A stretch of 64,000 nucleotides of DNA from Parascardovia denticolens DSM 10105 = JCM 12538 (lineage in GTDB: Bacteria; Actinomycetota; Actinomycetes; Actinomycetales; Bifidobacteriaceae). Both the position numbers and the translations under genes were made by a program. The notes beneath the pieces were generated by a model. It was not told where the DNA came from, did no database searches, and worked only from the letters and a program-made list of their open reading frames with translations. The stretch's first letter is position 1, and each line of letters opens with the position of its first letter. Shown in pieces: positions 1-64,000 of the stretch. The stretch spans positions 1,240,001 through 1,304,000 of the forward strand of contig NZ_AP012333.1 in the NCBI RefSeq assembly GCF_001042675.1, in the 5' to 3' direction.

Positions 1-195
1 GATGACGACGATGGTGAAGGTGACCAAGGCCAGCGGGCTGATGACGCCCTCGTACAGGTGATGGATCAACTCGGTCGCCCGCGAAATCACATAGACGAAA
101 ACCAGGTCGTAAAAGAGCTCGAACAGCGTGACCTTTTTCGCGTACGGACCCTGACTTTTCGTGGAAGCCGGACGCCCGTCTGAAGCCGAGGTCAT
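1..195 (-). CDS. LtrA family (low temperature requirement A) membrane protein, N-terminal part
   Basis: The first 65 residues read from an ATG at 195 and run off the window edge. After about 20 polar residues comes VTLFELFYDLVFVYVISRA, the first membrane helix motif typical of LtrA proteins, with the FELFYDLVFV core. LtrA proteins are polytopic membrane proteins of poorly known function, first linked to growth of Listeria at low temperature. The upstream bases on this strand hold a good Shine-Dalgarno stretch (GGGAGG) just before the ATG. The rest of the protein lies outside the window, so intactness cannot be judged. Confidence 0.8.
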   Translation of the reverse strand, partial: MTSASDGRPASTKSQGPYAKKVTLFELFYDLVFVYVISRATELIHHLYEGVISPLALVTFTIVVI

Positions 196-534
196 GGTTA
201 CCTCCCCCCTGGAGATGCTTGAGATATGAATGCTTTAGCCGATGCAGCGACTTACGCGATAGCCGATGCAGCTGCTGCCGTAATCAACGTAATCAATGCC
301 ACGACCAATACAACGACTCTAGATATAATACAGCTTTGGGCGCGATAGATCTGCGATAGCTCAGCGATAGACTGGCGGTAGCTGAGAGATAAGCGACAAG
401 CGAGAGGACAAAGGCAGATAAGGAGACAAGGAGACAAGGAAACAAGGAAACAAGGAAACCCCCAGCTTGAGGACCGAGTGGCATCGGTCTCCTGGCTGAG
501 CTGAGGGCTCTTTCTCGCTTCTTCGAGCAAGCTG
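196..534. other. Intergenic region rich in short repeats
   Basis: No convincing gene is seen between the LtrA start and the tRNA-Ser. The stretch is built from short degenerate repeats: CCGATGCAGC twice and GTAATCAA twice near 239-296, GCGATAG four times between about 256 and 371, and a clean 8-bp tandem array at 420-459. Short open frames here have no recognisable motif. Confidence 0.6.
420..459. repeat. 8-bp tandem repeat, five units
   Basis: Two units of AAGGAGAC are followed by three units of AAGGAAAC without interruption. The array lies about 75 bp from the 3' end of the tRNA-Ser gene and within no gene. Such an array could vary in copy number by slippage. Confidence 0.9.
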
Positions 535-620
535 TGGCGGACAGGGCGGGATTCGAACCCGCGGAGCTTTCGCTCGACGGTTTTCAAGACCGTTTCCTTC
601 GACCGCTCGGACACCTGTCC
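535..620 (-). tRNA. tRNA-Ser (anticodon UGA)
   Basis: Reading the minus strand, the acceptor arms GGACAGG and CCTGTCC pair perfectly, followed by discriminator G and an encoded CCA. The anticodon loop reads CTTGAAA, giving UGA, between arms ACGGT and ACCGT. A long variable arm (CGAGCGAAAGCTCCG) marks a class II tRNA, as expected for serine. The T arm carries GGGTTCGAATCCC. It lies downstream of serS on the same strand, so the synthetase gene and its substrate tRNA may be transcribed together. Confidence 0.97.
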
Positions 621-751
621 AGTGTGCATGAGGAGGCTCATACGTCCATTCCCTATGCACAGGTTTCAATTATAGCTGAAAGAAAGCCATTGGCAGGCTG
701 GCCGACACGCACGAACCGCGAACCACTATCTATGCCGGCTCACCGGAAGGC

Positions 752-2038
752 CTAGGCTTCCCAGCTGGTAGGTTCGATCACTTCCCGGCCGCCCATGTAA
801 GGACGCAAGGCGGCGGGGATGACCACGGACCCATCCTTCTGCTGATGGTTCTCCAGGATGGCGACCAGCCAGCGGGTGGTGGCCAGGGTGCCATTCAAAG
901 TGGAAACAGGCCGGGTGGAGCCGTCCTCGGTACGCTCGCGGATGTTCAGACGCCGGGCCTGATACTCGGTGCAGTTGGAGGTGGAAGTCAGCTCGCGGTA
1001 GCGTTCCTGCGTGGGGACCCAGGCCTCGCAATCGAACTTGCGGGCGGCGGAAGAACCCAGATCGCCGGCCGCGGTGTCGATGATGCGGTAAGGCACTTCG
1101 ACCTTGCCCAGCATCTCCTGTTCCATGGCCAGCAGCTTCTGGTGCTGCTCGTAGGATTCCTCCTGCTTGCAGTAGACGAACATCTCCACCTTGTTGAACT
1201 GGTGGACGCGGATGATGCCCATGGTGTCTTTTCCGGCGGCGCCAGCCTCGCGGCGATAGCAGGAAGACCAGCCGGCGTACTTGAGCGGACCGTGGGACAG
1301 GTCCAGAATCTCATCCTCGTGCATGCCGGCCAAGGCCACTTCGGAGGTGCCGACCAGGTACTGCTCATCCGGTTCGCGCAGACGGTAGATCTCCTCCGCA
1401 TGGGAGTTGAGGAAACCGGTTCCGGCCATGATTTCAGGGCGGACCAGGGTCGGGGTGGTCGCCATGATGAAGCCGTTCCGCTCGGCCTGGTCCACGCCCA
1501 TGGTCAGCATGGCCAGCTCCAAGCGGGCGATGGCCCCCCGCAGGAAGTAGAAACGGGAACCAGAGACCTTGACGCCACGCTTCATGTCGATGCCGGCGAC
1601 GCCTTCGCCCAGTTCCAGATGGTTCTTGGGCTCAAACCCTTCGGCTGCGAAATCTCGGATCTGGCCGACCTTCTTGACGACCACGTAATCATCTTCGCCG
1701 CCTTCGGGAGCCTCCGGCTCCACGATGTTGGACAGCTTCCACATGGCGGTGGTGTAATCCTCGGTCGCCTTATCAGCGGTCTCCTTGTATTCGGAGACCT
1801 TGGCGGCCAATTCCTTGGTCTGGGCGATGATGGCGGGGCGCTCCTCAGCCGAAGCTGCGGCCACGGCCTTGCCCATCTTCTTCTGTTCGGCCCGGGTGGA
1901 TTCGAAATCGGCCAAGGCGTCACGACGCAGACGGTCGGCCTGGAGGACCTGGTCCACCAGGTCCGCGGATTCGCCCCGCTTGCGCTGGGATTCCTTCACG
2001 ACTTCGGGGTTTTCACGGATGAATTGAATATCAAGCAT
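752..2038 (-). CDS. serS: Seryl-tRNA synthetase
   Basis: Cytoplasmic class II synthetase that charges tRNA-Ser with serine using ATP. The 428-residue length is normal. The N-terminus MLDIQFIRENPEVV is the family's usual opening, followed by the long antiparallel coiled coil (about residues 30-105) that grips the tRNA's variable arm. Motif 2 is seen as SCYRREAGAAGKDTMG and motif 3 as the NGT...RWLVAILENHQ region with DGSVVIPAALRPYMGG near the end. It is transcribed away from the kinase gene at 2206 and towards the tRNA-Ser gene. Confidence 0.97.
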   Translation of the reverse strand: MLDIQFIRENPEVVKESQRKRGESADLVDQVLQADRLRRDALADFESTRAEQKKMGKAVAAASAEERPAIIAQTKELAAKVSEYKETADKATEDYTTAMWKLSNIVEPEAPEGGEDDYVVVKKVGQIRDFAAEGFEPKNHLELGEGVAGIDMKRGVKVSGSRFYFLRGAIARLELAMLTMGVDQAERNGFIMATTPTLVRPEIMAGTGFLNSHAEEIYRLREPDEQYLVGTSEVALAGMHEDEILDLSHGPLKYAGWSSCYRREAGAAGKDTMGIIRVHQFNKVEMFVYCKQEESYEQHQKLLAMEQEMLGKVEVPYRIIDTAAGDLGSSAARKFDCEAWVPTQERYRELTSTSNCTEYQARRLNIRERTEDGSTRPVSTLNGTLATTRWLVAILENHQQKDGSVVIPAALRPYMGGREVIEPTSWEA

Positions 2039-2155
2039 GGTTACACAATAGCTGGAAACACAGACGGGGGACGGCCCCGGAGAACATCGGGGAACGCTGG
2101 AGAAAAGGAAGGGACTTCCGCCTCCACAGCGGCTCTTTGTGCGAAATCGTGAAAT

Positions 2156-2184
2156 ATTTTAGCGTTTCTCAGGAAAAAACAAAA
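2156..2184 (-). promoter_or_regulatory. Candidate serS promoter
   Basis: On the minus strand TAAAAT (2161 to 2156) could serve as a -10 element, with a weak T-rich -35 (TTTTGT) 17 bases upstream. The resulting leader would be about 115 bases. No T-box core was found in it. Confidence 0.35.
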
Positions 2185-2205
2185 AAATCCATAATAATAT
2201 TACTT

Positions 2206-3483
2206 ATGAGTCGTGGATGGATCATCGCCCTGCTGGTAGTGGCGGCACTGATATCGCTCGCCCTGCTGGTGGGCCTGATCGTCGGCCTGCGCCGGCGGCA
2301 TCAAGTGGTGCAAGCCGAGCAGCGCTACGGAGATAAGGTGAATTACGCCTTCATCATCAACCCTTCCAAACCCCAAGCCGAAGAGACCCGCGCCTTCATC
2401 AAGAAATTCTGCCTTGACCATCACATCAGCGACATCATGTTCATCGACACCCAGCTGGATAAAGATGGCCGGGCCTGCGCCGAAGAAGCCCTGGCCCACG
2501 GGGCGGACGTGGTGGTGGCCTGCGGCGGCGACGGAACCGTGCGCACGGTGGCATCGGCCATATCCGGGACTTCGCACGCCTTCGGGATCGTCCCCATCGG
2601 CACCGGCAACCTCTTCGCCCGCAACATGGGCATTCCGGTCGACAACCTGGAGGCCGCCATGACCATCGCCACCTCCCACGGCTCGCGCCGGGTGGACATG
2701 GGACGTATGGCCCTTTTGGATTCCGACGACCCTGAGCACAAACATGGCTTCCTGATCATCGCCGGGGTGGGGTTCGACGCCCAGATGATCGACGACACCA
2801 ATCCCGACCTGAAAAAAGCCATCAGCTGGATGGCCTACTTCTGGGGGGCGATCAGCCACCTGTTCGAGTCCCGCATCCACGGGTCGATCATCCTGCGGAA
2901 GGCCGATGGGTCCATCCACGAAACCAAAGGCGAGACCTTCCGCACCCTGATGGCCGGCAATTGCGGGCGCATCCCCGGCTTCACCCTCATGCCCGACGCC
3001 GCCTTCGACGACGGGCTGCTCGATTTCGAGACCCTGGACACGACCCACGGGCTGCTCGGCTGGTTCAACCTGGCCATCGACGTGATCCATCAGACGGTGA
3101 CCCGCAAGGCTGAGCAAAGCCCGATCACCAAGCATTCCACGGTCAAGCAGTACCAGGCCCGCAGCGCCGAAATCATGCTGGAGAAGCCCGCCTTGGCCGA
3201 AGTGGATGGGGACCTTCTGGAGAAGACCCAGCATATCCGCTTCACCGTGGACCGCCAGGCCCTGACCGTCCGCGCCCCGCAAATCAATGTAGCCGGCCAG
3301 TCCGGGTCTCAGGAGGGTACCGGGAACCCGGGAGACCCTGAGACCCAGAGAGAGGGAAAGACCACCGGGGCGACTTCCCAATCAGCCAACCCGAGAACCA
3401 ACGACCCTCGGACCACTGATTCCCGCGATAACGGTCCTCTGACCAGCAAAGAAGCCTCCACCCTCGGACAGGTGAGCCTTTAG
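2206..3483 (+). CDS. Diacylglycerol/lipid kinase family protein
   Basis: Probable membrane-associated lipid kinase of the DAGK catalytic family, which phosphorylates diacylglycerol or a related lipid with ATP. One N-terminal membrane helix (about residues 5-27) precedes the catalytic domain, which starts with the FIINPSK strand and carries the signature ACGGDGTVRTVASA followed by GIVPIGTGNLFARN. The ATG at 2206 was chosen because the family domain and the helix follow directly; an in-frame ATG at 2137 would add 23 unusual residues. A TAATAT box at 2195-2200 ends 5 bases before the ATG, suggesting a leaderless message. The last 60 residues are low-complexity and arise from a 15-bp-period repeat. 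Confidence 0.85.
   Translation: MSRGWIIALLVVAALISLALLVGLIVGLRRRHQVVQAEQRYGDKVNYAFIINPSKPQAEETRAFIKKFCLDHHISDIMFIDTQLDKDGRACAEEALAHGADVVVACGGDGTVRTVASAISGTSHAFGIVPIGTGNLFARNMGIPVDNLEAAMTIATSHGSRRVDMGRMALLDSDDPEHKHGFLIIAGVGFDAQMIDDTNPDLKKAISWMAYFWGAISHLFESRIHGSIILRKADGSIHETKGETFRTLMAGNCGRIPGFTLMPDAAFDDGLLDFETLDTTHGLLGWFNLAIDVIHQTVTRKAEQSPITKHSTVKQYQARSAEIMLEKPALAEVDGDLLEKTQHIRFTVDRQALTVRAPQINVAGQSGSQEGTGNPGDPETQREGKTTGATSQSANPRTNDPRTTDSRDNGPLTSKEASTLGQVSL
3375..3449 (+). repeat. Degenerate 15-bp-period repeat inside the kinase 3' end
   Basis: Five consecutive 15-base units can be aligned, such as CCCTCGGACCACTGA and TTCCCGCGATAACGG. In frame they give a run of five-residue steps (NPRTN, DPRTT, DSRDN) in the protein's disordered tail. 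The units resemble those at 27886-28050. Confidence 0.6.
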
Positions 3484-3557
3484 ACTGTCTTCGAAACCGA
3501 AAACGCGACTGGCGTCGCCGGTGACCGCTACCATCAGCGTCTGCTTGGCGTGGCACA

Positions 3558-5243
3558 ATGGAGGGTATGGTTGCAAAAAATGCGGGCATGCCCGCCACCC
3601 CAGAAGATCTAATCAATGTGGATGAGGTTCTAGGAAAGTACTACGACCTTGTCCCCGACGTGAACGTGCCAGAAGAGCGTGTGATTTTCGGCACTTCCGG
3701 ACACCGCGGCTCCAGCCTGAAGACCTCCTTCAATGAAGCCCATATCGTGGTGATCTCCCAGGCCATCGCCGAAAACCGCAAGGCCGCCGGCATCACCGGC
3801 CCCCTCTACTTGGGCCGCGACACCCATGCCTTGAGCCTGCCCGCTTGGAAGACCGCCATCGAAGTCCTGGTCGCCAACGGCGTGCGCGTGCGCATCGACT
3901 CCCGCGACGACTTCACCCCCACCCCCACCGTCTCCCATGCGATCCTGACACACAACCGGGCCGCTGACGGCACCCAGCGCTTCACCGGGGACGACTTGGC
4001 CGACGGCATCGTGGTCACCCCTTCGCATAATCCGCCCACCGACGGCGGTTTCAAGTACGACCCGCCGACCGGCGGCCCGGCCCCCGCCGAGACGACCAAC
4101 GCCATCGCCGCCCGCGCCAACGAGCTCCTGCCGAACTGGAAGAACGTGGCCCGCGTGCCTTACGAGCAGGCCATCAAGTCCGACCTCATCAAGCGTTTCG
4201 ACTACCGCGAGCATTACGTGGACGATCTGAAGAACATCATCGACCTCGACCTGATCAAGAACTCCGGCGTCCGCTTAGGCATCGACCCCTTGGGCGGAGC
4301 TTCCGTGCATTACTGGGAGCTGATCAACGAGAAGTACGGCCTCAACATCGGCCTGGTCAACCCCGAAGTGGACCCCCGCTGGTCCTTCATGACCATCGAT
4401 CACGACGGCAAGATCCGCATGGACCCCTCCTCCCCCTACGCCATGAAGGGCCTGGTCGACCGGCTGAACGCCGGCGCCTGGGACCAGTATGACCTGGTGG
4501 GCGGGACCGACCCCGACGCCGACCGGCACGGGATCGTCTGCCCGGGCAGCGGGGTCATGAACCCCAACCATTACATCGCCGTCTGCGTGGAATACCTTTT
4601 CGGAGGCAACCGTCCTGATTGGCCCGCCGGGGCCGGCGTGGGCAAGACCCTGGTCTCCTCCTCCCTGATCGACCGCGTGGCAGCCTCCATCAACGCCAAG
4701 CTGGTGGAAGTCCCCGTCGGCTTCAAATGGTTCGTGGACCCGCTCTTCAACGGCGAGGTCGGCTTCGGCGGCGAGGAGAGCTCCGGCATGAGCTTCCTGC
4801 GTTTCAACGGCCGCGTCTGGACCACCGACAAGGACGGGATCATCCCCGACCTCTTGGCCGCCGAGATCACCGCCAAGACCGGCAAGAACCCCGGCCAGCT
4901 GCATGAAGAGCAGGTGGCCCGCTTCGGCCAGAGCTGGTACAAGCGCATCGATACGCCCACTACCCTAGAGCAGAAACAGAAGTTCGCCTCCTTGACCCCC
5001 GAGTCCATGACCGACACCACCCTTGGCGGCGAACCCATCGAGCAGAAGATGACCACCGCCCCCGGGAACGGCGCCCGCATCGGCGGCATCAAAGTGACCA
5101 CCAAGAACAATTGGTTCGCCGCTCGGCCTTCCGGCACTGAGAACATCTACAAGGTCTATGCGGAGTCCTTCGATTCCGAGGAGACCTTGGACAAAGTGTT
5201 GGATGAGGCGACGGCCGTGGTCGACAAAGCCTTGGGCGAGTAG
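3558..5243 (+). CDS. pgm: Phosphoglucomutase (alpha-D-glucose phosphate-specific)
   Basis: Interconverts glucose 1-phosphate and glucose 6-phosphate in the cytoplasm, linking glycogen/nucleotide-sugar metabolism with hexose catabolism. The 561 residues align along their whole length with bacterial Pgm: substrate-loop GTSGHRG at about 45, the phosphoserine loop TPSHNPP with the reactive Ser near 156, the metal-binding [10 protein letters not shown], the sugar-binding GGEES and the phosphate-binding ARPSGTE near the C-terminus. An ATG nine bases downstream (3567) is an alternative start. A strong terminator follows at 5282. Confidence 0.96.
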
Positions 5244-5281
5244 TCGCAGCCTCCGGTTCCGATAATTTCGAATTCAAAAGG

Positions 5282-5326
5282 ATCCCCGTCAGGTTTCAGC
5301 TTCGGCTGAGCTTGGCGGGGATTTTT
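5282..5326 (+). terminator. Rho-independent terminator of pgm
   Basis: ATCCCCG at 5282 pairs with CGGGGAT at 5316, with an inner CAGC-ttcg-GCTG stem, followed directly by TTTTT. It lies 38 bases after the pgm stop codon. Confidence 0.85.
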
Positions 5327-5561
5327 GAAGTAATCGGTGAAACAATCAATGAAGTAATCTCAGCACAGTAATCAGAAAGGCTGGCCCCGGGATTCCGGAG
5401 TCAGCCTTTATTCTGAATCGGCCTCGTTACTTCAGCTTTATCGCTGTATTCAGCCTTATCACTGTATTTTGTTGCTGATGCCTTATTTTGCCATCTAAGC
5501 TTTGCCGTCTAAGTCTTGCCGCTGCCTAGCAACGAGCGTCAAGCCGAGCGGCTTGGCAGGC
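5327..5561. other. Convergent intergenic region with a second hairpin and repeats
   Basis: No gene is seen between the ends of pgm and pnp. AAAGGCTG (5376-5383) pairs with CAGCCTTT (5402-5409) and may end pnp transcription, though its T-run is poor. From about 5415 to 5530 the sequence is made of degenerate tandem units, for example TTTGCCATCTAAGC followed by TTTGCCGTCTAAGTC. Confidence 0.5.
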
Positions 5562-8330
5562 CTAGTCGTCGAAGTCGAAATCACGACGGACGCGGCGACG
5601 AGGACGGGAGGTGCGCTCTTCACGAGCGGCACGGTACTCGTCGTAGTTCTCATCCTCCTCGAAGTGAGGAGCGCGACCATGGCCGGAGCGGCCACGGTCA
5701 GAGCGATCGGACCAGTCGGAACGACGGCTGCGGGACCCACGACCCCGGTCGGAACGGTAACCACGATCGTCGCGGTCATCGCGGTCGGACCTGTCGGAAC
5801 GGTCATCCTCTTCGTAGCGAGGGTTACGACGATCGTCGGAACGACGGTCATCATCGTAACGGTCGGCACGGGAAGAGCGAGGACGGCGATCGGAGCGAGA
5901 AGGACGGTCGTCGAAATCGCGGTCGTCCTCGTCGAAACGGTCGGAGCGGGAACGGCGATCGTCACGATCTCCCCGATCCTCACGATCATAGCGGATGGAA
6001 CGGCCCCGGTCACCCCGGTCACCCCGGTCACCCCGAGAAGAGCGGTCATCCCGACCGCCGCGAGGACCACGGTCATGGGAACCACGCCCGCCACGGTCAC
6101 CACCGCGGGAGCCGCCATTGCCCTCTTCATTCTCGAAGCCGGGGATAGCCAAGGAGATCTTGCCCTTGTCGTCCACGCCCTGCACGACCACCTCAACGGT
6201 GTCGCCTTCGCGCAGCACGTCCTCCACGGCGTCAATGCGATCGCCGTTGGCCAGGTTGCGGATCTGGGAAATGTGCAGCAGACCATCGGTGCCAGGGGTC
6301 AGGTTGACGAAAGCGCCGAAGCTGGTGGTCTTCACGACCTTGCCCTGATACTTCTCGCCAGCCTCGGGGATGTGAGGATGGGTGATCTGGTCGATGATCT
6401 GGCGGGCGGCCTCGGCGGCCTCTCCCCCTTCGGAAGCGATGTAGACGGTTCCGTCATCCTCGATGCTGACCTCGGCTCCGGTCTTCTCCTGGATCTCGTT
6501 GATCATCTTGCCCTTGGGCCCGATGACTTCGCCGATCTTGTCCACGGGAACCTTGGTGGTGATGATGCGAGGAGCGTAAGGGCTCATCTCGTTGACGCCG
6601 TCGATGCACTCGTCGATCACTTCCAGGATGGTGGTGCGGGCCTCATAAGCCTGCTGCAAGGCGCCGGCCAGGATATCGGCGGGGATGCCGTCCAGCTTGG
6701 TGTCCAGCTGCAAGGCGGTGATGAACTCGGAAGTGCCGGCCACCTTGAAGTCCATGTCGCCGAAAGCGTCTTCAGCGCCCAGAATATCGGTCAGGGTCTT
6801 GTAGACCATCTGGCCGTCGACTTCGCCGGAGACCAGGCCCATGGCGATGCCGGCCACGGGGGCCTTCAGAGGAACGCCGGCGTCCAGCAGGGACATGGTG
6901 GAGGCGCAGACGGAGCCCATGGAGGTGGAACCGTTGGAACCGATGGCCTCGGAGACCTGACGGATGGCGTAAGGGAACTCTTCGCGAGAAGGCAGCACGG
7001 GGATCAGAGCACGCTCGGCCAAAGCCCCATGGCCGATTTCACGGCGCTTGGGAGAGCCAACGCGGCCGGTTTCGCCGGTGCTGTAAGGGGGCATCTCATA
7101 GTTATGCATATAGCGCTTGGTATCAGGACCGGACAGGGCGTCGGTGGTCTGCTCCATCTTGAGCATGTTCAAAGTGGTCACACCCAGGATCTGGGTCTCG
7201 CCACGCTGGAAGAGGGCGGAACCGTGAACGCGGGGCACCACGTCCACCTCGGCGGACAGGGTGCGGATATCGCTCAGGCCACGGCCATCGATGCGGTAAT
7301 CCTGGGTCAGGATGCGGCGACGGACGATCTGACGCTGCAGTTCCTTGAAGGCGTTGCCGATTTCCTTCTCCTTCTCGGCGTCCTCCATGCCGGTGAACTC
7401 GGAGGTCAAAGTCTCCACCACGCCCTGCTTGATTTGGGAGATCCGATCCTGACGGGGAAGCTTCTCGGCGATGGACAGGGCCTCATCCAGGTCGGAATGG
7501 GCGATCTGGTCGATGCGGTTGTAAAGGTCCTCGGTGTACTCGGGGAAGAGGGGGAAGTCCTTGGTATCCTTGGCCGCCTGAGCCTTGAGCTCGTTCTGGG
7601 CCTGGCAGATGACCTTGATGAAAGGCTTGGCGGCCTCAAGGCCGCCGGCGACCACGACTTCATCAGGCTTGGTCATGCCTTCGTCGTAGATGAGCTTCCA
7701 GGCGTTCTTGCCGGCGCCGGCCTCGATCATGGCGATGGCCACATCACCGTTGTCAAGGACCCGGCCGGCCACGACCAGCTCGAAAACGGCGCGTTCACGC
7801 TCGGACCAGCTGGGGAAGGCCACCCACTGATCATCGATGAGGGCCAGGCGGACGCCGGAGACCGGTCCTTCGAAAGGCAGGCCGGAGATCATGGTGGAAG
7901 CCGAGGCGGCGTTCATGGCGATCATGTCATAAGAATCATCGGGGTTGATGGAAAGGATGGTCTCCACAACCTGAACCTCATTGCGCAGGGTATGAGGGAA
8001 AAGGGGGCGCAAAGGACGATCGATGATCCGGCAGGCCAGGATGGCCTCGGACGAAGGACGGCCTTCGCGACGGAAGAAGGAGCCGGGAATCTTGCCGGCC
8101 GCGTACATCTTCTCCTCCACGTCCACGGTCAAGGGGAAGAAATCGAAGTTCTCCTTGGGGCTGCTACCAGCGGTGGTGGTAGACAGGACCATGGAATCAT
8201 TATCAAGGTAAGCCGCTACCGCCCCATCGGCTTGCTGGGCGAGACGACCTGTCTCGAAGCGCAGAACGCGCTTGCCAAAGGAGCCGTTGTCGATGACGGC
8301 TTCCACTGCTTTAATATCGGGACCCTCCAT
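5562..8330 (-). CDS. pnp: Polyribonucleotide nucleotidyltransferase (PNPase) with long disordered tail
   Basis: Phosphorolytic 3'-5' exoribonuclease; in actinobacteria the same family also includes guanosine pentaphosphate synthetases. The order is RNase PH-like domain 1, helical domain, RNase PH-like domain 2 ([17 protein letters not shown]), KH domain ([16 protein letters not shown]) and S1 domain ([15 protein letters not shown]). The start at 8330 follows a strong AGGAGG site; longer frames to 8462 lack one. The 922 residues exceed the usual 700-800 because about 187 C-terminal residues are an Arg/Asp/Ser/Gly-rich tail ([10 protein letters not shown] and similar), partly from a 9-bp DNA repeat near 6006-6036. 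The gene follows rpsO, the classic rpsO-pnp order. Confidence 0.95.
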
Positions 8331-8360
8331 GGGTTCCTCCTTTATTTTTCTATCAACCTC

Positions 8361-8383
8361 ATTCGCAAGACCCTCTTGCGAAT
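8361..8383 (-). promoter_or_regulatory. Perfect hairpin in the pnp leader
   Basis: ATTCGCAAGA and TCTTGCGAAT form a 10-bp perfect stem with a three-base loop, 30 bases upstream of the pnp start. A second, 7-bp hairpin (8409-8429) lies just upstream. In E. coli the pnp leader contains a double-stranded region cut by RNase III for autoregulation; a similar role here is inferred only. Confidence 0.6.
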
Positions 8384-8459
8384 CATCAGCGGCCCGGGGA
8401 CTTTGGAGGCGGATCCGTGAGCGATCCGCGTTCGGGAGTCCTTGATGAAGGGCCTTAAT

Positions 8460-8488
8460 CAAAAAGAGCCCAGGCTAGGAACCTGGGC
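8460..8488 (-). terminator. Rho-independent terminator after rpsO
   Basis: On the minus strand GCCCAGG, a seven-base loop and CCTGGGC are followed by TCTTTTTG, 10 bases after the rpsO stop. It may attenuate read-through from rpsO into pnp. Confidence 0.85.
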
Positions 8489-8498
8489 CGAAAATTTT

Positions 8499-8768
8499 TT
8501 AGTGACGAAGCTCGAGGCGCTCGATCAGGCTGCGGTAACGATTGATATCCTTGCCTTTGAGATAATCGAGCATACGACGACGTTCACCGACCATCAGAAG
8601 CAGACCGCGATTGGAATGGAAATCGTGCTTGTGCTGCTTCATGTGGGTGGTCAAGTTGTTGATACGGGCGGTCAAGAGAGCGACCTGAACTTCAGGGGAA
8701 CCAGTGTCACCCTCATGGGTCGCGTACTGGGAAATGATCTCTTGCTTTTCTGCATTGCTGAGTGCCAC
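8499..8768 (-). CDS. rpsO: 30S ribosomal protein S15
   Basis: Small-subunit protein that binds 16S rRNA early in assembly of the platform. The 89 residues are the normal length, with the characteristic [18 protein letters not shown] segment, the [14 protein letters not shown]...[14 protein letters not shown] segment and the C-terminal [12 protein letters not shown]. The start is preceded by AAGGAGG. The gene is followed by a terminator hairpin and then pnp on the same strand. Confidence 0.98.
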
Positions 8769-8898
8769 AGTGGCCTCCTTGATTCGTTGCGCGGTGCTCC
8801 GACCCGATGCCGAAGCGCTCTTTATCCGCGGGCGATCCTCACGCCGAAGAGCAACTCTACCATCAGGTCCCTATAAAAGGACGACTGAGCGGACCACG

Positions 8899-9033
8899 GC
8901 GGGGCGGAAAGGAAAGACTGACGAAAAACAGGCCCTGGCGGGCGGAAAACCCGAAAGAGCCTGTCGAAAAAGGTCCGGTGAAAAGGCCAGCCGGAAAACT
9001 ATCAGCCGAAAAGTTCAGGGCCGGTCAGCCAAT
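8899..9033. repeat. Degenerate 15-bp-period repeat upstream of rpsO, reaching into the mscL 3' end
   Basis: Consecutive 15-base units such as TCCGGTGAAAAGGCC, AGCCGGAAAACTATC and AGCCGAAAAGTTCAG run from about 8899 to 9033. The shared core CGGAAAAC resembles units at 26215-26289. The region fills most of the gap between the rpsO start and the mscL stop. Confidence 0.6.
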
Positions 9034-9468
9034 CCCCTCTTCAACCGCGTGAGCCCTGGAACCGGCGGTCGGAGCCTGCTGGGCGAGCAGCTCCTTGATG
9101 TCGGCCAAGAGCTCGGTCTGCTTCATTTCGTTGTCCAGCTCCTCTTCCTCTTCGTCCTTCTTATTGCGGTTGAGCAAGGCGGTCAGCTTGTTCATGGGCA
9201 GAACGATGCAGAAGTAGACCACAAGGGCGATGATGAGGAAGTTGATGATGGACCCGACGAAAAGGCCGAACCTGATCGGGGAATTATTGAGGGTGACGAC
9301 CCAGACGTGCTTCATATCCGGCATCTTGAAGATGGCGGCGATGAGGGGCTGGATCACGCTCGTGACCAGGCTGTTGACGATGGCGGTGACGGCGGAGCCC
9401 ATGACGAAGGCGACGGCCATCTCCACCATGTTTCCGCGGGAGATGAATTCCTTGAATCCTTTGAACAT
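9025..9468 (-). CDS. mscL: Large-conductance mechanosensitive channel
   Basis: Homopentameric inner-membrane channel that opens under high membrane tension to release solutes during osmotic down-shock. The start at 9468 gives the family N-terminus MFKGFKEFISRGNMVEMAVA, followed by TM1 (VAFVMGSAVTAIVNSLV), a short periplasmic loop and TM2 (INFLIIALVVYFCIVLPMN). A charged cytoplasmic helix (KKDEEEEELDNE, then LLADIKELLAQQ) ends the protein. The 147-residue length is normal. A longer frame to 9504 adds residues without a better ribosome site. Confidence 0.96.
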   Translation of the reverse strand: MFKGFKEFISRGNMVEMAVAFVMGSAVTAIVNSLVTSVIQPLIAAIFKMPDMKHVWVVTLNNSPIRFGLFVGSIINFLIIALVVYFCIVLPMNKLTALLNRNKKDEEEEELDNEMKQTELLADIKELLAQQAPTAGSRAHAVEEGIG

Positions 9469-9561
9469 TATGATTTCCTTCTCGGTCGAAACAGGAAGCA
9501 GCACCGGTCCGATGCCGCGATGGATTCCTTCATTTTATGCATAGGGATGGGCAAAAGGAGG

Positions 9562-10194
9562 TCAGTAGACGACCATGGACACGATTCCCCCCAAGTAACA
9601 GATGAGCAGGACCAGGACTTCGACCAGGAAAAGGAAGAGCAAAGCCATCCATGACCGGGTGAGGATATTCAAAGACGAAGTCTTCTTCACGGCCAAAAGA
9701 AGGATCAGATAGATGATGAGGAAAAGGGCCAGCCCCGCCCCGGAGGCGAAGACCCCGATGTTGAGGGCGTTGGCGTAACCGGCCGCGCGCCCGTAGACGA
9801 CGGCGGTGGCATGCCAGAAGCCGGTCTTGACTAGGCCGATTCCGCACAGGAACTGCTGGAGGCTGAAAGCCAGCAAGGTGATGATCCCCCACAAGGTCCT
9901 CTTGGAATCCGCCAGAAGCATGCCGGTGGCCATGAAGGTCAAGGTGGTGATGGCCCAGGAGAGCAAGGCCCCACTGGAGGGGTCGTAGGCGGAGACGAGA
10001 CGGATGAGGCTGGAGGTCTTCTCCAGGGCCAGATGACGGCCGAGGCCATAAGGGAGGGTCAAGGCCAAGATGGTCAGGATGACGAAGACGCCGATGCGCA
10101 CCGGGTGGGACTGCCTTTTTTGCACGTCGGCCACCGAGAGGTTGGATTTCTCGGCCGATTCCACCAATTCATCTTGCTCTGGCGCGCTGTTCAT
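9562..10194 (-). CDS. Multi-spanning membrane protein of unknown function
   Basis: A 210-residue protein with a charged 30-residue cytoplasmic N-terminus and about five hydrophobic segments (near residues 32-52, 73-92, 100-120, 143-168 and 180-205). No enzyme motif or named family is recognised. It is monocistronic or loosely linked with mscL, which lies downstream on the same strand after about 90 bases. A family assignment would need a profile search. Confidence 0.7.
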   Translation of the reverse strand: MNSAPEQDELVESAEKSNLSVADVQKRQSHPVRIGVFVILTILALTLPYGLGRHLALEKTSSLIRLVSAYDPSSGALLSWAITTLTFMATGMLLADSKRTLWGIITLLAFSLQQFLCGIGLVKTGFWHATAVVYGRAAGYANALNIGVFASGAGLALFLIIYLILLLAVKKTSSLNILTRSWMALLFLFLVEVLVLLICYLGGIVSMVVY

Positions 10195-10255
10195 GACCTC
10201 TAGCCTAGCAGCGAGTCACGCCACGGCGGCGACGTCGATAATTCCAGAGCCTATG

Positions 10256-10261
10256 TATAAT
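10256..10261 (+). promoter_or_regulatory. Candidate -10 box of the tRNA-Gly gene
   Basis: A consensus TATAAT lies 44 bases before the tRNA. No good -35 element is seen upstream, so this rests on the -10 box alone. Confidence 0.45.
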
Positions 10262-10305
10262 GAATCTTGTTCCTGATGGCTTGGTGACTCGCCTGCGGAA
10301 ACATC

Positions 10306-10379
10306 GCGAACGTAGCTCAATGGTAGAGCCTCAGTCTTCCAAACTGATTACGCGGGTTCGATTCCCGTCGTTCGCTCCA
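10306..10379 (+). tRNA. tRNA-Gly (anticodon UCC)
   Basis: Acceptor arms GCGAACG and CGTTCGC pair perfectly, with discriminator T and encoded CCA. The anticodon loop CTTCCAA gives UCC between TCAGT and ACTGA, and the T arm carries GGGTTCGATTCCC. It is a class I tRNA without a long variable arm. Confidence 0.97.
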
Positions 10380-10449
10380 CACCTGCCTCCCGAATGGCGC
10401 CTTCCCCATTTTTGCGGGTCTTGGCAAGAATCGACAAGCGAGGTGGCGG

Positions 10450-12510
10450 ATGCATCCTGAAAAGAAAGAAGCCGATTCGCAGGCGGACCTTCGCCTGTCC
10501 CCTCCCTCCCGTTTCTTCCGTCTGGCCTGGATCGTCCTGCGCTGGATCCTCGTTTCCTTGGTCTGCCTGTGGCTGGCCTTCTGCACGGCCGTCGGCCCCC
10601 TCTACCGGAAGGACTCCACCATCGCCGCCTTCTCTTGGCCAAACGCGGTCATCCTCATCGTGACTTTCCTAATCTACCTTGGCCTGGTCGGGCTCATGGT
10701 CTCCCTCAGCCTGAGGGAATCAAGGACCAGGGCCTTCCTGCGGACCCTGGGGTCGAAGCTCCTCCGCCTCCTCCAACAGGCCGGTCGCCTGGCGGCCAAG
10801 GCCTTGCTCCCGATCGGCCGCAAAATCCGAAGCCGGTTCCCTGTGATAAATAAGGGGGATAAAGGGAATAGGAGGAACAAGAAAAAAGAGGAGGGAAGCA
10901 AGGAGAAGAGGCGGATCTTCTGCCAAAAGATGAAGGTCTGGTCCGTGAGACACACCCAGTCCCCCTGGCAGATCGCCCTGGTCATCGGCTTGTTCTGGGG
11001 AGTCTTCCTCTTCTTCATCCCCTCCGTCTTCAGCGCCGACGCCATCTCCCAATGGACGGAAGTCAACCGCTGGATGTGGTTCCTGCACGGGGGGCGGCCC
11101 TCCTACTCCGATTCCTTCAACATCGCGGACATCTACCCCATCGCCCATTATCTATGGCCGACCACCTCCACCTACCTGACCAATCAACACAACATCGTCC
11201 TCACCCTCATCACCGGTTTCCTGGTGGAGATGTCCTCCCGCTGGACCGGCTCCTTGGATTGGGGGCTGATCGCCGCCTCCGTGCTCCAGGCCCTCTTCGC
11301 CCTCTTCTGCGTCTGCGTCACCCTTCCCCGCTTCTTCCGTTATTGCCGCCCCCGCCGGGTCTACCGGGATCCAAAAGGAGCAGGCCGTCAACAGGAGATC
11401 AGGCAGGAGGCCGGCCCCTGGATTCGCCTGATCGTCCTCCTCTTCTTCGCCCTGAACCCCCTGGCCGTCTTCAGCATGGGGGCCCTGACCAAATCCCCGG
11501 TCTTCGCTTACGCCTTCCTTTGGTGGTTCGGCATCTGGTATCAGATCCTCTCCACCCCGAACAGCCGGAAAATAAGCCCCCGCACGATCATCGGCCTTTT
11601 CGTCAGCTCCCTGGCTATGCTGGTCAGCGCCAAATACGCCGTCTACATCATCGCCGCCCAGATCGTCCTGATCCTCATCTGCGACCGGACCCGGTGGAGG
11701 GTCTGGCTGATCGGGCTCATGGCTCCCCTGCTCATCTTCCAAATCGGCCTCAACGTGGCCATCAGCACCGGGTCCATCATTAACGGGGACCCCATCGAAA
11801 GCCGCGGGGTGCAGGTGCAGCAGATCGCCCGGGTCATGAAGCTGGACCCGCTCAACATCTCCCCTGAAACCAAACAGGAGCTCCAGCCGATCTTCAACCT
11901 CTATGCCATGGGAAACACCTACTTCCCCAACGACGCCGACCGGGTCAAGTCATCCGGCAGCGACAGCAAGGTGGAGACCTACAAGTGGAAGACGGTCACG
12001 GCTAAGGACATGGAGAAGTTCAACCATGCTTGGCTGGCTTTGGGCAGGCGGAACCCGGTCATTTACACCGACGCCATGCTGGCCAAGATATATGGCTATT
12101 TCGACGTCAACGACAAACCTTACACCTCCGTCTCCTACTACCTCAGCACCCCCCAGCTGGACACACAGACGGAATGGCTGAAATCCTGGTTCCCCTGGAT
12201 GCGCAAGGGCTTGCGAGACCTGACCGATGACCTGCAGGACCTGCCTCTGATCGGCTGGATCATCCGGGGGAATTTCTATGTGGTGGCGGCCCTCCTGCTC
12301 ATGGGGGCCGAGCTCATCCTGCGGCGGTGGAAGCACCTTCTGCGGCAATTCCCCCTCCTCCTGCTCATGGGGGTGATGATGCTCTCGCCGGCCAACAATT
12401 TCGACCGCCACATGCTCCCGGTGGCCTTCGTCTTCCTCCTCATGGCCATCGAGTTCTGCCACGAAACCAGGCGGCATCGGGCCAGGACCCGCCGCTCCTA
12501 CCTTATGTGA
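10450..12510 (+). CDS. Large polytopic membrane protein, possible GT-C-like glycosyltransferase (DUF6020-like)
   Basis: A 686-residue integral membrane protein with about 12 predicted helices; the first two (near residues 25-50 and 60-80) are followed by a basic, Lys/Arg-rich cytoplasmic loop (about 105-155). After the next helix comes a loop reading FSADAISQWTEVNRW and later YPIAHYLWPTT. This architecture, with acidic residues in the first large outer loop, resembles the DUF6020 group and GT-C polyprenyl-phosphate-sugar transferases; that resemblance is from memory and is tentative. A GAGG site precedes the ATG. A role in cell-envelope glycan synthesis is an inference. Confidence 0.65.
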   Translation: MHPEKKEADSQADLRLSPPSRFFRLAWIVLRWILVSLVCLWLAFCTAVGPLYRKDSTIAAFSWPNAVILIVTFLIYLGLVGLMVSLSLRESRTRAFLRTLGSKLLRLLQQAGRLAAKALLPIGRKIRSRFPVINKGDKGNRRNKKKEEGSKEKRRIFCQKMKVWSVRHTQSPWQIALVIGLFWGVFLFFIPSVFSADAISQWTEVNRWMWFLHGGRPSYSDSFNIADIYPIAHYLWPTTSTYLTNQHNIVLTLITGFLVEMSSRWTGSLDWGLIAASVLQALFALFCVCVTLPRFFRYCRPRRVYRDPKGAGRQQEIRQEAGPWIRLIVLLFFALNPLAVFSMGALTKSPVFAYAFLWWFGIWYQILSTPNSRKISPRTIIGLFVSSLAMLVSAKYAVYIIAAQIVLILICDRTRWRVWLIGLMAPLLIFQIGLNVAISTGSIINGDPIESRGVQVQQIARVMKLDPLNISPETKQELQPIFNLYAMGNTYFPNDADRVKSSGSDSKVETYKWKTVTAKDMEKFNHAWLALGRRNPVIYTDAMLAKIYGYFDVNDKPYTSVSYYLSTPQLDTQTEWLKSWFPWMRKGLRDLTDDLQDLPLIGWIIRGNFYVVAALLLMGAELILRRWKHLLRQFPLLLLMGVMMLSPANNFDRHMLPVAFVFLLMAIEFCHETRRHRARTRRSYLM

Positions 12511-12624
12511 GGCGTAGGCCGCCTTGTGTGATCGGCATGCTTGATTATGCTTGCCCGGCCTGGTCATGCGTAGCGTAGACCGCCTTCCCAGCGGTACCAT
12601 CTTGGGCGCTTCCGGAAGCCGGCC

Positions 12625-13377
12625 TTAAACCAGATGCCAGGAAAGACGATGATAAGGACTGGGCCCTTGCTCTTTGATCGCCTCTCGATGCTCGGCGGAA
12701 CCGTAGCCCTTGTTCTTCCGCCAAGCGTAAGCCTCCCATTCAGGATGCCGGTCGGCCAAATCTACCATATACCGGTCCCGGGTGACCTTGGCTATCACCG
12801 AGGCCCCGGCCACGCAGGCGCAGCGCCGGTCCCCCTTGACCACGGTGGTCACGGTCATGTCGTCCGGGTCGATGCGGGCCTGAGGGGCCAGCAAAGACCG
12901 GAAGGCGGGGCTGATGTAGTCATAGGGCCCATCCAGGATGACCGCCACCCTGTCCCCGGCCCCGATCAAGCCGAAGACGGCCTGGTCGATGGCCTGGATG
13001 GCCGCCGCCCCTAAAGCCTCCATGATTCCGTAAGAATCAATTCCCCTGTTGTCGCAGGAACCCACGGCCGTCCCCGCCGCCCATGCGCGAAGAGGGTCAA
13101 GGAGGGATTCGCGTTTTTTCGGGGTCAGGAGCTTGGAGTCTTTGAGACCAGCCGGGATGGGCAAGAGGGGGATGTCTTCGGCCCGGAAAAGGCAGGCCCC
13201 AACCATGACCGGCCCGGCCAGACAGCCCCGGCCGACCTCATCGCAACCGATGATCCACTGTGGCCGACGGTCGTCCGCTTCCTGGAGCAAGGCTTCCTCC
13301 ACCTGCCAGGAAGGAGAAGAATCGTCCCGACCCTGCCGGGGCCGCAAAAGCCGGGAGCGAGGTCCTTGGGCGTCCAT
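12625..13377 (-). CDS. rnhB: Ribonuclease HII
   Basis: Cytoplasmic endonuclease that cuts RNA in RNA-DNA hybrids, including single ribonucleotides misincorporated into DNA. The active-site motif GCDEVGRGCLAGPV (Asp and Glu) lies near residue 43, with the later acidic residue in ILDGPYDY and the VAGASVIAKVTRDRYM block. The ATG follows the lepB stop with no gap (TGAATG), so the two are translationally coupled. The 250 residues include an N-terminal extension of about 40 residues. Gene order rplS-lepB-rnhB is typical of actinobacteria. Confidence 0.95.
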   Translation of the reverse strand: MDAQGPRSRLLRPRQGRDDSSPSWQVEEALLQEADDRRPQWIIGCDEVGRGCLAGPVMVGACLFRAEDIPLLPIPAGLKDSKLLTPKKRESLLDPLRAWAAGTAVGSCDNRGIDSYGIMEALGAAAIQAIDQAVFGLIGAGDRVAVILDGPYDYISPAFRSLLAPQARIDPDDMTVTTVVKGDRRCACVAGASVIAKVTRDRYMVDLADRHPEWEAYAWRKNKGYGSAEHREAIKEQGPSPYHRLSWHLV

Positions 13378-14199
13378 TCAGAGGCGCTTCCACTGGGAGG
13401 CCGGCCAAATCACCGCCACGGCCACCCCTACGACCGAAGACATGGGGACCAGACCCTGATTGCCGTCGTTGGCATGATAGCGGGAATCGGCCGAGTTCGG
13501 CCGGTTGTCCCCCATGACGAAAAGGTTGCCGGGACTGACCCGAACCCGGAAGGCGAAGTCGCTGGGGTTGGCCCCCGCCTTCAGATACCGGCTTTCGTCC
13601 AAGGCCTTGCCGTTGACCATGACCGGCTGCCCGCCTCCGGCGCATTCCACCAAGTCGCCGGGCAGCCCGATGATCCTTTTGATCAGGTAGCCGTTCTGTT
13701 TCTGACCCCCGTTCACCTTGGAAAGCAAGCCGTTCAAGCCGCCCTGGCCCTGCATGTCTTGGTCGGCCGAAAGCCACTGATGGGTATCGTGGAAGACGAT
13801 GATCTCCCCCCTCGCCAGGGAGCTCGGCCGCCGGCGGAGCTTGTTGACCAGAACGCGGGAGCCGACCGGCAAGGTGTCCTCCATGGAAGACGAGGGGATG
13901 ATGAATTGGTCGGCGACGAACAGACGGATTCCGATGAGGATGACGGCGATGATGACGATCATGACCAAGGTGTCCCTGACGGAAGCCATAGTCTGGGCCC
14001 GTTTGGACGCGGTCTTGCCGTACTGGGGGATGATGTAGCCGCCGGAGCTGGAGTTGGCTTGGGGGTCATAGTCCCGGGAATAGGCTGAGCGGGGGATCCT
14101 CCGGCCTTGGGCGTGCAAAGGCCACCCTGCGCCTGATGGTCTGGTGGGCGTCCACTCTTCGCGGGCGTCGTTCTGTCCGTCATCCTGATTTTGGCTCAT
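13378..14199 (-). CDS. lepB: Signal peptidase I
   Basis: Membrane-bound serine protease that removes signal peptides from exported proteins. After about 75 polar residues there is one membrane helix (about 77-94), then box B SSSMEDTL with the catalytic Ser near 105, box D YLIKRIIGLPGD with the general-base Lys near 174, and box E GDNRPNSADSR. The ATG at 14199 gives 273 residues; the open frame continues upstream to 14298, but without a plausible ribosome site. It lies between rplS and rnhB on the same strand. Confidence 0.94.
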   Translation of the reverse strand: MSQNQDDGQNDAREEWTPTRPSGAGWPLHAQGRRIPRSAYSRDYDPQANSSSGGYIIPQYGKTASKRAQTMASVRDTLVMIVIIAVILIGIRLFVADQFIIPSSSMEDTLPVGSRVLVNKLRRRPSSLARGEIIVFHDTHQWLSADQDMQGQGGLNGLLSKVNGGQKQNGYLIKRIIGLPGDLVECAGGGQPVMVNGKALDESRYLKAGANPSDFAFRVRVSPGNLFVMGDNRPNSADSRYHANDGNQGLVPMSSVVGVAVAVIWPASQWKRL

Positions 14200-14419
14200 A
14201 AGCATCCCCGTTATGACAATATCATGACAATGATTATTTGAATTATAGAGAGAGGAGGGGGAATGCCCTCTGGCGTCCCCTTTCCACAGTATGGACAAGC
14301 GATGAAGTTTGAAGTTAAGTTATGAAGTCAGAGCTATGGAGTTTTGAAATCTGAAGTTATGGAGGGAGCGGGCCGGACCGGGGAGATAAGCGGGTAATGG
14401 CCGGTTATGACCGGGGTTA

Positions 14420-14451
14420 TAAAAAAGTCCCAGGAGAAAACGTCCTGGGAC
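14420..14451 (-). terminator. Rho-independent terminator after rplS
   Basis: On the minus strand GTCCCAGG, a nine-base loop and CCTGGGAC are followed by TTTTTTAT. It starts 15 bases after the rplS stop, so rplS is largely separate from lepB. Between it and lepB (about 14290-14400) are degenerate GAAGTT-rich repeats. Confidence 0.88.
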
Positions 14452-14465
14452 CGGCTCGATGAAGG

Positions 14466-14834
14466 CTAAGCGACCTTCTGAGTGTTATTGCGACGCTCCA
14501 CAATGCGGGCGGCCTTACCGCGCAGGTTGCGCAGGTAATAAAGCTTGGCGCGACGCACGCGACCACGGCGGACGAGTTCGATGGACTCGATGACCGGGGA
14601 ATGCAGAGGGAAGCGACGCTCGACGCCGACGCCGAAGCTGATCTTGCGGACCAAGAAGGTCTCGCGGTAGCCCTTGCCCTGACGGCCGATGACCACGCCC
14701 TGGAAGGCCTGGATACGGGAGTTGTTGCCTTCCTGGATCTTGACGTTCACCTTGACGGTGTCACCGGGGCGGAAATCGGGGACTTCCGGGGCGTCCTGCA
14801 GACGCTTTGCTTCGAACTGTTCGAGAGCGTTCAT
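14466..14834 (-). CDS. rplS: 50S ribosomal protein L19
   Basis: Large-subunit protein at the 30S-50S interface. The 122 residues show the family features [33 protein letters not shown], the [24 protein letters not shown] block and the [16 protein letters not shown]-terminus. The start is preceded by a purine-rich GGAGG site. A terminator follows and a consensus -10 box lies 157 bases upstream. Confidence 0.97.
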
Positions 14835-14990
14835 GTTCTATCCTCCATCGCCGCCGCATATCAACGATTGAATTTTTTCTCAGCTTGCGGTTTGCCTCAA
14901 GCTTCCAGCCGGTCCGGACGGCCGTGACCATCCTGGACCCAAGGGAGACGGCCCTATGCGGCAGACCGAATCCGACAGATACAGACCCAC

Positions 14991-14996
14991 ATTATA
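14991..14996 (-). promoter_or_regulatory. Candidate rplS promoter -10 box
   Basis: A consensus TATAAT on the minus strand, 157 bases upstream of the rplS ATG. The long leader could hold ribosomal-protein control elements, but none is recognised. The -35 region is poor. Confidence 0.5.
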
Positions 14997-15098
14997 CACG
15001 CGGGGGTGAGAATACCCGCTCCCGTGTGGAATCTGGCCGAAGCCGTCTGATTTACTTCTACTTGTTGTCTATTTGTCCACTCTGCCTACCGTGATCGC

Positions 15099-16688
15099 CT
15101 ATTTGGCCTCGTGGTAGGACTTTTCGGTGTTGACGCTCCAAACGTTCTTCTTGGAGGTCTTGCCGGACTTGATGTTGCTGACGGCCTCGATGGAAGTGCC
15201 CATGGAGTGGTCCTGGTTGTTGTAACGGTGCTGGCCGTTACGACCCACGCAATAGAGGTTGCCGAAGGAATCCAAGTACTCGATCAGCTGGTCGATGTCC
15301 TGATAGGTGTCGAAATAGGCCGGATAAGCCTTGGGAACGCGCTCGCGGTGGGAATCAAGGACGTCCTTCTTGCCATTGATCACCTTCATACGGGTCAGTT
15401 CCTTGATGGCCAGGTCCGTGGCTTCCTCATCGGTCAGGTTCCAGAAGTCATCGCCTTCGTCGCAGAAGTATTCCATGCCAATCCAGACGGTGCCATCAGG
15501 ATCGTTGACCAGGTAGGGGCTCCAGTTGTTGAAGATCTGGAAGCGACCGACCTTGTAGCCGGGATCCTGCACGTAAATCCAGTTATCGGGGACGATGGGA
15601 GGATGGCCCAAAGTCGGTATGCTGGTGGTGTTGCGGATGCGCAGCTTCTTGACCAGGAGACCGATGGTGACGAAATCGCGGTAAGGCAGGCCGTAGGCGA
15701 TCTGCTTCATGTCTTCGGGGGCCTTGACATTGGCGTTGTCGATGGCCTGGACCAGATTCTTGAGCGGCATGGAGGAGATGAAGACGTCGGCGTCCAAGGT
15801 ATGCTCGGCACCAGTCTCGTCCTGATAGACCACGGAGGAGATCTTGCCGGCTTCCTGGTTGATCTTGGTCACCATGGCGTTGATCAGCACCGTGACTCCC
15901 TTATCGGTGGCCTTCTTCTCCACTACTTCCCACAGCTGACCGGGACCGAGCTTGGGATACCAGAATTCCTCGATCAGGGAGGTCTCCACCTTGGAATTGT
16001 CGGTCTTGTGCTTGGGCATGAGCTTGAGGAAGGCGTTCTTGAGCACGTTCATGATGCTCAGGCCTTTGACCCGCTGGGCGCCCCAATCGGCGGAAATCTC
16101 GGAGGGGTGACGGCCCCAGAGCTTCTCCGTATAGTCCTCAAAAAACATGGAGTAAAGCTTGCGGCCGAAACGGTTGATATAGAAGTTCTCCAGATTGTCT
16201 TCCGGCAGCTTGTGGAAGACGGAAGCCAGGTAGGAGAAGCCTACCTGCATGGCGATCTTGGGACCCATGGCCTTGAGGGTGTCAGCGCTCAAAGTGACTG
16301 GGTAATCCAGGAAGTGCTGGTTCCAGAAGATGCGGGACACGCGGTGGCGCTTGAGCATGACCTCGTCGGTCTTCTCGGGGTCGGGGCCGCCGGGTTCCAG
16401 GTCGTGATGCCGGCCCAACTTCTTATCGTCATAAGAGGGGGCGCCTTGCAGGGGAAGGATCTCCTTCCACCACTGCATGATGCGGTCGTCTTTGGAGAAG
16501 AAACGATGGCCGCCGATATCCATACGGTTGCCGTTATGCTTGACGGTGCGGGAAATCCCGCCGAATTCCTTCGTCGCTTCCAAAAGGGTCACATCGTAAG
16601 CCTGGGAATCATCCTTGACGAGTTCCCATGCCGCCGTCAGACCAGCGGGGCCGCCACCGATGATGACCACTTTCTTTTTCTCTGCCAC
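15099..16688 (-). CDS. NAD(P)/FAD-dependent oxidoreductase (amine oxidase / protoporphyrinogen-oxidase-like)
   Basis: A 529-residue flavoprotein. The N-terminus [17 protein letters not shown] is a dinucleotide-binding GxGxxG fold with the acidic end of strand 2 in VTLLEA, followed by GGISRTV and MDIGGHRFF, as in protoporphyrinogen oxidase and UDP-galactopyranose mutase relatives. The C-terminus has [19 protein letters not shown], the second FAD-contact region. The family is widespread in actinobacteria and often annotated as a protoporphyrinogen oxidase, but no haem genes are nearby. A role in envelope sugar metabolism is possible but unsupported. A GGAGG site precedes the ATG. Confidence 0.85.
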
Positions 16689-16800
16689 ATTTCCTCCCTT
16701 ACGGAATCTGAAAAGCAGTAATAAACTTAATAATTCTACCGAGAGAGGCCAACAAGGGAGGATCAGGAGGCGGGAAAGGCGAGCCGGATCCCAGCTGCCT

Positions 16801-17124
16801 TTAGATTCCGGCGGGGATGGTGGGAGGCATGTCGATGTCGGACTTCTGGATCTCCTCCACGTTCACGTCTTTGAAAGTGACGATGCGCACGCTTTTGACG
16901 AAACGGGAAGGCCGGTAGACGTCCCAGACCCAGGCGTCGGTCAGCTTCACGTCGAAATAGACGTCCTGCCCGGCGGAGCGGACGTTGAAGTCCACCCGGT
17001 TGGCCAGGTAGAAACGGCGCTCCGTCTCCACCACGTAAGTGAAGAGTTTGATGACGTCGCGGTATTCGTGGTAGAGGGAGAGTTCGGCTTCCGTCTCGTA
17101 CCGATCCAGGTCTTCAGCGCTCAT
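16801..17124 (-). CDS. DUF2469 family protein
   Basis: A 107-residue cytoplasmic protein of unknown function, nearly confined to actinobacteria. The diagnostic sequence starts [15 protein letters not shown], followed by [15 protein letters not shown] and [15 protein letters not shown]. The start at 17124 follows GGAGG; the longer frame to 17205 has no support. In many actinobacteria this gene sits beside rnhB and lepB; here it is about 3.4 kb away from them, with the oxidoreductase and rplS in between. Confidence 0.9.
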
Positions 17125-17276
17125 GTCCGCCTCCTGCTTCTGGGCTCGTCCTGTCAGATGTCCGACTTTTCTTCGTCGCCTTCTGGCGACCCCCTCCCCT
17201 CTCAATCTCAGGCTATCTCAAGTCAGCCTAAGCCCTCTCAGGCCGACTCATGCCAGATTAGGCCAGTCTAAGCCTC

Positions 17277-18437
17277 TCAGTCCGCGTCTTTCCTGGCCTC
17301 CGGCTTCTCCTCCGGTTTGCGGCCCCGGCCCAGCTTGCGCCACCAGGGGGTCTTCTCCGGTGTCTTCTCTTCGGCCTCGTTGGGCAGGAAGCCGGCGGGA
17401 ATCTCTTGGGCGATCTCCTCGGCCACGGCCTCCTCCTCCCGATCCCGCTTGTCGGTCTTGGCCTGGGCCGGATGGTGGGCCGAAGAAGCGGAAGGATCGA
17501 AGTCCTCCTGCGTCCGGTCCAGGGAGAAATCTCCATCCATATGGTTCCACTGTTTGCGGGGGGACCCGGATTCGGACTCCCCCTCATCGAAAGTGATGTC
17601 TGCCACGGACTTGATGAAGGAATCCTTCTTATGCATCTGAACCGAATGTTCATGCATGGCCATGGCTTCGTTGATGCCCGGGTTGGTCATGATCGGCCTC
17701 ATGCCGAAGGCTTCCAAAGAGCCGATGGGATCGAACTCGTCCGCCAAAGTGCCCAGGACCTCCAAGTCCTGATACCGCTGGTTCTCCTGGTCCCAGAGGG
17801 CGTCCCGGGAATCCCCTTCAGACGTGAAGCCCAAGGATTTGTAGACGGTGGAAGAGCGGCTGTTGCTCTGCGGGACCGCCACCCAGATGCGATGCAGGCC
17901 CAATCCGGCCGGCCGGGGGGCGAAACCGTAAGTCATGACCCGGGGCATGGCGTCGCGGGAGAAGCCACGGGAGCGGTAATCCCTCCCCAGCAAGACCTGG
18001 ATGCGGGCCGACGAGGCCCAGGCGTCGATGTCGACCAGGAAGATCATGCCAATGAAGGCCTCGGAAAGGGGCTGGCCATCCGGCTGATCGTCATCGACCG
18101 CGGAAGTGAACATGGACCAGGCGATCAGGCCGCGAGCCTCGGGGTCGTCGAAGCTTTTCTCCGTGCGGAGGTTGCCTTCCGACCAGGCCAAAGACCGGGA
18201 GACCCAGGCGTGCACCGTGTCCCGCTCGGCCTTTTCGCTTTTTCCGGTGATGACAGCCGAGTCATGGAAGGCGTCCAAGCCGTCCAGACGGAGGCAATCC
18301 TCCCAGGTGGCGGGCCGAAGGACCAGCATCTCGCCTTCGATCTCAGGGATGGCGATGGTGGTCGGGAGCTTGCGCCCCTCGTCCGCCTCGCCCTTGTCGG
18401 GACGAATGTCAGTGAATCCAGGTTGAGACTCAGTCAT
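17277..18437 (-). CDS. GNAT-family N-acetyltransferase with disordered C-terminal tail
   Basis: A 386-residue protein. Residues about 30-230 form a GNAT fold like the RimJ/RimL group: an N-terminal LRPATWEDCLRLDGL strand, a central IQVLLGRDYRSRGFSRDAM region matching the acetyl-CoA pyrophosphate loop, and the GLHRIWVAVPQSNSRSSTVYKSLGF block. The last 120 residues are acidic and Lys-rich and probably disordered. The start at 18437 follows AAGGAAG. Its substrate is unknown; its position downstream of gatB suggests cotranscription but not necessarily shared function. Confidence 0.8.
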   Translation of the reverse strand: MTESQPGFTDIRPDKGEADEGRKLPTTIAIPEIEGEMLVLRPATWEDCLRLDGLDAFHDSAVITGKSEKAERDTVHAWVSRSLAWSEGNLRTEKSFDDPEARGLIAWSMFTSAVDDDQPDGQPLSEAFIGMIFLVDIDAWASSARIQVLLGRDYRSRGFSRDAMPRVMTYGFAPRPAGLGLHRIWVAVPQSNSRSSTVYKSLGFTSEGDSRDALWDQENQRYQDLEVLGTLADEFDPIGSLEAFGMRPIMTNPGINEAMAMHEHSVQMHKKDSFIKSVADITFDEGESESGSPRKQWNHMDGDFSLDRTQEDFDPSASSAHHPAQAKTDKRDREEEAVAEEIAQEIPAGFLPNEAEEKTPEKTPWWRKLGRGRKPEEKPEARKDAD

Positions 18438-18498
18438 CGGTACTTCCTTGATCGTCATCGGTCTTCGGCTTGCTTCGTCTTCTTTTATTTTACCCGCC

Positions 18499-19995
18499 TC
18501 ATTTGATCCGTTTCATGACGATGGCGGTGACGGCCTTTGCGTCGGCCTGGCCCCGGGTGGCCTTCATGACGGCGCCGATGATGGCCCCCATAGGCTTCAT
18601 GTTGCCGGACTTGAGCTTCTCCACGATGTCGGGATTGGCGGCCAGGGCCTTGTCCACTTCGGCTTCCAAGGCGCCATCGTCGGAGACGACCTCGTAGCCA
18701 TGGGTCTTGACCACCTGGTCGGGGTCCCCTTCGCCTGCCAGCACGCCGGCCACGGTCTGTTTAGCCAGCTTGTCGTTCAACTTGCCTTCGGCCACCAGGG
18801 CCTCCACCCGGGCCACATCGGCCGGAGCGATGCCCATATCGTCCAAAGACTTGCCCTGCTCGTTGGCGGACCGGGCGATCTCGCCCAGCCACCACTTGCG
18901 GGCCCCGGAAGCCTGGGCTCCGGCCTTGACGGTTTCCTCCACCAGGTCCAGGGCGTCGGCGTTGACCACGTCGCGCATTTCCAGGTCGGAGAAGCCCCAC
19001 TCCTTCTGCAGGCGGTTGCGGCGTTCGCGCGGCATCTCCGGCATCTGGGCGGCCAACTCGTCGATGTGATCCTGGGTCACATGAACCATGACCAAGTCGG
19101 GATCCGGGAAGTAACGGTAGTCGTCGGCGTCGGTCTTCAACCGGCCGCCTGCCGTGGTCTGCGAAGCCTCATCCCAGTGACGGGTCTCCTGCAGGACTTC
19201 CCCACCGTCTTCCAGCAAAGCAGCCTGACGACGGATCTCGTAGATGATGGTCTTCTCGATTCCGCGGAAGGAGTTGACGTTCTTGGTTTCGGACCGGGTG
19301 CCGAGAGGATCGTCGGGGCTCTTGCGCAAGGAGACGTTCACGTCCGCTCGCATATTGCCCTGCTCCATACGGGCGTGGGAGATGTTGAGGGCCCGGGCGA
19401 TGCCGCGGATGGTGCGCACATATGCCCCGGCCACTTCGGCCGCCCTTTCCCTGATTCCGGTGATGGGTTTGGTCACGATCTCCACCAACGGCACGCCGGC
19501 CCGGTTGTAATCCACCAGCGAGTGGTCCGCGCCTTCGATGCGGCCATCGGCCCCGCCCACGTGGGTGTTCTTGCCGGCGTCGTCCTCCACATGGGCCCGT
19601 TCGATCGGCACCCGGAAGATATCCCCGTTCTCCAGCTCCACATCCAGATAACCGTTGCCGTTCAAAGGCTTGTCGTACTGGGAGATCTGGTAGTCGCGGG
19701 GCATATCGGGATAGAAATAGTTCTTGCGGGCGAACTGGGACCATTCGGCTATGTCGCAATGCAGGGCCAGACCCAGCTTGATGGCGTAGTCGATGGCGGT
19801 CTTGTTCACCACCGGCAGGCTCCCGGGCAGGCCTAGGGAGACAGGGGTCAGCTGGGTGTTGGGCTCGCCTCCGAACCGGACTTCGGCCGGGCAGAAAAGC
19901 TTGGTCTTGGTGCTCAGCTCCACATGGACTTCCAGGCCGACGACGGGATCGTACTTCTTCACCGCGTCAGCGAATTTCATCAATTTTTCAGCCAT
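18499..19995 (-). CDS. gatB: Aspartyl/glutamyl-tRNA amidotransferase subunit B
   Basis: GatB binds misacylated Glu-tRNA-Gln or Asp-tRNA-Asn, activates the side chain with ATP, and receives ammonia from GatA. The 498 residues are standard: [17 protein letters not shown] near the start, [36 protein letters not shown], and the C-terminal YqeY-like helical tRNA-binding domain ending in [19 protein letters not shown]. It completes the gatC-gatA-gatB operon. Confidence 0.97.
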
Positions 19996-20068
19996 AATCT
20001 TTTAACGCTTACCTTTCATCATTCGCGGTCGAATCACAGATCCGAACCAGGCGTTCGATCATCCGCGG

Positions 20069-21607
20069 TCAGTCGGCCAGCCAAGGGGTCCGCAGGGACT
20101 TCCAGATGGGGCCGCCCCACTTGTCTTCCAAAGCGGCTTCCAAAGCGGCGGCCGGCTTGTACATGACATCATCCTGCATCTGGTGGGATATGAACTGGAA
20201 GCCGACAGGCAGACCATCATCACTCAGACCGCAAGGAATGGACATGGCCGGGACCCCAGCCAAGTTGGCCGGGATGGTGGCGATATCGTTGACGTACATC
20301 TCCAGAGGATTGTCCATCTTCTCGCCGAACTTGAAGGCTGTGGAGGGGGAAGTCGGGGAAACCAACACATCCACCTGGTCGAAGGCCTTCTTGAAGTCGT
20401 CGATGATGAGGGTGCGGACCTTCTGGGCCGAGCCGTACCAAGCGTCGTAGTAGCCGGCGGACAAGGCGTAGGTGCCCAGGATGATGCGGCGCTTGACTTC
20501 GTCGCCGAAACCGGCCTCGCGGGTGTAAGCCATCATGTTGGCCGAAGTCTGACGGACGTCATCCGGGGGCATGACGCGCAAACCGTAACGCATGCCGTCG
20601 TAGCGGGCCAGGTTGGAGGAGACCTCGGAAGGCATGATCACATAGTAGGCGGCCAAAGCGTATTCGGCGTGAGGCAGGGAGACTTCGGTCACCTCGGCTC
20701 CCATGGCGCGCAACTCATCCACGGCCTCGTTGAAGCGGGCTTCCACGCCAGGCTGGAAGCCGCCTCCGCCCAGCTCCTTGACCAGGCCGATGCGCATGCC
20801 GGTCAGGTCGCGCCTGCGGCCTTCGGCGGCTTGAGCGGACAAGGCGGGAACGGGTCGAGGGATGGAGGTGGAATCCTTGGGATCATAGCCTCCGATGACT
20901 TCCTGCAAGAGGGCCGCGTCCATGACCGTGCGGGTCACAGGACCGATCTGGTCCAAAGAAGAGGCCATGGCGATGGCTCCGAAACGGGAGACCCCGCCAT
21001 AAGTGGGCTTGACTCCCACGGTTCCGGTCAAGGCGCCCGGCTGGCGGATGGAACCGCCGGTATCGGTCCCCAAGGCGAGAGGGGCTTCGAAAGCGCCGAC
21101 AGCGGCGGCCGAACCACCGCCGGAGCCGCCGGGGACCCTGTCCGTATCCCACGGATTCTTGGTCGGGCCGAAAGCCGAATACTCAGTGGAAGACCCTTGG
21201 GCGAATTCATCCAAATTGGTCTTGCCCAAGATCGGCATGCCGGCCTTCTTCAGCTTCTCGATGACGGTGGCGTCGTAAGGGGGCACCCAACCTTTGAGGA
21301 TCTTGGAGGCGGCGGTGGTCTCAATGCCTTGGGTGACGATCATGTCCTTGATGGCGATGGGGACGCCGGTCAAAGGGGCCAGGTCCTCCCCAGCCGCGCG
21401 ACGCTTGTCGGCGGCGTCAGCCTGCCCATAGGCCTGCTCCTTGCTGACCGTGAGGAAGGCGTGAATATCGCCTTCGGCGGCTTCGATCACATCGAAATGA
21501 GCGTCGACCAGTTCCCGGGAAGACACTTCGCCCGCAGCCAGTTTGTCCGCCATCTGGCTGGCGGAAAGCTGGACCAATTCCTTACGCTCTTGTGCGCTGA
21601 AAGTCAT
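20069..21607 (-). CDS. gatA: Aspartyl/glutamyl-tRNA amidotransferase subunit A
   Basis: Amidase-signature subunit that releases ammonia from glutamine for the GatCAB complex. The Ser-Ser-Lys catalytic system is visible: Lys in [10 protein letters not shown] and the two serines in the Gly/Ser-rich [11 protein letters not shown]...[10 protein letters not shown] region. The 512 residues are the usual length. It lies 21 bases downstream of gatC and 73 bases upstream of gatB. Confidence 0.97.
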
Positions 21608-21628
21608 ATCTTTTCCATTCCTTCCCGG

Positions 21629-21922
21629 TTAATCCGCCAAAATCTGGGGAGCGACAAACATGCCGTCTTCCTTGGCCGGGGCGCCGGACAGGGCCTGATC
21701 CTGGGTCAAAGGCTTCGCAGGCTCATCGGGACGCAAATAAGCTTCCAAAGGGACCGGGTTCGCGGTAGGGGGAACGTCTTCGGAAGCCACCTCCTGCACC
21801 TTGGCGATGGAATCGGAAATGACGTTCAATTCGCCTTGGAGGCGTTCCGCTTCTTTGTCGGAGAGAGCGATGCGGGAAAGGTCCGCCAGATGCTCAATCT
21901 CCTGTCGTGTGAATCTAGGCAT
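21629..21922 (-). CDS. gatC: Aspartyl/glutamyl-tRNA amidotransferase subunit C
   Basis: Small subunit (97 residues) that wraps around and stabilises GatA. The N-terminus [20 protein letters not shown] and the central [20 protein letters not shown] are typical. The ATG at 21922 is preferred to one nine bases upstream because a TATAGT box ends seven bases before it, the spacing expected of a leaderless message. The preceding bacteriocin-transporter ATPase gene ends only 18 bases upstream. Confidence 0.95.
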
Positions 21923-21929
21923 AGACCCC

Positions 21930-21935
21930 ACTATA
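21930..21935 (-). promoter_or_regulatory. Candidate leaderless gatC promoter (-10 box)
   Basis: TATAGT on the minus strand lies in the 18-base gap between the ATPase stop codon and the gatC ATG. Transcription would start at or next to the A of the ATG. The -35 region, inside the ATPase gene, is poor. Confidence 0.5.
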
Positions 21936-21940
21936 GAAGT

Positions 21941-22609
21941 TCAGCCTGACTTGCTCACATCATAGCAGTAGTCGCATCGGGACATCAGCCTGTCGTCATG
22001 CGTGGCGATGAAAACGATGCCTCCACGACGCGCGTGATCGACCAAGAGATCCGTCACCAGTCCCCGATTCGCCGCGTCCAAAGAGGCGGTCGGCTCATCG
22101 GCGAAAATAATCTCCGCCCTCTTCCACAAGGCGCGAGCGATCCCCAACCTCTGTTTCTCTCCCCCGGAAAGAACGGCGGCTTTATCCCTCAAACGCCCTT
22201 CCAAATGGACCATCCGCAGAATCTCATTGATCCTTTTATCTTGATTCTCTCTTTTCTTCGCGGAAACCTGGAACTTCCACGGCTGATGGGTCAAAGTGAT
22301 GTTGAATTCCACGGTCTCGTCTTCGATGATTCCATAATCTTGATAAATGAAAGCGCAGTCATTTTTCCATAATTTCCTCCGGGAGCCATCGGTCATCCTG
22401 GTGGCGTCCCGACCGTCGAAGCTTATGCTTCCCGAGCTGGGGTCAATGAGCCGCCCGATGATGTTCAGCAAAGTCGTTTTGCCACAGCCAGAAGGCCCGA
22501 TCAGCCCCACCACCTCCCCCGCGGAGGCCTTGAAGGACACGTCATGGAAAAGCAGCCTTGGCCCCACTCTGTATCCGATATTTTGCAAAGTTATCTCTTT
22601 GATGTCCAT
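21941..22609 (-). CDS. ABC transporter ATPase of the lactococcin-972 type export/immunity cassette
   Basis: A 222-residue ATPase with Walker A GPSGCGKTT, signature LSGGEKQRLGIARAL, Walker B IIFADEPTASLD and the switch histidine in FIATHDDR. It resembles the MacB/LolD-like ATPases that accompany lactococcin-972 bacteriocins. Its partner is the large membrane protein immediately upstream (20-base gap), together making an exporter or immunity pump. The order bacteriocin, membrane protein, ATPase matches the known cassettes. Substrate assignment follows from context. Confidence 0.88.
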   Translation of the reverse strand: MDIKEITLQNIGYRVGPRLLFHDVSFKASAGEVVGLIGPSGCGKTTLLNIIGRLIDPSSGSISFDGRDATRMTDGSRRKLWKNDCAFIYQDYGIIEDETVEFNITLTHQPWKFQVSAKKRENQDKRINEILRMVHLEGRLRDKAAVLSGGEKQRLGIARALWKRAEIIFADEPTASLDAANRGLVTDLLVDHARRGGIVFIATHDDRLMSRCDYCYDVSKSG

Positions 22610-22629
22610 GAAAGTCCGACCTTTCTATC

Positions 22630-24618
22630 CTATTCACGGTGAATCATAGCCGCAAAAGCCTGCCGCGCATGGAAAAACGCGAAACCGCATTCCAATCCGA
22701 TGAAAGCCAATAAAATCATCACGACCGTCAAAACGGGGTGAGAGACAGCCTGCCACTCGTGGGCGAAAAGAAGCTGGGAAAGGGTGAGGCTCCCCGCGAT
22801 GATGAAGACTGCTTGCAGGAGATAGGAGGAGATGATGCTCAAGTATGGCTCCCCGGACGTATGTCTGACGAATATCCATCGACGCTTGCGGATCATCCAT
22901 AGCCTGCTGGATATGGCCGCGCAGAGTATGATCGCCATGCAAGCAGTGATGACGAGAATGAAGTCAAGGTAGACTTCATATTCCATGATCTGAGAAGCCA
23001 GAACGGCGTCATCGACAATGGAATTGATGGCGTAAACAGCCTGCTGAGCGTTCTCTTGATGCAGGGCCTCTTCGACACCATCAGGCTGCGTGAAGAAAAG
23101 ATTACCCGTCGTCATGGCCGGATAAAGGAATTGATCGGGATTGAGCGCCTTCAAATCCTTCACCAGGATGATCAAAGGCTTGTGGACCAAGGAGAAAGTT
23201 CCGACTCCGCCGGTCGCTAGGAGGACCGGGATGGAAGCATGAGATCCCTGACAGGGGGAATAAAGCATGTCGGTCATGGACTTGGTGGAACCCTTCGCAA
23301 GCCAGAGATCATCGTATTGTCGGATTTTCCCAGCCAGAGCGGGGTCGATCATCGAAGGCTGAACCTTGCACAATGACTTTTCCTGAATATGGAGACTGGT
23401 CAAAAAGGTCGGATTCATTACGGCGATGCTGTCATAAGGAGCCATAAGACCTGCGTCTATAGTCCCGCGGCTGTTCTGCGCGATGCTATTCGCAGCGGAA
23501 TAAGACAAAGCGGCTTGCCGCTTGCCTTCCATCCGATAGGCCACACGGACGAGTTTCCGAGCATACGAATCCTCCGTTTTCTCGGAAGGGTCAATCTGGA
23601 GGTTCACCGCATGGGATATCTGTCTCCAGCGCGACACGGACCCAAGCTGCTGCCTTGCGACGCCGAAGTTCGCTAAGGCCGTGGGGAAAACAGATACGAC
23701 GACGATGGTGGATAAGACTTTGATCACGATAGAGCCAACCAGGGAGGCCCTGGGGGCTCCTTCGCGGATGGCGATTTGATGGGTGGAAGGAAAAATCACC
23801 ACCGTACTGATACTGATGAAAAAGGCCGGGAGAAGGAGAAGACCGAGAAAGAAAATCAGGAGATATTTGATGACGAAGCCAAAAAGATAGAATTTGTGGA
23901 GGATACTTAGAATAAGACAAGACAAGAGGAGAAGAAGAAGGAGCTGCAAAGACGAATAACGGAGAAACTCGTAGACACTTTGGGCAGCGATTTCCGCCTT
24001 TCCTAGACCGCTTTGGGTTTTGATCCTGACACTCGGCATTTTTTCAGCAAGAAAAGCCCAGACGAGGGAAACGATGAAAAGCAAGGCTGCCACGGCGAGA
24101 AAGGGAATGGTGGAATGCGAGCGCCACATATATGCCAATAAATGGTCATTCTTCTGCATATTCTCTTCGATCGTCACGCCCTGTCCTCTGAGGAAACGCG
24201 AAAAAGAGAAACACTGGTTCGAATCGTGAAAGAGATAGGTTCCGGAGAGATTTAAGGCTTTTATCTCGCTCGCTGGCAGATAACGCCCTTTCATCCCCCT
24301 CCGATACCACGATACGGGGCAGTCCCCTGACGCGCATCGCTTGGGTTTTTGACCGAAATAATAGAGGTTTTTGACGTGAATCACATCCGTCGTATCTGGT
24401 TTGACCAGAACCGGAGTTATCCGGGATTCACGGGCCCATTCGTCTATGTTTTCGATCAGCTGCCGTTTCGGGGAAGAAGATGAGGAGACATTAACATTGA
24501 TTGCATAAGAATAACCCTCAGGGAAATCCTGATCGATCTCGCCCACGGTCACATCGACTAAGACAGCGCAGACAAGCATAATGATGCACAGGGCTATTTG
24601 GGTGACTTTTTTAAGCAT
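22630..24618 (-). CDS. Bacteriocin-associated integral membrane protein (lactococcin-972 cassette permease)
   Basis: A 662-residue membrane protein with one N-terminal helix (LKKVTQIALCIIMLVCAVLVDV), a large outer domain, three helices around residues 175-280, a second outer domain of about 230 residues, and three to four C-terminal helices. This 1+3+outer domain+3/4 pattern matches the bacteriocin-associated membrane protein family (DUF1430-like) with FtsX/MacB-like topology. The ATG at 24618 follows AGGACGGAT; the frame continues to a GTG at 24666 without a comparable site. GC content looks lower than in the neighbouring gat genes, suggesting acquisition. Confidence 0.82.
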   Translation of the reverse strand: MLKKVTQIALCIIMLVCAVLVDVTVGEIDQDFPEGYSYAINVNVSSSSSPKRQLIENIDEWARESRITPVLVKPDTTDVIHVKNLYYFGQKPKRCASGDCPVSWYRRGMKGRYLPASEIKALNLSGTYLFHDSNQCFSFSRFLRGQGVTIEENMQKNDHLLAYMWRSHSTIPFLAVAALLFIVSLVWAFLAEKMPSVRIKTQSGLGKAEIAAQSVYEFLRYSSLQLLLLLLLSCLILSILHKFYLFGFVIKYLLIFFLGLLLLPAFFISISTVVIFPSTHQIAIREGAPRASLVGSIVIKVLSTIVVVSVFPTALANFGVARQQLGSVSRWRQISHAVNLQIDPSEKTEDSYARKLVRVAYRMEGKRQAALSYSAANSIAQNSRGTIDAGLMAPYDSIAVMNPTFLTSLHIQEKSLCKVQPSMIDPALAGKIRQYDDLWLAKGSTKSMTDMLYSPCQGSHASIPVLLATGGVGTFSLVHKPLIILVKDLKALNPDQFLYPAMTTGNLFFTQPDGVEEALHQENAQQAVYAINSIVDDAVLASQIMEYEVYLDFILVITACMAIILCAAISSRLWMIRKRRWIFVRHTSGEPYLSIISSYLLQAVFIIAGSLTLSQLLFAHEWQAVSHPVLTVVMILLAFIGLECGFAFFHARQAFAAMIHRE

Positions 24619-24760
24619 ATCCGTCCTAAATCTTCCTAGCTGCTTCTCAAGTCCAGCCGAACTCACCAGCTTTATATCGTGCTATCTGTCGGTTTCCTAC
24701 TACTTGAATATCATAACCAATAACCGAATACGTTAAAAACAAGCCGTAGCGGACACGCAT

Positions 24761-24820
24761 AAGTTGCGATGGTGCTATCCATACGTTTTACAACTGATAT
24801 GGATAGCACCATCGCAACTT
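24761..24820. promoter_or_regulatory. Perfect 23-bp inverted repeat between bacteriocin and permease genes
   Basis: Arm 24761-24783 (starting AAGTTGCGATGG) is exactly complementary to 24798-24820, with a 14-base loop. There is no T-run on either side, so it is not a standard Rho-independent terminator. It lies after the precursor stop and about 140 bases before the permease start, where it could stabilise the precursor mRNA or limit read-through. Confidence 0.85.
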
Positions 24821-24873
24821 ACCCGCTTTGTTCAGAACTATCAAATTAATATCCCTGTTAACCGAGCACAGTT

Positions 24874-25224
24874 TTACCGCACTCTGTAGTAATAGCTGGG
24901 AGTACCATCAAATGCCCAAATCTCAGCTGTTGACCATGAACCTTTTGCCGCATATGGAGTGACTAGCTGCTTATTCCTCGATTTAACTGTCGAAGCGTGG
25001 GCCCAGCTCGGATGCCAATAATTCGACCATGCTTTTATCTGTAGCGCATGTCCATATTGCCAAGTTCCGCCCTCTGCCGGATGCGTCTCCGCAGCGCAAG
25101 CCATTCCCGCTGGGAAAGCTAACATAGTCAACGCAATAACCGACACAATAACTTTGTTCCCATCATTCGCTCCTTTGCAAACACTGTATATGACGAGTAA
25201 GAAGAGCGGTACTACTGTTGACAT
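24874..25224 (-). CDS. Lactococcin-972 family bacteriocin precursor (start codon uncertain)
   Basis: The C-terminal 71 residues after the predicted cleavage site ACAA/E start ETHPAEGGTWQYGHALQIK and end PSYYYRVR. They match lactococcin 972 in size (66 residues in the mature model), the GTWQ(Y/H)G start, aromatic SNYWHPSW-HASTV motif and YYY end. The signal helix VIVSVIALTMLAFPAGMA precedes it. The best ribosome site (AAAGGAG, 25176-25170) points to ATGs at 25166 and 25163, but these are out of frame by one base; one extra G in GGGAAC would give MGNKVIVSVIAL. The coordinates given use the first ATG that is in frame. Lactococcin 972 binds lipid II and blocks septum formation in lactococci; the target here is unknown. 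Confidence 0.78.
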   Translation of the reverse strand: MSTVVPLFLLVIYSVCKGANDGNKVIVSVIALTMLAFPAGMACAAETHPAEGGTWQYGHALQIKAWSNYWHPSWAHASTVKSRNKQLVTPYAAKGSWSTAEIWAFDGTPSYYYRVR

Positions 25225-25413
25225 ACCACTGTCTGACCATATCTTCTTATCTGTCAGTATATCACAGATATACACATCGGCTCATATATAAATCGCCTTT
25301 ATATTATCCTCCTCAGATAAACTCCCCCATTTTTATCCGTTTTTCACTTCTTCTCCCTTTTCACTTCTCCGCCCACCTGTAAGCTCGAGCTCAATCCGAG
25401 GCTTCACCCGTCC

Positions 25414-26157
25414 TTAGCCGTGCTGCATCATCCAAGCATGCATGGAAACCGCGGCTGCGGCGCCAGCATTGAGAGAGCGGACAGAGCCATACTGAGTGAT
25501 GTAGACCACGTCATCCGCTATGCCCAGAGCCTTCCGAGTCAAGCCAGGTCCCTCGGCCCCGAAAAGCAGGACGCACCGTTCGGGGAAACGGTAGGTCTCG
25601 ATGGGGACCGCTCCGGGAACGATGTCCAAGGCGACGATGCGAGTGTGGATAGGTTGAGCTTTGTTACCCTCTTTACCCTCTTTGGCCGCGGCCTCTTGGG
25701 ACTCCTTCCGATCGCGAGCGCGGATGTCCGCCACGAATTCATCGATGGACGGATGGTAGTCGATGGTCTGGTAAAGCTCGGTCATAAGGGAGCCTTTGCG
25801 GTTCCACTTATGCGGGCCGATGATGTGCACTCGTTTGGCGGTGAAGGCGTTGGCCGTGCGGACCATGGAACCGATGTTGAAGTCGTGGGTCCAGTTTTCA
25901 ATGGCGACTTCAAAGGAATGCCTCCCGCGGCTATCCAGGTCGGCCTTGATGGCCTCCACAGTCCAGTAACGGTAGCGGTCCATAACGTTACGGCTGTCGC
26001 CTTGGTCCAGAAGCTCCGGGTCAAATCGTGGGTCTTGCGCGGGGTCCGGCCGCGGCTGATCCGGGTGCTCCCGCTCCCACGGCCCGACGCCGATCGGCCG
26101 CAACTGGGGGTCTCCCGCGGCCATCACTCGTTTGGTGTATTCGCTTGGTTCGTACAT
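25414..26157 (-). CDS. SpoU/TrmH-family RNA methyltransferase
   Basis: A 247-residue S-adenosylmethionine-dependent 2'-O-methyltransferase with the trefoil-knot (SPOUT) C-terminal fold. Three motifs are visible: motif 1 HDFNIGSMVRTANAF, motif 2 CVLLFGAEGPGLT and motif 3 YGSVRSLNAGAAAAVSMH, which builds the cofactor-binding knot. The N-terminal 75 residues are Pro/Asp-rich with no recognisable RNA-binding domain. A Lys/Glu-rich insertion (KESQEAAAKEGKEGNKAQ) sits between motifs 1 and 2. The target nucleotide cannot be deduced. Confidence 0.9.
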   Translation of the reverse strand: MYEPSEYTKRVMAAGDPQLRPIGVGPWEREHPDQPRPDPAQDPRFDPELLDQGDSRNVMDRYRYWTVEAIKADLDSRGRHSFEVAIENWTHDFNIGSMVRTANAFTAKRVHIIGPHKWNRKGSLMTELYQTIDYHPSIDEFVADIRARDRKESQEAAAKEGKEGNKAQPIHTRIVALDIVPGAVPIETYRFPERCVLLFGAEGPGLTRKALGIADDVVYITQYGSVRSLNAGAAAAVSMHAWMMQHG

Positions 26158-26214
26158 ATGCTTTGACTGCCTTGACTGGCTGACCTTGTTGTTCTTGTTA
26201 TCCCTGCTATCGTT

Positions 26215-26289
26215 GCCTTGGGAAACCTGTCTGCGGAAAACGTATCTTGGGAAAACTTATCCTCCGCAAACTTATCCTCGGAAAAGAGG
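26215..26289. repeat. 15-bp tandem repeat, five degenerate units
   Basis: Units TCTGCGGAAAACGTA, TCTTGGGAAAACTTA, TCCTCCGCAAACTTA and TCCTCGGAAAAGAGG follow each other exactly every 15 bases from 26230, with a weaker unit before. The array fills the gap after the phosphoribosyltransferase-like gene and overlaps its last codons. An open frame across it spells a pentapeptide-like pattern (EDKFA, EDKFS, QDTFS), probably a by-product. Confidence 0.75.
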
Positions 26290-27021
26290 CAGGAAAGGAA
26301 GGTCCTGTTTTTCCTGGGAAAGCGGGTTGACAAGGGTGATGGTCATTTCCTGATCCTGCCCCTCGTCGATATTCAAATCCAAACCCATATCTGTGCCTGA
26401 GCCCACATCCGTAGCCGTATCCGTGGACCCCCCGGCGGCCAAGCCCTTCCCCAATGAGCCAACGAGGGAAGTGATCGCCAGCAGCTCGGCGCCTTCGTTC
26501 TGCAGGATGCTGAAGTCCAGATTGAGTTCATTGCCATGGCGAAGGGTGACCAAAGACGAGGTCTGCACGAAGGATTTCTCCGACAACCAAGCGTCCACCA
26601 AAATGACCTTCTTCCCCTTGATCGACGGCCCTTTGATGGACGGATAGACGAAATCCATCAGGAAACCGTCCAAGTCCTCTCCCCGGGAAGCGGCCGCATG
26701 CATGATGGCGCAGACCAGGGGTATGGCGGCTGCGGTCAATGCGCCGACGGCGGTGAAGTCACCGATGACAAAGCCTTTTTCCTCCAGGTTGTCCAACATG
26801 ACGTGGCCGCAGAGCTGGGCGCCATCGTGGTCATAGGTCACCTTGGTCAATTCGCTGAAAGGCTTGCCCTCGATGTCCGCTCTCACCATTTTTTCCAAGC
26901 GCCTGCGGGGATCAAGCATATCGACCGGCAACCGGGAGATCTCCCGTTCTAACTCCTGGCGGGCCTGGGCCGGGCCCGTGGCCTTGAAACCGTCTTGGCT
27001 GATATTCCGTTCCTGTGTCAT
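26272..27021 (-). CDS. Phosphoribosyltransferase-like protein
   Basis: A 249-residue cytoplasmic protein. Residues about 75-170 resemble the orotate phosphoribosyltransferase core: FTAVGALTAAAIPLVCAIMHAA corresponds to the substrate-entry segment, and KGPSIKGKKVILVDAWLSEKS occupies the place of the PRPP loop, where active enzymes normally read VVxDDxxTTG. The second acidic residue and the TTG are absent, so catalytic activity is doubtful. The last 60 residues are Gly/Asp-rich low complexity. The ATG at 27021 was chosen over a TTG at 27078 that lies in the 84-bp repeat element; neither has a strong ribosome site. Confidence 0.6.
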   Translation of the reverse strand: MTQERNISQDGFKATGPAQARQELEREISRLPVDMLDPRRRLEKMVRADIEGKPFSELTKVTYDHDGAQLCGHVMLDNLEEKGFVIGDFTAVGALTAAAIPLVCAIMHAAASRGEDLDGFLMDFVYPSIKGPSIKGKKVILVDAWLSEKSFVQTSSLVTLRHGNELNLDFSILQNEGAELLAITSLVGSLGKGLAAGGSTDTATDVGSGTDMGLDLNIDEGQDQEMTITLVNPLSQEKQDLPFLPLFRG

Positions 27022-27064
27022 ATCCGTTACTTTAGCGGGGCGCTTGCCCAATCTTTCAAAAGAC

Positions 27065-27148
27065 GAAGTGGCACTCAACGCAAGTAGAAAATTGAAAACG
27101 TTGAAATTCCGCCGTTCTCAGAAAACTATCTGCCTTGAGTGCCACTTT
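27065..27148. repeat. 84-bp imperfect palindromic element, copy A
   Basis: It starts GAAGTGGCACTCAACGCAAG and ends CTTGAGTGCCACTTT, so its ends are inverted repeats. It is the same length as copy B at 28308-28391 and aligns without gaps to the reverse complement of B. It covers the last codons of the DUF559-like gene. Confidence 0.85.
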
Positions 27149-28241
27149 CCATTCCCAACCTTCGTCTCTTTTCGTCCTTCCACAGCCTCGTTCGACCATC
27201 GGCGATCTGCGCGACGGTCATCGGACTGCTGAGGAAACCCGTGCTTTCGGCACCAGCCACGGACAGGGCGCTCATCACCTGCATCATAAAGGAGGTACGC
27301 CAGACCGGGTTATCGATCATCTCCTTCTCCGCGATAAAGACCTGCCATCCGTGCGATTGAAGGGAATTGAACCGATTCCAATCTTCGAACCACTGTTCGT
27401 GATGGTGCTTCCCGTTATATTCCACCCCGATCCGCCACTGGGGGTAGGCCAGATCCAGGTAATAGACACGCCCGGTAGGGTCTTCCATGCGGAAATTCAC
27501 GCAAGGCTCCGGTAAGCCATAGCGAAGCATCCACAGGCGAAGCAGCGACTCGCGCGGAGAATCGACGCCTGACCGCATAAGACGCAGGGCTTGCCCGCAC
27601 TTTCGCCGGCCGGCGAACCTTCCGCACGAATCGACGAACTCGGTTAGCGCGTCAAGCGAGGTCTTGGCCAAACCTTCGTCGCGGCAAATCAAGGAATCAC
27701 CCAAAACAACGAGATCCCCGAGGAAACAGGTGGAAGCTAGCTGGCAGAAAGCCGCTTCCGGCGAAGAACAACGGAACTCCCCCACCGAGATCGTCTGCCG
27801 TGACAGGCTTTGGGACAAGCGATGACAGCGAACTCCTTGCAGATTCACTCGCGTCTGACCGGGCGGGACCAGAACATGCTGGAGCGGGAAATCCGCACGA
27901 TCTTTGGAAACGTCGGGCTCGGCAATATGGTCTTCGTAGGTGCGGAGATCGGATAGGCGGTTTTCGGAAACTCGATGCTTGGAAGCACGATTCCCGGAAA
28001 TGCGGTTTTTGAATGCACGGCCCTCGGAAGAATGGCCCTCGTAAGCACGGTCCGGCTTCACGGCAGCCGTATCCAAAAAGCCTACGCCCATAAGACCGAG
28101 CGCACTCTCGTGGCTGAAAATCAAGCGGTTTTTCGTGCGGGCCTGGACCTGCCCGCACCACCGAAAATAATCGTTCTGAACCCGCCACGCCGTAAAACGC
28201 ATAATCTGGCCCGGCAGCGGCGGGTGATAGAGCTCGAACAT
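27126..28241 (-). CDS. DUF559-like putative nuclease-fold protein
   Basis: A 371-residue protein. Its C-terminal third carries YYLDLAYPQWRIGVEYNGKHH followed by WFEDWNRFNSLQSHGWQVFIA, the D...ExxG(K)..H pattern of DUF559/Vsr-like PD-(D/E)XK folds; Asp and Glu of the putative active site are present. The N-terminal half resembles the wing-helix and linker regions of AbiEi-like bifidobacterial proteins, but this is weak. Residues about 60-120 are a degenerate five-residue repeat encoded by a 15-bp DNA repeat. The gene is bounded by two inverted 84-bp elements. A TATAGA box eight bases before the ATG suggests leaderless transcription. Confidence 0.65.
   Translation of the reverse strand: MFELYHPPLPGQIMRFTAWRVQNDYFRWCGQVQARTKNRLIFSHESALGLMGVGFLDTAAVKPDRAYEGHSSEGRAFKNRISGNRASKHRVSENRLSDLRTYEDHIAEPDVSKDRADFPLQHVLVPPGQTRVNLQGVRCHRLSQSLSRQTISVGEFRCSSPEAAFCQLASTCFLGDLVVLGDSLICRDEGLAKTSLDALTEFVDSCGRFAGRRKCGQALRLMRSGVDSPRESLLRLWMLRYGLPEPCVNFRMEDPTGRVYYLDLAYPQWRIGVEYNGKHHHEQWFEDWNRFNSLQSHGWQVFIAEKEMIDNPVWRTSFMMQVMSALSVAGAESTGFLSSPMTVAQIADGRTRLWKDEKRRRLGMESGTQGR
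27886..28050. repeat. 15-bp tandem repeat within the DUF559-like gene, about eleven units
   Basis: Units such as TTTTCGGAAACTCGA, TGCTTGGAAGCACGA, TTCCCGGAAATGCGG and CCCTCGGAAGAATGG run every 15 bases without a gap. In frame on the minus strand they give five-residue steps (EGRAF, KNRIS, GNRAS, KHRVS, ENRLS). The consensus resembles the array at 26215-26289. Confidence 0.85.
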
Positions 28242-28307
28242 AAATCGAGTCTATAAGGCGGGCGGCGGAAGCGCCAGTGGAAAATTTAAAATGTGGATAA
28301 GTGAGAC

Positions 28308-28391
28308 GAAGTGGCACTCAACGCAAGTAGAAATTCGAAAACGGCGGAATTCCAACGTTCTCTATTTTGTACTTGCGTTTTGTGCCACTTC
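28308..28391. repeat. 84-bp imperfect palindromic element, copy B
   Basis: It begins GAAGTGGCACTCAACGCAAG and ends TTGTGCCACTTC. The first 23 bases equal those of copy A, but the central part ACGGCGGAATTCCAACGT is the reverse complement (one mismatch) of the centre of A. It lies between the DUF559-like gene and the clpB stop. Confidence 0.85.
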
Positions 28392-28435
28392 ACTGACGTC
28401 GCTTACCTCTCCTCAGAGACCAAATCCTCAGTAGG

Positions 28436-31042
<2,607 letters not shown>

Positions 31043-31111
31043 GTTTTCTCCCGATTCACTTGGATTTTTACACTCTAAGCGGATTAACCGGGAGAATAGG
31101 AAGATTATTCC

Positions 31112-31140
31112 AAAAGTTGAGTTAAATCGGCTCAACTTTT
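31112..31140 (-). promoter_or_regulatory. HAIR-like HspR operator of clpB
   Basis: The palindrome AAAAGTTGAG, nine bases, CTCAACTTTT contains TTGAG-N9-CTCAA, which equals the core of the actinobacterial HAIR element (CTTGAGT-N7-ACTCAAG) bound by the heat-shock repressor HspR. It lies 70-98 bases before the clpB start and overlaps the stop codon of the upstream nucleoside hydrolase gene. HspR control of clpB is established in bifidobacteria and relatives; binding here is inferred. Confidence 0.72.
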
Positions 31141-32235
31141 AGAGCAAATCGTCAGCAGCTTGCCGAACCAATCGTCAACGAACCGCTTGGAATCAACCCC
31201 TAGGGCTACCTTGGTATGAGGCCGAGGGCCATTGAGCCTGGTTGGATCGCCGATGGTCCGACCGCGCACGCCGAAACCGACGCCCGTCGCCAACTCCACC
31301 CGCAGGGCGATGGGAAAAGTCTCGACCAAGCTCGGCTCAAGGGCGACGGCGGCCGCCAAAGGATCATGCAGAGGGCTGCCCGCCAAAAAGACCGGGTCAG
31401 ATTTCTCGTTCGCGCTCAGGTAATAGTCCAGCATCTGGCCGACGAAGGTCGCCAGGGGGGTCCCCAAGGCTTTGACCTGAGCCTCCTGTTCCCGAGTGAC
31501 CAGACACCGGTGGGTCACGTCCAAACCGACCATGGTGATGTCCATATCCGTGGCGAAAACGGCCTGGGCGGCTTCGGGATCGTTGATGATGTTGGTCTCC
31601 GTCACCAGATTATAGCCATTGCCGGGCTGAGTCAGGACCCCTCCCATCAGGACCAGGCGAAGATCCGGGATGATGGACGGCTCCCTGCGGATCGCCTCGG
31701 ACACATCGGTCAGGGGTCCGGTGGCCAGGACTGTCAAGCTGGTCCCGAATTCTTTGACCGCCTTGATGATGGCTCCGGCTGCATCGGGAAGAATCCGAAA
31801 CCGCTTTCGGGGTTCTTGGCGCAGGGCTTGACTCGCGTTTTGAGGGGACTCTTGTTGGGATTCCAGACTGGTTTCCCAAGGGATTCCTCTCCCGTCTTTG
31901 GCCGAGCTCGGCCTCACAGGAAGTTCCGCATTCCCGAAACCATTGATCCCGTGGAAAACCGTGCAGCCGGGGTCCACCTGGTAGGGCTTGTCCATGGTCT
32001 CTTCGGTCTTCCCCCAGAAGGAAGGCCGAGCGGCCCCCCGATAAACGGGGATCTCCTCCCGACCCAGAAAATCCAACAAGTCCCGGCTGTTCTTGGTCGC
32101 GACCTCCTCCGGGACATTCCCGAAAACGCCGGAGACCCCCACCAGGTCGGCATGGGATTCCACTAGGTAGAGGATGGCCAGGGCATCGTCGATGCCAGTG
32201 TCGCAAGAGAGGAAAATCCTGGGAGAAGAAGTCAT
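31132..32235 (-). CDS. Inosine-uridine preferring nucleoside hydrolase family protein
   Basis: A 367-residue enzyme that hydrolyses the N-glycosidic bond of ribonucleosides to give base and ribose. The calcium-binding aspartate cluster is seen as SCDTGIDDALAILYL (usual form DTDPGIDDA, here shortened), and the second part as LHDPLAAAVALEP with the catalytic His. An inserted Gln/Arg-rich segment (about residues 125-150) is unusual. It lies downstream of an orphan binding-protein gene on the same strand with a gap of 120 bases. Confidence 0.88.
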   Translation of the reverse strand: MTSSPRIFLSCDTGIDDALAILYLVESHADLVGVSGVFGNVPEEVATKNSRDLLDFLGREEIPVYRGAARPSFWGKTEETMDKPYQVDPGCTVFHGINGFGNAELPVRPSSAKDGRGIPWETSLESQQESPQNASQALRQEPRKRFRILPDAAGAIIKAVKEFGTSLTVLATGPLTDVSEAIRREPSIIPDLRLVLMGGVLTQPGNGYNLVTETNIINDPEAAQAVFATDMDITMVGLDVTHRCLVTREQEAQVKALGTPLATFVGQMLDYYLSANEKSDPVFLAGSPLHDPLAAAVALEPSLVETFPIALRVELATGVGFGVRGRTIGDPTRLNGPRPHTKVALGVDSKRFVDDWFGKLLTICSKS

Positions 32236-32301
32236 GAGAGTCCTTGCTTTGTCGCTGATTTCCGGTTGCTATTTTCCGGCCGCTGATCCCCAACAACCGT
32301 A

Positions 32302-32369
32302 ACGGATACTTCGTCGTGACGGTTATCTCACCGTTACGGCTACTTCACCGCAAAGCCTACTTAACCGCC
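32302..32369. repeat. 17-bp tandem repeat, four units
   Basis: ACGGATACTTCGTCGTG, ACGGTTATCTCACCGTT, ACGGCTACTTCACCGCA and AAGCCTACTTAACCGCC follow each other. CCGTAACGG (32297) and CCGTTACGG (32331) also pair as a hairpin. The last unit covers the stop region of the binding-protein gene. Confidence 0.7.
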
Positions 32370-33568
32370 GCCTGCAGCTCCTCCGGCGAGGTCAGGTACG
32401 TGTCGGTGGCCTGTTCGCTGGCCTGGGGGGCGGAGGAGATCGGCCGACCTTTGGCGTCCTGATAAGAATGGGATTCGAAGAGGAAGTCGAAATACTTCTG
32501 GGCGGATTCGGTATCCACGGTGCCGAAGGTGGCGGAAGCGGACCGGTAGGCGGTGGCATTCCCCCAGTAGGAACCGGCGGTGATCACCTGCATGCTCCGT
32601 TTGACGAAAGGCAGCTTCAGCCCGGCGGTCTTGCCTTCGGGGGAATCGGTCAGAATCTTGGCGGCTTCGTTGGGATGCAGGTAAGCGCGCAGGTAGCCTT
32701 CCTGCGTGGCCAGGATGAACTTGCGGGCGATGTCCGGATGCTGGGACAGGTAGGGGCCGGAAGAGATGATCCCGATTTCGTCCGCATTGCCCGGCACCCC
32801 GTAGGCGGGTTCGGTGAAGCAGTTCAGCTTAGGGCCGTACATGTCCGCCTGCACCCCTTCCCAGGTGGAGTAGAATCCGCCGAAATCGGCCTTGCCGGTG
32901 GACAAGGTGTTGAAAGTGGAGGTTCCCACGGTCACCTTGCTGAACTGGCCTTTGCCCCCATCATGTTGAATCATGCGACGGACGACGGAGTCGGATTCAT
33001 TGCCTCCGAAAGTGGCGAAGACCTTGCCATCAAAGTCCTTGGGGGATTTGATTTTCTTGTTGGCCGCCAGGGAGCACCAGATGGCGGAAGGCTTGCGCTG
33101 GACCTGCATGATGAAGGAAAGCCGTCCGTCTTTGATGTTGGCGTCGGCCACGTTGGACATGTTGGACAGGGCGAAATCGGCGCCACCTTTGGAGACGGAT
33201 TGTTCGGCCCCGGCCTGGCTGGTGGCCAGGATGGTCACGTCCAAGCCCAGTTTTTTGTAGTAGCCCTTGTCCCTGGCGACGAAGACGCCGATGTGATTGG
33301 TATCCGGCGCCCACGACATCATGAAGGTTACTTTGGTCAGGTGGGAGGCCTGCTCTTGGTCGGCGCCAGGGGCGGTGCAGGCGGAGAGGCCCACGACGGA
33401 TATAGCGGCCACGGCCGTGACGGCGGCGGTCTTGAAAGGACGAGGGCCCCTACCGCTGCCGGCTGGCGCCGACACCTCTCCGGCCAGCCGCGAAGGACCA
33501 CTCTGCCGGGATGAAAATGAAAGAAATAAAAGAACAGACCGCAGACGCTGTTTGATCGTGGCGAACAT
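32357..33568 (-). CDS. NMT1/THI5-like ABC substrate-binding lipoprotein
   Basis: A 403-residue secreted lipoprotein. After a long basic N-terminus comes a hydrophobic segment and lipobox VGLSACT, so the mature protein starts at Cys. The mature part begins VTFMMSWAPDTNHIGVFVARDKGYY and has GGADFALSNMSNV and YLSQHPDIARKFILATQEG, typical of the NMT1/SsuA fold that binds thiamine precursors or other heterocycles. A GGGGAG site precedes the ATG at 33568. No permease or ATPase gene is adjacent, so the transporter partners must be elsewhere. No TPP riboswitch was seen upstream. Confidence 0.85.
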   Translation of the reverse strand: MFATIKQRLRSVLLFLSFSSRQSGPSRLAGEVSAPAGSGRGPRPFKTAAVTAVAAISVVGLSACTAPGADQEQASHLTKVTFMMSWAPDTNHIGVFVARDKGYYKKLGLDVTILATSQAGAEQSVSKGGADFALSNMSNVADANIKDGRLSFIMQVQRKPSAIWCSLAANKKIKSPKDFDGKVFATFGGNESDSVVRRMIQHDGGKGQFSKVTVGTSTFNTLSTGKADFGGFYSTWEGVQADMYGPKLNCFTEPAYGVPGNADEIGIISSGPYLSQHPDIARKFILATQEGYLRAYLHPNEAAKILTDSPEGKTAGLKLPFVKRSMQVITAGSYWGNATAYRSASATFGTVDTESAQKYFDFLFESHSYQDAKGRPISSAPQASEQATDTYLTSPEELQAAVK

Positions 33569-33743
33569 GCCATACTCCCCGTCTCTAGCCATAAGCTTGG
33601 TGCTTTCAAGACGGCAAGGACTGGCAGAGACGACAAGGTACAGACCGGCCGCCCCAACGCCAAGCGGGAATCATCCTTCCGATCGCCGCAGGTGCCACGC
33701 GTTGGTAAGCAGGGTCCATTTTTCCCCCTAGTGGAGACAAAGT

Positions 33744-35534
33744 CTACATCTTGTCGGGAGCGGTGATGGCCAGGAGCCCCAGACCATTCTCGAAGACCTG
33801 GGCGGCGGCGTCATTGAGCTTGAGACGGGCTGCGGCGCGGGCGGGTTCGGGATCCTTGGCGACCTTGATGGCCTGAGCGTCGGCGGATTGGGCTTCCTTC
33901 TCGGTCAGCTCCATGGGGACCACCCGCTCGGCCGCATACCACTGGTGATACTTGCCGGCCAGGTCCTCCAAGTAATGGGCCAGGCGATGAGGCTCGTTCA
34001 GATCGGCGGCGGAGGCGACCACGGACGGGTAAAGGGCCAGTTGGGCCAGAATCTCGGAATCCGCCTCGGTGTCCAGCAGGCTCAGGTCGGCCCCGCCGAC
34101 CGTCAGACCGGCCGCGGCGGCGTTCCGGTCCACGTTCTTGGAACGGGCGTGGGCGTATTGCACGTAGTAGACCGGATTCTCGTTGCTGTGCTGGGACAGG
34201 AGGTCCAGGTCGATGTCGATGTTCTGGGTGTAGGAAGTGCGTTCCAGCGAATAGCGGGTCGCGTCCACCCCGACGACCCCGACCAGGTCGTCGATGGTGA
34301 CCACGTTGCCGGCGCGTTTGCTCATGCGGACCGGCTGGCCGCCCTTGACCACATTGACCAACTGGCCGATGAGGATCTGCATGTTGTAGTTGGGCTCGTC
34401 CCCGAAGGCGGCGCAGACGGCCTGGAGCCGGTTCACATAGCCATGATGGTCGGCCCCCAGCATGTAGATGGCGATGTCGGCCGGGTCTTGTTTGCGGTGA
34501 CGCTTGTTCCAGTAGTAGGCGATGTCGCCCATGATGTAGGCGGCTTCCCCGTTGGATTTGATGATGACCCGGTCCTTGTCATCCCCATACTTGGTGGACT
34601 TGAACCAGGTGGCCCCATCCTTCCGATAGATGTCCCCCAGATCCTTCAGACGCTGGAAGGCCGCGTCCACCTCCCCATCCTCGTAGACGGAGTTCTCATG
34701 GAAGTAGACGTCGAAGTTGACCCGGAAATCGGCCATGGACTGCTTGATCTCGTCGAACATCATAGGCACGGCCCGCTTGCGGAACTCTTCCCGTTGCTCG
34801 CTGTCGCCTTCGCCCAAGGGCTGACCATCCGCGTCCTTGCCGCCATCCACCCGGGGCAGGGAAAGCACGTCAATGCTTTCAGCCTTGGCCTGGTCAATCA
34901 CCTTTTGGGCGATTTCGTCAATATAAGCGCCCTTGTAACCATCGGCCGGAGCCTCCTCCCCGTGGGCGGCAGCAACCAGGGACTTGGCGAAACGGTTGAT
35001 CTGCTCGCCGTGGTCGTTGAAGTAATACTCGCGGATCACATGGGCGCCGTTGGCCTGCAGGATACGGGCCAGGGCGTCGCCGATGGCCGCCCACCGCGTT
35101 CCCCCGATATGGATGGGGCCGGTGGGGTTGGCGGAGACGAATTCCAGGTTCAGGGTTTTGCCTGCCAGGTGGTCATTGGTTCCGAAGGCGGCCTTCTGAT
35201 CCAGAATCTGATCGACGATTTGAGAAGCCGAAGCGGCGTTCAAAGTGATGTTGATGAATCCGGGGCCGGCCACTTCCACGGAGGCGATGCCCGGGTCCGC
35301 CTGCAGGGCCTGAGCGAACTTCTGAGCCAAGTCCCGGGGGGCCATGCCGGCCTTCTTACCCAGCTGCATGGCGATATTGGTCGCCCAGTCGCCATGGGAC
35401 CGGTCTTTGGGGCGCATAACGGCGATTTTGTCTTCAGCCGGAATCATCTCATTGGCCAGTTGACCGGCCTGTCCGGAGGCCACCAAGTCGTGCGCGGTGC
35501 GGGAAATAAGCTGTGCGAGTACTTCAGGATTCAT
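33744..35534 (-). CDS. argS: Arginyl-tRNA synthetase
   Basis: Class I synthetase that charges tRNA-Arg. The N-terminal Add-1 domain is followed by the HIGH-type motif in SANPTGPIHIGGTRWAAIGDAL, the MSKRAGN sequence as KMSK equivalent (RMSKRAGNVVTIDDLV) and a C-terminal DALR anticodon-binding domain ending in GLGLLAITAPDKM. The 596 residues are normal. The start at 35534 (MNPEVLAQL) is preferred to a GTG at 35564. tRNA-Arg lies upstream on the same strand. Confidence 0.96.
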   Translation of the reverse strand: MNPEVLAQLISRTAHDLVASGQAGQLANEMIPAEDKIAVMRPKDRSHGDWATNIAMQLGKKAGMAPRDLAQKFAQALQADPGIASVEVAGPGFINITLNAASASQIVDQILDQKAAFGTNDHLAGKTLNLEFVSANPTGPIHIGGTRWAAIGDALARILQANGAHVIREYYFNDHGEQINRFAKSLVAAAHGEEAPADGYKGAYIDEIAQKVIDQAKAESIDVLSLPRVDGGKDADGQPLGEGDSEQREEFRKRAVPMMFDEIKQSMADFRVNFDVYFHENSVYEDGEVDAAFQRLKDLGDIYRKDGATWFKSTKYGDDKDRVIIKSNGEAAYIMGDIAYYWNKRHRKQDPADIAIYMLGADHHGYVNRLQAVCAAFGDEPNYNMQILIGQLVNVVKGGQPVRMSKRAGNVVTIDDLVGVVGVDATRYSLERTSYTQNIDIDLDLLSQHSNENPVYYVQYAHARSKNVDRNAAAAGLTVGGADLSLLDTEADSEILAQLALYPSVVASAADLNEPHRLAHYLEDLAGKYHQWYAAERVVPMELTEKEAQSADAQAIKVAKDPEPARAAARLKLNDAAAQVFENGLGLLAITAPDKM

Positions 35535-35666
35535 TCTTGTTAGTTTATAGTCAGCGGCATACACCGCCCTCGGCCTTCTCCGACAGGACCGAAAGACTTT
35601 AAAAATAACAAGAGGTGGGAGAAAAAGAAGACCCTGATCCCCGAGAAAGAGAAGGACTGTAAAAAG

Positions 35667-35739
35667 TGGGCTTGAAGGGATTCGAACCCTCGACCTTCTG
35701 TTCCGGAGACAGACGCTCTATCCACTGAGCTACAAACCC
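35667..35739 (-). tRNA. tRNA-Arg (anticodon CCG)
   Basis: On the minus strand the acceptor arms GGGTTTG and CAAGCCC pair with one G-T type pair, followed by discriminator A; CCA is not encoded. The anticodon loop CTCCGGA gives CCG between TCTGT and ACAGA. The D arm GCTCAGTGGATAGAGC and T arm GAGGGTTCGAATCCCTT are standard. It is 132 bases upstream of argS. Confidence 0.96.
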
Positions 35740-36076
35740 GAACAAAAGACGCGAGACGTCGGCCGCCCCGCATCGGATGCACTCCTACTCTAACCCATAT
35801 CACGGTCAAAAGCGACATGGCCGTGACACAACCCAGCCTCGGCCCTTCATTCCCAAGGCCTGTCTGCCTTTCCCGGCGAACGTCCGAGGAAAAGAAGCAT
35901 CAGCTGGTCTTTCTCCCCTCTCCCACTTTTCCCATCTTTCAAAATCCCACCCTCGCTCCGGGTCCCTATCCTCGCTCCGGACCTCTCCGCATCCCCCCCG
36001 AAGAGCGAAGAAACCCACAACGGGTCCAACACGGCGATAGACAAGTCGCGAGTAGGCGTTGGTAGGCGGAAGGCCG
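35740..36076. other. Pyrimidine-rich intergenic region
   Basis: No gene is supported between tRNA-Arg and the CYTH gene, which diverge. The plus strand is strongly C/T-rich between 35880 and 36000. A direct repeat CCTCGCTCCGG occurs near 35951 and 35971. Promoters for both neighbours must lie here. Confidence 0.5.
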
Positions 36077-36082
36077 TAAAAT
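36077..36082 (+). promoter_or_regulatory. Candidate leaderless promoter of the CYTH gene
   Basis: TAAAAT lies six bases before the ATG at 36089, so the transcript would begin at or beside the start codon. No Shine-Dalgarno sequence is present at normal spacing. Confidence 0.45.
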
Positions 36083-36088
36083 GAAGCT

Positions 36089-36742
36089 ATGACAGACCCC
36101 CTGAATCCGGTGCCCAGCGCCCGGGATTTCGAATACGATCGTCGTTTCTTCTGCACCGCCCTGCCTGGCGACCTCACTGTCAGCGAACAACCCAGCCTTA
36201 TCATCCAGAGCTACTACGTGCATGAGGACAACTACGCCCTACGGGTCCGGGTCAAGACCCCGGGGGTCCGCCTGGACATGGACGAAGGGACTGACCCCTA
36301 CCAGGCCTTGGACCGGTTCCAGGACCGGTTCGCCATCGCCACCGTCACCGTGAAAGGGCCATCCCTCAGCGGGACACGCTACGAAGCGGAACGGGAGATT
36401 GACCCCGGCATCGCCGTGGAGCTGATCAAACGGGGAGGCAAGGCCTTGGTGAAGACGCGCTACACCGCCTGGATCGGCGAAGACGGGTGGAATCTGGACG
36501 TTTTCGGCGGGGATAATTTCCCCTTGATCTGCGCTGAAGCTAAACGGAACAAGCCAGTGACCAACCTGCTCATCCCCGATTTCTGCACGACGGAAATCAC
36601 CGATGACTGGCGCCTCTCCAACGACGGCCTGGCCGAGCACCCCTACAGCCAATGGAAGGACGCTTTCTTGGCTGAGCTGGAAAGGAAAGGCCCGCGCTTC
36701 CATGAAGGATTCGGGGTCAACCGCACGGCGGCCATCGACTGA
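36089..36742 (+). CDS. CYTH-domain protein
   Basis: A 217-residue protein with the CYTH/triphosphate-tunnel fold, which acts on triphosphates with a divalent metal (adenylate cyclases, thiamine triphosphatases, polyphosphate-linked enzymes). The N-terminal ExExK-like motif reads FEYDRRFF, then QSYYVHEDNYALRVRVKT, TVKGPSLSGTRYEAEREID and the C-terminal VKTRYTAWIGEDGWNLDVFGGD followed by CAEAK. Asp and Arg replace the second Glu and Lys of the first motif. It probably has a leaderless transcript and no obvious operon partner; activity is not predictable. Confidence 0.82.
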   Translation: MTDPLNPVPSARDFEYDRRFFCTALPGDLTVSEQPSLIIQSYYVHEDNYALRVRVKTPGVRLDMDEGTDPYQALDRFQDRFAIATVTVKGPSLSGTRYEAEREIDPGIAVELIKRGGKALVKTRYTAWIGEDGWNLDVFGGDNFPLICAEAKRNKPVTNLLIPDFCTTEITDDWRLSNDGLAEHPYSQWKDAFLAELERKGPRFHEGFGVNRTAAID

Positions 36743-36763
36743 AACTGAAACTGGCTCAGCGCG

Positions 36764-37783
36764 TCAGTACATGAGCGTGGCCAGGCGCATGCGAGCCTTA
36801 CGCACCCTTTCATCCGTCGCCTCAGGAATGGCGAAGTATTCCAAGAGCCGCTGGCGGACGGCATCCAAAGTTTCCGGGTCTCCCTTGTGCCCTTGCAGGA
36901 AGTCGAGCAGGCGGGAGAAGGCGTCATCCAGGTGACCGCCGATCATGTCCACATCGGCCACATCCAACTGGGCCTGCACATCATCCGGTCTGTCCCCCGC
37001 GGCCTTTCGCACGGTCCTCAGATCCGCCTGACCGTTGCGGGCCAGCAGGGCGGACTTGGCATGTTCCCGGGCGGCGACGAGGTCGTGGGGATTGGATTCC
37101 ATGATTTTGGCGTAAGCGGCGGCGGCCTGTTCGTATTGACCATCCTGGGTCAGCTGATAGGCCTGCTCATGGCCTGCGGGGATCTGCGCGGCCGCGGGTT
37201 GAGAAGAGTCGCCAGAGGCGGCGGACGAGTCGGAACCTTCCCCGGCGCCCTCGTCGCCGCTCTTCTCCAGGTAAGGGGCGGTGCCGGTGATGCCGGCCTG
37301 CTGGGCGACGGAGACCAATTGGGGCAAAATCTGGTCTTTGATCTGAGTCAGCTCTTCCTCGGTCGGCATCCCTTGCACGATTGGCATGGGCCGTCCTCCG
37401 ATCAAGGCGTACAAGGCCGGGGCCCCTTGGACCCGCAAGGCCTGCACCACTTGGGGATTCGTGGCAATGTCCATCCGGACCAGCTGCATCTGCCCTTTCA
37501 TCCGGTCCACGACGCCAGCCAAGCGGGAAGCCAGGTCGAAGTAACGCTCATCATCCGCCTGCCAGAGCAGAAGCAGGATGGGATAGGTGGCGGACATACG
37601 GACCATGGACTCGAAACCGGCCGTATCCACATCCACCACATAGCCGCCCGCGGCGGGAGCCCCTCCTTCTTGCCCGGCAGGGGCCTCAGGCTTATGCTTG
37701 AGGGATTCCAAATCAACGGCTCCGGCCAGATTCATCCCGGCCAAGGAACGCTGGGCCTGGGCCCGGCGGGATTGTTCATCCAT
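36764..37783 (-). CDS. Thioredoxin-like TPR protein (YbbN/CnoX-like co-chaperone)
   Basis: A 339-residue cytoplasmic protein. Residues about 45-160 form a thioredoxin fold in which the active CxxC is replaced (ILLLLWQADDERY), with the cis-Pro in VQGAPALYALIGG. After an Ala/Ser-rich linker (about 165-205), the C-terminal half has TPR-like helices including AYQLTQDGQYEQAAAAYAKIMESNPHD. This matches the redox-inactive actinobacterial branch of YbbN/CnoX, which helps hold proteins for GroEL or DnaK. The gene converges with the CYTH gene. Confidence 0.88.
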   Translation of the reverse strand: MDEQSRRAQAQRSLAGMNLAGAVDLESLKHKPEAPAGQEGGAPAAGGYVVDVDTAGFESMVRMSATYPILLLLWQADDERYFDLASRLAGVVDRMKGQMQLVRMDIATNPQVVQALRVQGAPALYALIGGRPMPIVQGMPTEEELTQIKDQILPQLVSVAQQAGITGTAPYLEKSGDEGAGEGSDSSAASGDSSQPAAAQIPAGHEQAYQLTQDGQYEQAAAAYAKIMESNPHDLVAAREHAKSALLARNGQADLRTVRKAAGDRPDDVQAQLDVADVDMIGGHLDDAFSRLLDFLQGHKGDPETLDAVRQRLLEYFAIPEATDERVRKARMRLATLMY

Positions 37784-37901
37784 CGAATGCCTCTTTTCTT
37801 TTTTCCTTTATCGCCGGCCATGGCAACGCCGGCTTGTCTGATAGCCGGAACGGCAGACGCGCAGACCCGCCGCTTCGGAAGAATTCACAGGTCGCCAGCC
37901 G

Positions 37902-38966
37902 TCACTTAGCTTGGACGGAGACGGGGACCCGCTCGGATCCCACGCACCTGATCACCGTATTGGTCTTATCCCCTTTGAAAGGAACATACAGGGCGACCAC
38001 GTTCACATAATCCGCCTCGATGGACTGCTTGCCGTCCTGCTGGCCGAAGAGGGCCTTCTCCGAGTCGGAGATGGGCAAGGACTTGCGGTCTTTGCCGGCG
38101 GTGCGGGTCCAGGTGGAATCGATTTCCGCGATCACCAAGGCTCCCAAGGTGGCCTTGGAAGCGTTGGAGGTCCGGGACGTGACCAGCACGCGGATCGCCC
38201 CCTTCCTAAAGCTGTATTCCTGCCGCTGGCTGCCGCCGTTCTTCTTGATCCCTTGGTCGATGACGGTGGTCAGTTTCTGCATCTCGGTGCTGAAAGCGTC
38301 TTTGTCGAACTTGGAAGCGTTCGAGGAGGAGGTCCCCTTCTGCAGGTAATCGGCGTAGGCCTTCACCGCCTCCTGGGGGGTCATGATCAGCCCATCCTCG
38401 TCGGCCGTCCCCTCATGATTGGGGTAATTGGTCTCCGAGGATTTGGCCGTGGCCGGGGCCTGAATGGCGAAAGTCGGCATGGTCACGCCGGGAAGCATGC
38501 GGACCAAGCCCCAGAGCTTGTAGTTGGTGCGGGCCGAGTCCTGGGAGAAAACCAGGATCCGGGCCGTCTGCCTGTCTTCGGTCGGGCTGGTGATGGTGTA
38601 GAGGGACCGGGGCCAGCGGGACTCCACGGGGACGACCAGCTGCTGGTAACCGGTGGGGATGGTCGCGGCCGGGTCCAGTTTTTTGGTGGCCTTGGCGATG
38701 GTGAGCTGGGCCGTGCGAACGGCCAGCTCCGGACCTTCGGCGTATTTGGCCAAGGCGTCCACGTCCTGATTGGCGTCGGCGGAGACCACGTCCTTGATGA
38801 CCCGGGACCGGATCTTTTCCTCCTGGGTCAGGGTGACCACGGAAGTCTGGGACAGGTCCGATTTCTTCGGCTCGGGGATGCTCCCGCAGGCTGCCAGGGA
38901 AGCGACGGTGGCCACGCTCAGGCAGGCGGTGATGATTTTGGGGAATCGCTGGAATCTCTTAGTCAT
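37902..38966 (-). CDS. Secreted lipoprotein of unknown function
   Basis: A 354-residue protein with a typical lipoprotein signal: KRFQRFPK, hydrophobic ITACLSVATVA and lipobox SLAACG. The mature part has no recognised motif; it is rich in Ser/Thr/Lys and begins with a helix-rich region after IPEPKKSDL. AGGAGG precedes the start, which lies inside the last codons of the upstream membrane-protein gene (8-base overlap). The tight coupling suggests that both proteins work at the same place on the cell surface. Confidence 0.78.
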   Translation of the reverse strand: MTKRFQRFPKIITACLSVATVASLAACGSIPEPKKSDLSQTSVVTLTQEEKIRSRVIKDVVSADANQDVDALAKYAEGPELAVRTAQLTIAKATKKLDPAATIPTGYQQLVVPVESRWPRSLYTITSPTEDRQTARILVFSQDSARTNYKLWGLVRMLPGVTMPTFAIQAPATAKSSETNYPNHEGTADEDGLIMTPQEAVKAYADYLQKGTSSSNASKFDKDAFSTEMQKLTTVIDQGIKKNGGSQRQEYSFRKGAIRVLVTSRTSNASKATLGALVIAEIDSTWTRTAGKDRKSLPISDSEKALFGQQDGKQSIEADYVNVVALYVPFKGDKTNTVIRCVGSERVPVSVQAK

Positions 38967-40674
38967 GGTTTTCCTCCTGCTGGGATCCGTCTTCTTCGCT
39001 CGGGCTTTCTTTCGGATTTTCCTTCAGGCTTTCTTCTGTATTTTCGCCCGGATCGATCGGGTTTTCCTTCTGCTCGGACCGCCCGTCCCGCCCTGCCTGT
39101 TTTTCCTGCTGGGCCAAGGATTCGGCTGCCGCCGCTTCCACATTGGTGATGGACGAATCCGGATTGCTGAAGAGGTCCTTCTTGACGGCGGCCTCCTTTT
39201 CCTCGGCCAGGATGTCGACTGTGTTGTCCTCAGGCGGCTGGGAGTTCTCCGATTCCATCCGGGCCAACCAGGCGGACATCTCGTCGAAGGAAGCGGTAGC
39301 CGTTTCGGCGGCCTCAGCTTCGTTGGCCTCCGACCCGGCCCCCGCATGCCGGCCCGCATTCTGCTGGGCCAGGTGGGAGCTGCCCGTGGTATGGTCGCTT
39401 TTCTTTCCTCTGGCCTTCATCACGATGTCCCGGGCGGACAGGCCGGCTTCCTCATCGGCCGGCTTGTCGGACAGGGCGGCCAGGTTGGCGACCATGTTGG
39501 CCTTGGTCGGATCGACGATGGACGGCCCTTCGGACGCGCCTTCGCCTTCCGCGTTGGAGAGGGCCTCCTGGGCGCTGAGGACTTGGTGCTTTTTGCGACG
39601 TTTGAAAGGCCCGAAGCCGGAGGAGATTTCCTGGGGGTCGGCGTGGGAGGGGACCTCTTCAGGCCGCTGGTATTGGAAGCTTTCTTCCGCCCCAACCAGA
39701 ACGGCCGTCGGGGTAAGGTCTTCTTCCACCGCCTCTTGTTCGGCTATGTTCTTCTTGATCCGGGGCCGACGTTTGAAGGTGGCCAAAAGGGTGGCGGACA
39801 GGAGGGCGAGCAGGGCCAGGATTCCGGCGGCCAGATACCAAGGCCAGGCCAGGTTGGGCATGGTCGTGCGGTGCCACCGCATGGTCACGGAGGTCAACGG
39901 CTGCGAGGAGGAGATGATGATGGACTGCCCCGACGAATCCGACAGGGTCTCGGTGACGGTCCCGGTTTTGCAGGTGACCTTTTCCCAGAGATCGGAATCC
40001 TTGAAGGAGATGAAATCATCCCCCGAAGGCTCATCCACGGCCGGGGCTTCCCCTTGGCCTTGGACCTTGGACTTAAGATCGGACAAGGAGGACAAGCCGG
40101 TCAGGACGGTGACTTTGTTGTTCCCCGCCCAAGCGGCTGCGTCCCGGGCGCGGCCGACAGCCAAGCAGACTTTGGCATCGGCCGAGGCCTGGGCCGTGAC
40201 CTCCAGGCGGGACCCATTGACGTTGGCCACCCCATCAGCCGTATAGACCAGGCTGGTGGTCATTTTGCCGGTTTTCGCCTCCAGATAAGGTTTGGGAGCC
40301 CAGGCGGTGCTGTAAAGAACTCCGAAGACCAAGTTGATCACGGCCGCGAAGAAGAAGAGCGGGGCGACGATACGCCGCAGGACTTTCTTCCTGGCCCAGC
40401 TTTGATGTCCAGACCCTTCCTTTGACTCGGAGGAAGAAGCGGAGGGGCCGTCGGACTCCTCATGGTCGGATGCATGCTCGGCGGCTCCCAGGTCCGCTCC
40501 AGCCCCTTCGTTCGCGGCGACATCCGCGGCGGCGTCCTGGTCGGAATCCCGCTCCGAGGATTCCCCTTCGGCGGGATCCTGGTCCCGCAAATCCTTGTTC
40601 TCTACGATTTCACCCTCGGTTTCGTCCTTGGTTCCATCCTTGGTCTCATCAGAATTCGTCTTATCGTTTTCCAC
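38959..40674 (-). CDS. Two-helix membrane protein with long acidic disordered ends
   Basis: A 571-residue protein read from a GTG at 40674 that follows CAGGAG at good spacing; the longer frame to 40776 crosses the upstream promoter region. About 95 acidic N-terminal residues are followed by a first helix (VAPLFFFAAVINLVFGVLY), an outer domain of about 150 residues with two cysteines (VCLAVGR, VTCKTG), a second helix (WYLAAGILALLALLSATLLATF) and about 260 cytoplasmic residues rich in Glu, Ala and Ser. No family is recognised. It overlaps the lipoprotein gene downstream. Confidence 0.75.
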   Translation of the reverse strand: MENDKTNSDETKDGTKDETEGEIVENKDLRDQDPAEGESSERDSDQDAAADVAANEGAGADLGAAEHASDHEESDGPSASSSESKEGSGHQSWARKKVLRRIVAPLFFFAAVINLVFGVLYSTAWAPKPYLEAKTGKMTTSLVYTADGVANVNGSRLEVTAQASADAKVCLAVGRARDAAAWAGNNKVTVLTGLSSLSDLKSKVQGQGEAPAVDEPSGDDFISFKDSDLWEKVTCKTGTVTETLSDSSGQSIIISSSQPLTSVTMRWHRTTMPNLAWPWYLAAGILALLALLSATLLATFKRRPRIKKNIAEQEAVEEDLTPTAVLVGAEESFQYQRPEEVPSHADPQEISSGFGPFKRRKKHQVLSAQEALSNAEGEGASEGPSIVDPTKANMVANLAALSDKPADEEAGLSARDIVMKARGKKSDHTTGSSHLAQQNAGRHAGAGSEANEAEAAETATASFDEMSAWLARMESENSQPPEDNTVDILAEEKEAAVKKDLFSNPDSSITNVEAAAAESLAQQEKQAGRDGRSEQKENPIDPGENTEESLKENPKESPSEEDGSQQEENHD

Positions 40675-40813
40675 TATGAGGCTCCTGACTCGTACGTAAC
40701 GGAACCATTCTAGCGGATAAGAGGCACAATTCCCACACAAAGCGGACAAACCCCTTCCCTCCGGCCCCTTCCTCATGCTATGGTGAACTTGTCGTCCACC
40801 GACGACACTCCAT

Positions 40814-40923
40814 GTTTCAGGGCAGGGTGCGATTCCCTACTGGCGGTAGAGCCCGCGACCCGCGAAAGCGGCTGACCCGGTGGAATCCCAGGGCCAACGG
40901 TATAGTCCGGATGAAAGAAACGA
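40814..40923 (+). promoter_or_regulatory. FMN riboswitch (RFN element)
   Basis: The conserved segments appear in order: CAGGGCAGGGTGCGATTCCC, then ACTGGCGGTAGAGCCCGCGA, CGAAAGCGGCTGACCCGGTG, AATCCCAGGGCCAACGGTA and AGTCCGGATGAAAGAAACGA. These are the joining regions and helices of the FMN aptamer. It ends six bases before the ribU ATG, so it probably acts by masking the start region of the mRNA when FMN is bound. Confidence 0.96.
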
Positions 40924-40929
40924 GTACAA

Positions 40930-41487
40930 ATGAACACCAATCATTCCACGAACCGACCCACGAAAAACGGATGGTCGACGGCCCGCATCGCCCTTTATGC
41001 GCTTTTTGTCGCTCTGGGCATAACCTTGAGCTTCTTCGCCATCCCCTTCCCCCCTCTCCCTTTCCTCAAATACGATTTCAGCGGGGTCATCTGCCTGATC
41101 GCCGCCTTCGCCTACGGACCCGCGGCTGGAGTCACGGTCAGCATCCTCACTTACGTCCCCCACCTCCTCTCCAACCCTGTAGGGGCTTTGATGAACATGG
41201 CCGTCATGATCCTTTTCAGCCTGACCGCCACGCTGATCTACCAGAGGAACAAGACCCGCCCGCGGGCGGCCCTGGGCCTGGTCGTCGGCGGAATATTGGC
41301 GACCATCCTGGCCTTGCTGCTCAACCTGGTGGTCACCCCCCTCTACTACCACGTGAACGTCATGCAATACGTCGGCATGATCATCCCCTTCTACCTGCCT
41401 TTCAACCTGGCGAAGATGGGTCTGGACGCCGTCATCACCTTCCTCTGCTACAAGCCCGTCTCCCTCCTGGCGAAGAAGGCCCTGTAA
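40930..41487 (+). CDS. ribU: ECF-type riboflavin transporter substrate-binding component RibU
   Basis: A 185-residue membrane protein with about five to six helices, the size and topology of ECF S-components. The N-terminal helix IALYALFVALGITLSFFAI followed by PPLPFLKYDFSGVICLIAAFAYGP is typical of RibU, including the FLKYD segment. The FMN riboswitch directly upstream supports riboflavin as the substrate. The ECF energising fusion starts two bases after its stop codon. Confidence 0.93.
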   Translation: MNTNHSTNRPTKNGWSTARIALYALFVALGITLSFFAIPFPPLPFLKYDFSGVICLIAAFAYGPAAGVTVSILTYVPHLLSNPVGALMNMAVMILFSLTATLIYQRNKTRPRAALGLVVGGILATILALLLNLVVTPLYYHVNVMQYVGMIIPFYLPFNLAKMGLDAVITFLCYKPVSLLAKKAL

Positions 41488-41489
41488 GC

Positions 41490-43889
41490 ATGCCCTCCCC
41501 CTCCCGGCCTTTGGCCGACCTCTCCCACGTCTCCTACTTCTACCCTGGTCAAGATCAAGCGGCCTTGCAGGACCTGAGTCTGACCATAGAACAGGGGCAA
41601 TGGGTGGCGATCATGGGGGACAACGGATCCGGCAAGAGCACTTTATCCAGGATCCTGTCCGGCCTGTCCCATCCGGATTCCGGCCAAGTCAGGCTTTTGG
41701 GATCGACCGTTTTCGCTGACGGCCAGGTCGACTTCGATTCCTATGACCAGGTCCGCCCCCGCATCAGCATCGCTTTTCAGAATCCGCAAGATCAGATCGT
41801 CTCCAGTCTGGTGGAGGACGACATCGCTTTCGGACCCGAGAACCTGGGCTGCCCCCGGCTGGAAATCAGCCGGCGGGTGGACTCGTCCTTGCGGGCGGTG
41901 GACATCGCGGACCTGGCCATGGCCGATCCTTTGGACCTGTCGGGCGGCCAGCAGCAGAGGGTGACCATCGCTTCGGCCCTGGCCATGGAACCGGACATGC
42001 TGATCCTGGACGAGCCCACCGCCATGTTGGACGCCCAAGGCCGGCAGGAGTTGATGGACCGGTTGCGTCTCCTGCATGAAGGCGGGTTGACCATCGTCCT
42101 CATCACCCATAACCGTTACGAGGCCCTGCAGACGGACCGCATCGTGACCATGGTCCGGGGAACGGTGGTCTCGGACCGGAAAATAGGGTCCTCTGGGGGA
42201 AGTCGCCGGAGGGCGGCCGAAGATTCCGACCAGGTCAAGGCCATCGGATCAGGTCAGACCATCGGTTCTGACCAAGTCATGGGCTCCGACCAGGTCATCG
42301 ACCCTCAGGCCTTGCGGGAGAGGGGAATCCCCGTCACCATCCTGGGGGGAGCCCAGACCAAGACCAGCCGGACTTCCGGCGACCCGGTCCTGACGGCTCA
42401 GGGCCTTTCCTACCGCTATCGATCCGCCGACCATGACACCCTCAAATCCCTGTCCTTATCCATCCAAGCCGGGGAATTCATCGCCCTGTGCGGGGAGAAC
42501 GGGGCTGGAAAATCCACCTTGGCCATGCTCCTGTGCGCCTTGGATAAACCCAGCGCGGGCCAGGCCCGCATCCACGGACTCAACCCTTTCGCCCGCAAGA
42601 ACCGCAAAGAGATCCGCCGCCATATCGGTTATGTGATGCAACATCCGGAGAACCAACTTTTCGCCGATACCGTCGCCGAAGACATCGCTTACGGACCCCG
42701 CTGCCTGGGAGCGACGGCGGATCAGGCCCGGCGGCGGGCGCTGGAGACCGCCCGCCTGCTTTCGATCGACCATCTGCTGGACCGGACCCCTTGGGACCTG
42801 TCCGGCGGGGAAAGGCGGATGGTGGCCATAGCCGGGGTCTTGGCCAATCAGCCCGACATCCTCCTTTTGGACGAGCCGACGGCCGGCCTGGATGCCGCCA
42901 CCTCCCAGCGCCTCCTCTCCCTTTTGGATAGGCTGAATGGCGAAGGCCTGACCATCATCATGATCAGTCATGATTTGGCCGACGTCGCCGTCCACGCCAG
43001 CCGGGTCCTCTTCCTGCAGGCGACGGGCAAGGACGACAAAGACGAAGAAGGCTCCGGCCAACCGGCCGCCGCAACCGATCAGGCTTCGACCCGATCCGCC
43101 CGCGTTGTTCGGTCCGCCGCCTCCACCTCCTCCCTCCTGTCCCGCTGCGACCCCAGAGCACTGATCCTTTCCTCCCTGGCCCTCATGATCGCCGCCTTCA
43201 CCATCTCCACCTGGCCCATGCTGGTTTGGGGCATGGTCCTGATCCTTCTCGCCTCCTGGGCCGGACGGGTCAAACCCGCCTCTGTCTGGCTGCAGGTGCG
43301 GAGGTTCCTCATTCTCTTCGTCTTCATGGGCCTGATCAACATGTTCTTCGTTCACCAAGGCAGGCTCTTATGGTCGTGGGGGGACCTTTCCCTCACCACC
43401 GGGGGCTTGTGGTCGGCCCTGCTTTACCCCAGCCGGTTCGGTATCATGATCGTCATCGGGGCCATCCTGCTCATGGTCATCCCCCCGATGCGGATGACCG
43501 ACGCCTTCGCCAGCCTGATCAAACCTTTGCGCCTGCTGGGGGTGCCCACCAGGGATGTGGCTTTCGTGCTCAGCCTGGGCATGCGTTTCGTCCCCATCAT
43601 CTCCGACGAATTCCTGAGCCTGCGCCGGGCCCAAACGGCCCGTGGCGCCTCCTTCGGCTCCGGCGGTTTCGGCAGCAAGGTCAAGGCCATGACCTCTTTG
43701 GTCGTGCCTGTCCTCGCCGCCGCCATCCGCCACGCCCATAACCTGGCCCTGGCCTTGGACGCCCGTTGCTATTCCAGCGACCGGCCCCGTAGCCTCTGGC
43801 ATCCTTTGGCCTATTCGGCCGCTGACCTTCTTTTGACCATCTTCATCGTCTCATGGCTTGCCGGTCTGACCCTCCTGAAGCTCTTATAG
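41490..43889 (+). CDS. ECF transporter energising module: two ATPase domains fused to EcfT
   Basis: A 799-residue fusion. Residues about 8-230 are the first ATPase ([34 protein letters not shown]); a linker of about 60 residues contains the repeated step GSDQV; about 295-520 are the second ATPase (CGENGAGKSTLAM, LSGGERRMVAIA, ILLLDEPTAGLD); the last 240 residues form an EcfT-like membrane domain with about five helices and the coupling motif RAQTARGASFG. The ATG overlaps the ribU end region, so translation is coupled. The module may also serve other S-components elsewhere in the genome. Confidence 0.93.
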   Translation: MPSPSRPLADLSHVSYFYPGQDQAALQDLSLTIEQGQWVAIMGDNGSGKSTLSRILSGLSHPDSGQVRLLGSTVFADGQVDFDSYDQVRPRISIAFQNPQDQIVSSLVEDDIAFGPENLGCPRLEISRRVDSSLRAVDIADLAMADPLDLSGGQQQRVTIASALAMEPDMLILDEPTAMLDAQGRQELMDRLRLLHEGGLTIVLITHNRYEALQTDRIVTMVRGTVVSDRKIGSSGGSRRRAAEDSDQVKAIGSGQTIGSDQVMGSDQVIDPQALRERGIPVTILGGAQTKTSRTSGDPVLTAQGLSYRYRSADHDTLKSLSLSIQAGEFIALCGENGAGKSTLAMLLCALDKPSAGQARIHGLNPFARKNRKEIRRHIGYVMQHPENQLFADTVAEDIAYGPRCLGATADQARRRALETARLLSIDHLLDRTPWDLSGGERRMVAIAGVLANQPDILLLDEPTAGLDAATSQRLLSLLDRLNGEGLTIIMISHDLADVAVHASRVLFLQATGKDDKDEEGSGQPAAATDQASTRSARVVRSAASTSSLLSRCDPRALILSSLALMIAAFTISTWPMLVWGMVLILLASWAGRVKPASVWLQVRRFLILFVFMGLINMFFVHQGRLLWSWGDLSLTTGGLWSALLYPSRFGIMIVIGAILLMVIPPMRMTDAFASLIKPLRLLGVPTRDVAFVLSLGMRFVPIISDEFLSLRRAQTARGASFGSGGFGSKVKAMTSLVVPVLAAAIRHAHNLALALDARCYSSDRPRSLWHPLAYSAADLLLTIFIVSWLAGLTLLKLL

Positions 43890-44223
43890 CTCTTGGGACT
43901 TTTATGACTTTCATGGTTTTTATGACTTTTACGGCCCCCTCCCGCTGCGACTATGAACGAACATGAAGGTTACGTACAACCCTGAACAGGCCGGGAAGAT
44001 TAAGAATGATCATGAAGGACCATGCCTGCCGTATGCTAAAATCCGTCGTCTCCACCAGTGAAAATCCTGCGAAACCCGCTTGACTTATATCTCATATTTC
44101 ATATTACATTATACTTATTTCAGCTACAAAGTGGTAGTACACACTTTAAAGAAGGGGATGCCGATACCTCGTAACCCACTTACCAGTATCACATGATATT
44201 CAATTTTTTCAAGCGTGAACTTA
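43890..44223. other. AT-rich intergenic region
   Basis: No gene is supported. The first 50 bases carry a degenerate repeat of TTTATGACTTT. From about 44085 the sequence becomes markedly AT-rich, with TTGACT (44090-44095) followed by several possible -10 boxes, including TATACT near 44120. These could drive the secreted-protein gene downstream. Confidence 0.4.
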
Positions 44224-44246
44224 TTGACGGTGAGACTCACCATCAA
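44224..44246. promoter_or_regulatory. Interrupted palindrome upstream of the secreted-protein gene
   Basis: TTGA-c-GGTGAG is followed, after one base, by CTCACC-a-TCAA. It is nearly perfectly symmetrical and sits just upstream of the hairpin at the ribosome site. It could be an operator or a small hairpin. Confidence 0.5.
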
Positions 44247-44251
44247 TATCT

Positions 44252-44283
44252 CTCCCATTCTCTTCTGGATAAGAGAATGGGAG
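44252..44283 (+). promoter_or_regulatory. Hairpin covering the ribosome binding site
   Basis: CTCCCATTCTCTT pairs perfectly with AAGAGAATGGGAG (13 bp, six-base loop). The second arm ends with GGGAG, the Shine-Dalgarno sequence of the ATG at 44288. In the folded mRNA the site would be hidden. Confidence 0.75.
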
Positions 44284-44287
44284 CTTA

Positions 44288-45146
44288 ATGAAAACAATTT
44301 TTCGCAAAACTCCTAGGTTAATCATGAAAATTAATTTGACTAAATCCTTAGCAGGCCTTATCACATTAACATTTTACTAATTCCTGCTACGGCTTTCGCA
44401 TCCAGTATCGACTACACAACTTCCCAAGATGGTATACAATCTGAACAAATTCAAAATATCATCAGCGGAACGTCAACCATAGAAGCTGAATTGGCGAGAC
44501 AACACACGTCAGTGACAGAACAGCTGCAGCATATGTCTGATGAATACATCTCCATGCTTTCAGATCCCACTCTCTCTGCCGAACAAAAAAATGACATCGA
44601 AGAAATGATTTCTTGTTTGCAAGATGAAATCCAAGAGTATAGTAGTTTTTCTAAAGAAAGGTTGCAGCTTCAATCTAATCAGTCATCTTCCAAAATCATA
44701 ACAAAAGTAGGAACCCCCCCCAAGATAAATACTACGACGCAGCAATCACTACTGTGACTGCTTGGTTCCAGATGAAGGGCTATAAATTATCAGCGGAACT
44801 TCTCACGCATAATCGCGCAAATAAAAAAAGAAATTCACTTTATCTTCCAATTTATGGAAGCCGAGTCTGCGAATCACCTTTGTTCGGCAAACTTCGAAAA
44901 TCGTCGAATCGTTTTGGAAGTTCGGCATTCCCCAATCAAGGAAGTACCGTGGAAAGAGATTTATATTACTCAATTCATCGATTTAACTGGTCACGAACAG
45001 GAAGCTATGTAACCATTACTGATACTTATGATTGGAGTCAAGATAAGAGCTACACTTCAATTGCGGGGATTGCTGTCAATACGATGTATGCAGCTCAGCA
45101 ACGAGGTATATTGATTCCATACAAAATCAGTATAACTCGTAACTAA
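44288..45146 (+). pseudogene. Secreted protein gene with two apparent frameshifts
   Basis: The ATG follows GGGAG and opens MKTIFRKTPRLIMKINLTKSL, a basic start and hydrophobic signal segment (AGLITLTF) that hits TAA at 44378. One base shift restores ILLIPATAFA/SSIDYTTSQ, a clear signal-peptidase site, and the frame then runs to a TGA at 44755. There a run of eight C (44714-44721) separates it from the next frame; with nine C it would continue PQDKYYDAAITTVTAWFQ to a stop at 45146. The restored protein would be about 286 residues, with a polar, Tyr/Ser-rich C-terminal half containing GSYVTITDTYDW. The family is not recognised. The AT-rich codon use differs from neighbours, suggesting transfer. 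Confidence 0.7.
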
Positions 45147-45166
45147 TTCGATTTCGACAAATCGAA
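45147..45166 (+). promoter_or_regulatory. Small hairpin between the frameshifted gene and the next gene
   Basis: TTCGATTT and AAATCGAA pair perfectly around a four-base loop, directly after the stop at 45146 and upstream of the AAAGGAGG site of the next gene. It lacks a T-run. Confidence 0.5.
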
Positions 45167-45184
45167 AGAGTAAAAGGAGGACAT

Positions 45185-45718
45185 ATGGATAACCATAACG
45201 AAAAAGAAAAAACACGTGAATCCGCATCAGGCAAACGCAAAGGCCTGATCGTCGTGCTCATCCTCTGCCTCGTCCTCGCCATCGGGGCCACGGTGCTGAT
45301 CCCCCTTTACCGGAACTATCGGAAGACCGTCCGCGAAACCTATCTGGACAGGGTGGCCTCCAGCTGGGGACTGACCCTCCCGGCCAAGAAAACCATGATC
45401 CAGCAATATACGGATGACGACAACTGGGACGGAGGCGACCTCCTGGCTTTCACCTTCCGCCCCAGTTCCCCCGTCAAAGGGACGAGCCTGGACCCATCCC
45501 GCCTCACTCAAGGCATCTCGCAAGCCGATCTTGACGACCTGAACGATTTGAGCGACATGATGTCCAATGAGGGAACGAAGCCGGCCTTCACCATCCCGGC
45601 CACTCCCGAAAAGGCCAGGAACCTCTCCTTACACAAGGTGAAAGGCAAGAAGGCCACCCTCTACATCCTTTTCGACCGATCCCGCCAGACCTACTCCCTG
45701 ATCGAAGCGAAAGGCTGA
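45185..45718 (+). CDS. Single-pass membrane protein of unknown function
   Basis: A 177-residue protein with a charged cytoplasmic start (about 20 residues), one membrane helix (LIVVLILCLVLAIGATVLIPLY) and an outer domain of about 130 residues without cysteines or a recognised motif. A very strong AAAGGAGG site precedes the ATG. It follows the frameshifted secreted-protein gene by 38 bases and the two may have been one transcription unit, for example a secreted factor and a membrane partner; this is inference. GC content returns to the chromosomal level inside the gene. Confidence 0.72.
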   Translation: MDNHNEKEKTRESASGKRKGLIVVLILCLVLAIGATVLIPLYRNYRKTVRETYLDRVASSWGLTLPAKKTMIQQYTDDDNWDGGDLLAFTFRPSSPVKGTSLDPSRLTQGISQADLDDLNDLSDMMSNEGTKPAFTIPATPEKARNLSLHKVKGKKATLYILFDRSRQTYSLIEAKG

Positions 45719-45778
45719 CAGGCCCCGGCAGGGACTACAATGGTGTCCTGATCCATTCTTCGACCGGGAGGCGAGCTC

Positions 45779-46627
45779 ATGCTCCTCGCAGTGGACATAG
45801 GCAACACCAATATCGTCATCGGCCTGCTCGGCCCTGCGGATGAGGCAGGGACCAGGTGGCCACGCCCCGAGGTCTCCAAAGCGACCAGGCCCATCATCGC
45901 GACCTACCGCATCACCACCGCGGCCGCCCACACCAGTGACGAATACGGAATCATGCTCCTGCAGTTCCTGGCTCTCAGCTCCTGCAAACCGGCCGACGTG
46001 GAAGGGGTCATCATCTCCAACGTGGTTCCCTCCCTCATGCATTCCTTCCGGGCGGCCATCATCAAGTTCTTCGGCCTCAACCCGCTGGTCGTCGGCCCCG
46101 GGGTGAAGACCGGGCTCAGCGTGCGCATAGACGACCCCCGCAGCCTGGGGGCCGATTGCCTGGTCGATTGCGTGGCCGCTTACAACCTCTACCCCGCCCC
46201 CTGCCTGGTCATCGACATGGGGACGGCCACCACCTTCAACATCGTGGATGACCACGGGGCCATCACCATGGGCCTCATCACCGCCGGCCTGCAGACGTCG
46301 GCCAAGGCCTTGGCGGGAGAGACCGCCCAGCTTCCCCAGGTGGAGATCCGCAAGCCATCCACCATCCTGACCAAGAACACGGGCGAGGCCATCCAAGCCG
46401 GCCTCTACTACAGCTTCCTGGGCGGGTTGGAGACGATCGTCAAACAGATCTCAAGCGAATACGAGGCCCAAAGACCCGACTCCCCCAAACTGACCGTGGT
46501 CGCCACCGGAGGCTTGGGCCGGGTGGTGGAAGAGGACGCCACCGCTTTGGGAATCCTGGACGCCTACGACCCCGACCTGATCTTCAAAGGCCTGGACATC
46601 ATCTATAGCAAAACGGCCCGCTACTGA
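45779..46627 (+). CDS. coaX: Type III pantothenate kinase
   Basis: Catalyses ATP-dependent phosphorylation of pantothenate, the first step of coenzyme A synthesis. The 282 residues show the ASKHA-fold phosphate motif DIGNTNIVIGL at the start, GADCLVDCVAAYNLYP, and the adenosine-contact DMGTATTFNIVD. GGGAGG precedes the ATG. The last seven bases overlap the end of the convergent exporter gene. Both ends are typical of an intact gene. Confidence 0.95.
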   Translation: MLLAVDIGNTNIVIGLLGPADEAGTRWPRPEVSKATRPIIATYRITTAAAHTSDEYGIMLLQFLALSSCKPADVEGVIISNVVPSLMHSFRAAIIKFFGLNPLVVGPGVKTGLSVRIDDPRSLGADCLVDCVAAYNLYPAPCLVIDMGTATTFNIVDDHGAITMGLITAGLQTSAKALAGETAQLPQVEIRKPSTILTKNTGEAIQAGLYYSFLGGLETIVKQISSEYEAQRPDSPKLTVVATGGLGRVVEEDATALGILDAYDPDLIFKGLDIIYSKTARY

Positions 46628-48276
46628 ATGACGTGATGGTCATGATGATGCTGGAATCCGCCCATCTCCCGGCGAGCGCGGGCGATGGCGCGACGGGCCA
46701 GGTCATGCGATGATCCAGCCCCCTCCCCTTTGACCCCGAAAAGAACCATGAGGACCATGATCAGGGCGATGAGGGCGGAGATGCGCAAGACCCATTCGAC
46801 GGCGAAGACGCTGGAAACGATGACCAAAGACCTTGAGCCGCCCAGGGATTGGAGCCGCAAGCGCTGGAAAAGGGCCATGAGGATGACCAGGATCGGAGCC
46901 CCTACGGCCCCGGCGGTCTGCCTGGCCGTGTTGGTCACCGCCGAACCGGCCGACACTTCATCCGGCTCCAGACAGTTCAAGGACCAGGTGGTCACCGGCA
47001 TCAGGGTGAAGCCCATGCCGATCTGACGGGTGAACTGGCAGATGGAAACCCACCAGATCCAGGTGTTCATATCGATCATGCTCATCATGACCGTTCCGAT
47101 GAACAGGATGCTGGTGCCGACCAGGGCCACCGGCCTGGCGCCGAAACGGTCGAGCATACGGCCCCCGAGGAACTGGGCGATGCACTGGCCGAAAGCCCCA
47201 GGCAGCATGATCAGGCCGCTCATGGTGGCGCTGAAACCGCGGTCGTTCTGGATATAGAGGGGGATGATGACGGTGATGGAACTGAAGGCGAAGAAGCTCA
47301 AGGAAGCCACGATGGTGCCCGTGCGGAAATAGCGGTTCTTCAGAACCCCCAGGTCCAAAAGCGGAGGCTCGGCACCTCCTTTCCCCTCTTGAGTGGCAAG
47401 TTCGAACCTCCTGGCCATGGCCAGCTGCCGCAGGACGAACCAGACGATTCCGACCAGTCCGATCAGCATCGGGGCCCAGACCAGAGGATGAAGGAAGGGG
47501 TAGGACTCGATGTTGGTGAAGCCGAACATGAGGCCGCCGAAGCCGAAGACGGACAGTCCCACCGAGAAGAAATCGGCCCTGGCCTCCTTATCGTTCTCCC
47601 CTATATTCCTCAAGGCGAAGAAGCCCAGGACCAGGGCCAGCAAACCGACCAGGGCCAGGCCGAAGAAGATGGAACGCCAGCCGTGCGAGTCCGTCTGCCA
47701 ACCTCCGAAGGTCGGGCCCAGGGCGGGGGCGACCGCCATGGCCACCCCCACGGTCCCCATGGCCAGGCCCCGGCGGGACAGGGGGAAGAGGGTGAAGACG
47801 GTGATCTGCAGCACCGGCCACATGACCCCGGTTCCCATGGCCTCCAGAGTCCTTCCCAGCAGGACCAGGCCGAAGGTCGGGCCCAGCCAGGACAGGACGG
47901 AACCGATGATGAAGATGGCCATGGACGACAGGACTATCTGCCTGGCGCTGAAGCGGCGGGTCAGGAAGGCGGTCAGGGGGACCATGACCCCCATGACCAG
48001 CTGGAAGATGGAGGTCATCCATTGGCCGGTGGTCACGTTGATGCCGAACTCGTTGACGATGGTCGGCAAGGCGGCCGAAAGCTGGAGTTGGGTGAAGTTG
48101 CCTAGAAAAGTGATGAAGGTCAGGGTGGCCAGGGAGATGAAGGCGGGCCTGGTCAGTTTGCCGCCGGTGTAAGCCTTGGCCGGGTCAAGGGGCTTCGCCA
48201 GCCTTTGGAAGGCCGACGGCCGCCCTTCGCCGGCCGAAACCGCTCTCTTCCGACCTCCGCCGCTCTGGTTCGTCAT
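46621..48276 (-). CDS. MFS exporter of the DHA2 (14-helix, EmrB/QacA) type
   Basis: A 551-residue transporter with about 13-14 hydrophobic helices. The N-terminal 45 residues are polar, then helix 1 (FISLATLTFITFLGNF). Motif A is seen as FLTRRFSARQIVL and motif C-like Gly/Pro sequence as GVAMAVAPALGPTFGG, characteristic of drug:proton antiporters. The C-terminus is His-rich (FQHHHDHH). ATG at 48276 was chosen over a GTG at 48294. The natural substrate is unknown; a drug or toxic-metabolite exporter is likely. Confidence 0.9.
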   Translation of the reverse strand: MTNQSGGGRKRAVSAGEGRPSAFQRLAKPLDPAKAYTGGKLTRPAFISLATLTFITFLGNFTQLQLSAALPTIVNEFGINVTTGQWMTSIFQLVMGVMVPLTAFLTRRFSARQIVLSSMAIFIIGSVLSWLGPTFGLVLLGRTLEAMGTGVMWPVLQITVFTLFPLSRRGLAMGTVGVAMAVAPALGPTFGGWQTDSHGWRSIFFGLALVGLLALVLGFFALRNIGENDKEARADFFSVGLSVFGFGGLMFGFTNIESYPFLHPLVWAPMLIGLVGIVWFVLRQLAMARRFELATQEGKGGAEPPLLDLGVLKNRYFRTGTIVASLSFFAFSSITVIIPLYIQNDRGFSATMSGLIMLPGAFGQCIAQFLGGRMLDRFGARPVALVGTSILFIGTVMMSMIDMNTWIWWVSICQFTRQIGMGFTLMPVTTWSLNCLEPDEVSAGSAVTNTARQTAGAVGAPILVILMALFQRLRLQSLGGSRSLVIVSSVFAVEWVLRISALIALIMVLMVLFGVKGEGAGSSHDLARRAIARARREMGGFQHHHDHHVIQ

Positions 48277-48306
48277 GGATGAATCACGCCTCACATACTC
48301 ACTGAA

Positions 48307-48396
48307 GACCCACTACCCGAGGATTCGAGACCTGACGGTTCGAGACTCGCTGTCTGAAGACTTCCGTCTAAAAATCCGCTGTCCAAAGACCAGCTC
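48307..48396. repeat. Degenerate 15-bp-period repeat upstream of the exporter gene
   Basis: Units such as GATTCGAGACCTGAC, GGTTCGAGACTCGCT and GTCTGAAGACTTCCG follow each other every 15 bases for about six units. The TTCGAGAC core resembles the TTCGGAAAC of the array at 27886-28050. Confidence 0.65.
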
Positions 48397-48507
48397 ACCA
48401 CTCAGGTATCTTTTCCGCTATAAAAGGTCACTATAAAAGGCCGCCACGACTCTGCATGTCGGGCCGGCTCACACTGTGACCGTCAGTCGGCCTTTCCACG
48501 CGGCCTT

Positions 48508-49398
48508 TCAACTCGACCTTTCCGCGGGACCCGGATCCGTCACCGTCCAACGCGACCGAAAGTGGAAATCCTGGCCACTGACCGGATCGGCGAAATCCAA
48601 CTCTTGAGCGACCAACCGCAGAGGGTCGCTGAAATCATCATAAGCGGCCTCAGGCAGGATCTCGGGGTAGAGGGGGTCCCCGACGATGGGCAGACCCAGG
48701 GAATTCATATGGACCCGCAGCTGATAGGTTTTGCCCGTCCGCGGGAAAAGATCATACGAGCGCAGGCCTTTTTCCAGGGTCTGACCCCGAGGCTGATCGG
48801 CGCTCAAACGGATGATGGTCACCGCGTTGGGCTTATCGGCCTCTTCGCAGGCTTGGAGCACTCCCCTGGTCTTGGTGATGTGGGAGCTGCGAATCAGAGG
48901 GAAGAAAAGCCTCCGATCGTCCGGGCAAGACAGGCGGAGGCCGGACTGATCGTCGATCAGCGGGAAAAGAGTGCCCAGGGCCGGGCGGACCACAGGCTTG
49001 GCAGGGGCCAGACAAACGTACTTCTTCCGGGCCTGTCTGTTTTGAAAAAGAAGCTGATAATCCCGCCGATAGCGCGGGTCCCGCACGAAAACGACGATGC
49101 CCGCCGTCATCCGATCCAAACGGTGGGCGGGGGTGATGGCCTCGTCCCCATACTTCTCCCGCAGCCGAATCAAGGCCGTGGACCGATACCACATCCCCCG
49201 GGGAGTGGTCGGGAGGAAATGGGGCTTGTCGACGACGATGATCCGCGAATCCTCATATAAGACAGGCAGGTTAAAGGGAATATCCGGCTCCTGAGTCACC
49301 CACCTGTGGAATCCAGGCCCAGAGGATCCAGGCTTATGGAATCCCGGGGCCTGACCGTCACCGGAGACAGGCGCTCCCGCCGGGGAGCAGGCAGTCAC
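48508..49398 (-). CDS. RluA-family pseudouridine synthase
   Basis: A 296-residue RNA-modifying enzyme. The catalytic aspartate lies in HRLDRMTAGIVVF, with IIVVDKP before it and the terminal KTYQLRVHMNSLGLPIVGDPLYP block. The GTG start at 49398 overlaps the stop of the hydrate dehydratase gene (GTGA), indicating coupling; about 40 low-complexity residues precede the domain, so a later GTG (WVTQEPD) is possible. No N-terminal S4 domain is seen. The target uridine is unknown. Confidence 0.85.
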   Translation of the reverse strand: MTACSPAGAPVSGDGQAPGFHKPGSSGPGFHRWVTQEPDIPFNLPVLYEDSRIIVVDKPHFLPTTPRGMWYRSTALIRLREKYGDEAITPAHRLDRMTAGIVVFVRDPRYRRDYQLLFQNRQARKKYVCLAPAKPVVRPALGTLFPLIDDQSGLRLSCPDDRRLFFPLIRSSHITKTRGVLQACEEADKPNAVTIIRLSADQPRGQTLEKGLRSYDLFPRTGKTYQLRVHMNSLGLPIVGDPLYPEILPEAAYDDFSDPLRLVAQELDFADPVSGQDFHFRSRWTVTDPGPAERSS

Positions 49399-50636
49399 CG
49401 GAGGAATCCCGGCAAATCGGTGTCGGACTCCCCGGCCGCGGCGTTGTCGATGACGGACTGCCGGTACAAGGCCGCCCAATCCGAGTCCAGAACCAGGCCG
49501 ATGGCCGCGGGCAGGGTCTGGGCCACATCCATGGCGCAAATCGGATGCCCGGCAGGCATGGGGTGGATCCGGGAATCCGTCGGGTCGGTCAGCAAGGCCT
49601 TCTGGCTGTTGTAGTCCCCTGCCGCGATCGCCGCGGCCAGACTGTGGAGGAAGACCCCGGCGGCGGCGACGGTCTGGGTGTCCAGATCGCCCTTATTCAT
49701 CGCGGAAGCGTTCTGAGCCAAAAGGGCCCCCAGAAGGCCGGCCAGAACGTCCCCTGTACCGGCCGTGGCCAGCCAATGAGTCGCCTCCAATTGAAGAAGC
49801 TCGTGGGATGAGTGGGAATCGTAAATGATGGTCGGGGATCCTTTCAGGACGACCACGCATTCCAGTTCGTCAGCCAGGATCTTGGCGTATTTGCGGGGGG
49901 CGGACTCCACCTCCTGTCGGGTCACCCCATACCCGCAGATGGTCAGCATGGAGGCCGCTTCGCCCGCGTGAGGGGTGACGACCACATGACGCAGGCTGTC
50001 CGCTTCGGTCAAAGGCCGGTTGGCCGCCGCCTGGGCGAAAAAGTCCAAAGCGCCAGCGTCCACCAGGCAGTAAGTGCCTTTGACCAGATGCCGTAAAGAG
50101 TTGTGCAAAGCCAGACGGTCGCCAGGGCAGGACGCACCCTCCGGATGGCCCTCTGAGCGGACCCTCGAGCGGTCCTCCTGAGCCTCCTTCGGATGAGCAT
50201 CAAGGCCATCCTTACAATCGTCTTTTGGGCCATCGGCGAGACAGCCGTCGAGGCTACCTTCCCAATAATCCGGATTGCCGGCGTAGGAGGCCAGAAGCTG
50301 GACGGCCAAGGCGTAATCCTCCTGGCCCAAATCCCGGGAGGAGACGGAGGGAAAACCGGAACCAATCACCCAGGAATCGGTATGGGTGGCGAGGCTGGCC
50401 CCCATGACCACTTCCGGCCGCCTAAGCAGAATCAGGTCCCTGGCCGCGGCCGGCCCTTCGTAACGCACATATCCGGCACCGCAGCGGGCGGCCGCATTCA
50501 CCCCCAAGAGGGCGGCCCCGGGGTAGCGGGCTGACCCGGTGAGCAGGGAAACCACTCCCCTGGTGTATTTCGAATCACCCGGCCCGGGATAAGTCACGGC
50601 GCGGGCGATCCGGTCGACTGCCACCCTGTCAGACAT
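49395..50636 (-). CDS. nnrD: ADP-dependent NAD(P)H-hydrate dehydratase
   Basis: Repairs damaged NADH/NADPH hydrates. The 413-residue protein belongs to the ribokinase-like YjeF C-terminal family: GSARYPGAALLGVNAAARCGAG, VTPHAGEAASML, VVLKGSPTIIY and the catalytic ATAGTGDVLAGLLGALLAQ. The epimerase half (NnrE) found in many fusions is missing. An Asp/Lys/Glu-rich insert of about 50 residues (around GPKDDCKDGLDAHPKEAQ) interrupts the middle. The ATG at 50636 follows AGGTG; one six bases upstream lies too close to it. Confidence 0.9.
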   Translation of the reverse strand: MSDRVAVDRIARAVTYPGPGDSKYTRGVVSLLTGSARYPGAALLGVNAAARCGAGYVRYEGPAAARDLILLRRPEVVMGASLATHTDSWVIGSGFPSVSSRDLGQEDYALAVQLLASYAGNPDYWEGSLDGCLADGPKDDCKDGLDAHPKEAQEDRSRVRSEGHPEGASCPGDRLALHNSLRHLVKGTYCLVDAGALDFFAQAAANRPLTEADSLRHVVVTPHAGEAASMLTICGYGVTRQEVESAPRKYAKILADELECVVVLKGSPTIIYDSHSSHELLQLEATHWLATAGTGDVLAGLLGALLAQNASAMNKGDLDTQTVAAAGVFLHSLAAAIAAGDYNSQKALLTDPTDSRIHPMPAGHPICAMDVAQTLPAAIGLVLDSDWAALYRQSVIDNAAAGESDTDLPGFLR

Positions 50637-50678
50637 GGTCATTCACCTTCGCCATTCAGCTTTCCGTTCATTATGTAC

Positions 50679-50738
50679 TATGCACGATGCACCATTCGCT
50701 ACCCGCCAGTCGCTACTCGCTAGTCGCGACGTGCGACT
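50679..50738. repeat. 15-bp-period repeat between glmS and nnrD
   Basis: Four units TATGCACGATGCACC, ATTCGCTACCCGCCA, GTCGCTACTCGCTAG and TCGCGACGTGCGACT. Each unit also has an inner half-period, giving many CGCTA and GCGAC words. It fills part of the 162-base gap after glmS. Confidence 0.5.
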
Positions 50739-50798
50739 CACGAGGATCCGGCGACCCATACCCATAAACCAAGCGGTCACCGCCCGATTCCGACGGAC

Positions 50799-52685
50799 CT
50801 ACTCGACCGTCACCGACTTGGCCAAGTTACGGGGTTTATCCACGTCATACCCCTTCATCTTGGCCATATCCATGGCGAGCAGCTGAAGGGGGATCACATC
50901 CACCAAAGGACTGAGCAAGGTGGAGCACTGTGGACGCCAGAAGACCACATCCGCGTAGTCCTTCACGTCCTCGTCCCCTTCTTCCGCCACGGCGATGCAG
51001 TAAGCCCCACGGGCCTTGACCTCCTGGATGGCGGAAATCACCTTGGAATGCAGGATGTTGCGGCCGCGCTCAGGCGGCACGATGATCACGAGGGGCTCCC
51101 CATCCTCCACTAGGGCGATGGGGCCATGTTTGAGCTCGCCGGCCGCGAAACCTTCGGTGAAGGTGTAGGCGATCTCCTTGAGTTTCAGGGCGCCTTCCAT
51201 GGCTACGGGGTAGCCGACGTGACGACCCAGGAAGAGGAAGGAACGGGCGTCGACCAGCTTGCGGGCCGTCTCCTCGACAGTCTCGGTCTGGGTGTCCAGA
51301 ACCTTCTGGATCTTATCCGGCATGGTCTGCAAGGAATCGATGATGCTCCGGATCTCGTCCCGATACATGGTCCCCTTCACCTGGGCCAGGTAAAGGCCCA
51401 GAAGATAGGCGGCAGTGATCTGGGCCACGAAGGCCTTGGTGGAAGCGACGGCGATCTCCGGCCCCGCATGGGTGTAAAGGACGGCGTCGGATTCGCGCGG
51501 GATCGACGACCCTTGGGTGTTGCAGATGGCTAGGACGCGCGAGCCTTGTTCCCGCGCGTGGCGGACGGCCATGAGGGTGTCCATGGTCTCTCCGGACTGG
51601 GAGATGGCCACCACCAAAGTATGAGGGGTCAGGATGGGGTCCCGGTAGCGGAATTCATGGGCCAGCTCCACCTCGACCGGGATCCGCACCCAGTGTTCGA
51701 TGGCGTATTTGTCCACCATGCCGGCGTAGGAGGCGGTCCCGCAGGCGACGACGATGATCTTATCGATTTGGCGGAAATCCTCCTCTTCGATCCTCACTTC
51801 GTCCAAGTTGAGATTGTTGGCCATGTCATAACGGCCGATCAAAGTGTTGCGGACCGCTTCCGGCTCTTCATGGATCTCCTTGTCCATGAAGGAGTCCCAA
51901 CCGCCCTTTTCCGAGGCGGTGGTATCCCAATCCACGGTGAATTCCTTGGTCTGGGTGGGGTTGCCGTCGAAATCGGTGACGATGACTGAGTCGGCCGTGA
52001 TGGCCACGGCCTCATCCTGGCCAAGCTCCAAAGCGTGCTTGGTGTAGGCCACGAAGGCGGCCACATCCGATCCGAGGAAGTTCTCCCCCTCCCCCAGGCC
52101 GACGACCAGGGGGGAATCGTGGCGGGCGCCGACGACCAGGTCGGGCTGGCGGGAATCGACCGCCAGAAGGGTGAAGGTCCCGGTGACCATGCGAGCCACC
52201 CGGCGCAAGGCCTTGAAGAGGTCAGGCCGTCCTTCGTCGGCGATGATCTGGTTCTGCACTTTGCCCAGGAGCTTGGCGGCCACTTCGGTGTCGGTACTGG
52301 AGACGAAGCGGTAGCCTTCGGCCTGCAGCTCGAACTTGAGCTGGGGGGCGTTCTCGATGATGCCGTTGTGAATCAAGGCGATATGCCCGTCCTGGCTGAT
52401 ATGGGGATGGGAATTGACGTCGCTGGGGGCCCCGTTGGTGGCCCAGCGGGTATGACCGATCCCCACCGTGGCGTCCGGCATGGGGCGGCGGCCGATGTCT
52501 TCGACCAGATTATCCAGCCGCCCTTCCTTCTTGCGGAAGGCGACCCGCTCCATGCCCGGGGAGACCAAGGCCACGCCAGCCGAGTCATAGCCCCGATATT
52601 CCAAACGTTTCAACCCTTGCAAGCAGACTTCCAAAGGCTTACTGCATGCCGTGCCCTTACCGGCATATCCAACGATTCCACACAT
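50799..52685 (-). CDS. glmS: Glutamine--fructose-6-phosphate aminotransferase (isomerizing)
   Basis: Makes glucosamine 6-phosphate from fructose 6-phosphate and glutamine, the first step to UDP-GlcNAc and peptidoglycan. The start at 52685 gives MCGIVGYAG, exposing the catalytic N-terminal Cys; the longer frame to 52784 is not functional for this family. The glutaminase domain (about 1-240) is followed by two SIS domains (ISQSGETMDTL, SLFLGRHVGYPVAMEGALKLKE-like FLFLGRHVGYPVAMEGALK) and the C-terminal PRNLAKSVTVE. The 628 residues are normal. No glmS ribozyme is seen upstream. Confidence 0.96.
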   Translation of the reverse strand: MCGIVGYAGKGTACSKPLEVCLQGLKRLEYRGYDSAGVALVSPGMERVAFRKKEGRLDNLVEDIGRRPMPDATVGIGHTRWATNGAPSDVNSHPHISQDGHIALIHNGIIENAPQLKFELQAEGYRFVSSTDTEVAAKLLGKVQNQIIADEGRPDLFKALRRVARMVTGTFTLLAVDSRQPDLVVGARHDSPLVVGLGEGENFLGSDVAAFVAYTKHALELGQDEAVAITADSVIVTDFDGNPTQTKEFTVDWDTTASEKGGWDSFMDKEIHEEPEAVRNTLIGRYDMANNLNLDEVRIEEEDFRQIDKIIVVACGTASYAGMVDKYAIEHWVRIPVEVELAHEFRYRDPILTPHTLVVAISQSGETMDTLMAVRHAREQGSRVLAICNTQGSSIPRESDAVLYTHAGPEIAVASTKAFVAQITAAYLLGLYLAQVKGTMYRDEIRSIIDSLQTMPDKIQKVLDTQTETVEETARKLVDARSFLFLGRHVGYPVAMEGALKLKEIAYTFTEGFAAGELKHGPIALVEDGEPLVIIVPPERGRNILHSKVISAIQEVKARGAYCIAVAEEGDEDVKDYADVVFWRPQCSTLLSPLVDVIPLQLLAMDMAKMKGYDVDKPRNLAKSVTVE

Positions 52686-52762
52686 GGTTCCCATTCTATT
52701 GCCTTCACTGGGCTTTTCGCCACCAGCATGCGACATCCACGGTTTTCCGCCAATGAGCGGGC

Positions 52763-52799
52763 AAAGAGAAAGCCACCGGATCACGAGGTCAGGTGGCTT
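52763..52799 (-). terminator. Rho-independent terminator after the FMN reductase gene
   Basis: On the minus strand AAGCCACC, a 14-base loop and GGTGGCTT are followed by TCTCTTT. It starts six bases after the stop codon and separates the reductase gene from glmS. Confidence 0.8.
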
Positions 52800-52805
52800 G
52801 GGGTT

Positions 52806-53378
52806 TTAGTGGCGAGGGTTGGCCTCGACCAGCTTGACGAACTTGTCGATGTAGCCCTGGACGAATTCCCGGGTTGATTCGTTGGCGAACCCGCCTTCCT
52901 CGTTGATCATGTTTGCGGACTTGCCCAGGAAGACCTCGGGCTGGCCCATGAGCGGCATATCGAAGTAGGACAAGGCCAGGCGCAGGGTCTTCTGGGAGCT
53001 GTAGCCACCCATGGCACCGACGGAATGGCTGATGATGGCCCCGGGCAGGCCCTTCCAGGCCACGTCCCCATTGGGCTTGGAGGCCACGTCGATGGCGTTC
53101 TTCATGACGGCCGGGACCAGGCGGTTGTTTTCGGAAGTGACGAAAAGCACCCCGTCGGAATCCTTGATGGTCTGGCGGAAGGCGGTATAGGCTTCAGGCA
53201 AAGGGGCGTACTCCTCGGCCGGATTGTCGTAATCGGCGTTATACAAAGGCAGGTCGCCGATCTCGACGATCCTGGCCTCATAGCCTTCGGGGAACATGGG
53301 AATGACCGCCTTGGCGATCTTGCGCGCGATGGATTCGCGGCGGAGGCTTCCCACCAGAACGGTGATCTTCTTTGACAT
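52806..53378 (-). CDS. NADPH-dependent FMN reductase family protein
   Basis: A 190-residue flavodoxin-fold reductase. The FMN-phosphate loop is seen as VLVGSLRRESIARKIAKAV, the flavin contact in VTSENNRLVPAVMKNAIDVAS and a Gly-rich segment HSVGAMGGYSSQKTLR. It may reduce quinones, azo dyes or metals, or supply FMNH2. AAGGAG precedes two adjacent ATGs (53381 and 53378); the second has better spacing. A TAAAAT box at 53466-53471 could be its promoter. Confidence 0.9.
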   Translation of the reverse strand: MSKKITVLVGSLRRESIARKIAKAVIPMFPEGYEARIVEIGDLPLYNADYDNPAEEYAPLPEAYTAFRQTIKDSDGVLFVTSENNRLVPAVMKNAIDVASKPNGDVAWKGLPGAIISHSVGAMGGYSSQKTLRLALSYFDMPLMGQPEVFLGKSANMINEEGGFANESTREFVQGYIDKFVKLVEANPRH

Positions 53379-53564
53379 CATGCATCTCCTTATGAAATCG
53401 GGAAGGGACCGGAAAGCCATTCAGGCCTTCTTGCCTTCCTGCCCTAATGGATGTCTTGCGATGCCATTTTATCCTACGGCTTCCGCCGGCAGCGGATTCC
53501 AGGCCGAAAGGTGACCCAGGCCACAGCCCTTTTCGCCTGCAGGCTAAAGGCCGCGATTCCCGAG

Positions 53565-54365
53565 TCAGAGGACCGAATCCAGGAAATCCTTGAAACGGCT
53601 GGTGCTGGGATGGTCGATGATGCTGGGGTCCCCCGACTCGACTATCACTCCCCCGGCCATGAAGACCACCTGGTCCGCCACCTCCCGGGCGAAACCGATC
53701 TCGTGGGTGACCACCACCATGGTCATGCCTTGTTCGGCCAGCTTGCGCAGGACCCCCAAGACCTCGCCGACCAGCTCCGGATCCAAGGCGGAGGTCGGCT
53801 CGTCGAACAGCATGATGTCCGGATGCATGGCCACGGCCCGGGCTATGGCCACCCGTTGCTGCTGGCCGCCGGACAGTTGCGCCGGGTAGTAGTCCAGCCG
53901 GTCATCCATCCCCACGGATTCCAGACAGGCCAAGGCCTCCTTCCGGGCCTCCTGCTTGGGCAGGCGGGCCACATGGGTGGGGGCTTCCATGACGTTCTCC
54001 AAAACGGTCATATGTGGGAAGAGGTTGAATCGCTGGAAGACCATGCCGATGTGGGACCGCTGCCGGGCGATTTCCTTCTCGTTCAGGGCCTGGAGGACCT
54101 CCTTGCCCGCCCGGGAGATCTTTTTGTAACCGATGAGCTGGCCATCGACGGTGATGCTGCCGCCGGTGATGGACTCCAGTTGGTTGATCATGCGCAGGAG
54201 GGTGGATTTCCCCGATCCCGACGGCCCCAGGATCACCGTGACCGTCCCCGGGTCCACCTTCATGCTGACACCTTTGAGGACGTGCAGGTCACCATAGACC
54301 TTATGCACCTGGTCGATGACGATCTGCGCTTCCTGCTTGTCTGTCATTGCCTGCCTCGTAGTCAT
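53565..54365 (-). CDS. Polar amino-acid ABC transporter ATPase
   Basis: A 266-residue ATPase with Walker [11 protein letters not shown], signature [14 protein letters not shown], Walker [13 protein letters not shown] and H-loop VVTHEIGFA, nearly a consensus GlnQ/HisP type. It ends the three-gene operon binding protein-permease-ATPase. GAGGCGAGG precedes the ATG, 13 bases after the permease stop. The exact amino acid cannot be deduced from the ATPase. Confidence 0.94.
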
Positions 54366-54378
54366 ATGCCTCGCCTCC

Positions 54379-55353
54379 TCACGCGTTCAGACCCAGATTG
54401 CGGGCCCGGTTCGCCTTGCCCGCCTGCCCGTCTTCCACCGGGGCGGCGGCCGACGTCTTCCCGTCGAAGCCCCGCCCGAAATACCGCTCCAGATAGGTCT
54501 GCCCCACCATGAGGATGGACGTGATGACCAGGTACCAGATGGCAGCCACCAGCAGGAGGGGAATCGGCTTATAGATACGGTTGGCTATGGAGTTCGTCAC
54601 GAATTGCAGCTCCATGGTGAAGGGGACGGCCAAGACCAGGGAGGTGGTCTTCAAAAGACCGATGGCTTCATTGCTCATAGGGGGCACGATGATGCGCATG
54701 GCTTGGGGCAGGACGATTCGCCGCATGATCTGGCCGCGGCTCATCCCCAAGGCCTGGGAGGCCTCCCTTTGACCGGGGTCCACCGATTCCAGGCCTGCCC
54801 TGACGATCTCCGACAGGTAGGCGGCCTCATTCAGGGCCAAGCCGACCAGGGCCGCCACTCCAGCCGTGAAGATGTCTTGGGTGCTGAGACTGACGAAGGA
54901 TGGGCCGAAGGGAATCCCCAAGCTGATCTTCGGCACCAGGACGGCGATCAAACCCCAGAAAACCAACTGGGTGTAGACGGGGGTCCCGCGGAAGAACCAG
55001 ATGAAAAACCAGCTGACCCCTCTGAGGACCAGGTTCTGGGACTGGCGCATGATGGCCAGGATCACGGACAGGACGGTGGCGATGGCGAAGGAGCCGACCG
55101 TCAGCAGGAGGGTCCAGCCCACGCCGGTCAGAACATGCTCATTGAAAAGGTAAAGCCAGACCACCTTCCACTGGAAATTCGGGTTGGTGACCACCCCGTG
55201 GATGAGCATGGCGGCCAGGATCCCCACGATGATGGCGGCGATCCAGACCCCCGGCCGGGGAAACGGTCGGGCATGGATCCGGTTGGGGATGTCAAGGTCC
55301 TTCTTGTCTTGTCCGCCCTGCTTGTCTTGTCTGCCTTCGTTTTTCCGGGTCAT
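54379..55353 (-). CDS. Polar amino-acid ABC transporter permease
   Basis: A 324-residue permease of the HisM/GlnP family. A long polar N-terminus (about 35 residues) precedes helix 1; the core has [25 protein letters not shown], the family motif [14 protein letters not shown] and the ATPase-coupling EAA loop [25 protein letters not shown]. Its ATG overlaps the binding-protein stop by four bases (ATGA), so translation is coupled. Confidence 0.94.
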
Positions 55354-56453
55354 TGTTCATCTCCTGTCTTGGAAGCGTCTGGCGAGGCCGAGGAATCGGA
55401 TGAGCTGGGCGTGGCATACGCCGCCCCGGTCGTGGTGCTGGCTGCATCGGCTGTAGTGGATGTACCGGCCGCACCGGTCGCGCTGGTTGTGCTGACGGCG
55501 TCCGCCTTGCCGGAGGTCAGGTCGGGGTTGATGACGGCCTTGGTCACCGCCCCGGAAGCCACCCCCCACTTATCCAGGATCGCCTTGTAGACCCCGCTGT
55601 CGATCAGTTTCTGCAAGGCGGCCTGCACCGCTTTGGTCAGCTTCATGTTGTCTTTGGCGATGACGATCCCCATGGGGGCCACTTCCTGCGGCCGGCCCAG
55701 GAGCTGCAAGGCCCCGTCGGTTTGTTTGACGGCGTAGGCGGCCACCGGGGTGTCCGTGTACATGAGGTCCACTTGCTTGTTGACCAGGGCGATGGTGGCC
55801 GAGGCCTGGTCCGCGTACGATTTGACCGTCAAGGTGGCCTTGCCCTGGGCCTTGCAGGTCCGGGCCATGGCCAGGATGCTTTCTTCCTGGGCGGTCCCGG
55901 TCTGGACGGAGGCCGTGGCCCCGCACAGGTTCCCGACGGCGAGTTTGCGGGGATTGCCCCGGGTGACGACGAAGCTGAGCCCAGCCCGGTAATGCTGGAC
56001 GAAGTTGACGCTTTTCTCCCTTTCCGCCGTGATGGTGAAGGCCGACATGCCCAGGTCGAATTTGGACCCCATGGCCGGGATGATGTTGTCGAAATTGGAT
56101 TCGATCGGACGCACCCTCAGCCCCATCACCTTCCCGAGGCCCCGGGCTATATCGATTTCATAGCCCATGATGGTTTTCGTGTCCTCACCCGTGTATTCGG
56201 CTGGAGCATAAATGGCATTCGTTCCTATGGTCAGCTCGCCCGAATCTTTGATATCCTTCGGAAGAAGGGCGACGACGTCCGGATTGGTCCGAATGTGGGA
56301 ATAATCGAAACTTTCCGCCTTCTCATCCAACCCGTCCGAAGTGCCGCAGGCCGGTAAGAGACAAACCATCCCGAGGACCAGCACAAGGGCGGCAGCCAAA
56401 CGCCCCAAGCCAGGAAGACGGGCGGACCCTTTTCTCCATACGCTCATAGACAT
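55350..56453 (-). CDS. Amino-acid ABC transporter substrate-binding lipoprotein
   Basis: A 367-residue lipoprotein. The signal helix LAAALVLVLGMVCLLPACG ends in a lipobox with Cys. The mature part follows the SBP_bac_3 pattern: GELTIGTNAIYAPAEY, GYEIDIARGLGKVMG, FDLGMSAFTITAEREKSVNF and a C-terminal lobe with KDNMKLTKAVQAALQKLIDSG. The last 45 residues are a Ser/Thr/Ala-rich tail (TTSATGAAGTSTT) unusual for this family. AGGAGG precedes the ATG at 56453; another at 56447 is possible. Confidence 0.92.
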   Translation of the reverse strand: MSMSVWRKGSARLPGLGRLAAALVLVLGMVCLLPACGTSDGLDEKAESFDYSHIRTNPDVVALLPKDIKDSGELTIGTNAIYAPAEYTGEDTKTIMGYEIDIARGLGKVMGLRVRPIESNFDNIIPAMGSKFDLGMSAFTITAEREKSVNFVQHYRAGLSFVVTRGNPRKLAVGNLCGATASVQTGTAQEESILAMARTCKAQGKATLTVKSYADQASATIALVNKQVDLMYTDTPVAAYAVKQTDGALQLLGRPQEVAPMGIVIAKDNMKLTKAVQAALQKLIDSGVYKAILDKWGVASGAVTKAVINPDLTSGKADAVSTTSATGAAGTSTTADAASTTTGAAYATPSSSDSSASPDASKTGDEQ

Positions 56454-56636
56454 CACGCCTCCTGTGACCAAGCAACGGAAATACTTCGTTCATATAGCAT
56501 ATTTATACAATATAGTCAGAGGGGTGGATTTATCTATATTTTCTTCTTACAATGTGTAAAATCTTATAAATCGTTAAATCGATCACGGGGTAAGCTTGAT
56601 CTCTGAATGTCGAAGCCACGGCTTTCCGGCCCCAAA

Positions 56637-57131
56637 TCAGTCCAAATCGGCGCCTTTCATGTTGTGCAGACGCATCTGCCTTTGGGCCTCCCGTTTGTCC
56701 TGCTCCTCGCGCAAAGCCTGGCGCTTGTCATACTCCTTCTTACCCTTGGCCAAGGCGATCTCCACTTTGACCCTCCCCTCTTTGAAGTAGAGGGACAGGG
56801 GGACGATCGTGTAGCCCTTGGCCTGGATCCCACGCTCGAAGCGGGTGATTTGATCGGCGTGCAGAAGGAGCTTGCGTTTACGTTTGGGGGCGTGGTTGGT
56901 CCAAGTGCCGTTGAGGTACTCGGGGATGTTCGCCCCTTCCAACCACATCTCATGATGAGGGTCGATGGTCACGAATGCCTGGCTGAGGGAGGCCCGCCCT
57001 TCCCTCAGGCTCTTGACCTCCGTCCCACGCAGGACCAGACCGGCCTCCACCCTGTTCTCCAGAGTGTAGTCGTGGCGGGCCCTGCGGTTGAGGGCGATCA
57101 CTTGCATGTCATCGGACTGTTTTTTAGCCAT
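56637..57131 (-). CDS. smpB: SsrA-binding protein
   Basis: Binds tmRNA and delivers it to stalled ribosomes in trans-translation. The 164 residues show NRRARHDYTLENRVEAGLVL, the RNA-contact GTEVKSLREGRASLSQAFV, NHAPKRKRKLLLH and the basic C-terminal tail KGKKEYDKRQALREEQDKREAQR that enters the mRNA channel. No tmRNA gene was recognised in the window. It is the last gene of the prfB-ftsE-ftsX-hydrolase-smpB series. Confidence 0.97.
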   Translation of the reverse strand: MAKKQSDDMQVIALNRRARHDYTLENRVEAGLVLRGTEVKSLREGRASLSQAFVTIDPHHEMWLEGANIPEYLNGTWTNHAPKRKRKLLLHADQITRFERGIQAKGYTIVPLSLYFKEGRVKVEIALAKGKKEYDKRQALREEQDKREAQRQMRLHNMKGADLD

Positions 57132-57146
57132 GGAATCCGCCTCGGG

Positions 57147-57167
57147 CCCCAGCTGGGAAAGCTGGGG
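57147..57167 (-). promoter_or_regulatory. Perfect hairpin in the smpB leader
   Basis: CCCCAGCT and AGCTGGGG pair around a five-base loop, ending 15 bases before the smpB ATG and next to its GAGG ribosome site. No T-run follows. It could terminate poorly or influence translation. Confidence 0.5.
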
Positions 57168-57235
57168 TTAATTGAGAACAATAAAGAACAATAGAGAATG
57201 AAGAGTCAGTAGGGAGAAATAATCGGGAGAGATGA

Positions 57236-58723
57236 TCAGTAGTGGACGTATCGGTAGGAGGAAGCGTTGCCCAAGATGCGGGTATGGGCCACGCCCATAT
57301 AGACGGCCCCGCATTCGGAAACCAGGATCCGGTTCCCGGGCAGGACCTGTTCCACGACGGCGACGTGCCCATAGACCGGGGCCGAGCCGGCCTGACCCGG
57401 ATAGAAGGAGACGGCGGCGCCCACATGAGGGATGTTGTTCACGTAGTACCCCAAAGCGGCCGCCTTACCGGCCCAATCGGTCCCATTGCCCAGGTAGGAG
57501 CCGGCGGGCAGACCCAGCTGGGTACGGCGGATATAGGCGTACCAAGTGCACTGGCTCCAGGGGTAGGCGTTCCCCCAGATGCCGGGGATGCGGCCGGTGG
57601 CGTGGCCGTAGCAACTGGTGGCCGTCGCCGGGCAGTTGCCGGGGACGGAATAGTTCATGCCGGAGGCGCCGGCTGAGGAATTGACGGTATTGCTCGGAGT
57701 CGCGGGGGCCGGGGCCGATGAGCCGCTGGAATAGGACCGGGATCCCCCGGACGAAGCTCGTGCCGCGTTCGCTCGGGCGGCGGCCGCGGCGGCGGCGCGT
57801 TGGCGGGCCAGCTGGGCGTTGTATTGCTGAGCCGCGTAGGCGGCGGCCCGGGCCTGCTCGGCCTTGCGCTGCTCTTCCAGCTTCTTGTTGTAGGCGGTCA
57901 CCGCCTGCTGGGCCTGGAGCACTGCCACCGCCTCCTGGGAGGCCTTGGTGGTCAGCTCGGATTTGCGGGCGGTCAAAGTGGTCTGCTTCTGCTCGGCCTG
58001 GGTGCGCAAGGCGTCCAAAGAGTCGGCCCTCTGCTGGGCGGCGGCGGCCGCGGCCCGGGCGGAGGCAGAAGCGGAATCCGCCTGCCGCTTCAGAACGGCG
58101 ACCTTGGCCTCGATCGCCTTCAGCCTTTCCTTGCGGTTCATGGAAGAGTTGAGCTCATTGGCGGACGCGTTGGCCTTGTTGGCTTCCACCCGGCCCACAG
58201 CGGCGTCGGCCTGCATGTTGCGCACGAAGCTCTTGCCGTTCTTGGACCCGGTGACCACCTGGACGATCTGGCTGGAATCGGAGCTATGGAAGCTTTGCCG
58301 GGCGGCTTGGGCCGTGGCCGCCTTGGAATCGTCGTAGTCCAAGCCAGTCTGCTTGATCTTCGCCTCCAAAGTGGCCTTGTCCCCTTGGGCGGCGGTCAGC
58401 CTTTGGCCGGTCTCCTGGGCGGTCTCCTGAGCCTTGGCCGCGGCGTCTTGAGCCGAGGCCAGATTGGACTCAGCCGCGGGGATTTGATTGTTGACCAAAT
58501 CGTTCAGTTGCAGGATGGTCTGCTTGAGGTCGGACTTGACCCCTGCCAACTCCGCGTTCACATGGGCCTGACTGGTCTGGGCCTTGGTCAGGTCCTGATA
58601 AGGATCGGCGAGCGCCTTCGGGGCAGGTTCCACCGTGAAGGCGGCCATGGCGCCGGCGATCAAGGCGATGGCTGCCATCGCCCCAACGAACGCGCGGTTC
58701 CTGCTGTTCTTCTTGAGCTCCAT
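57236..58723 (-). CDS. Coiled-coil CHAP-domain peptidoglycan hydrolase (PcsB-like)
   Basis: A 495-residue secreted protein: signal helix (AFVGAMAAIALIAGAMAAF, site near ALA/DP), a long coiled coil (about residues 40-320, rich in Ala, Gln and Lys), a Ser/Ala/Pro linker and a C-terminal CHAP domain (about 370-495). The catalytic Cys lies in YPWSQCTWYAYIRR and the His in APVYGHVAVVEQV. The domain plan matches PcsB, whose coiled coil is driven by FtsEX to activate septal hydrolysis. ftsX is the next gene upstream, which fits. The exact bond cut is unknown. Confidence 0.92.
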   Translation of the reverse strand: MELKKNSRNRAFVGAMAAIALIAGAMAAFTVEPAPKALADPYQDLTKAQTSQAHVNAELAGVKSDLKQTILQLNDLVNNQIPAAESNLASAQDAAAKAQETAQETGQRLTAAQGDKATLEAKIKQTGLDYDDSKAATAQAARQSFHSSDSSQIVQVVTGSKNGKSFVRNMQADAAVGRVEANKANASANELNSSMNRKERLKAIEAKVAVLKRQADSASASARAAAAAAQQRADSLDALRTQAEQKQTTLTARKSELTTKASQEAVAVLQAQQAVTAYNKKLEEQRKAEQARAAAYAAQQYNAQLARQRAAAAAAARANAARASSGGSRSYSSGSSAPAPATPSNTVNSSAGASGMNYSVPGNCPATATSCYGHATGRIPGIWGNAYPWSQCTWYAYIRRTQLGLPAGSYLGNGTDWAGKAAALGYYVNNIPHVGAAVSFYPGQAGSAPVYGHVAVVEQVLPGNRILVSECGAVYMGVAHTRILGNASSYRYVHY

Positions 58724-58989
58724 GCGGATTCACCTCAATCCTGTGTGTCTTTTCCCGTCCCAGACCCATCCTGGACCCGTACCGAATCCTCGATGCGATC
58801 CCAACCCGTCTGTTTCCGGTCTCTTTCGATTGTACTGCCTATGAATTTATCCAAGCTGAAATCCACCCAATTCCAACGGAATCTTCGATTTCCCCTGTCG
58901 GTCGCCTTCCCCATCGACCTTCACCATACCGTTACATTCTAGACTGCCGGGCTGAAAAAGCAAGGGGAAAGACTGGAATCCGCTCATGA

Positions 58990-59913
58990 TTACGCTTTCA
59001 GGTAGCGCCGCAAGGAGACGCTGGAAGCGATGATGGACAAAAGCACAGCCCCCACCACAAGGAAGGGGGAGATGGCCAAGACGGTCTTCAGATCGATCAT
59101 GGTCATCCAGGTCATGTTCTTCGCCGCCCAATCAGTGATGAAGACTTTCACGATGATCCCCAAAGCCAGGCAGGACAGGAGGGACCCTATCAGAGAGACG
59201 AAGACGCCTTCAAGGATGAAAGGCATGCGGATGGTCCAGTTGGAAGCGCCGACCAGGCGCATGATCTCGGTCTGGGTCTTGCGGGAGGCGGCCGAAAGCC
59301 TGATGGTGGTCCCGGTCAGGAGGATGGCCACCAGGATCATGATGACCGCCAGGATCACCGTCCCCACCGTCACGTTGTTCATGACGGAGATGATGGGGTC
59401 GAAGACCTCGCGCTGGTCCTCCACGCTCTCCACGTACTTCTTGTTGGAGAGGACTTCGGAGACCACCTTGTATTTGCTGGGGTCCTTCAGCCTGAGGTGG
59501 AGGGAGTCCTGCATGTCCCCCGCGGTCAGGGTACGGCCATTGTAAACCCCTCCCGGATAACGCTTCAGGAAGGTGTCCCGGTAGAAATCGGCCTTGCTCA
59601 CGTAGGTGATCTTCGAGACCACCCCTTCCGTGTCGTTCATGATCGAATCCTCGATCTGGACGATCTGGTCCTGGCTGGGTGATTTCCCGCTCGAGCAATT
59701 GGCCGATGTGCTGGTGCCGTCCGGGCAAAGCCAGACCACCACCTCCACCTGGGAATACCATTCGCTTTGGGCCCTTTGCACTTGGGCCTGGGTGAGAACG
59801 GAGGCCCCGACGAAAAGGAAGGAGATGAAAGTCACCAAAAGCAGGGAGATGACCATGACCCCGTTATGGCGCAGGCTGTTCCATGTCTCCGAAAGAATGA
59901 GTCGTAAACGCAT
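58990..59913 (-). CDS. ftsX: Cell division protein FtsX
   Basis: A 307-residue membrane protein with one N-terminal helix (GVMVISLLLVTFISFLFVGASV), an outer domain of about 145 residues and three further helices, the usual FtsX topology. The outer domain has YVSKADFYRDTFLKRYPG and the cytoplasmic loop RKTQTEIMRLVGASNWTIRMPFILEG. With FtsE it forms an ABC-like complex that transmits ATP hydrolysis to peptidoglycan hydrolases. It starts 14 bases after the ftsE stop. Confidence 0.95.
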   Translation of the reverse strand: MRLRLILSETWNSLRHNGVMVISLLLVTFISFLFVGASVLTQAQVQRAQSEWYSQVEVVVWLCPDGTSTSANCSSGKSPSQDQIVQIEDSIMNDTEGVVSKITYVSKADFYRDTFLKRYPGGVYNGRTLTAGDMQDSLHLRLKDPSKYKVVSEVLSNKKYVESVEDQREVFDPIISVMNNVTVGTVILAVIMILVAILLTGTTIRLSAASRKTQTEIMRLVGASNWTIRMPFILEGVFVSLIGSLLSCLALGIIVKVFITDWAAKNMTWMTMIDLKTVLAISPFLVVGAVLLSIIASSVSLRRYLKA

Positions 59914-59927
59914 GCTCGCTGTCCTTC

Positions 59928-61268
59928 CTAGTCCTGCTTGCCTTGCTGCTTGTCGTGGGTCTCGGCGGCTTGGTCGGTCTTTTGGACTTCGTGGTCCTCA
60001 TGATTGTGATTGTCGTGGCCTTCCTGATTATCGCCTTCATGATTGTCTGCGGCTTGGTTGCTGGACTCCTGTATGGAGGCCTGATCCGGCCTCTGCTCCG
60101 ATTGGCCTTGCCCTTGCTCCGATTGCCGATTCGACTGCTCCGATTGGTCTGAGCACTGATCCGGCTGCTTGGATTGGTCCGGCTTCCGTTCGGATTCCTC
60201 CCCCATCAGGCCTTTGCCCCAGGTCAGGGTGTCCTCCACCGATTGGAAAGTCTGGGAGTAGCGGCCGGTGTTGCCGGAATGGACGTTGCGGGCAAGACGA
60301 CGTAGACCAGCGTCACGGTCTTCCTCGGTTCCATCCAAGTCAGCCCGATCATTCCCCCCGGACTTGGAGAGATCGGCCTTGAAAAGGAAGTCGGGCGTAG
60401 AGGTGGAAGCGAGAGAAGCGGCGGAAGCAGACACGGCTGGCGAATCATCGGCACCGGTCGCTTCGAAGTCCTTAGCCCCGGTCTTCCAGGCCGATTTCAG
60501 AGCGGACCTTTGAGCCGACTTCTGGGCTGATTTCTGAGCCGTCGAATTCGCCTCCACTTCCTCATCGGGGAAGTAGACCGACGAATCATAGCCGCCCTTC
60601 CGCTCATCACGGACGACTGTGCCGTTATGCAGCTCAACCACCCGCTTACGCATGGAGTTGACGATTTCCTCGTTGTGGGTCGCCATGACGATGGTGGTGC
60701 CGGTCCGGTTGATGGCGTCCAGGACTTCCATGATCCCCACCGAGGTGGTCGGGTCCAGGTTCCCGGTCGGTTCGTCGGCCAGGATGATCTGCGGATGGTT
60801 GACGTAAGCGCGGGCGATGGCCACCCTCTGCACTTCGCCGCCGGACAGCTCGTGGGGCAGACGGTCCTCCTTGCCCTTCAGGCCGACCGCCTCCAGCACC
60901 TGAGGCACGAGAGTCCTGATGGTGGATCGTTTGGTGCCGATCACTTCCAAAGCGAAAGCCACGTTCTGGTAGACCGTCTTGTTCTCCAGAAGCTTGTAAT
61001 CCTGGAAGACGAAGCCGATGGTCCTGCGATACTGGGGCACATGACGGTTCGGCATCCGCCGCAGGTCGTTCCCCGCCACGCGGATGTCTCCTTCCGTCGC
61101 TTCCTCCTCCCGCAAAAGCAGGCTGAGCAAGGTGCTCTTGCCCGCGCCGGAAGCGCCGACCAGGAAGACGAACTCGCCCCGGTCGATGCTCAAATCGACC
61201 TTGTCCAAAGCCGGGCGCGAAGCATGCGGGTAGATCTTGCTGACGTGGTCCAAAGTAATCAAAGCCAT
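59928..61268 (-). CDS. ftsE: Cell division ATP-binding protein FtsE with long disordered C-terminus
   Basis: Residues 1-220 are a complete Fts[52 protein letters not shown] and [19 protein letters not shown]. The other 226 residues have no homologue in E. coli FtsE (222 residues). They contain a four-residue repeat ([19 protein letters not shown]), acidic stretches, and a final Gln/Ser-rich then His/Asp/Glu-rich part ([20 protein letters not shown]). Such extensions are typical of bifidobacterial FtsE; their role is unknown. Confidence 0.94.
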
Positions 61269-61385
61269 AAAAATTCCTTTACTGAAATTCCTTTGCTGAA
61301 AGCCTGACGGCCTTCAGGGGTCTTCCTAGGTCTTTCCCCGACGAACCGGCCCGATGGGACCGACTTGGGGTCAAGACCGTCCGGC

Positions 61386-62519
61386 CTACCGGGCCTCCTG
61401 TTCCTGTCGTGCTTCTTTCCTTTGCTGATGCCGCCAGCGGATGCCGGCGTCGATGAAACCGTCGATGTCCCCGTCGAAAACGGCCTGGGGATCCGAAGTC
61501 TCGTAGCCTGTACGCAGATCTTTGACCATCTGATAAGGATGCAGGACGTAAGACCGCATCTGGTCGCCCCAGGAGGCCTTGATGTCTCCGGCCAATTCCT
61601 TCTTCTTCGCCGCTTCCTCCTCCTGTTTGAGGACCAGAAGGCGGGATTGGAGGACGGCCATGGCGGCCGCCCGATTCTGGATCTGGCTGCGTTCATCCTG
61701 CATAGTGACCACGATACCGGTAGGCAAGTGGGTCAGGCGGACGGCCGAGTAGGTGGTGTTGACCCCCTGCCCGCCGGGGCCGTGGGACATATAGGTGTCC
61801 ACGCGCACGTCGCTGTCCGGGACGTCGATGTGGTCTGTCGGCTCCACCAAGGGGATCACTTCCACGGCGGCGAAAGAGGTCTGCCGACGGGAATTGTTGT
61901 CGAAGGGAGAGATGCGGACCAGGCGGTGGGTCCCTCCCTCCACTGACAGCTTCCCGTAAGCGTAGGGGGCGTCCACACGGAAGGTGGCCGATTTGATGCC
62001 GGCCTCTTCAGCGTAGGAAGTGTCGATCACTTGGACCTTGTACTGATGCCTTTCCGCCCAGCGGATATACATGCGCATCAGCATCTGGGCCCAGTCGGCG
62101 GCGTCCACCCCGCCCGCGCCGGAACGGATGGTGACCACGGCCGCACGGTTGTCATACTCGCCGTCAAGCAAGGTTTGGATTTCGATGTCGGACAGGTCTT
62201 TGGACAGCTTTTTCAGCTCGCTCCAAGCCTCCTGCTTGCTGTCCTCATCCTCTTCCTCCATTCCCAAGGAGTAGAGGGTGTCGATATCGTCAAGGCGCTG
62301 ACCGGCCTCGGTCAGGCGTTTGTATTCGGCTTGGCTGGCGGACAGGTTCGACGTGACCCTCTGAGCCGTTTCGGGGTCGTCCCACAGCCCTGGGGCGCTG
62401 GCCTGTTTTTCCAATTCCGCGATTTTTCCGCGCAAGGAATCCAAGCCCACCGCCTGGGTTATGGTCTCGTATTTGGAACGCGCTTCGCCTAAATCCTGAG
62501 TAAAGTCATAGTCTGCCAC
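61386..62519 (-). CDS. prfB: Peptide chain release factor 2
   Basis: Recognises UAA/UGA stop codons and triggers peptide release. The 377 residues include the stop-codon-reading SPF in [19 protein letters not shown] and the peptidyl-transferase GGQ in [19 protein letters not shown]. The GTG start at 62519 gives [11 protein letters not shown] as expected; the frame extends to 62585 without support. There is no internal programmed frameshift, unlike many bacterial prfB genes, as is usual in actinobacteria. It begins the cell-division gene series. Confidence 0.95.
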
Positions 62520-62651
62520 AAACCTAACCTTAACGCATAAGGGCCAAAAGCAAGGAAATAGGCCATTTTTTAACATCCTCAGCACAAAGGGGAGGATATT
62601 TGCACATTTCGCTTACAAATCAACCCAAAAGCACGTAATGGCCGTCCAAAG

Positions 62652-62771
62652 CAGCTTGATCCAAGGTTGCTTGATTCAACGTTGCTTGAAGGGGCCACTT
62701 GGAAGCTGCTTGAAAGCTGCTTGAAAATCACTAATTGCTTAAGGAAGTTACTTAAATGAAGCTACTTGAGG
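62652..62771. repeat. Degenerate 15-bp-period repeat between prfB and map
   Basis: About eight units, clearest as CAGCTTGATCCAAGG, TTGCTTGATTCAACG and TTGCTTGAAGGGGCC, then GAAAGCTGCTTGAAA. The word GCTTGA occurs at least five times. The last unit overlaps the final codons of map. Confidence 0.7.
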
Positions 62772-63559
62772 AGGTCCTTTTCATGGGGGCGCTTGGTCAG
62801 GATGATCGGGCCCTCATCGGTGATAGCGATGGTGTGTTCGCTGTGAGCCCCACGGGAGCCGTCCACGGATTTGAGGGTCCAGCCGTCCTTGGAATCCTGG
62901 TAAAGCTCATCCGTCGTCTGGAAGAACCAAGGCTCGATGGCGATCACCAGCCCCGGGCGCAGGCGATAACCTCGACCGGCCCTGCCATCGTTGGCCACAT
63001 AAGGCTCTCCATGCATGATATGCCCCACCCCGTGGCCGCCGAACTCCAGGTTGACCGGATATCCATACCCTGCGGCGACTTCCCCGATGGTGGAGGAAAT
63101 ATCGCCCAAGCGGTTCCCCGGAATGGCCATCTTGATGCCTTCGTGCAGGGCCTCCTCCGTGGCTTGGATGAGGCGGAGGTCCTCCGGGCGCTTATCCTGG
63201 CCGACCACGAAACTGATGGCGGAATCCCCCACCCATCCGGCGACGTTGATGGCCAGATCCAAGCTGACCAAATCCCCGTCCTTCAGATCATAATCGAAGG
63301 GAACCCCATGCAGGACGGCGTCATTGACGGACGTGCAGATGTAGTGGGCGAAAGGACCGGTACCGAAATCGGGAGCGTAATCCACATAGCAGGACTCGGC
63401 ATCCGGCCGGGCTTCGATCTGTTCCTTGACGTAGTTGTCGATGTCCAGCAGATTCGTGCCGACCGTCGTGGTTTCCTTCAAATGCTCCAGAATCTGACCG
63501 ACAAAAGCGCCGGCAGCACGCATCTCTTTGATCTCCTGCGGAGTCTTCAACTCGATCAT
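62762..63559 (-). CDS. map: Methionine aminopeptidase, type I
   Basis: Removes the initiator methionine from new proteins. The 265 residues carry the metal ligands in order: Asp in LDLAINVAGWVGD (two), His in GGHGVGHIMHGEP, Glu in AIEPWFF and Glu in SEHTIAIT. The substrate-pocket His lies in GTGPFAHYICTSVND. It has no N-terminal zinc extension. The gene precedes prfB on the same strand. Confidence 0.96.
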   Translation of the reverse strand: MIELKTPQEIKEMRAAGAFVGQILEHLKETTTVGTNLLDIDNYVKEQIEARPDAESCYVDYAPDFGTGPFAHYICTSVNDAVLHGVPFDYDLKDGDLVSLDLAINVAGWVGDSAISFVVGQDKRPEDLRLIQATEEALHEGIKMAIPGNRLGDISSTIGEVAAGYGYPVNLEFGGHGVGHIMHGEPYVANDGRAGRGYRLRPGLVIAIEPWFFQTTDELYQDSKDGWTLKSVDGSRGAHSEHTIAITDEGPIILTKRPHEKDLLK

Positions 63560-63943
63560 CGGTATTCGCCTATCCGTTTCCTCTGGTTTCTTCCGATTCC
63601 TTCGTGATCGGACGGGGCGGCGGCGAGCGAAACTCGACGACGCCTTGCGAAACCAACCTTGGTTTTCGGAAGACCTTGTTCATCCATTGACCTCCACTAT
63701 AGTAGTCGCCCCCTTCGGCAGACGGAATCGCGTCCTTTTCACTCTTGCTTGCGGGCTCGTGAAGAAGCTCTTCCCAAGCCCCCTCTCATAGCCCTTCCCA
63801 TGACGCTTCCTGCGGCCCTTCCCATGACGCTTCCCCTAATACTTCTACTTCCTATGGGCCTTCCTATGGTCCTTTCTTGGGATACGGACTTCCGCCAAAA
63901 ACCGCGGCCCCGTCCGTTCGCCTCTTCTTGCTAGGTTAGGAGC
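63560..63943. other. Divergent intergenic region with direct repeats
   Basis: No gene is supported between map and the gene starting at 63944. GCCCTTCCCATGACGCTTCC occurs twice (63791-63810 and 63815-63834), followed by related words such as CTTCCTATGG. The sequence CTATAGTAG near 63698 may be part of a promoter on either strand. Confidence 0.5.
63791..63834. repeat. 20-bp direct repeat, period 24
   Basis: Two identical 20-base copies with a four-base spacer. Degenerate further copies seem to follow up to about 63870. Confidence 0.85.
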
Positions 63944-64000
63944 ATGGAACAAACACATAATGAAACCAATGCCGAATTGCAAGGCATCCTTGATAACCTC
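63944..64000 (+). CDS. Start of an unidentified gene, cut by the window edge
   Basis: An ATG preceded by TTAGGAG opens MEQTHNETNAELQGILDNL and continues to the last base. Nineteen residues are not enough to name a family. The good ribosome site and divergent orientation to map support a real gene. Confidence 0.6.
   Translation, partial: MEQTHNETNAELQGILDNL

Follow-up and report, generated by a model that had tools for sequence, protein, structure and literature searches.

Known lactococcin 972-type systems

Bacteriocins of the lactococcin 972 (Lcn972) family bind lipid II and block septation, according to excerpts of PMC11796350. In the cassette of plasmid pBL1 (NC_004955.1), the bacteriocin gene, with a hairpin just 3' of it, shares one strand with genes for a 648 aa membrane protein and an ABC ATPase. 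Streptococcin B of the pneumococcus (scbABC) and mediterrocin of Mediterraneibacter gnavus are likewise Lcn972-like bacteriocins, whose loci add an ABC ATPase and a protein of DUF1430 or immunity type. The pneumococcal bacteriocin gene has been lost naturally with B and C kept, scbBC being present without it in 157 of 571 pneumococcal genomes in the excerpts of PMC11796350. From the same excerpts, strain D39 carries scbBC yet is inhibited by streptococcin B producers, and its scbBC promoter is inactive without added peptide; the presence of these genes alone therefore does not show immunity. In L. lactis, resistance to Lcn972 was raised by the BceAB-like transporter YsaDCB, as stated in an excerpt of PMC7438565.

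A cassette between a methylase gene and gatC

The window, which is the whole 64,000 nucleotide stretch of the Parascardovia denticolens chromosome analysed here, carries three genes on the minus strand: a precursor with an Lcn972 domain (24877-25086), a membrane protein (22630-24618), and an ABC ATPase (21941-22609). The order is that of pBL1, as the earlier note had recognised, although the pBL1 cassette is plasmid-borne and of low GC, its precursor has an in-frame start behind a Shine-Dalgarno sequence, and the window permease falls far below the TIGR01654 cut-off. The closest named precursor found, at 55% identity, is that of Bifidobacterium pseudolongum subsp. globosum 2093B (L069), where the three-gene order is the same and, as in the window, cysteine is absent. 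The 2093B precursor (L011) differs in being intact, in frame, and with a longer leader; its cassette is at another chromosomal site and the permease is 24% identical.

The cassette, of lactococcin 972 type and probably acquired, lies between a SpoU-type methylase gene (25414..26157, minus strand) and gatC (21629..21922 from its ATG, minus strand). The inserted genes stop just upstream of a -10-like TATAGT, which is kept 7 nt 5' of the gatC ATG. Acquisition, as previously suggested, is supported by the lack of the cassette upstream of gatC in the nearest relatives and by its lower GC content (precursor 0.495, permease 0.508, ATPase 0.537; whole window 0.595; neighbouring gatA, gatC, and methylase gene 0.58-0.62). 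Not every member of the clade has the cassette: it is at this site in one of the three genomes of the genus. The difference in GC noted earlier stands, while the GC3 values separate more weakly (0.61 for the permease and 0.68 for the ATPase, against 0.65-0.78 for gatA, gatC, and the methylase gene). The methylase gene and gatC are kilobases apart in many Bifidobacteriaceae of the compared lists.

The genome holds a second cassette, with its own precursor (L036). A mobile element as carrier was considered and set aside: the window peptide had no match in the PLSDB plasmids at E 0.001, tblastn against 53 pattern-matching stretches of IMG/VR turned up nothing related to the peptide, and a 23-base stretch of the peptide gene had no exact match there. 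A role in anti-phage defence was also rejected, the permease having no PADLOC match and the ATPase matches looking like general ABC/AAA similarity. Between 20000 and 48000, Rfam at gathering thresholds listed only an FMN riboswitch and one tRNA.

The precursor domain

The Lcn972 domain (24877..25086, minus strand; THPAEGGTWQYG...SYYYRVR), followed by a stop codon at 24874-24876, scores above the cut-offs of both PF09683 (E 1.7e-10; 41.8 bits against a curated 22) and the NCBIfam model TIGR01653 (36.9 bits against 32.1). The family assignment of the earlier note, which hinged on such a match, is borne out. The mature domain retains the family motifs, and its modelled fold is nearest to those of lactococcin 972 (2lgn) and formosin D (9hkj). 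Foldseek placed 2lgn first, with 31% identity, probability 1.00, and TM 0.62 but E 0.064, rank 2 having a probability of 0.25; VIA-align ranked 9hkj (Z 6.8) and 2lgn (Z 6.3) first and second, with a subtilase third (Z 5.6). The model has the beta-sandwich fold of 2lgn, though the lead in VIA-align Z is small. A scan with a four-sequence alignment yielded four named relatives; the nine-sequence alignment lacked conserved stretches and gave no scan result. The three genes are a genuine relative of the lactococcin 972 system, and the cassette is probably a decayed member of that kind.

The reading frame at the start of the precursor

In the 5' direction the domain frame stays open as far as 25281, with an ATG at 25224 and a GTG at 25275 inside it. 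No in-frame start, including the ATG at 25224 chosen in the first reading of this sequence, has a Shine-Dalgarno sequence. The Shine-Dalgarno sequence AAAGGAG (25170..25176, minus strand) lies 3 and 6 nt 5' of two ATGs (ATGATG, 25166-25161) that are out of the bacteriocin frame, and the reading frame beginning at this, the only well-placed start, has 12 codons (MMGTKLLCRLLR) and then a stop (25128..25166, minus strand). AAAGGAG also precedes the precursor start of the second cassette. A signal-peptide-like stretch is present directly 5' of the window domain, an arrangement shared with G018 (L017), and its beginning would be at the out-of-frame ATG. The sequence as assembled has a frameshift at the start of the precursor: in this one assembly the leader-like sequence is present while the start behind the ribosome-binding site is out of frame, which leaves no translatable precursor behind such a site.

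Of the 28 PF09683 loci in the family search, 22 start in frame after a Shine-Dalgarno sequence, and six do not (the window gene, L026, L030, L031, L035, and L037). Among the 22, the start is 29-43 codons from the domain in 16 and 56-69 codons in 6. L011, L020, and L023, all close relatives, are in the longer group; in these three a pro-region separates the signal peptide from the domain. The ATGATG of the window is 30.7-31.7 codons 5' of the domain, and the window gene is the only one of the 28 loci with a good Shine-Dalgarno sequence and ATG at the usual distance, yet out of frame. The cassette had been called complete, which is not confirmed and is doubtful with the Shine-Dalgarno-backed start out of frame; where it was said to make, or to have once made, a bacteriocin, the evidence favours the latter because of the frameshift as assembled. 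Upstream of the precursor, the dyad TATCTGT-N9-ACAGATA (25248..25270) is possibly an operator.

One assembly of the species was seen, in which an error is possible, and the frameshift might be such an error, the precursor of the true genome being intact and its cassette active. Single-base errors do occur in assemblies and the mature domain is well kept, but the stretch has no single-base run longer than 3 and members of the family often have interrupted precursors, and this explanation is considered unlikely. It is less likely still that the precursor is functional with an extended leader, translated from the ATG at 25224 or the GTG at 25275 without a Shine-Dalgarno sequence, or from a leaderless message, in a complete and active cassette. 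The frame open from 25281 to the stop, the retained motifs, and the leaders of 56-69 codons in three of the closest relatives are consistent with this, as is the TATAGT so close to the gatC ATG, suggesting that some messages here have very short leaders. Such a leader would, however, hold two hydrophobic stretches, unlike the other leaders read, and the AAAGGAG and ATG at a usual distance but out of frame would have to be there by chance. In addition, 22 of 28 loci start behind a Shine-Dalgarno sequence.

A hairpin between precursor and permease

Between the precursor and the permease there is a perfect 24 bp stem with a 14 nt loop (24760..24821, minus strand; z -8.8). It has no T run directly after it, so an intrinsic terminator is not favoured in the window; the terminator scan took loops of 3-8 nt only and could not have listed it. 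Nor is a repeated genomic element supported, there being no second full match in the genome and only one match to an arm, with 3 mismatches. A hairpin next to the bacteriocin gene is a feature shared with pBL1.

The permease and the ATPase

The permease (22630..24618, minus strand, start ATG 24618) has 662 aa, with 8 hydrophobic segments and two large outer stretches. Its position between the Lcn972 gene and the ABC gene, its length of about 650 aa, and its 8 segments (7 in the family name, 7-8 being accepted) are those of a TIGR01654-type protein. The bacteriocin-associated size and layout described earlier are thus upheld, while the match to the family profile is below the cut-off (18.8 bits against 189.35). 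The other such permease of the genome scores 116.8 bits, and 8 of 14 aligned permeases match TIGR01654 at E 0.01 or better. The ABC ATPase (21941..22609, minus strand), also correctly identified before, matches TIGR03608 best and then FtsE and LolD; its TIGR03608 score is below the cut-off (187.8 bits against 254.85), though this is the best family, which is matched at E 1e-40 or better by all 15 of the 15 aligned ATPases.

The permease model, built from 5 sequences (pLDDT 75.9), suggests a tandem pair of FtsX/MacB-type modules (residues 1-287 and 289-660) and resembles YbbP and BceB. With Foldseek the E-values are 1.3e-7 for YbbP and 1.4e-5 for BceB, with TM-scores of only 0.23-0.34 for the six best; with VIA-align, YbbP gives Z 12.6 (372 aligned, 5.6 A) and BceB Z 11.3 (417 aligned, 7.4 A). 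Residues 1-287 align on HrtB with Z 12.3 (152 aligned, 3.8 A), and residues 287-660 on FtsX with Z 7.9 (164 aligned, 4.4 A), level with the unrelated long-helix proteins condensin and moesin (7.9). The model would have the type VII arrangement of a segment, an outer domain, three segments, and long stalk helices, at moderate confidence and with low TM-scores.

Alignment of one half with the other by hhalign has a probability of 74% (E 2.7e-5, 78 columns). In G172 the permease is split into two proteins with four hydrophobic segments each, the first of which is above the Pfam FtsX cut-off (28.3 against 25.5). The window permease itself scores much lower (PF02687; 7.7 bits for its first half against 25.5), and 1 of 14 aligned permeases matches PF02687 (E 1.5e-4). 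Against the split G172 proteins, profiles of the two halves gave weak matches (best E 1.7e-6) that did not distinguish one half from the other; the permease alignment, searched as a profile against the PDB, yielded a single match at chance level. The likeness to BceAB, YbbAP, and FtsEX is in the modelled fold, the module layout, and the FtsE/LolD-like ATPase; the window differs from these systems in the score below the PF02687 cut-off, in having a bacteriocin gene as partner, and in its flanks of gatC and the methylase gene, with no two-component system.

Interrupted precursors in the family

Of the 61 permease loci listed, 59 were examined, and the precursor is intact in 16, interrupted in 9 (8 called by profile and G001 by eye), and not recognisable in 34. 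Among the 25 cassettes with a recognisable precursor, 7 of the 9 interrupted ones have an open permease. In-frame stops in the permease are seen in 2 of the 9 with interrupted precursors, in 0 of the 16 with intact ones, and in 3 of the 34 others. In G001, the leader and only the first mature residues are followed by a stop, while the permease and ATPase are open; G059, G174, G181, G062:C41, and G096:C19 also have interrupted precursors 5' of open permeases. Seven bacteriocin-first losses against 0 permease-first would have a probability of about 0.13 to the power 7 under decay proportional to length, a figure given no weight as the genomes are related and the counts not independent. The pneumococcal loss is of a different type, a deletion removing part of the promoter, in a locus tied to competence.

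Immunity or export

The earlier note gave the permease and ATPase no function other than the bacteriocin-associated layout. MacB-type complexes also serve export, and this, with the NCBIfam name of TIGR03608, could indicate a dedicated bacteriocin exporter, which is quite improbable given the Sec-type signal peptides read by eye on the precursors, the treatment of such peptides as Sec-secreted in excerpts of PMC11796350 and PMC12345188, and the transporter genes that stay open where the precursor is broken. Protection of lipid II is the more probable function of the permease and ATPase, because of these signal peptides and the resemblance of the permease model to BceB, YbbP, and FtsX, that is, to tandem FtsX/MacB-type modules.

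Going by the assembled sequence, ribosomes that load at the good Shine-Dalgarno sequence would produce a peptide of 12 residues and then stop. With the frame lost within the first codons, little or no bacteriocin would be made by the strain. The downstream permease and ATPase genes are still open, and their products, from the model and profiles, most probably form a type VII (MacB/FtsX/Bce-like) ABC complex. At the cell surface this complex would spend ATP on removing Lcn972-like peptides from lipid II, so that the cell would be immune without being a producer. This explanation as a whole, of an acquired cassette with the bacteriocin frame lost and a protective transporter still open, is considered fairly probable.

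Somewhat short of an even chance is given to the extension of this to the family, in which TIGR01654/DUF1430 proteins and their ATPases would be tandem-module type VII ABC machines that protect lipid II from Lcn972-like peptides, and cassettes in the Bifidobacteriaceae would decay bacteriocin-first and leave standing immune non-producers, the window being one early step. The tandem FtsX-type reading offers a concrete, testable mechanism for DUF1430 proteins, and bears against an excerpt of PMC9408558 that doubts whether these are real ABC proteins. As the frameshift shows, calling a bacteriocin cassette complete from its domain hits can give a wrong idea of production. In the window, the start of the bacteriocin gene seems to have slipped out of frame, whereas the transporter that probably protects the cell is undamaged; the strain may by now be immune without producing the bacteriocin.

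The cassette and its bacteriocin domain

The cassette, at 21941-25176 on the minus strand, comprises genes for an ABC ATPase of 222 aa and a membrane protein of 662 aa, the permease, with the lactococcin-972 domain sequence as the most upstream of the three parts. Its gene order is identical to that of plasmid pBL1 (L073), as the earlier note had proposed for lactococcin 972, and the proposed placement of the precursor in this family is borne out by domain scores exceeding the curated cut-offs of both Pfam and NCBIfam. A PDB sequence search with the domain matched 9hkj (E 9e-5) and lactococcin 972 itself, 2lgn (E 9e-4). An AlphaFold model built on 5 sequences (pLDDT 75) has 2lgn as its first-ranked Foldseek match (probability 1.00, TM 0.62, E 0.064), and VIA-align places 9hkj, formosin D (Z 6.8), and 2lgn (Z 6.3) ahead of a subtilase (Z 5.6). 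Related named precursors are those of Bifidobacterium pseudolongum (55%), B. erythrocebi (49%), Kocuria tytonis (40%), and Lysinibacillus mangiferihumi (36%).

The mature domain in the window has no cysteines. Among 23 mature Lcn972-like domains, six have none, 16 have two, including that of G183, where the second cysteine lies just before the start of the printed stretch, and only that of G111 has three. The position of the pair varies by lineage, as if one disulfide were wandering over the fold.

Insertion 5' of gatC

The cassette lies between a SpoU-type methylase gene and gatC. Between matched ends, these genes are 109 bp apart in G002, of the same genus, and 156, 99, 69, and 70 bp apart in the family genomes G018, G061, G060, and G003, respectively. 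The short gap in these relatives and the GC content of the inserted genes, 0.495-0.537 versus 0.595 for the window, support acquisition of the cassette within the genus, which the earlier note had suggested from lower GC. The gap carries other inserts in G001 (2.9 kb, L052 1513-4383; by eye, an ABC-F-like and a smaller protein) and G029 (2.1 kb, L054 1636-3731; by eye, an ATPase-like protein). A -10-like TATAGT 7 nt ahead of the gatC ATG (21922-21935) is kept in each of the genus's three genomes (G000, the window's own, G001, and G002), which suggests that the gatC message would be almost leaderless.

A response-regulator-like gene, recognized by eye, is near the Bifidobacterium-type cassettes L061, L062, L063, and L066, unlike the flanks of the window cassette. 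In L061, L062, and L066 it is divergent from the precursor and beside a larger membrane-protein gene, which may encode its kinase.

Elsewhere in the window, 44000-45150 contains a 130-codon reading frame whose nature is not evident and has the lowest GC of the 1-kb bins (0.39), and an FMN riboswitch (106 bits) is present at 40809-40926, upstream of a long reading frame resembling ABC/ECF transporter components.

The well-placed precursor start is out of frame as assembled

Upstream of the mature domain, its frame stays open as far as 25281, with starts at 25224 and 25275 that both lack a Shine-Dalgarno sequence. An AAAGGAG occupies 25170-25176, and the ATGATG behind it opens a different frame that stops after 12 codons. 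In a scripted survey of all 28 PF09683 loci from the family search (25 of 189 genomes), 22 have an in-frame start behind a Shine-Dalgarno sequence, although two of these (L034, L038) are interrupted farther downstream. The six others are the window gene, L026, where the start is in frame but followed by an intervening stop, and L030, L031, L035, and L037, which are fragmentary or interrupted (L031 and L037 being similar). The distance from start to domain is 29-43 codons in 16 of the 22 and 56-69 in six, which include L011 (B. pseudolongum subsp. globosum 2093B), L020, and L023, close relatives each with a pro-region. The out-of-frame start in the window is 30.7-31.7 codons from the domain, and the signal-peptide-like stretch directly adjoins the domain, as it does in G018. 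Given this good start at a usual distance and the adjoining leader-like stretch, the precursor of this one assembly loses its frame in the first few codons, which would reflect a real mutation or, less probably, an assembly error. The completeness that the earlier note gave the cassette is therefore doubtful, the sole well-placed Shine-Dalgarno start being out of frame with the domain as assembled.

Bifidobacterial Lcn972-like genes are already described in passages of two papers (PMC4289311, PMC8477406), and a literature search found no paper naming both Parascardovia and lactococcin. The cassette thus adds a new member, probably a decayed one, to a known type.

A second, divergent lactococcin-972 cassette is present in the same genome (G000:C1:642658 to about 646015; L036, L055; PF09683 33.7 bits). 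Its precursor starts in frame, it has an ATPase, and its permease, in a frame of 723 aa, is open. This may be the active one.

A hairpin 3' of the bacteriocin gene

There is a strong hairpin 3' of the bacteriocin gene at 24760-24821, as also in pBL1, L071, L061, L062, L134, and others. Hairpins of at least 11 perfect pairs are found at 13 of 24 loci tested (four of the 13 being alike), as well as in pBL1, with a lineage-dependent sequence. A T-rich stretch closely follows the hairpin in just two of the 13 (G062, G102), and the T run of pBL1 is inside the stem. The hairpin would perhaps stabilize or process the message, setting the dose of peptide over permease.

The permease and ATPase

All five permeases inspected have eight hydrophobic segments and two large outer stretches, in a pattern of one segment, an outer domain, and three segments that occurs twice. 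Of the six Foldseek matches with E < 0.001 to the model of the window permease (pLDDT 75.9, 5 sequences), five are BceB and the other is YbbP; their TM-scores are low (0.23-0.34). With VIA-align, the whole model matches YbbP (Z 12.6) and BceB (Z 11.3) and the first half HrtB (Z 12.3); the second half matches FtsX and LolCDE subunits at Z about 8, no higher than unrelated long-helix proteins. The halves can be aligned to each other around two loops containing G204 and G589, two of the three residues invariant among 14 permeases. In G172 the permease is naturally divided between two overlapping genes (L134 1279-3572), whose products, of 331 and 433 aa, have four segments apiece; the first exceeds the Pfam FtsX cut-off. 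The nearest family to the ATPase is TIGR03608, followed by FtsE and LolD. From these features we infer that permease and ATPase form a type VII ABC machine. DUF1430 and FtsX are placed in one Pfam clan in part of PMC6588880, while a passage of PMC9408558 questions whether DUF1430 proteins are real ABC proteins.

Such a complex might pull the peptide off lipid II and so confer immunity. This is strengthened by a report, in a section of PMC7438565, that a BceAB-like transporter influences resistance to Lcn972, and weakened by pneumococcal strain D39, which carries the transporter genes scbBC yet is inhibited by streptococcin B; its promoter is inactive without added peptide (both from portions of PMC11796350). 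Among the literature matches listed (lactococcin 972 with BceAB, FtsX, MacB, or mechanotransmission), none was seen to propose removal of the peptide from lipid II by the cassette's own type VII permease.

Precursor decay in the Bifidobacteriaceae

A profile from the 14 permeases gave 61 matches in 45 of the 189 family genomes, and up to 1,000 bases upstream were examined for 59, leaving out the partial loci of G156 and G015, with a profile built from 22 mature domains, those of the window and G062 among them. A full-length domain with an in-frame Shine-Dalgarno start is present at 16 loci, those of G066, G078, G098, and G114 being alike. The precursor is interrupted or a remnant at eight: the window, G029, G059, G062:C41, G096:C19, G159, G174, and G181, the G029 and G181 remnants being weak matches (E about 0.09). 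The G001 locus escaped the profile; there, a stop comes after a leader and the opening residues of the mature part. The profile detected no precursor within the searched 1,000 bases at the remaining 34, where G022 is not judgeable and G028 has, by eye, a possible tail, YHYRIC, left uncounted. The permease has an in-frame stop at two of the nine interrupted loci (G029, G159), none of the 16 intact, and three of the 34.

In pneumococcus, scbBC is kept without the bacteriocin gene in 157 of 571 genomes, according to part of PMC11796350; the outcome is as in these loci, reached by another route. Many of the permeases without a detected precursor are distant, and may have other peptides as their partners.
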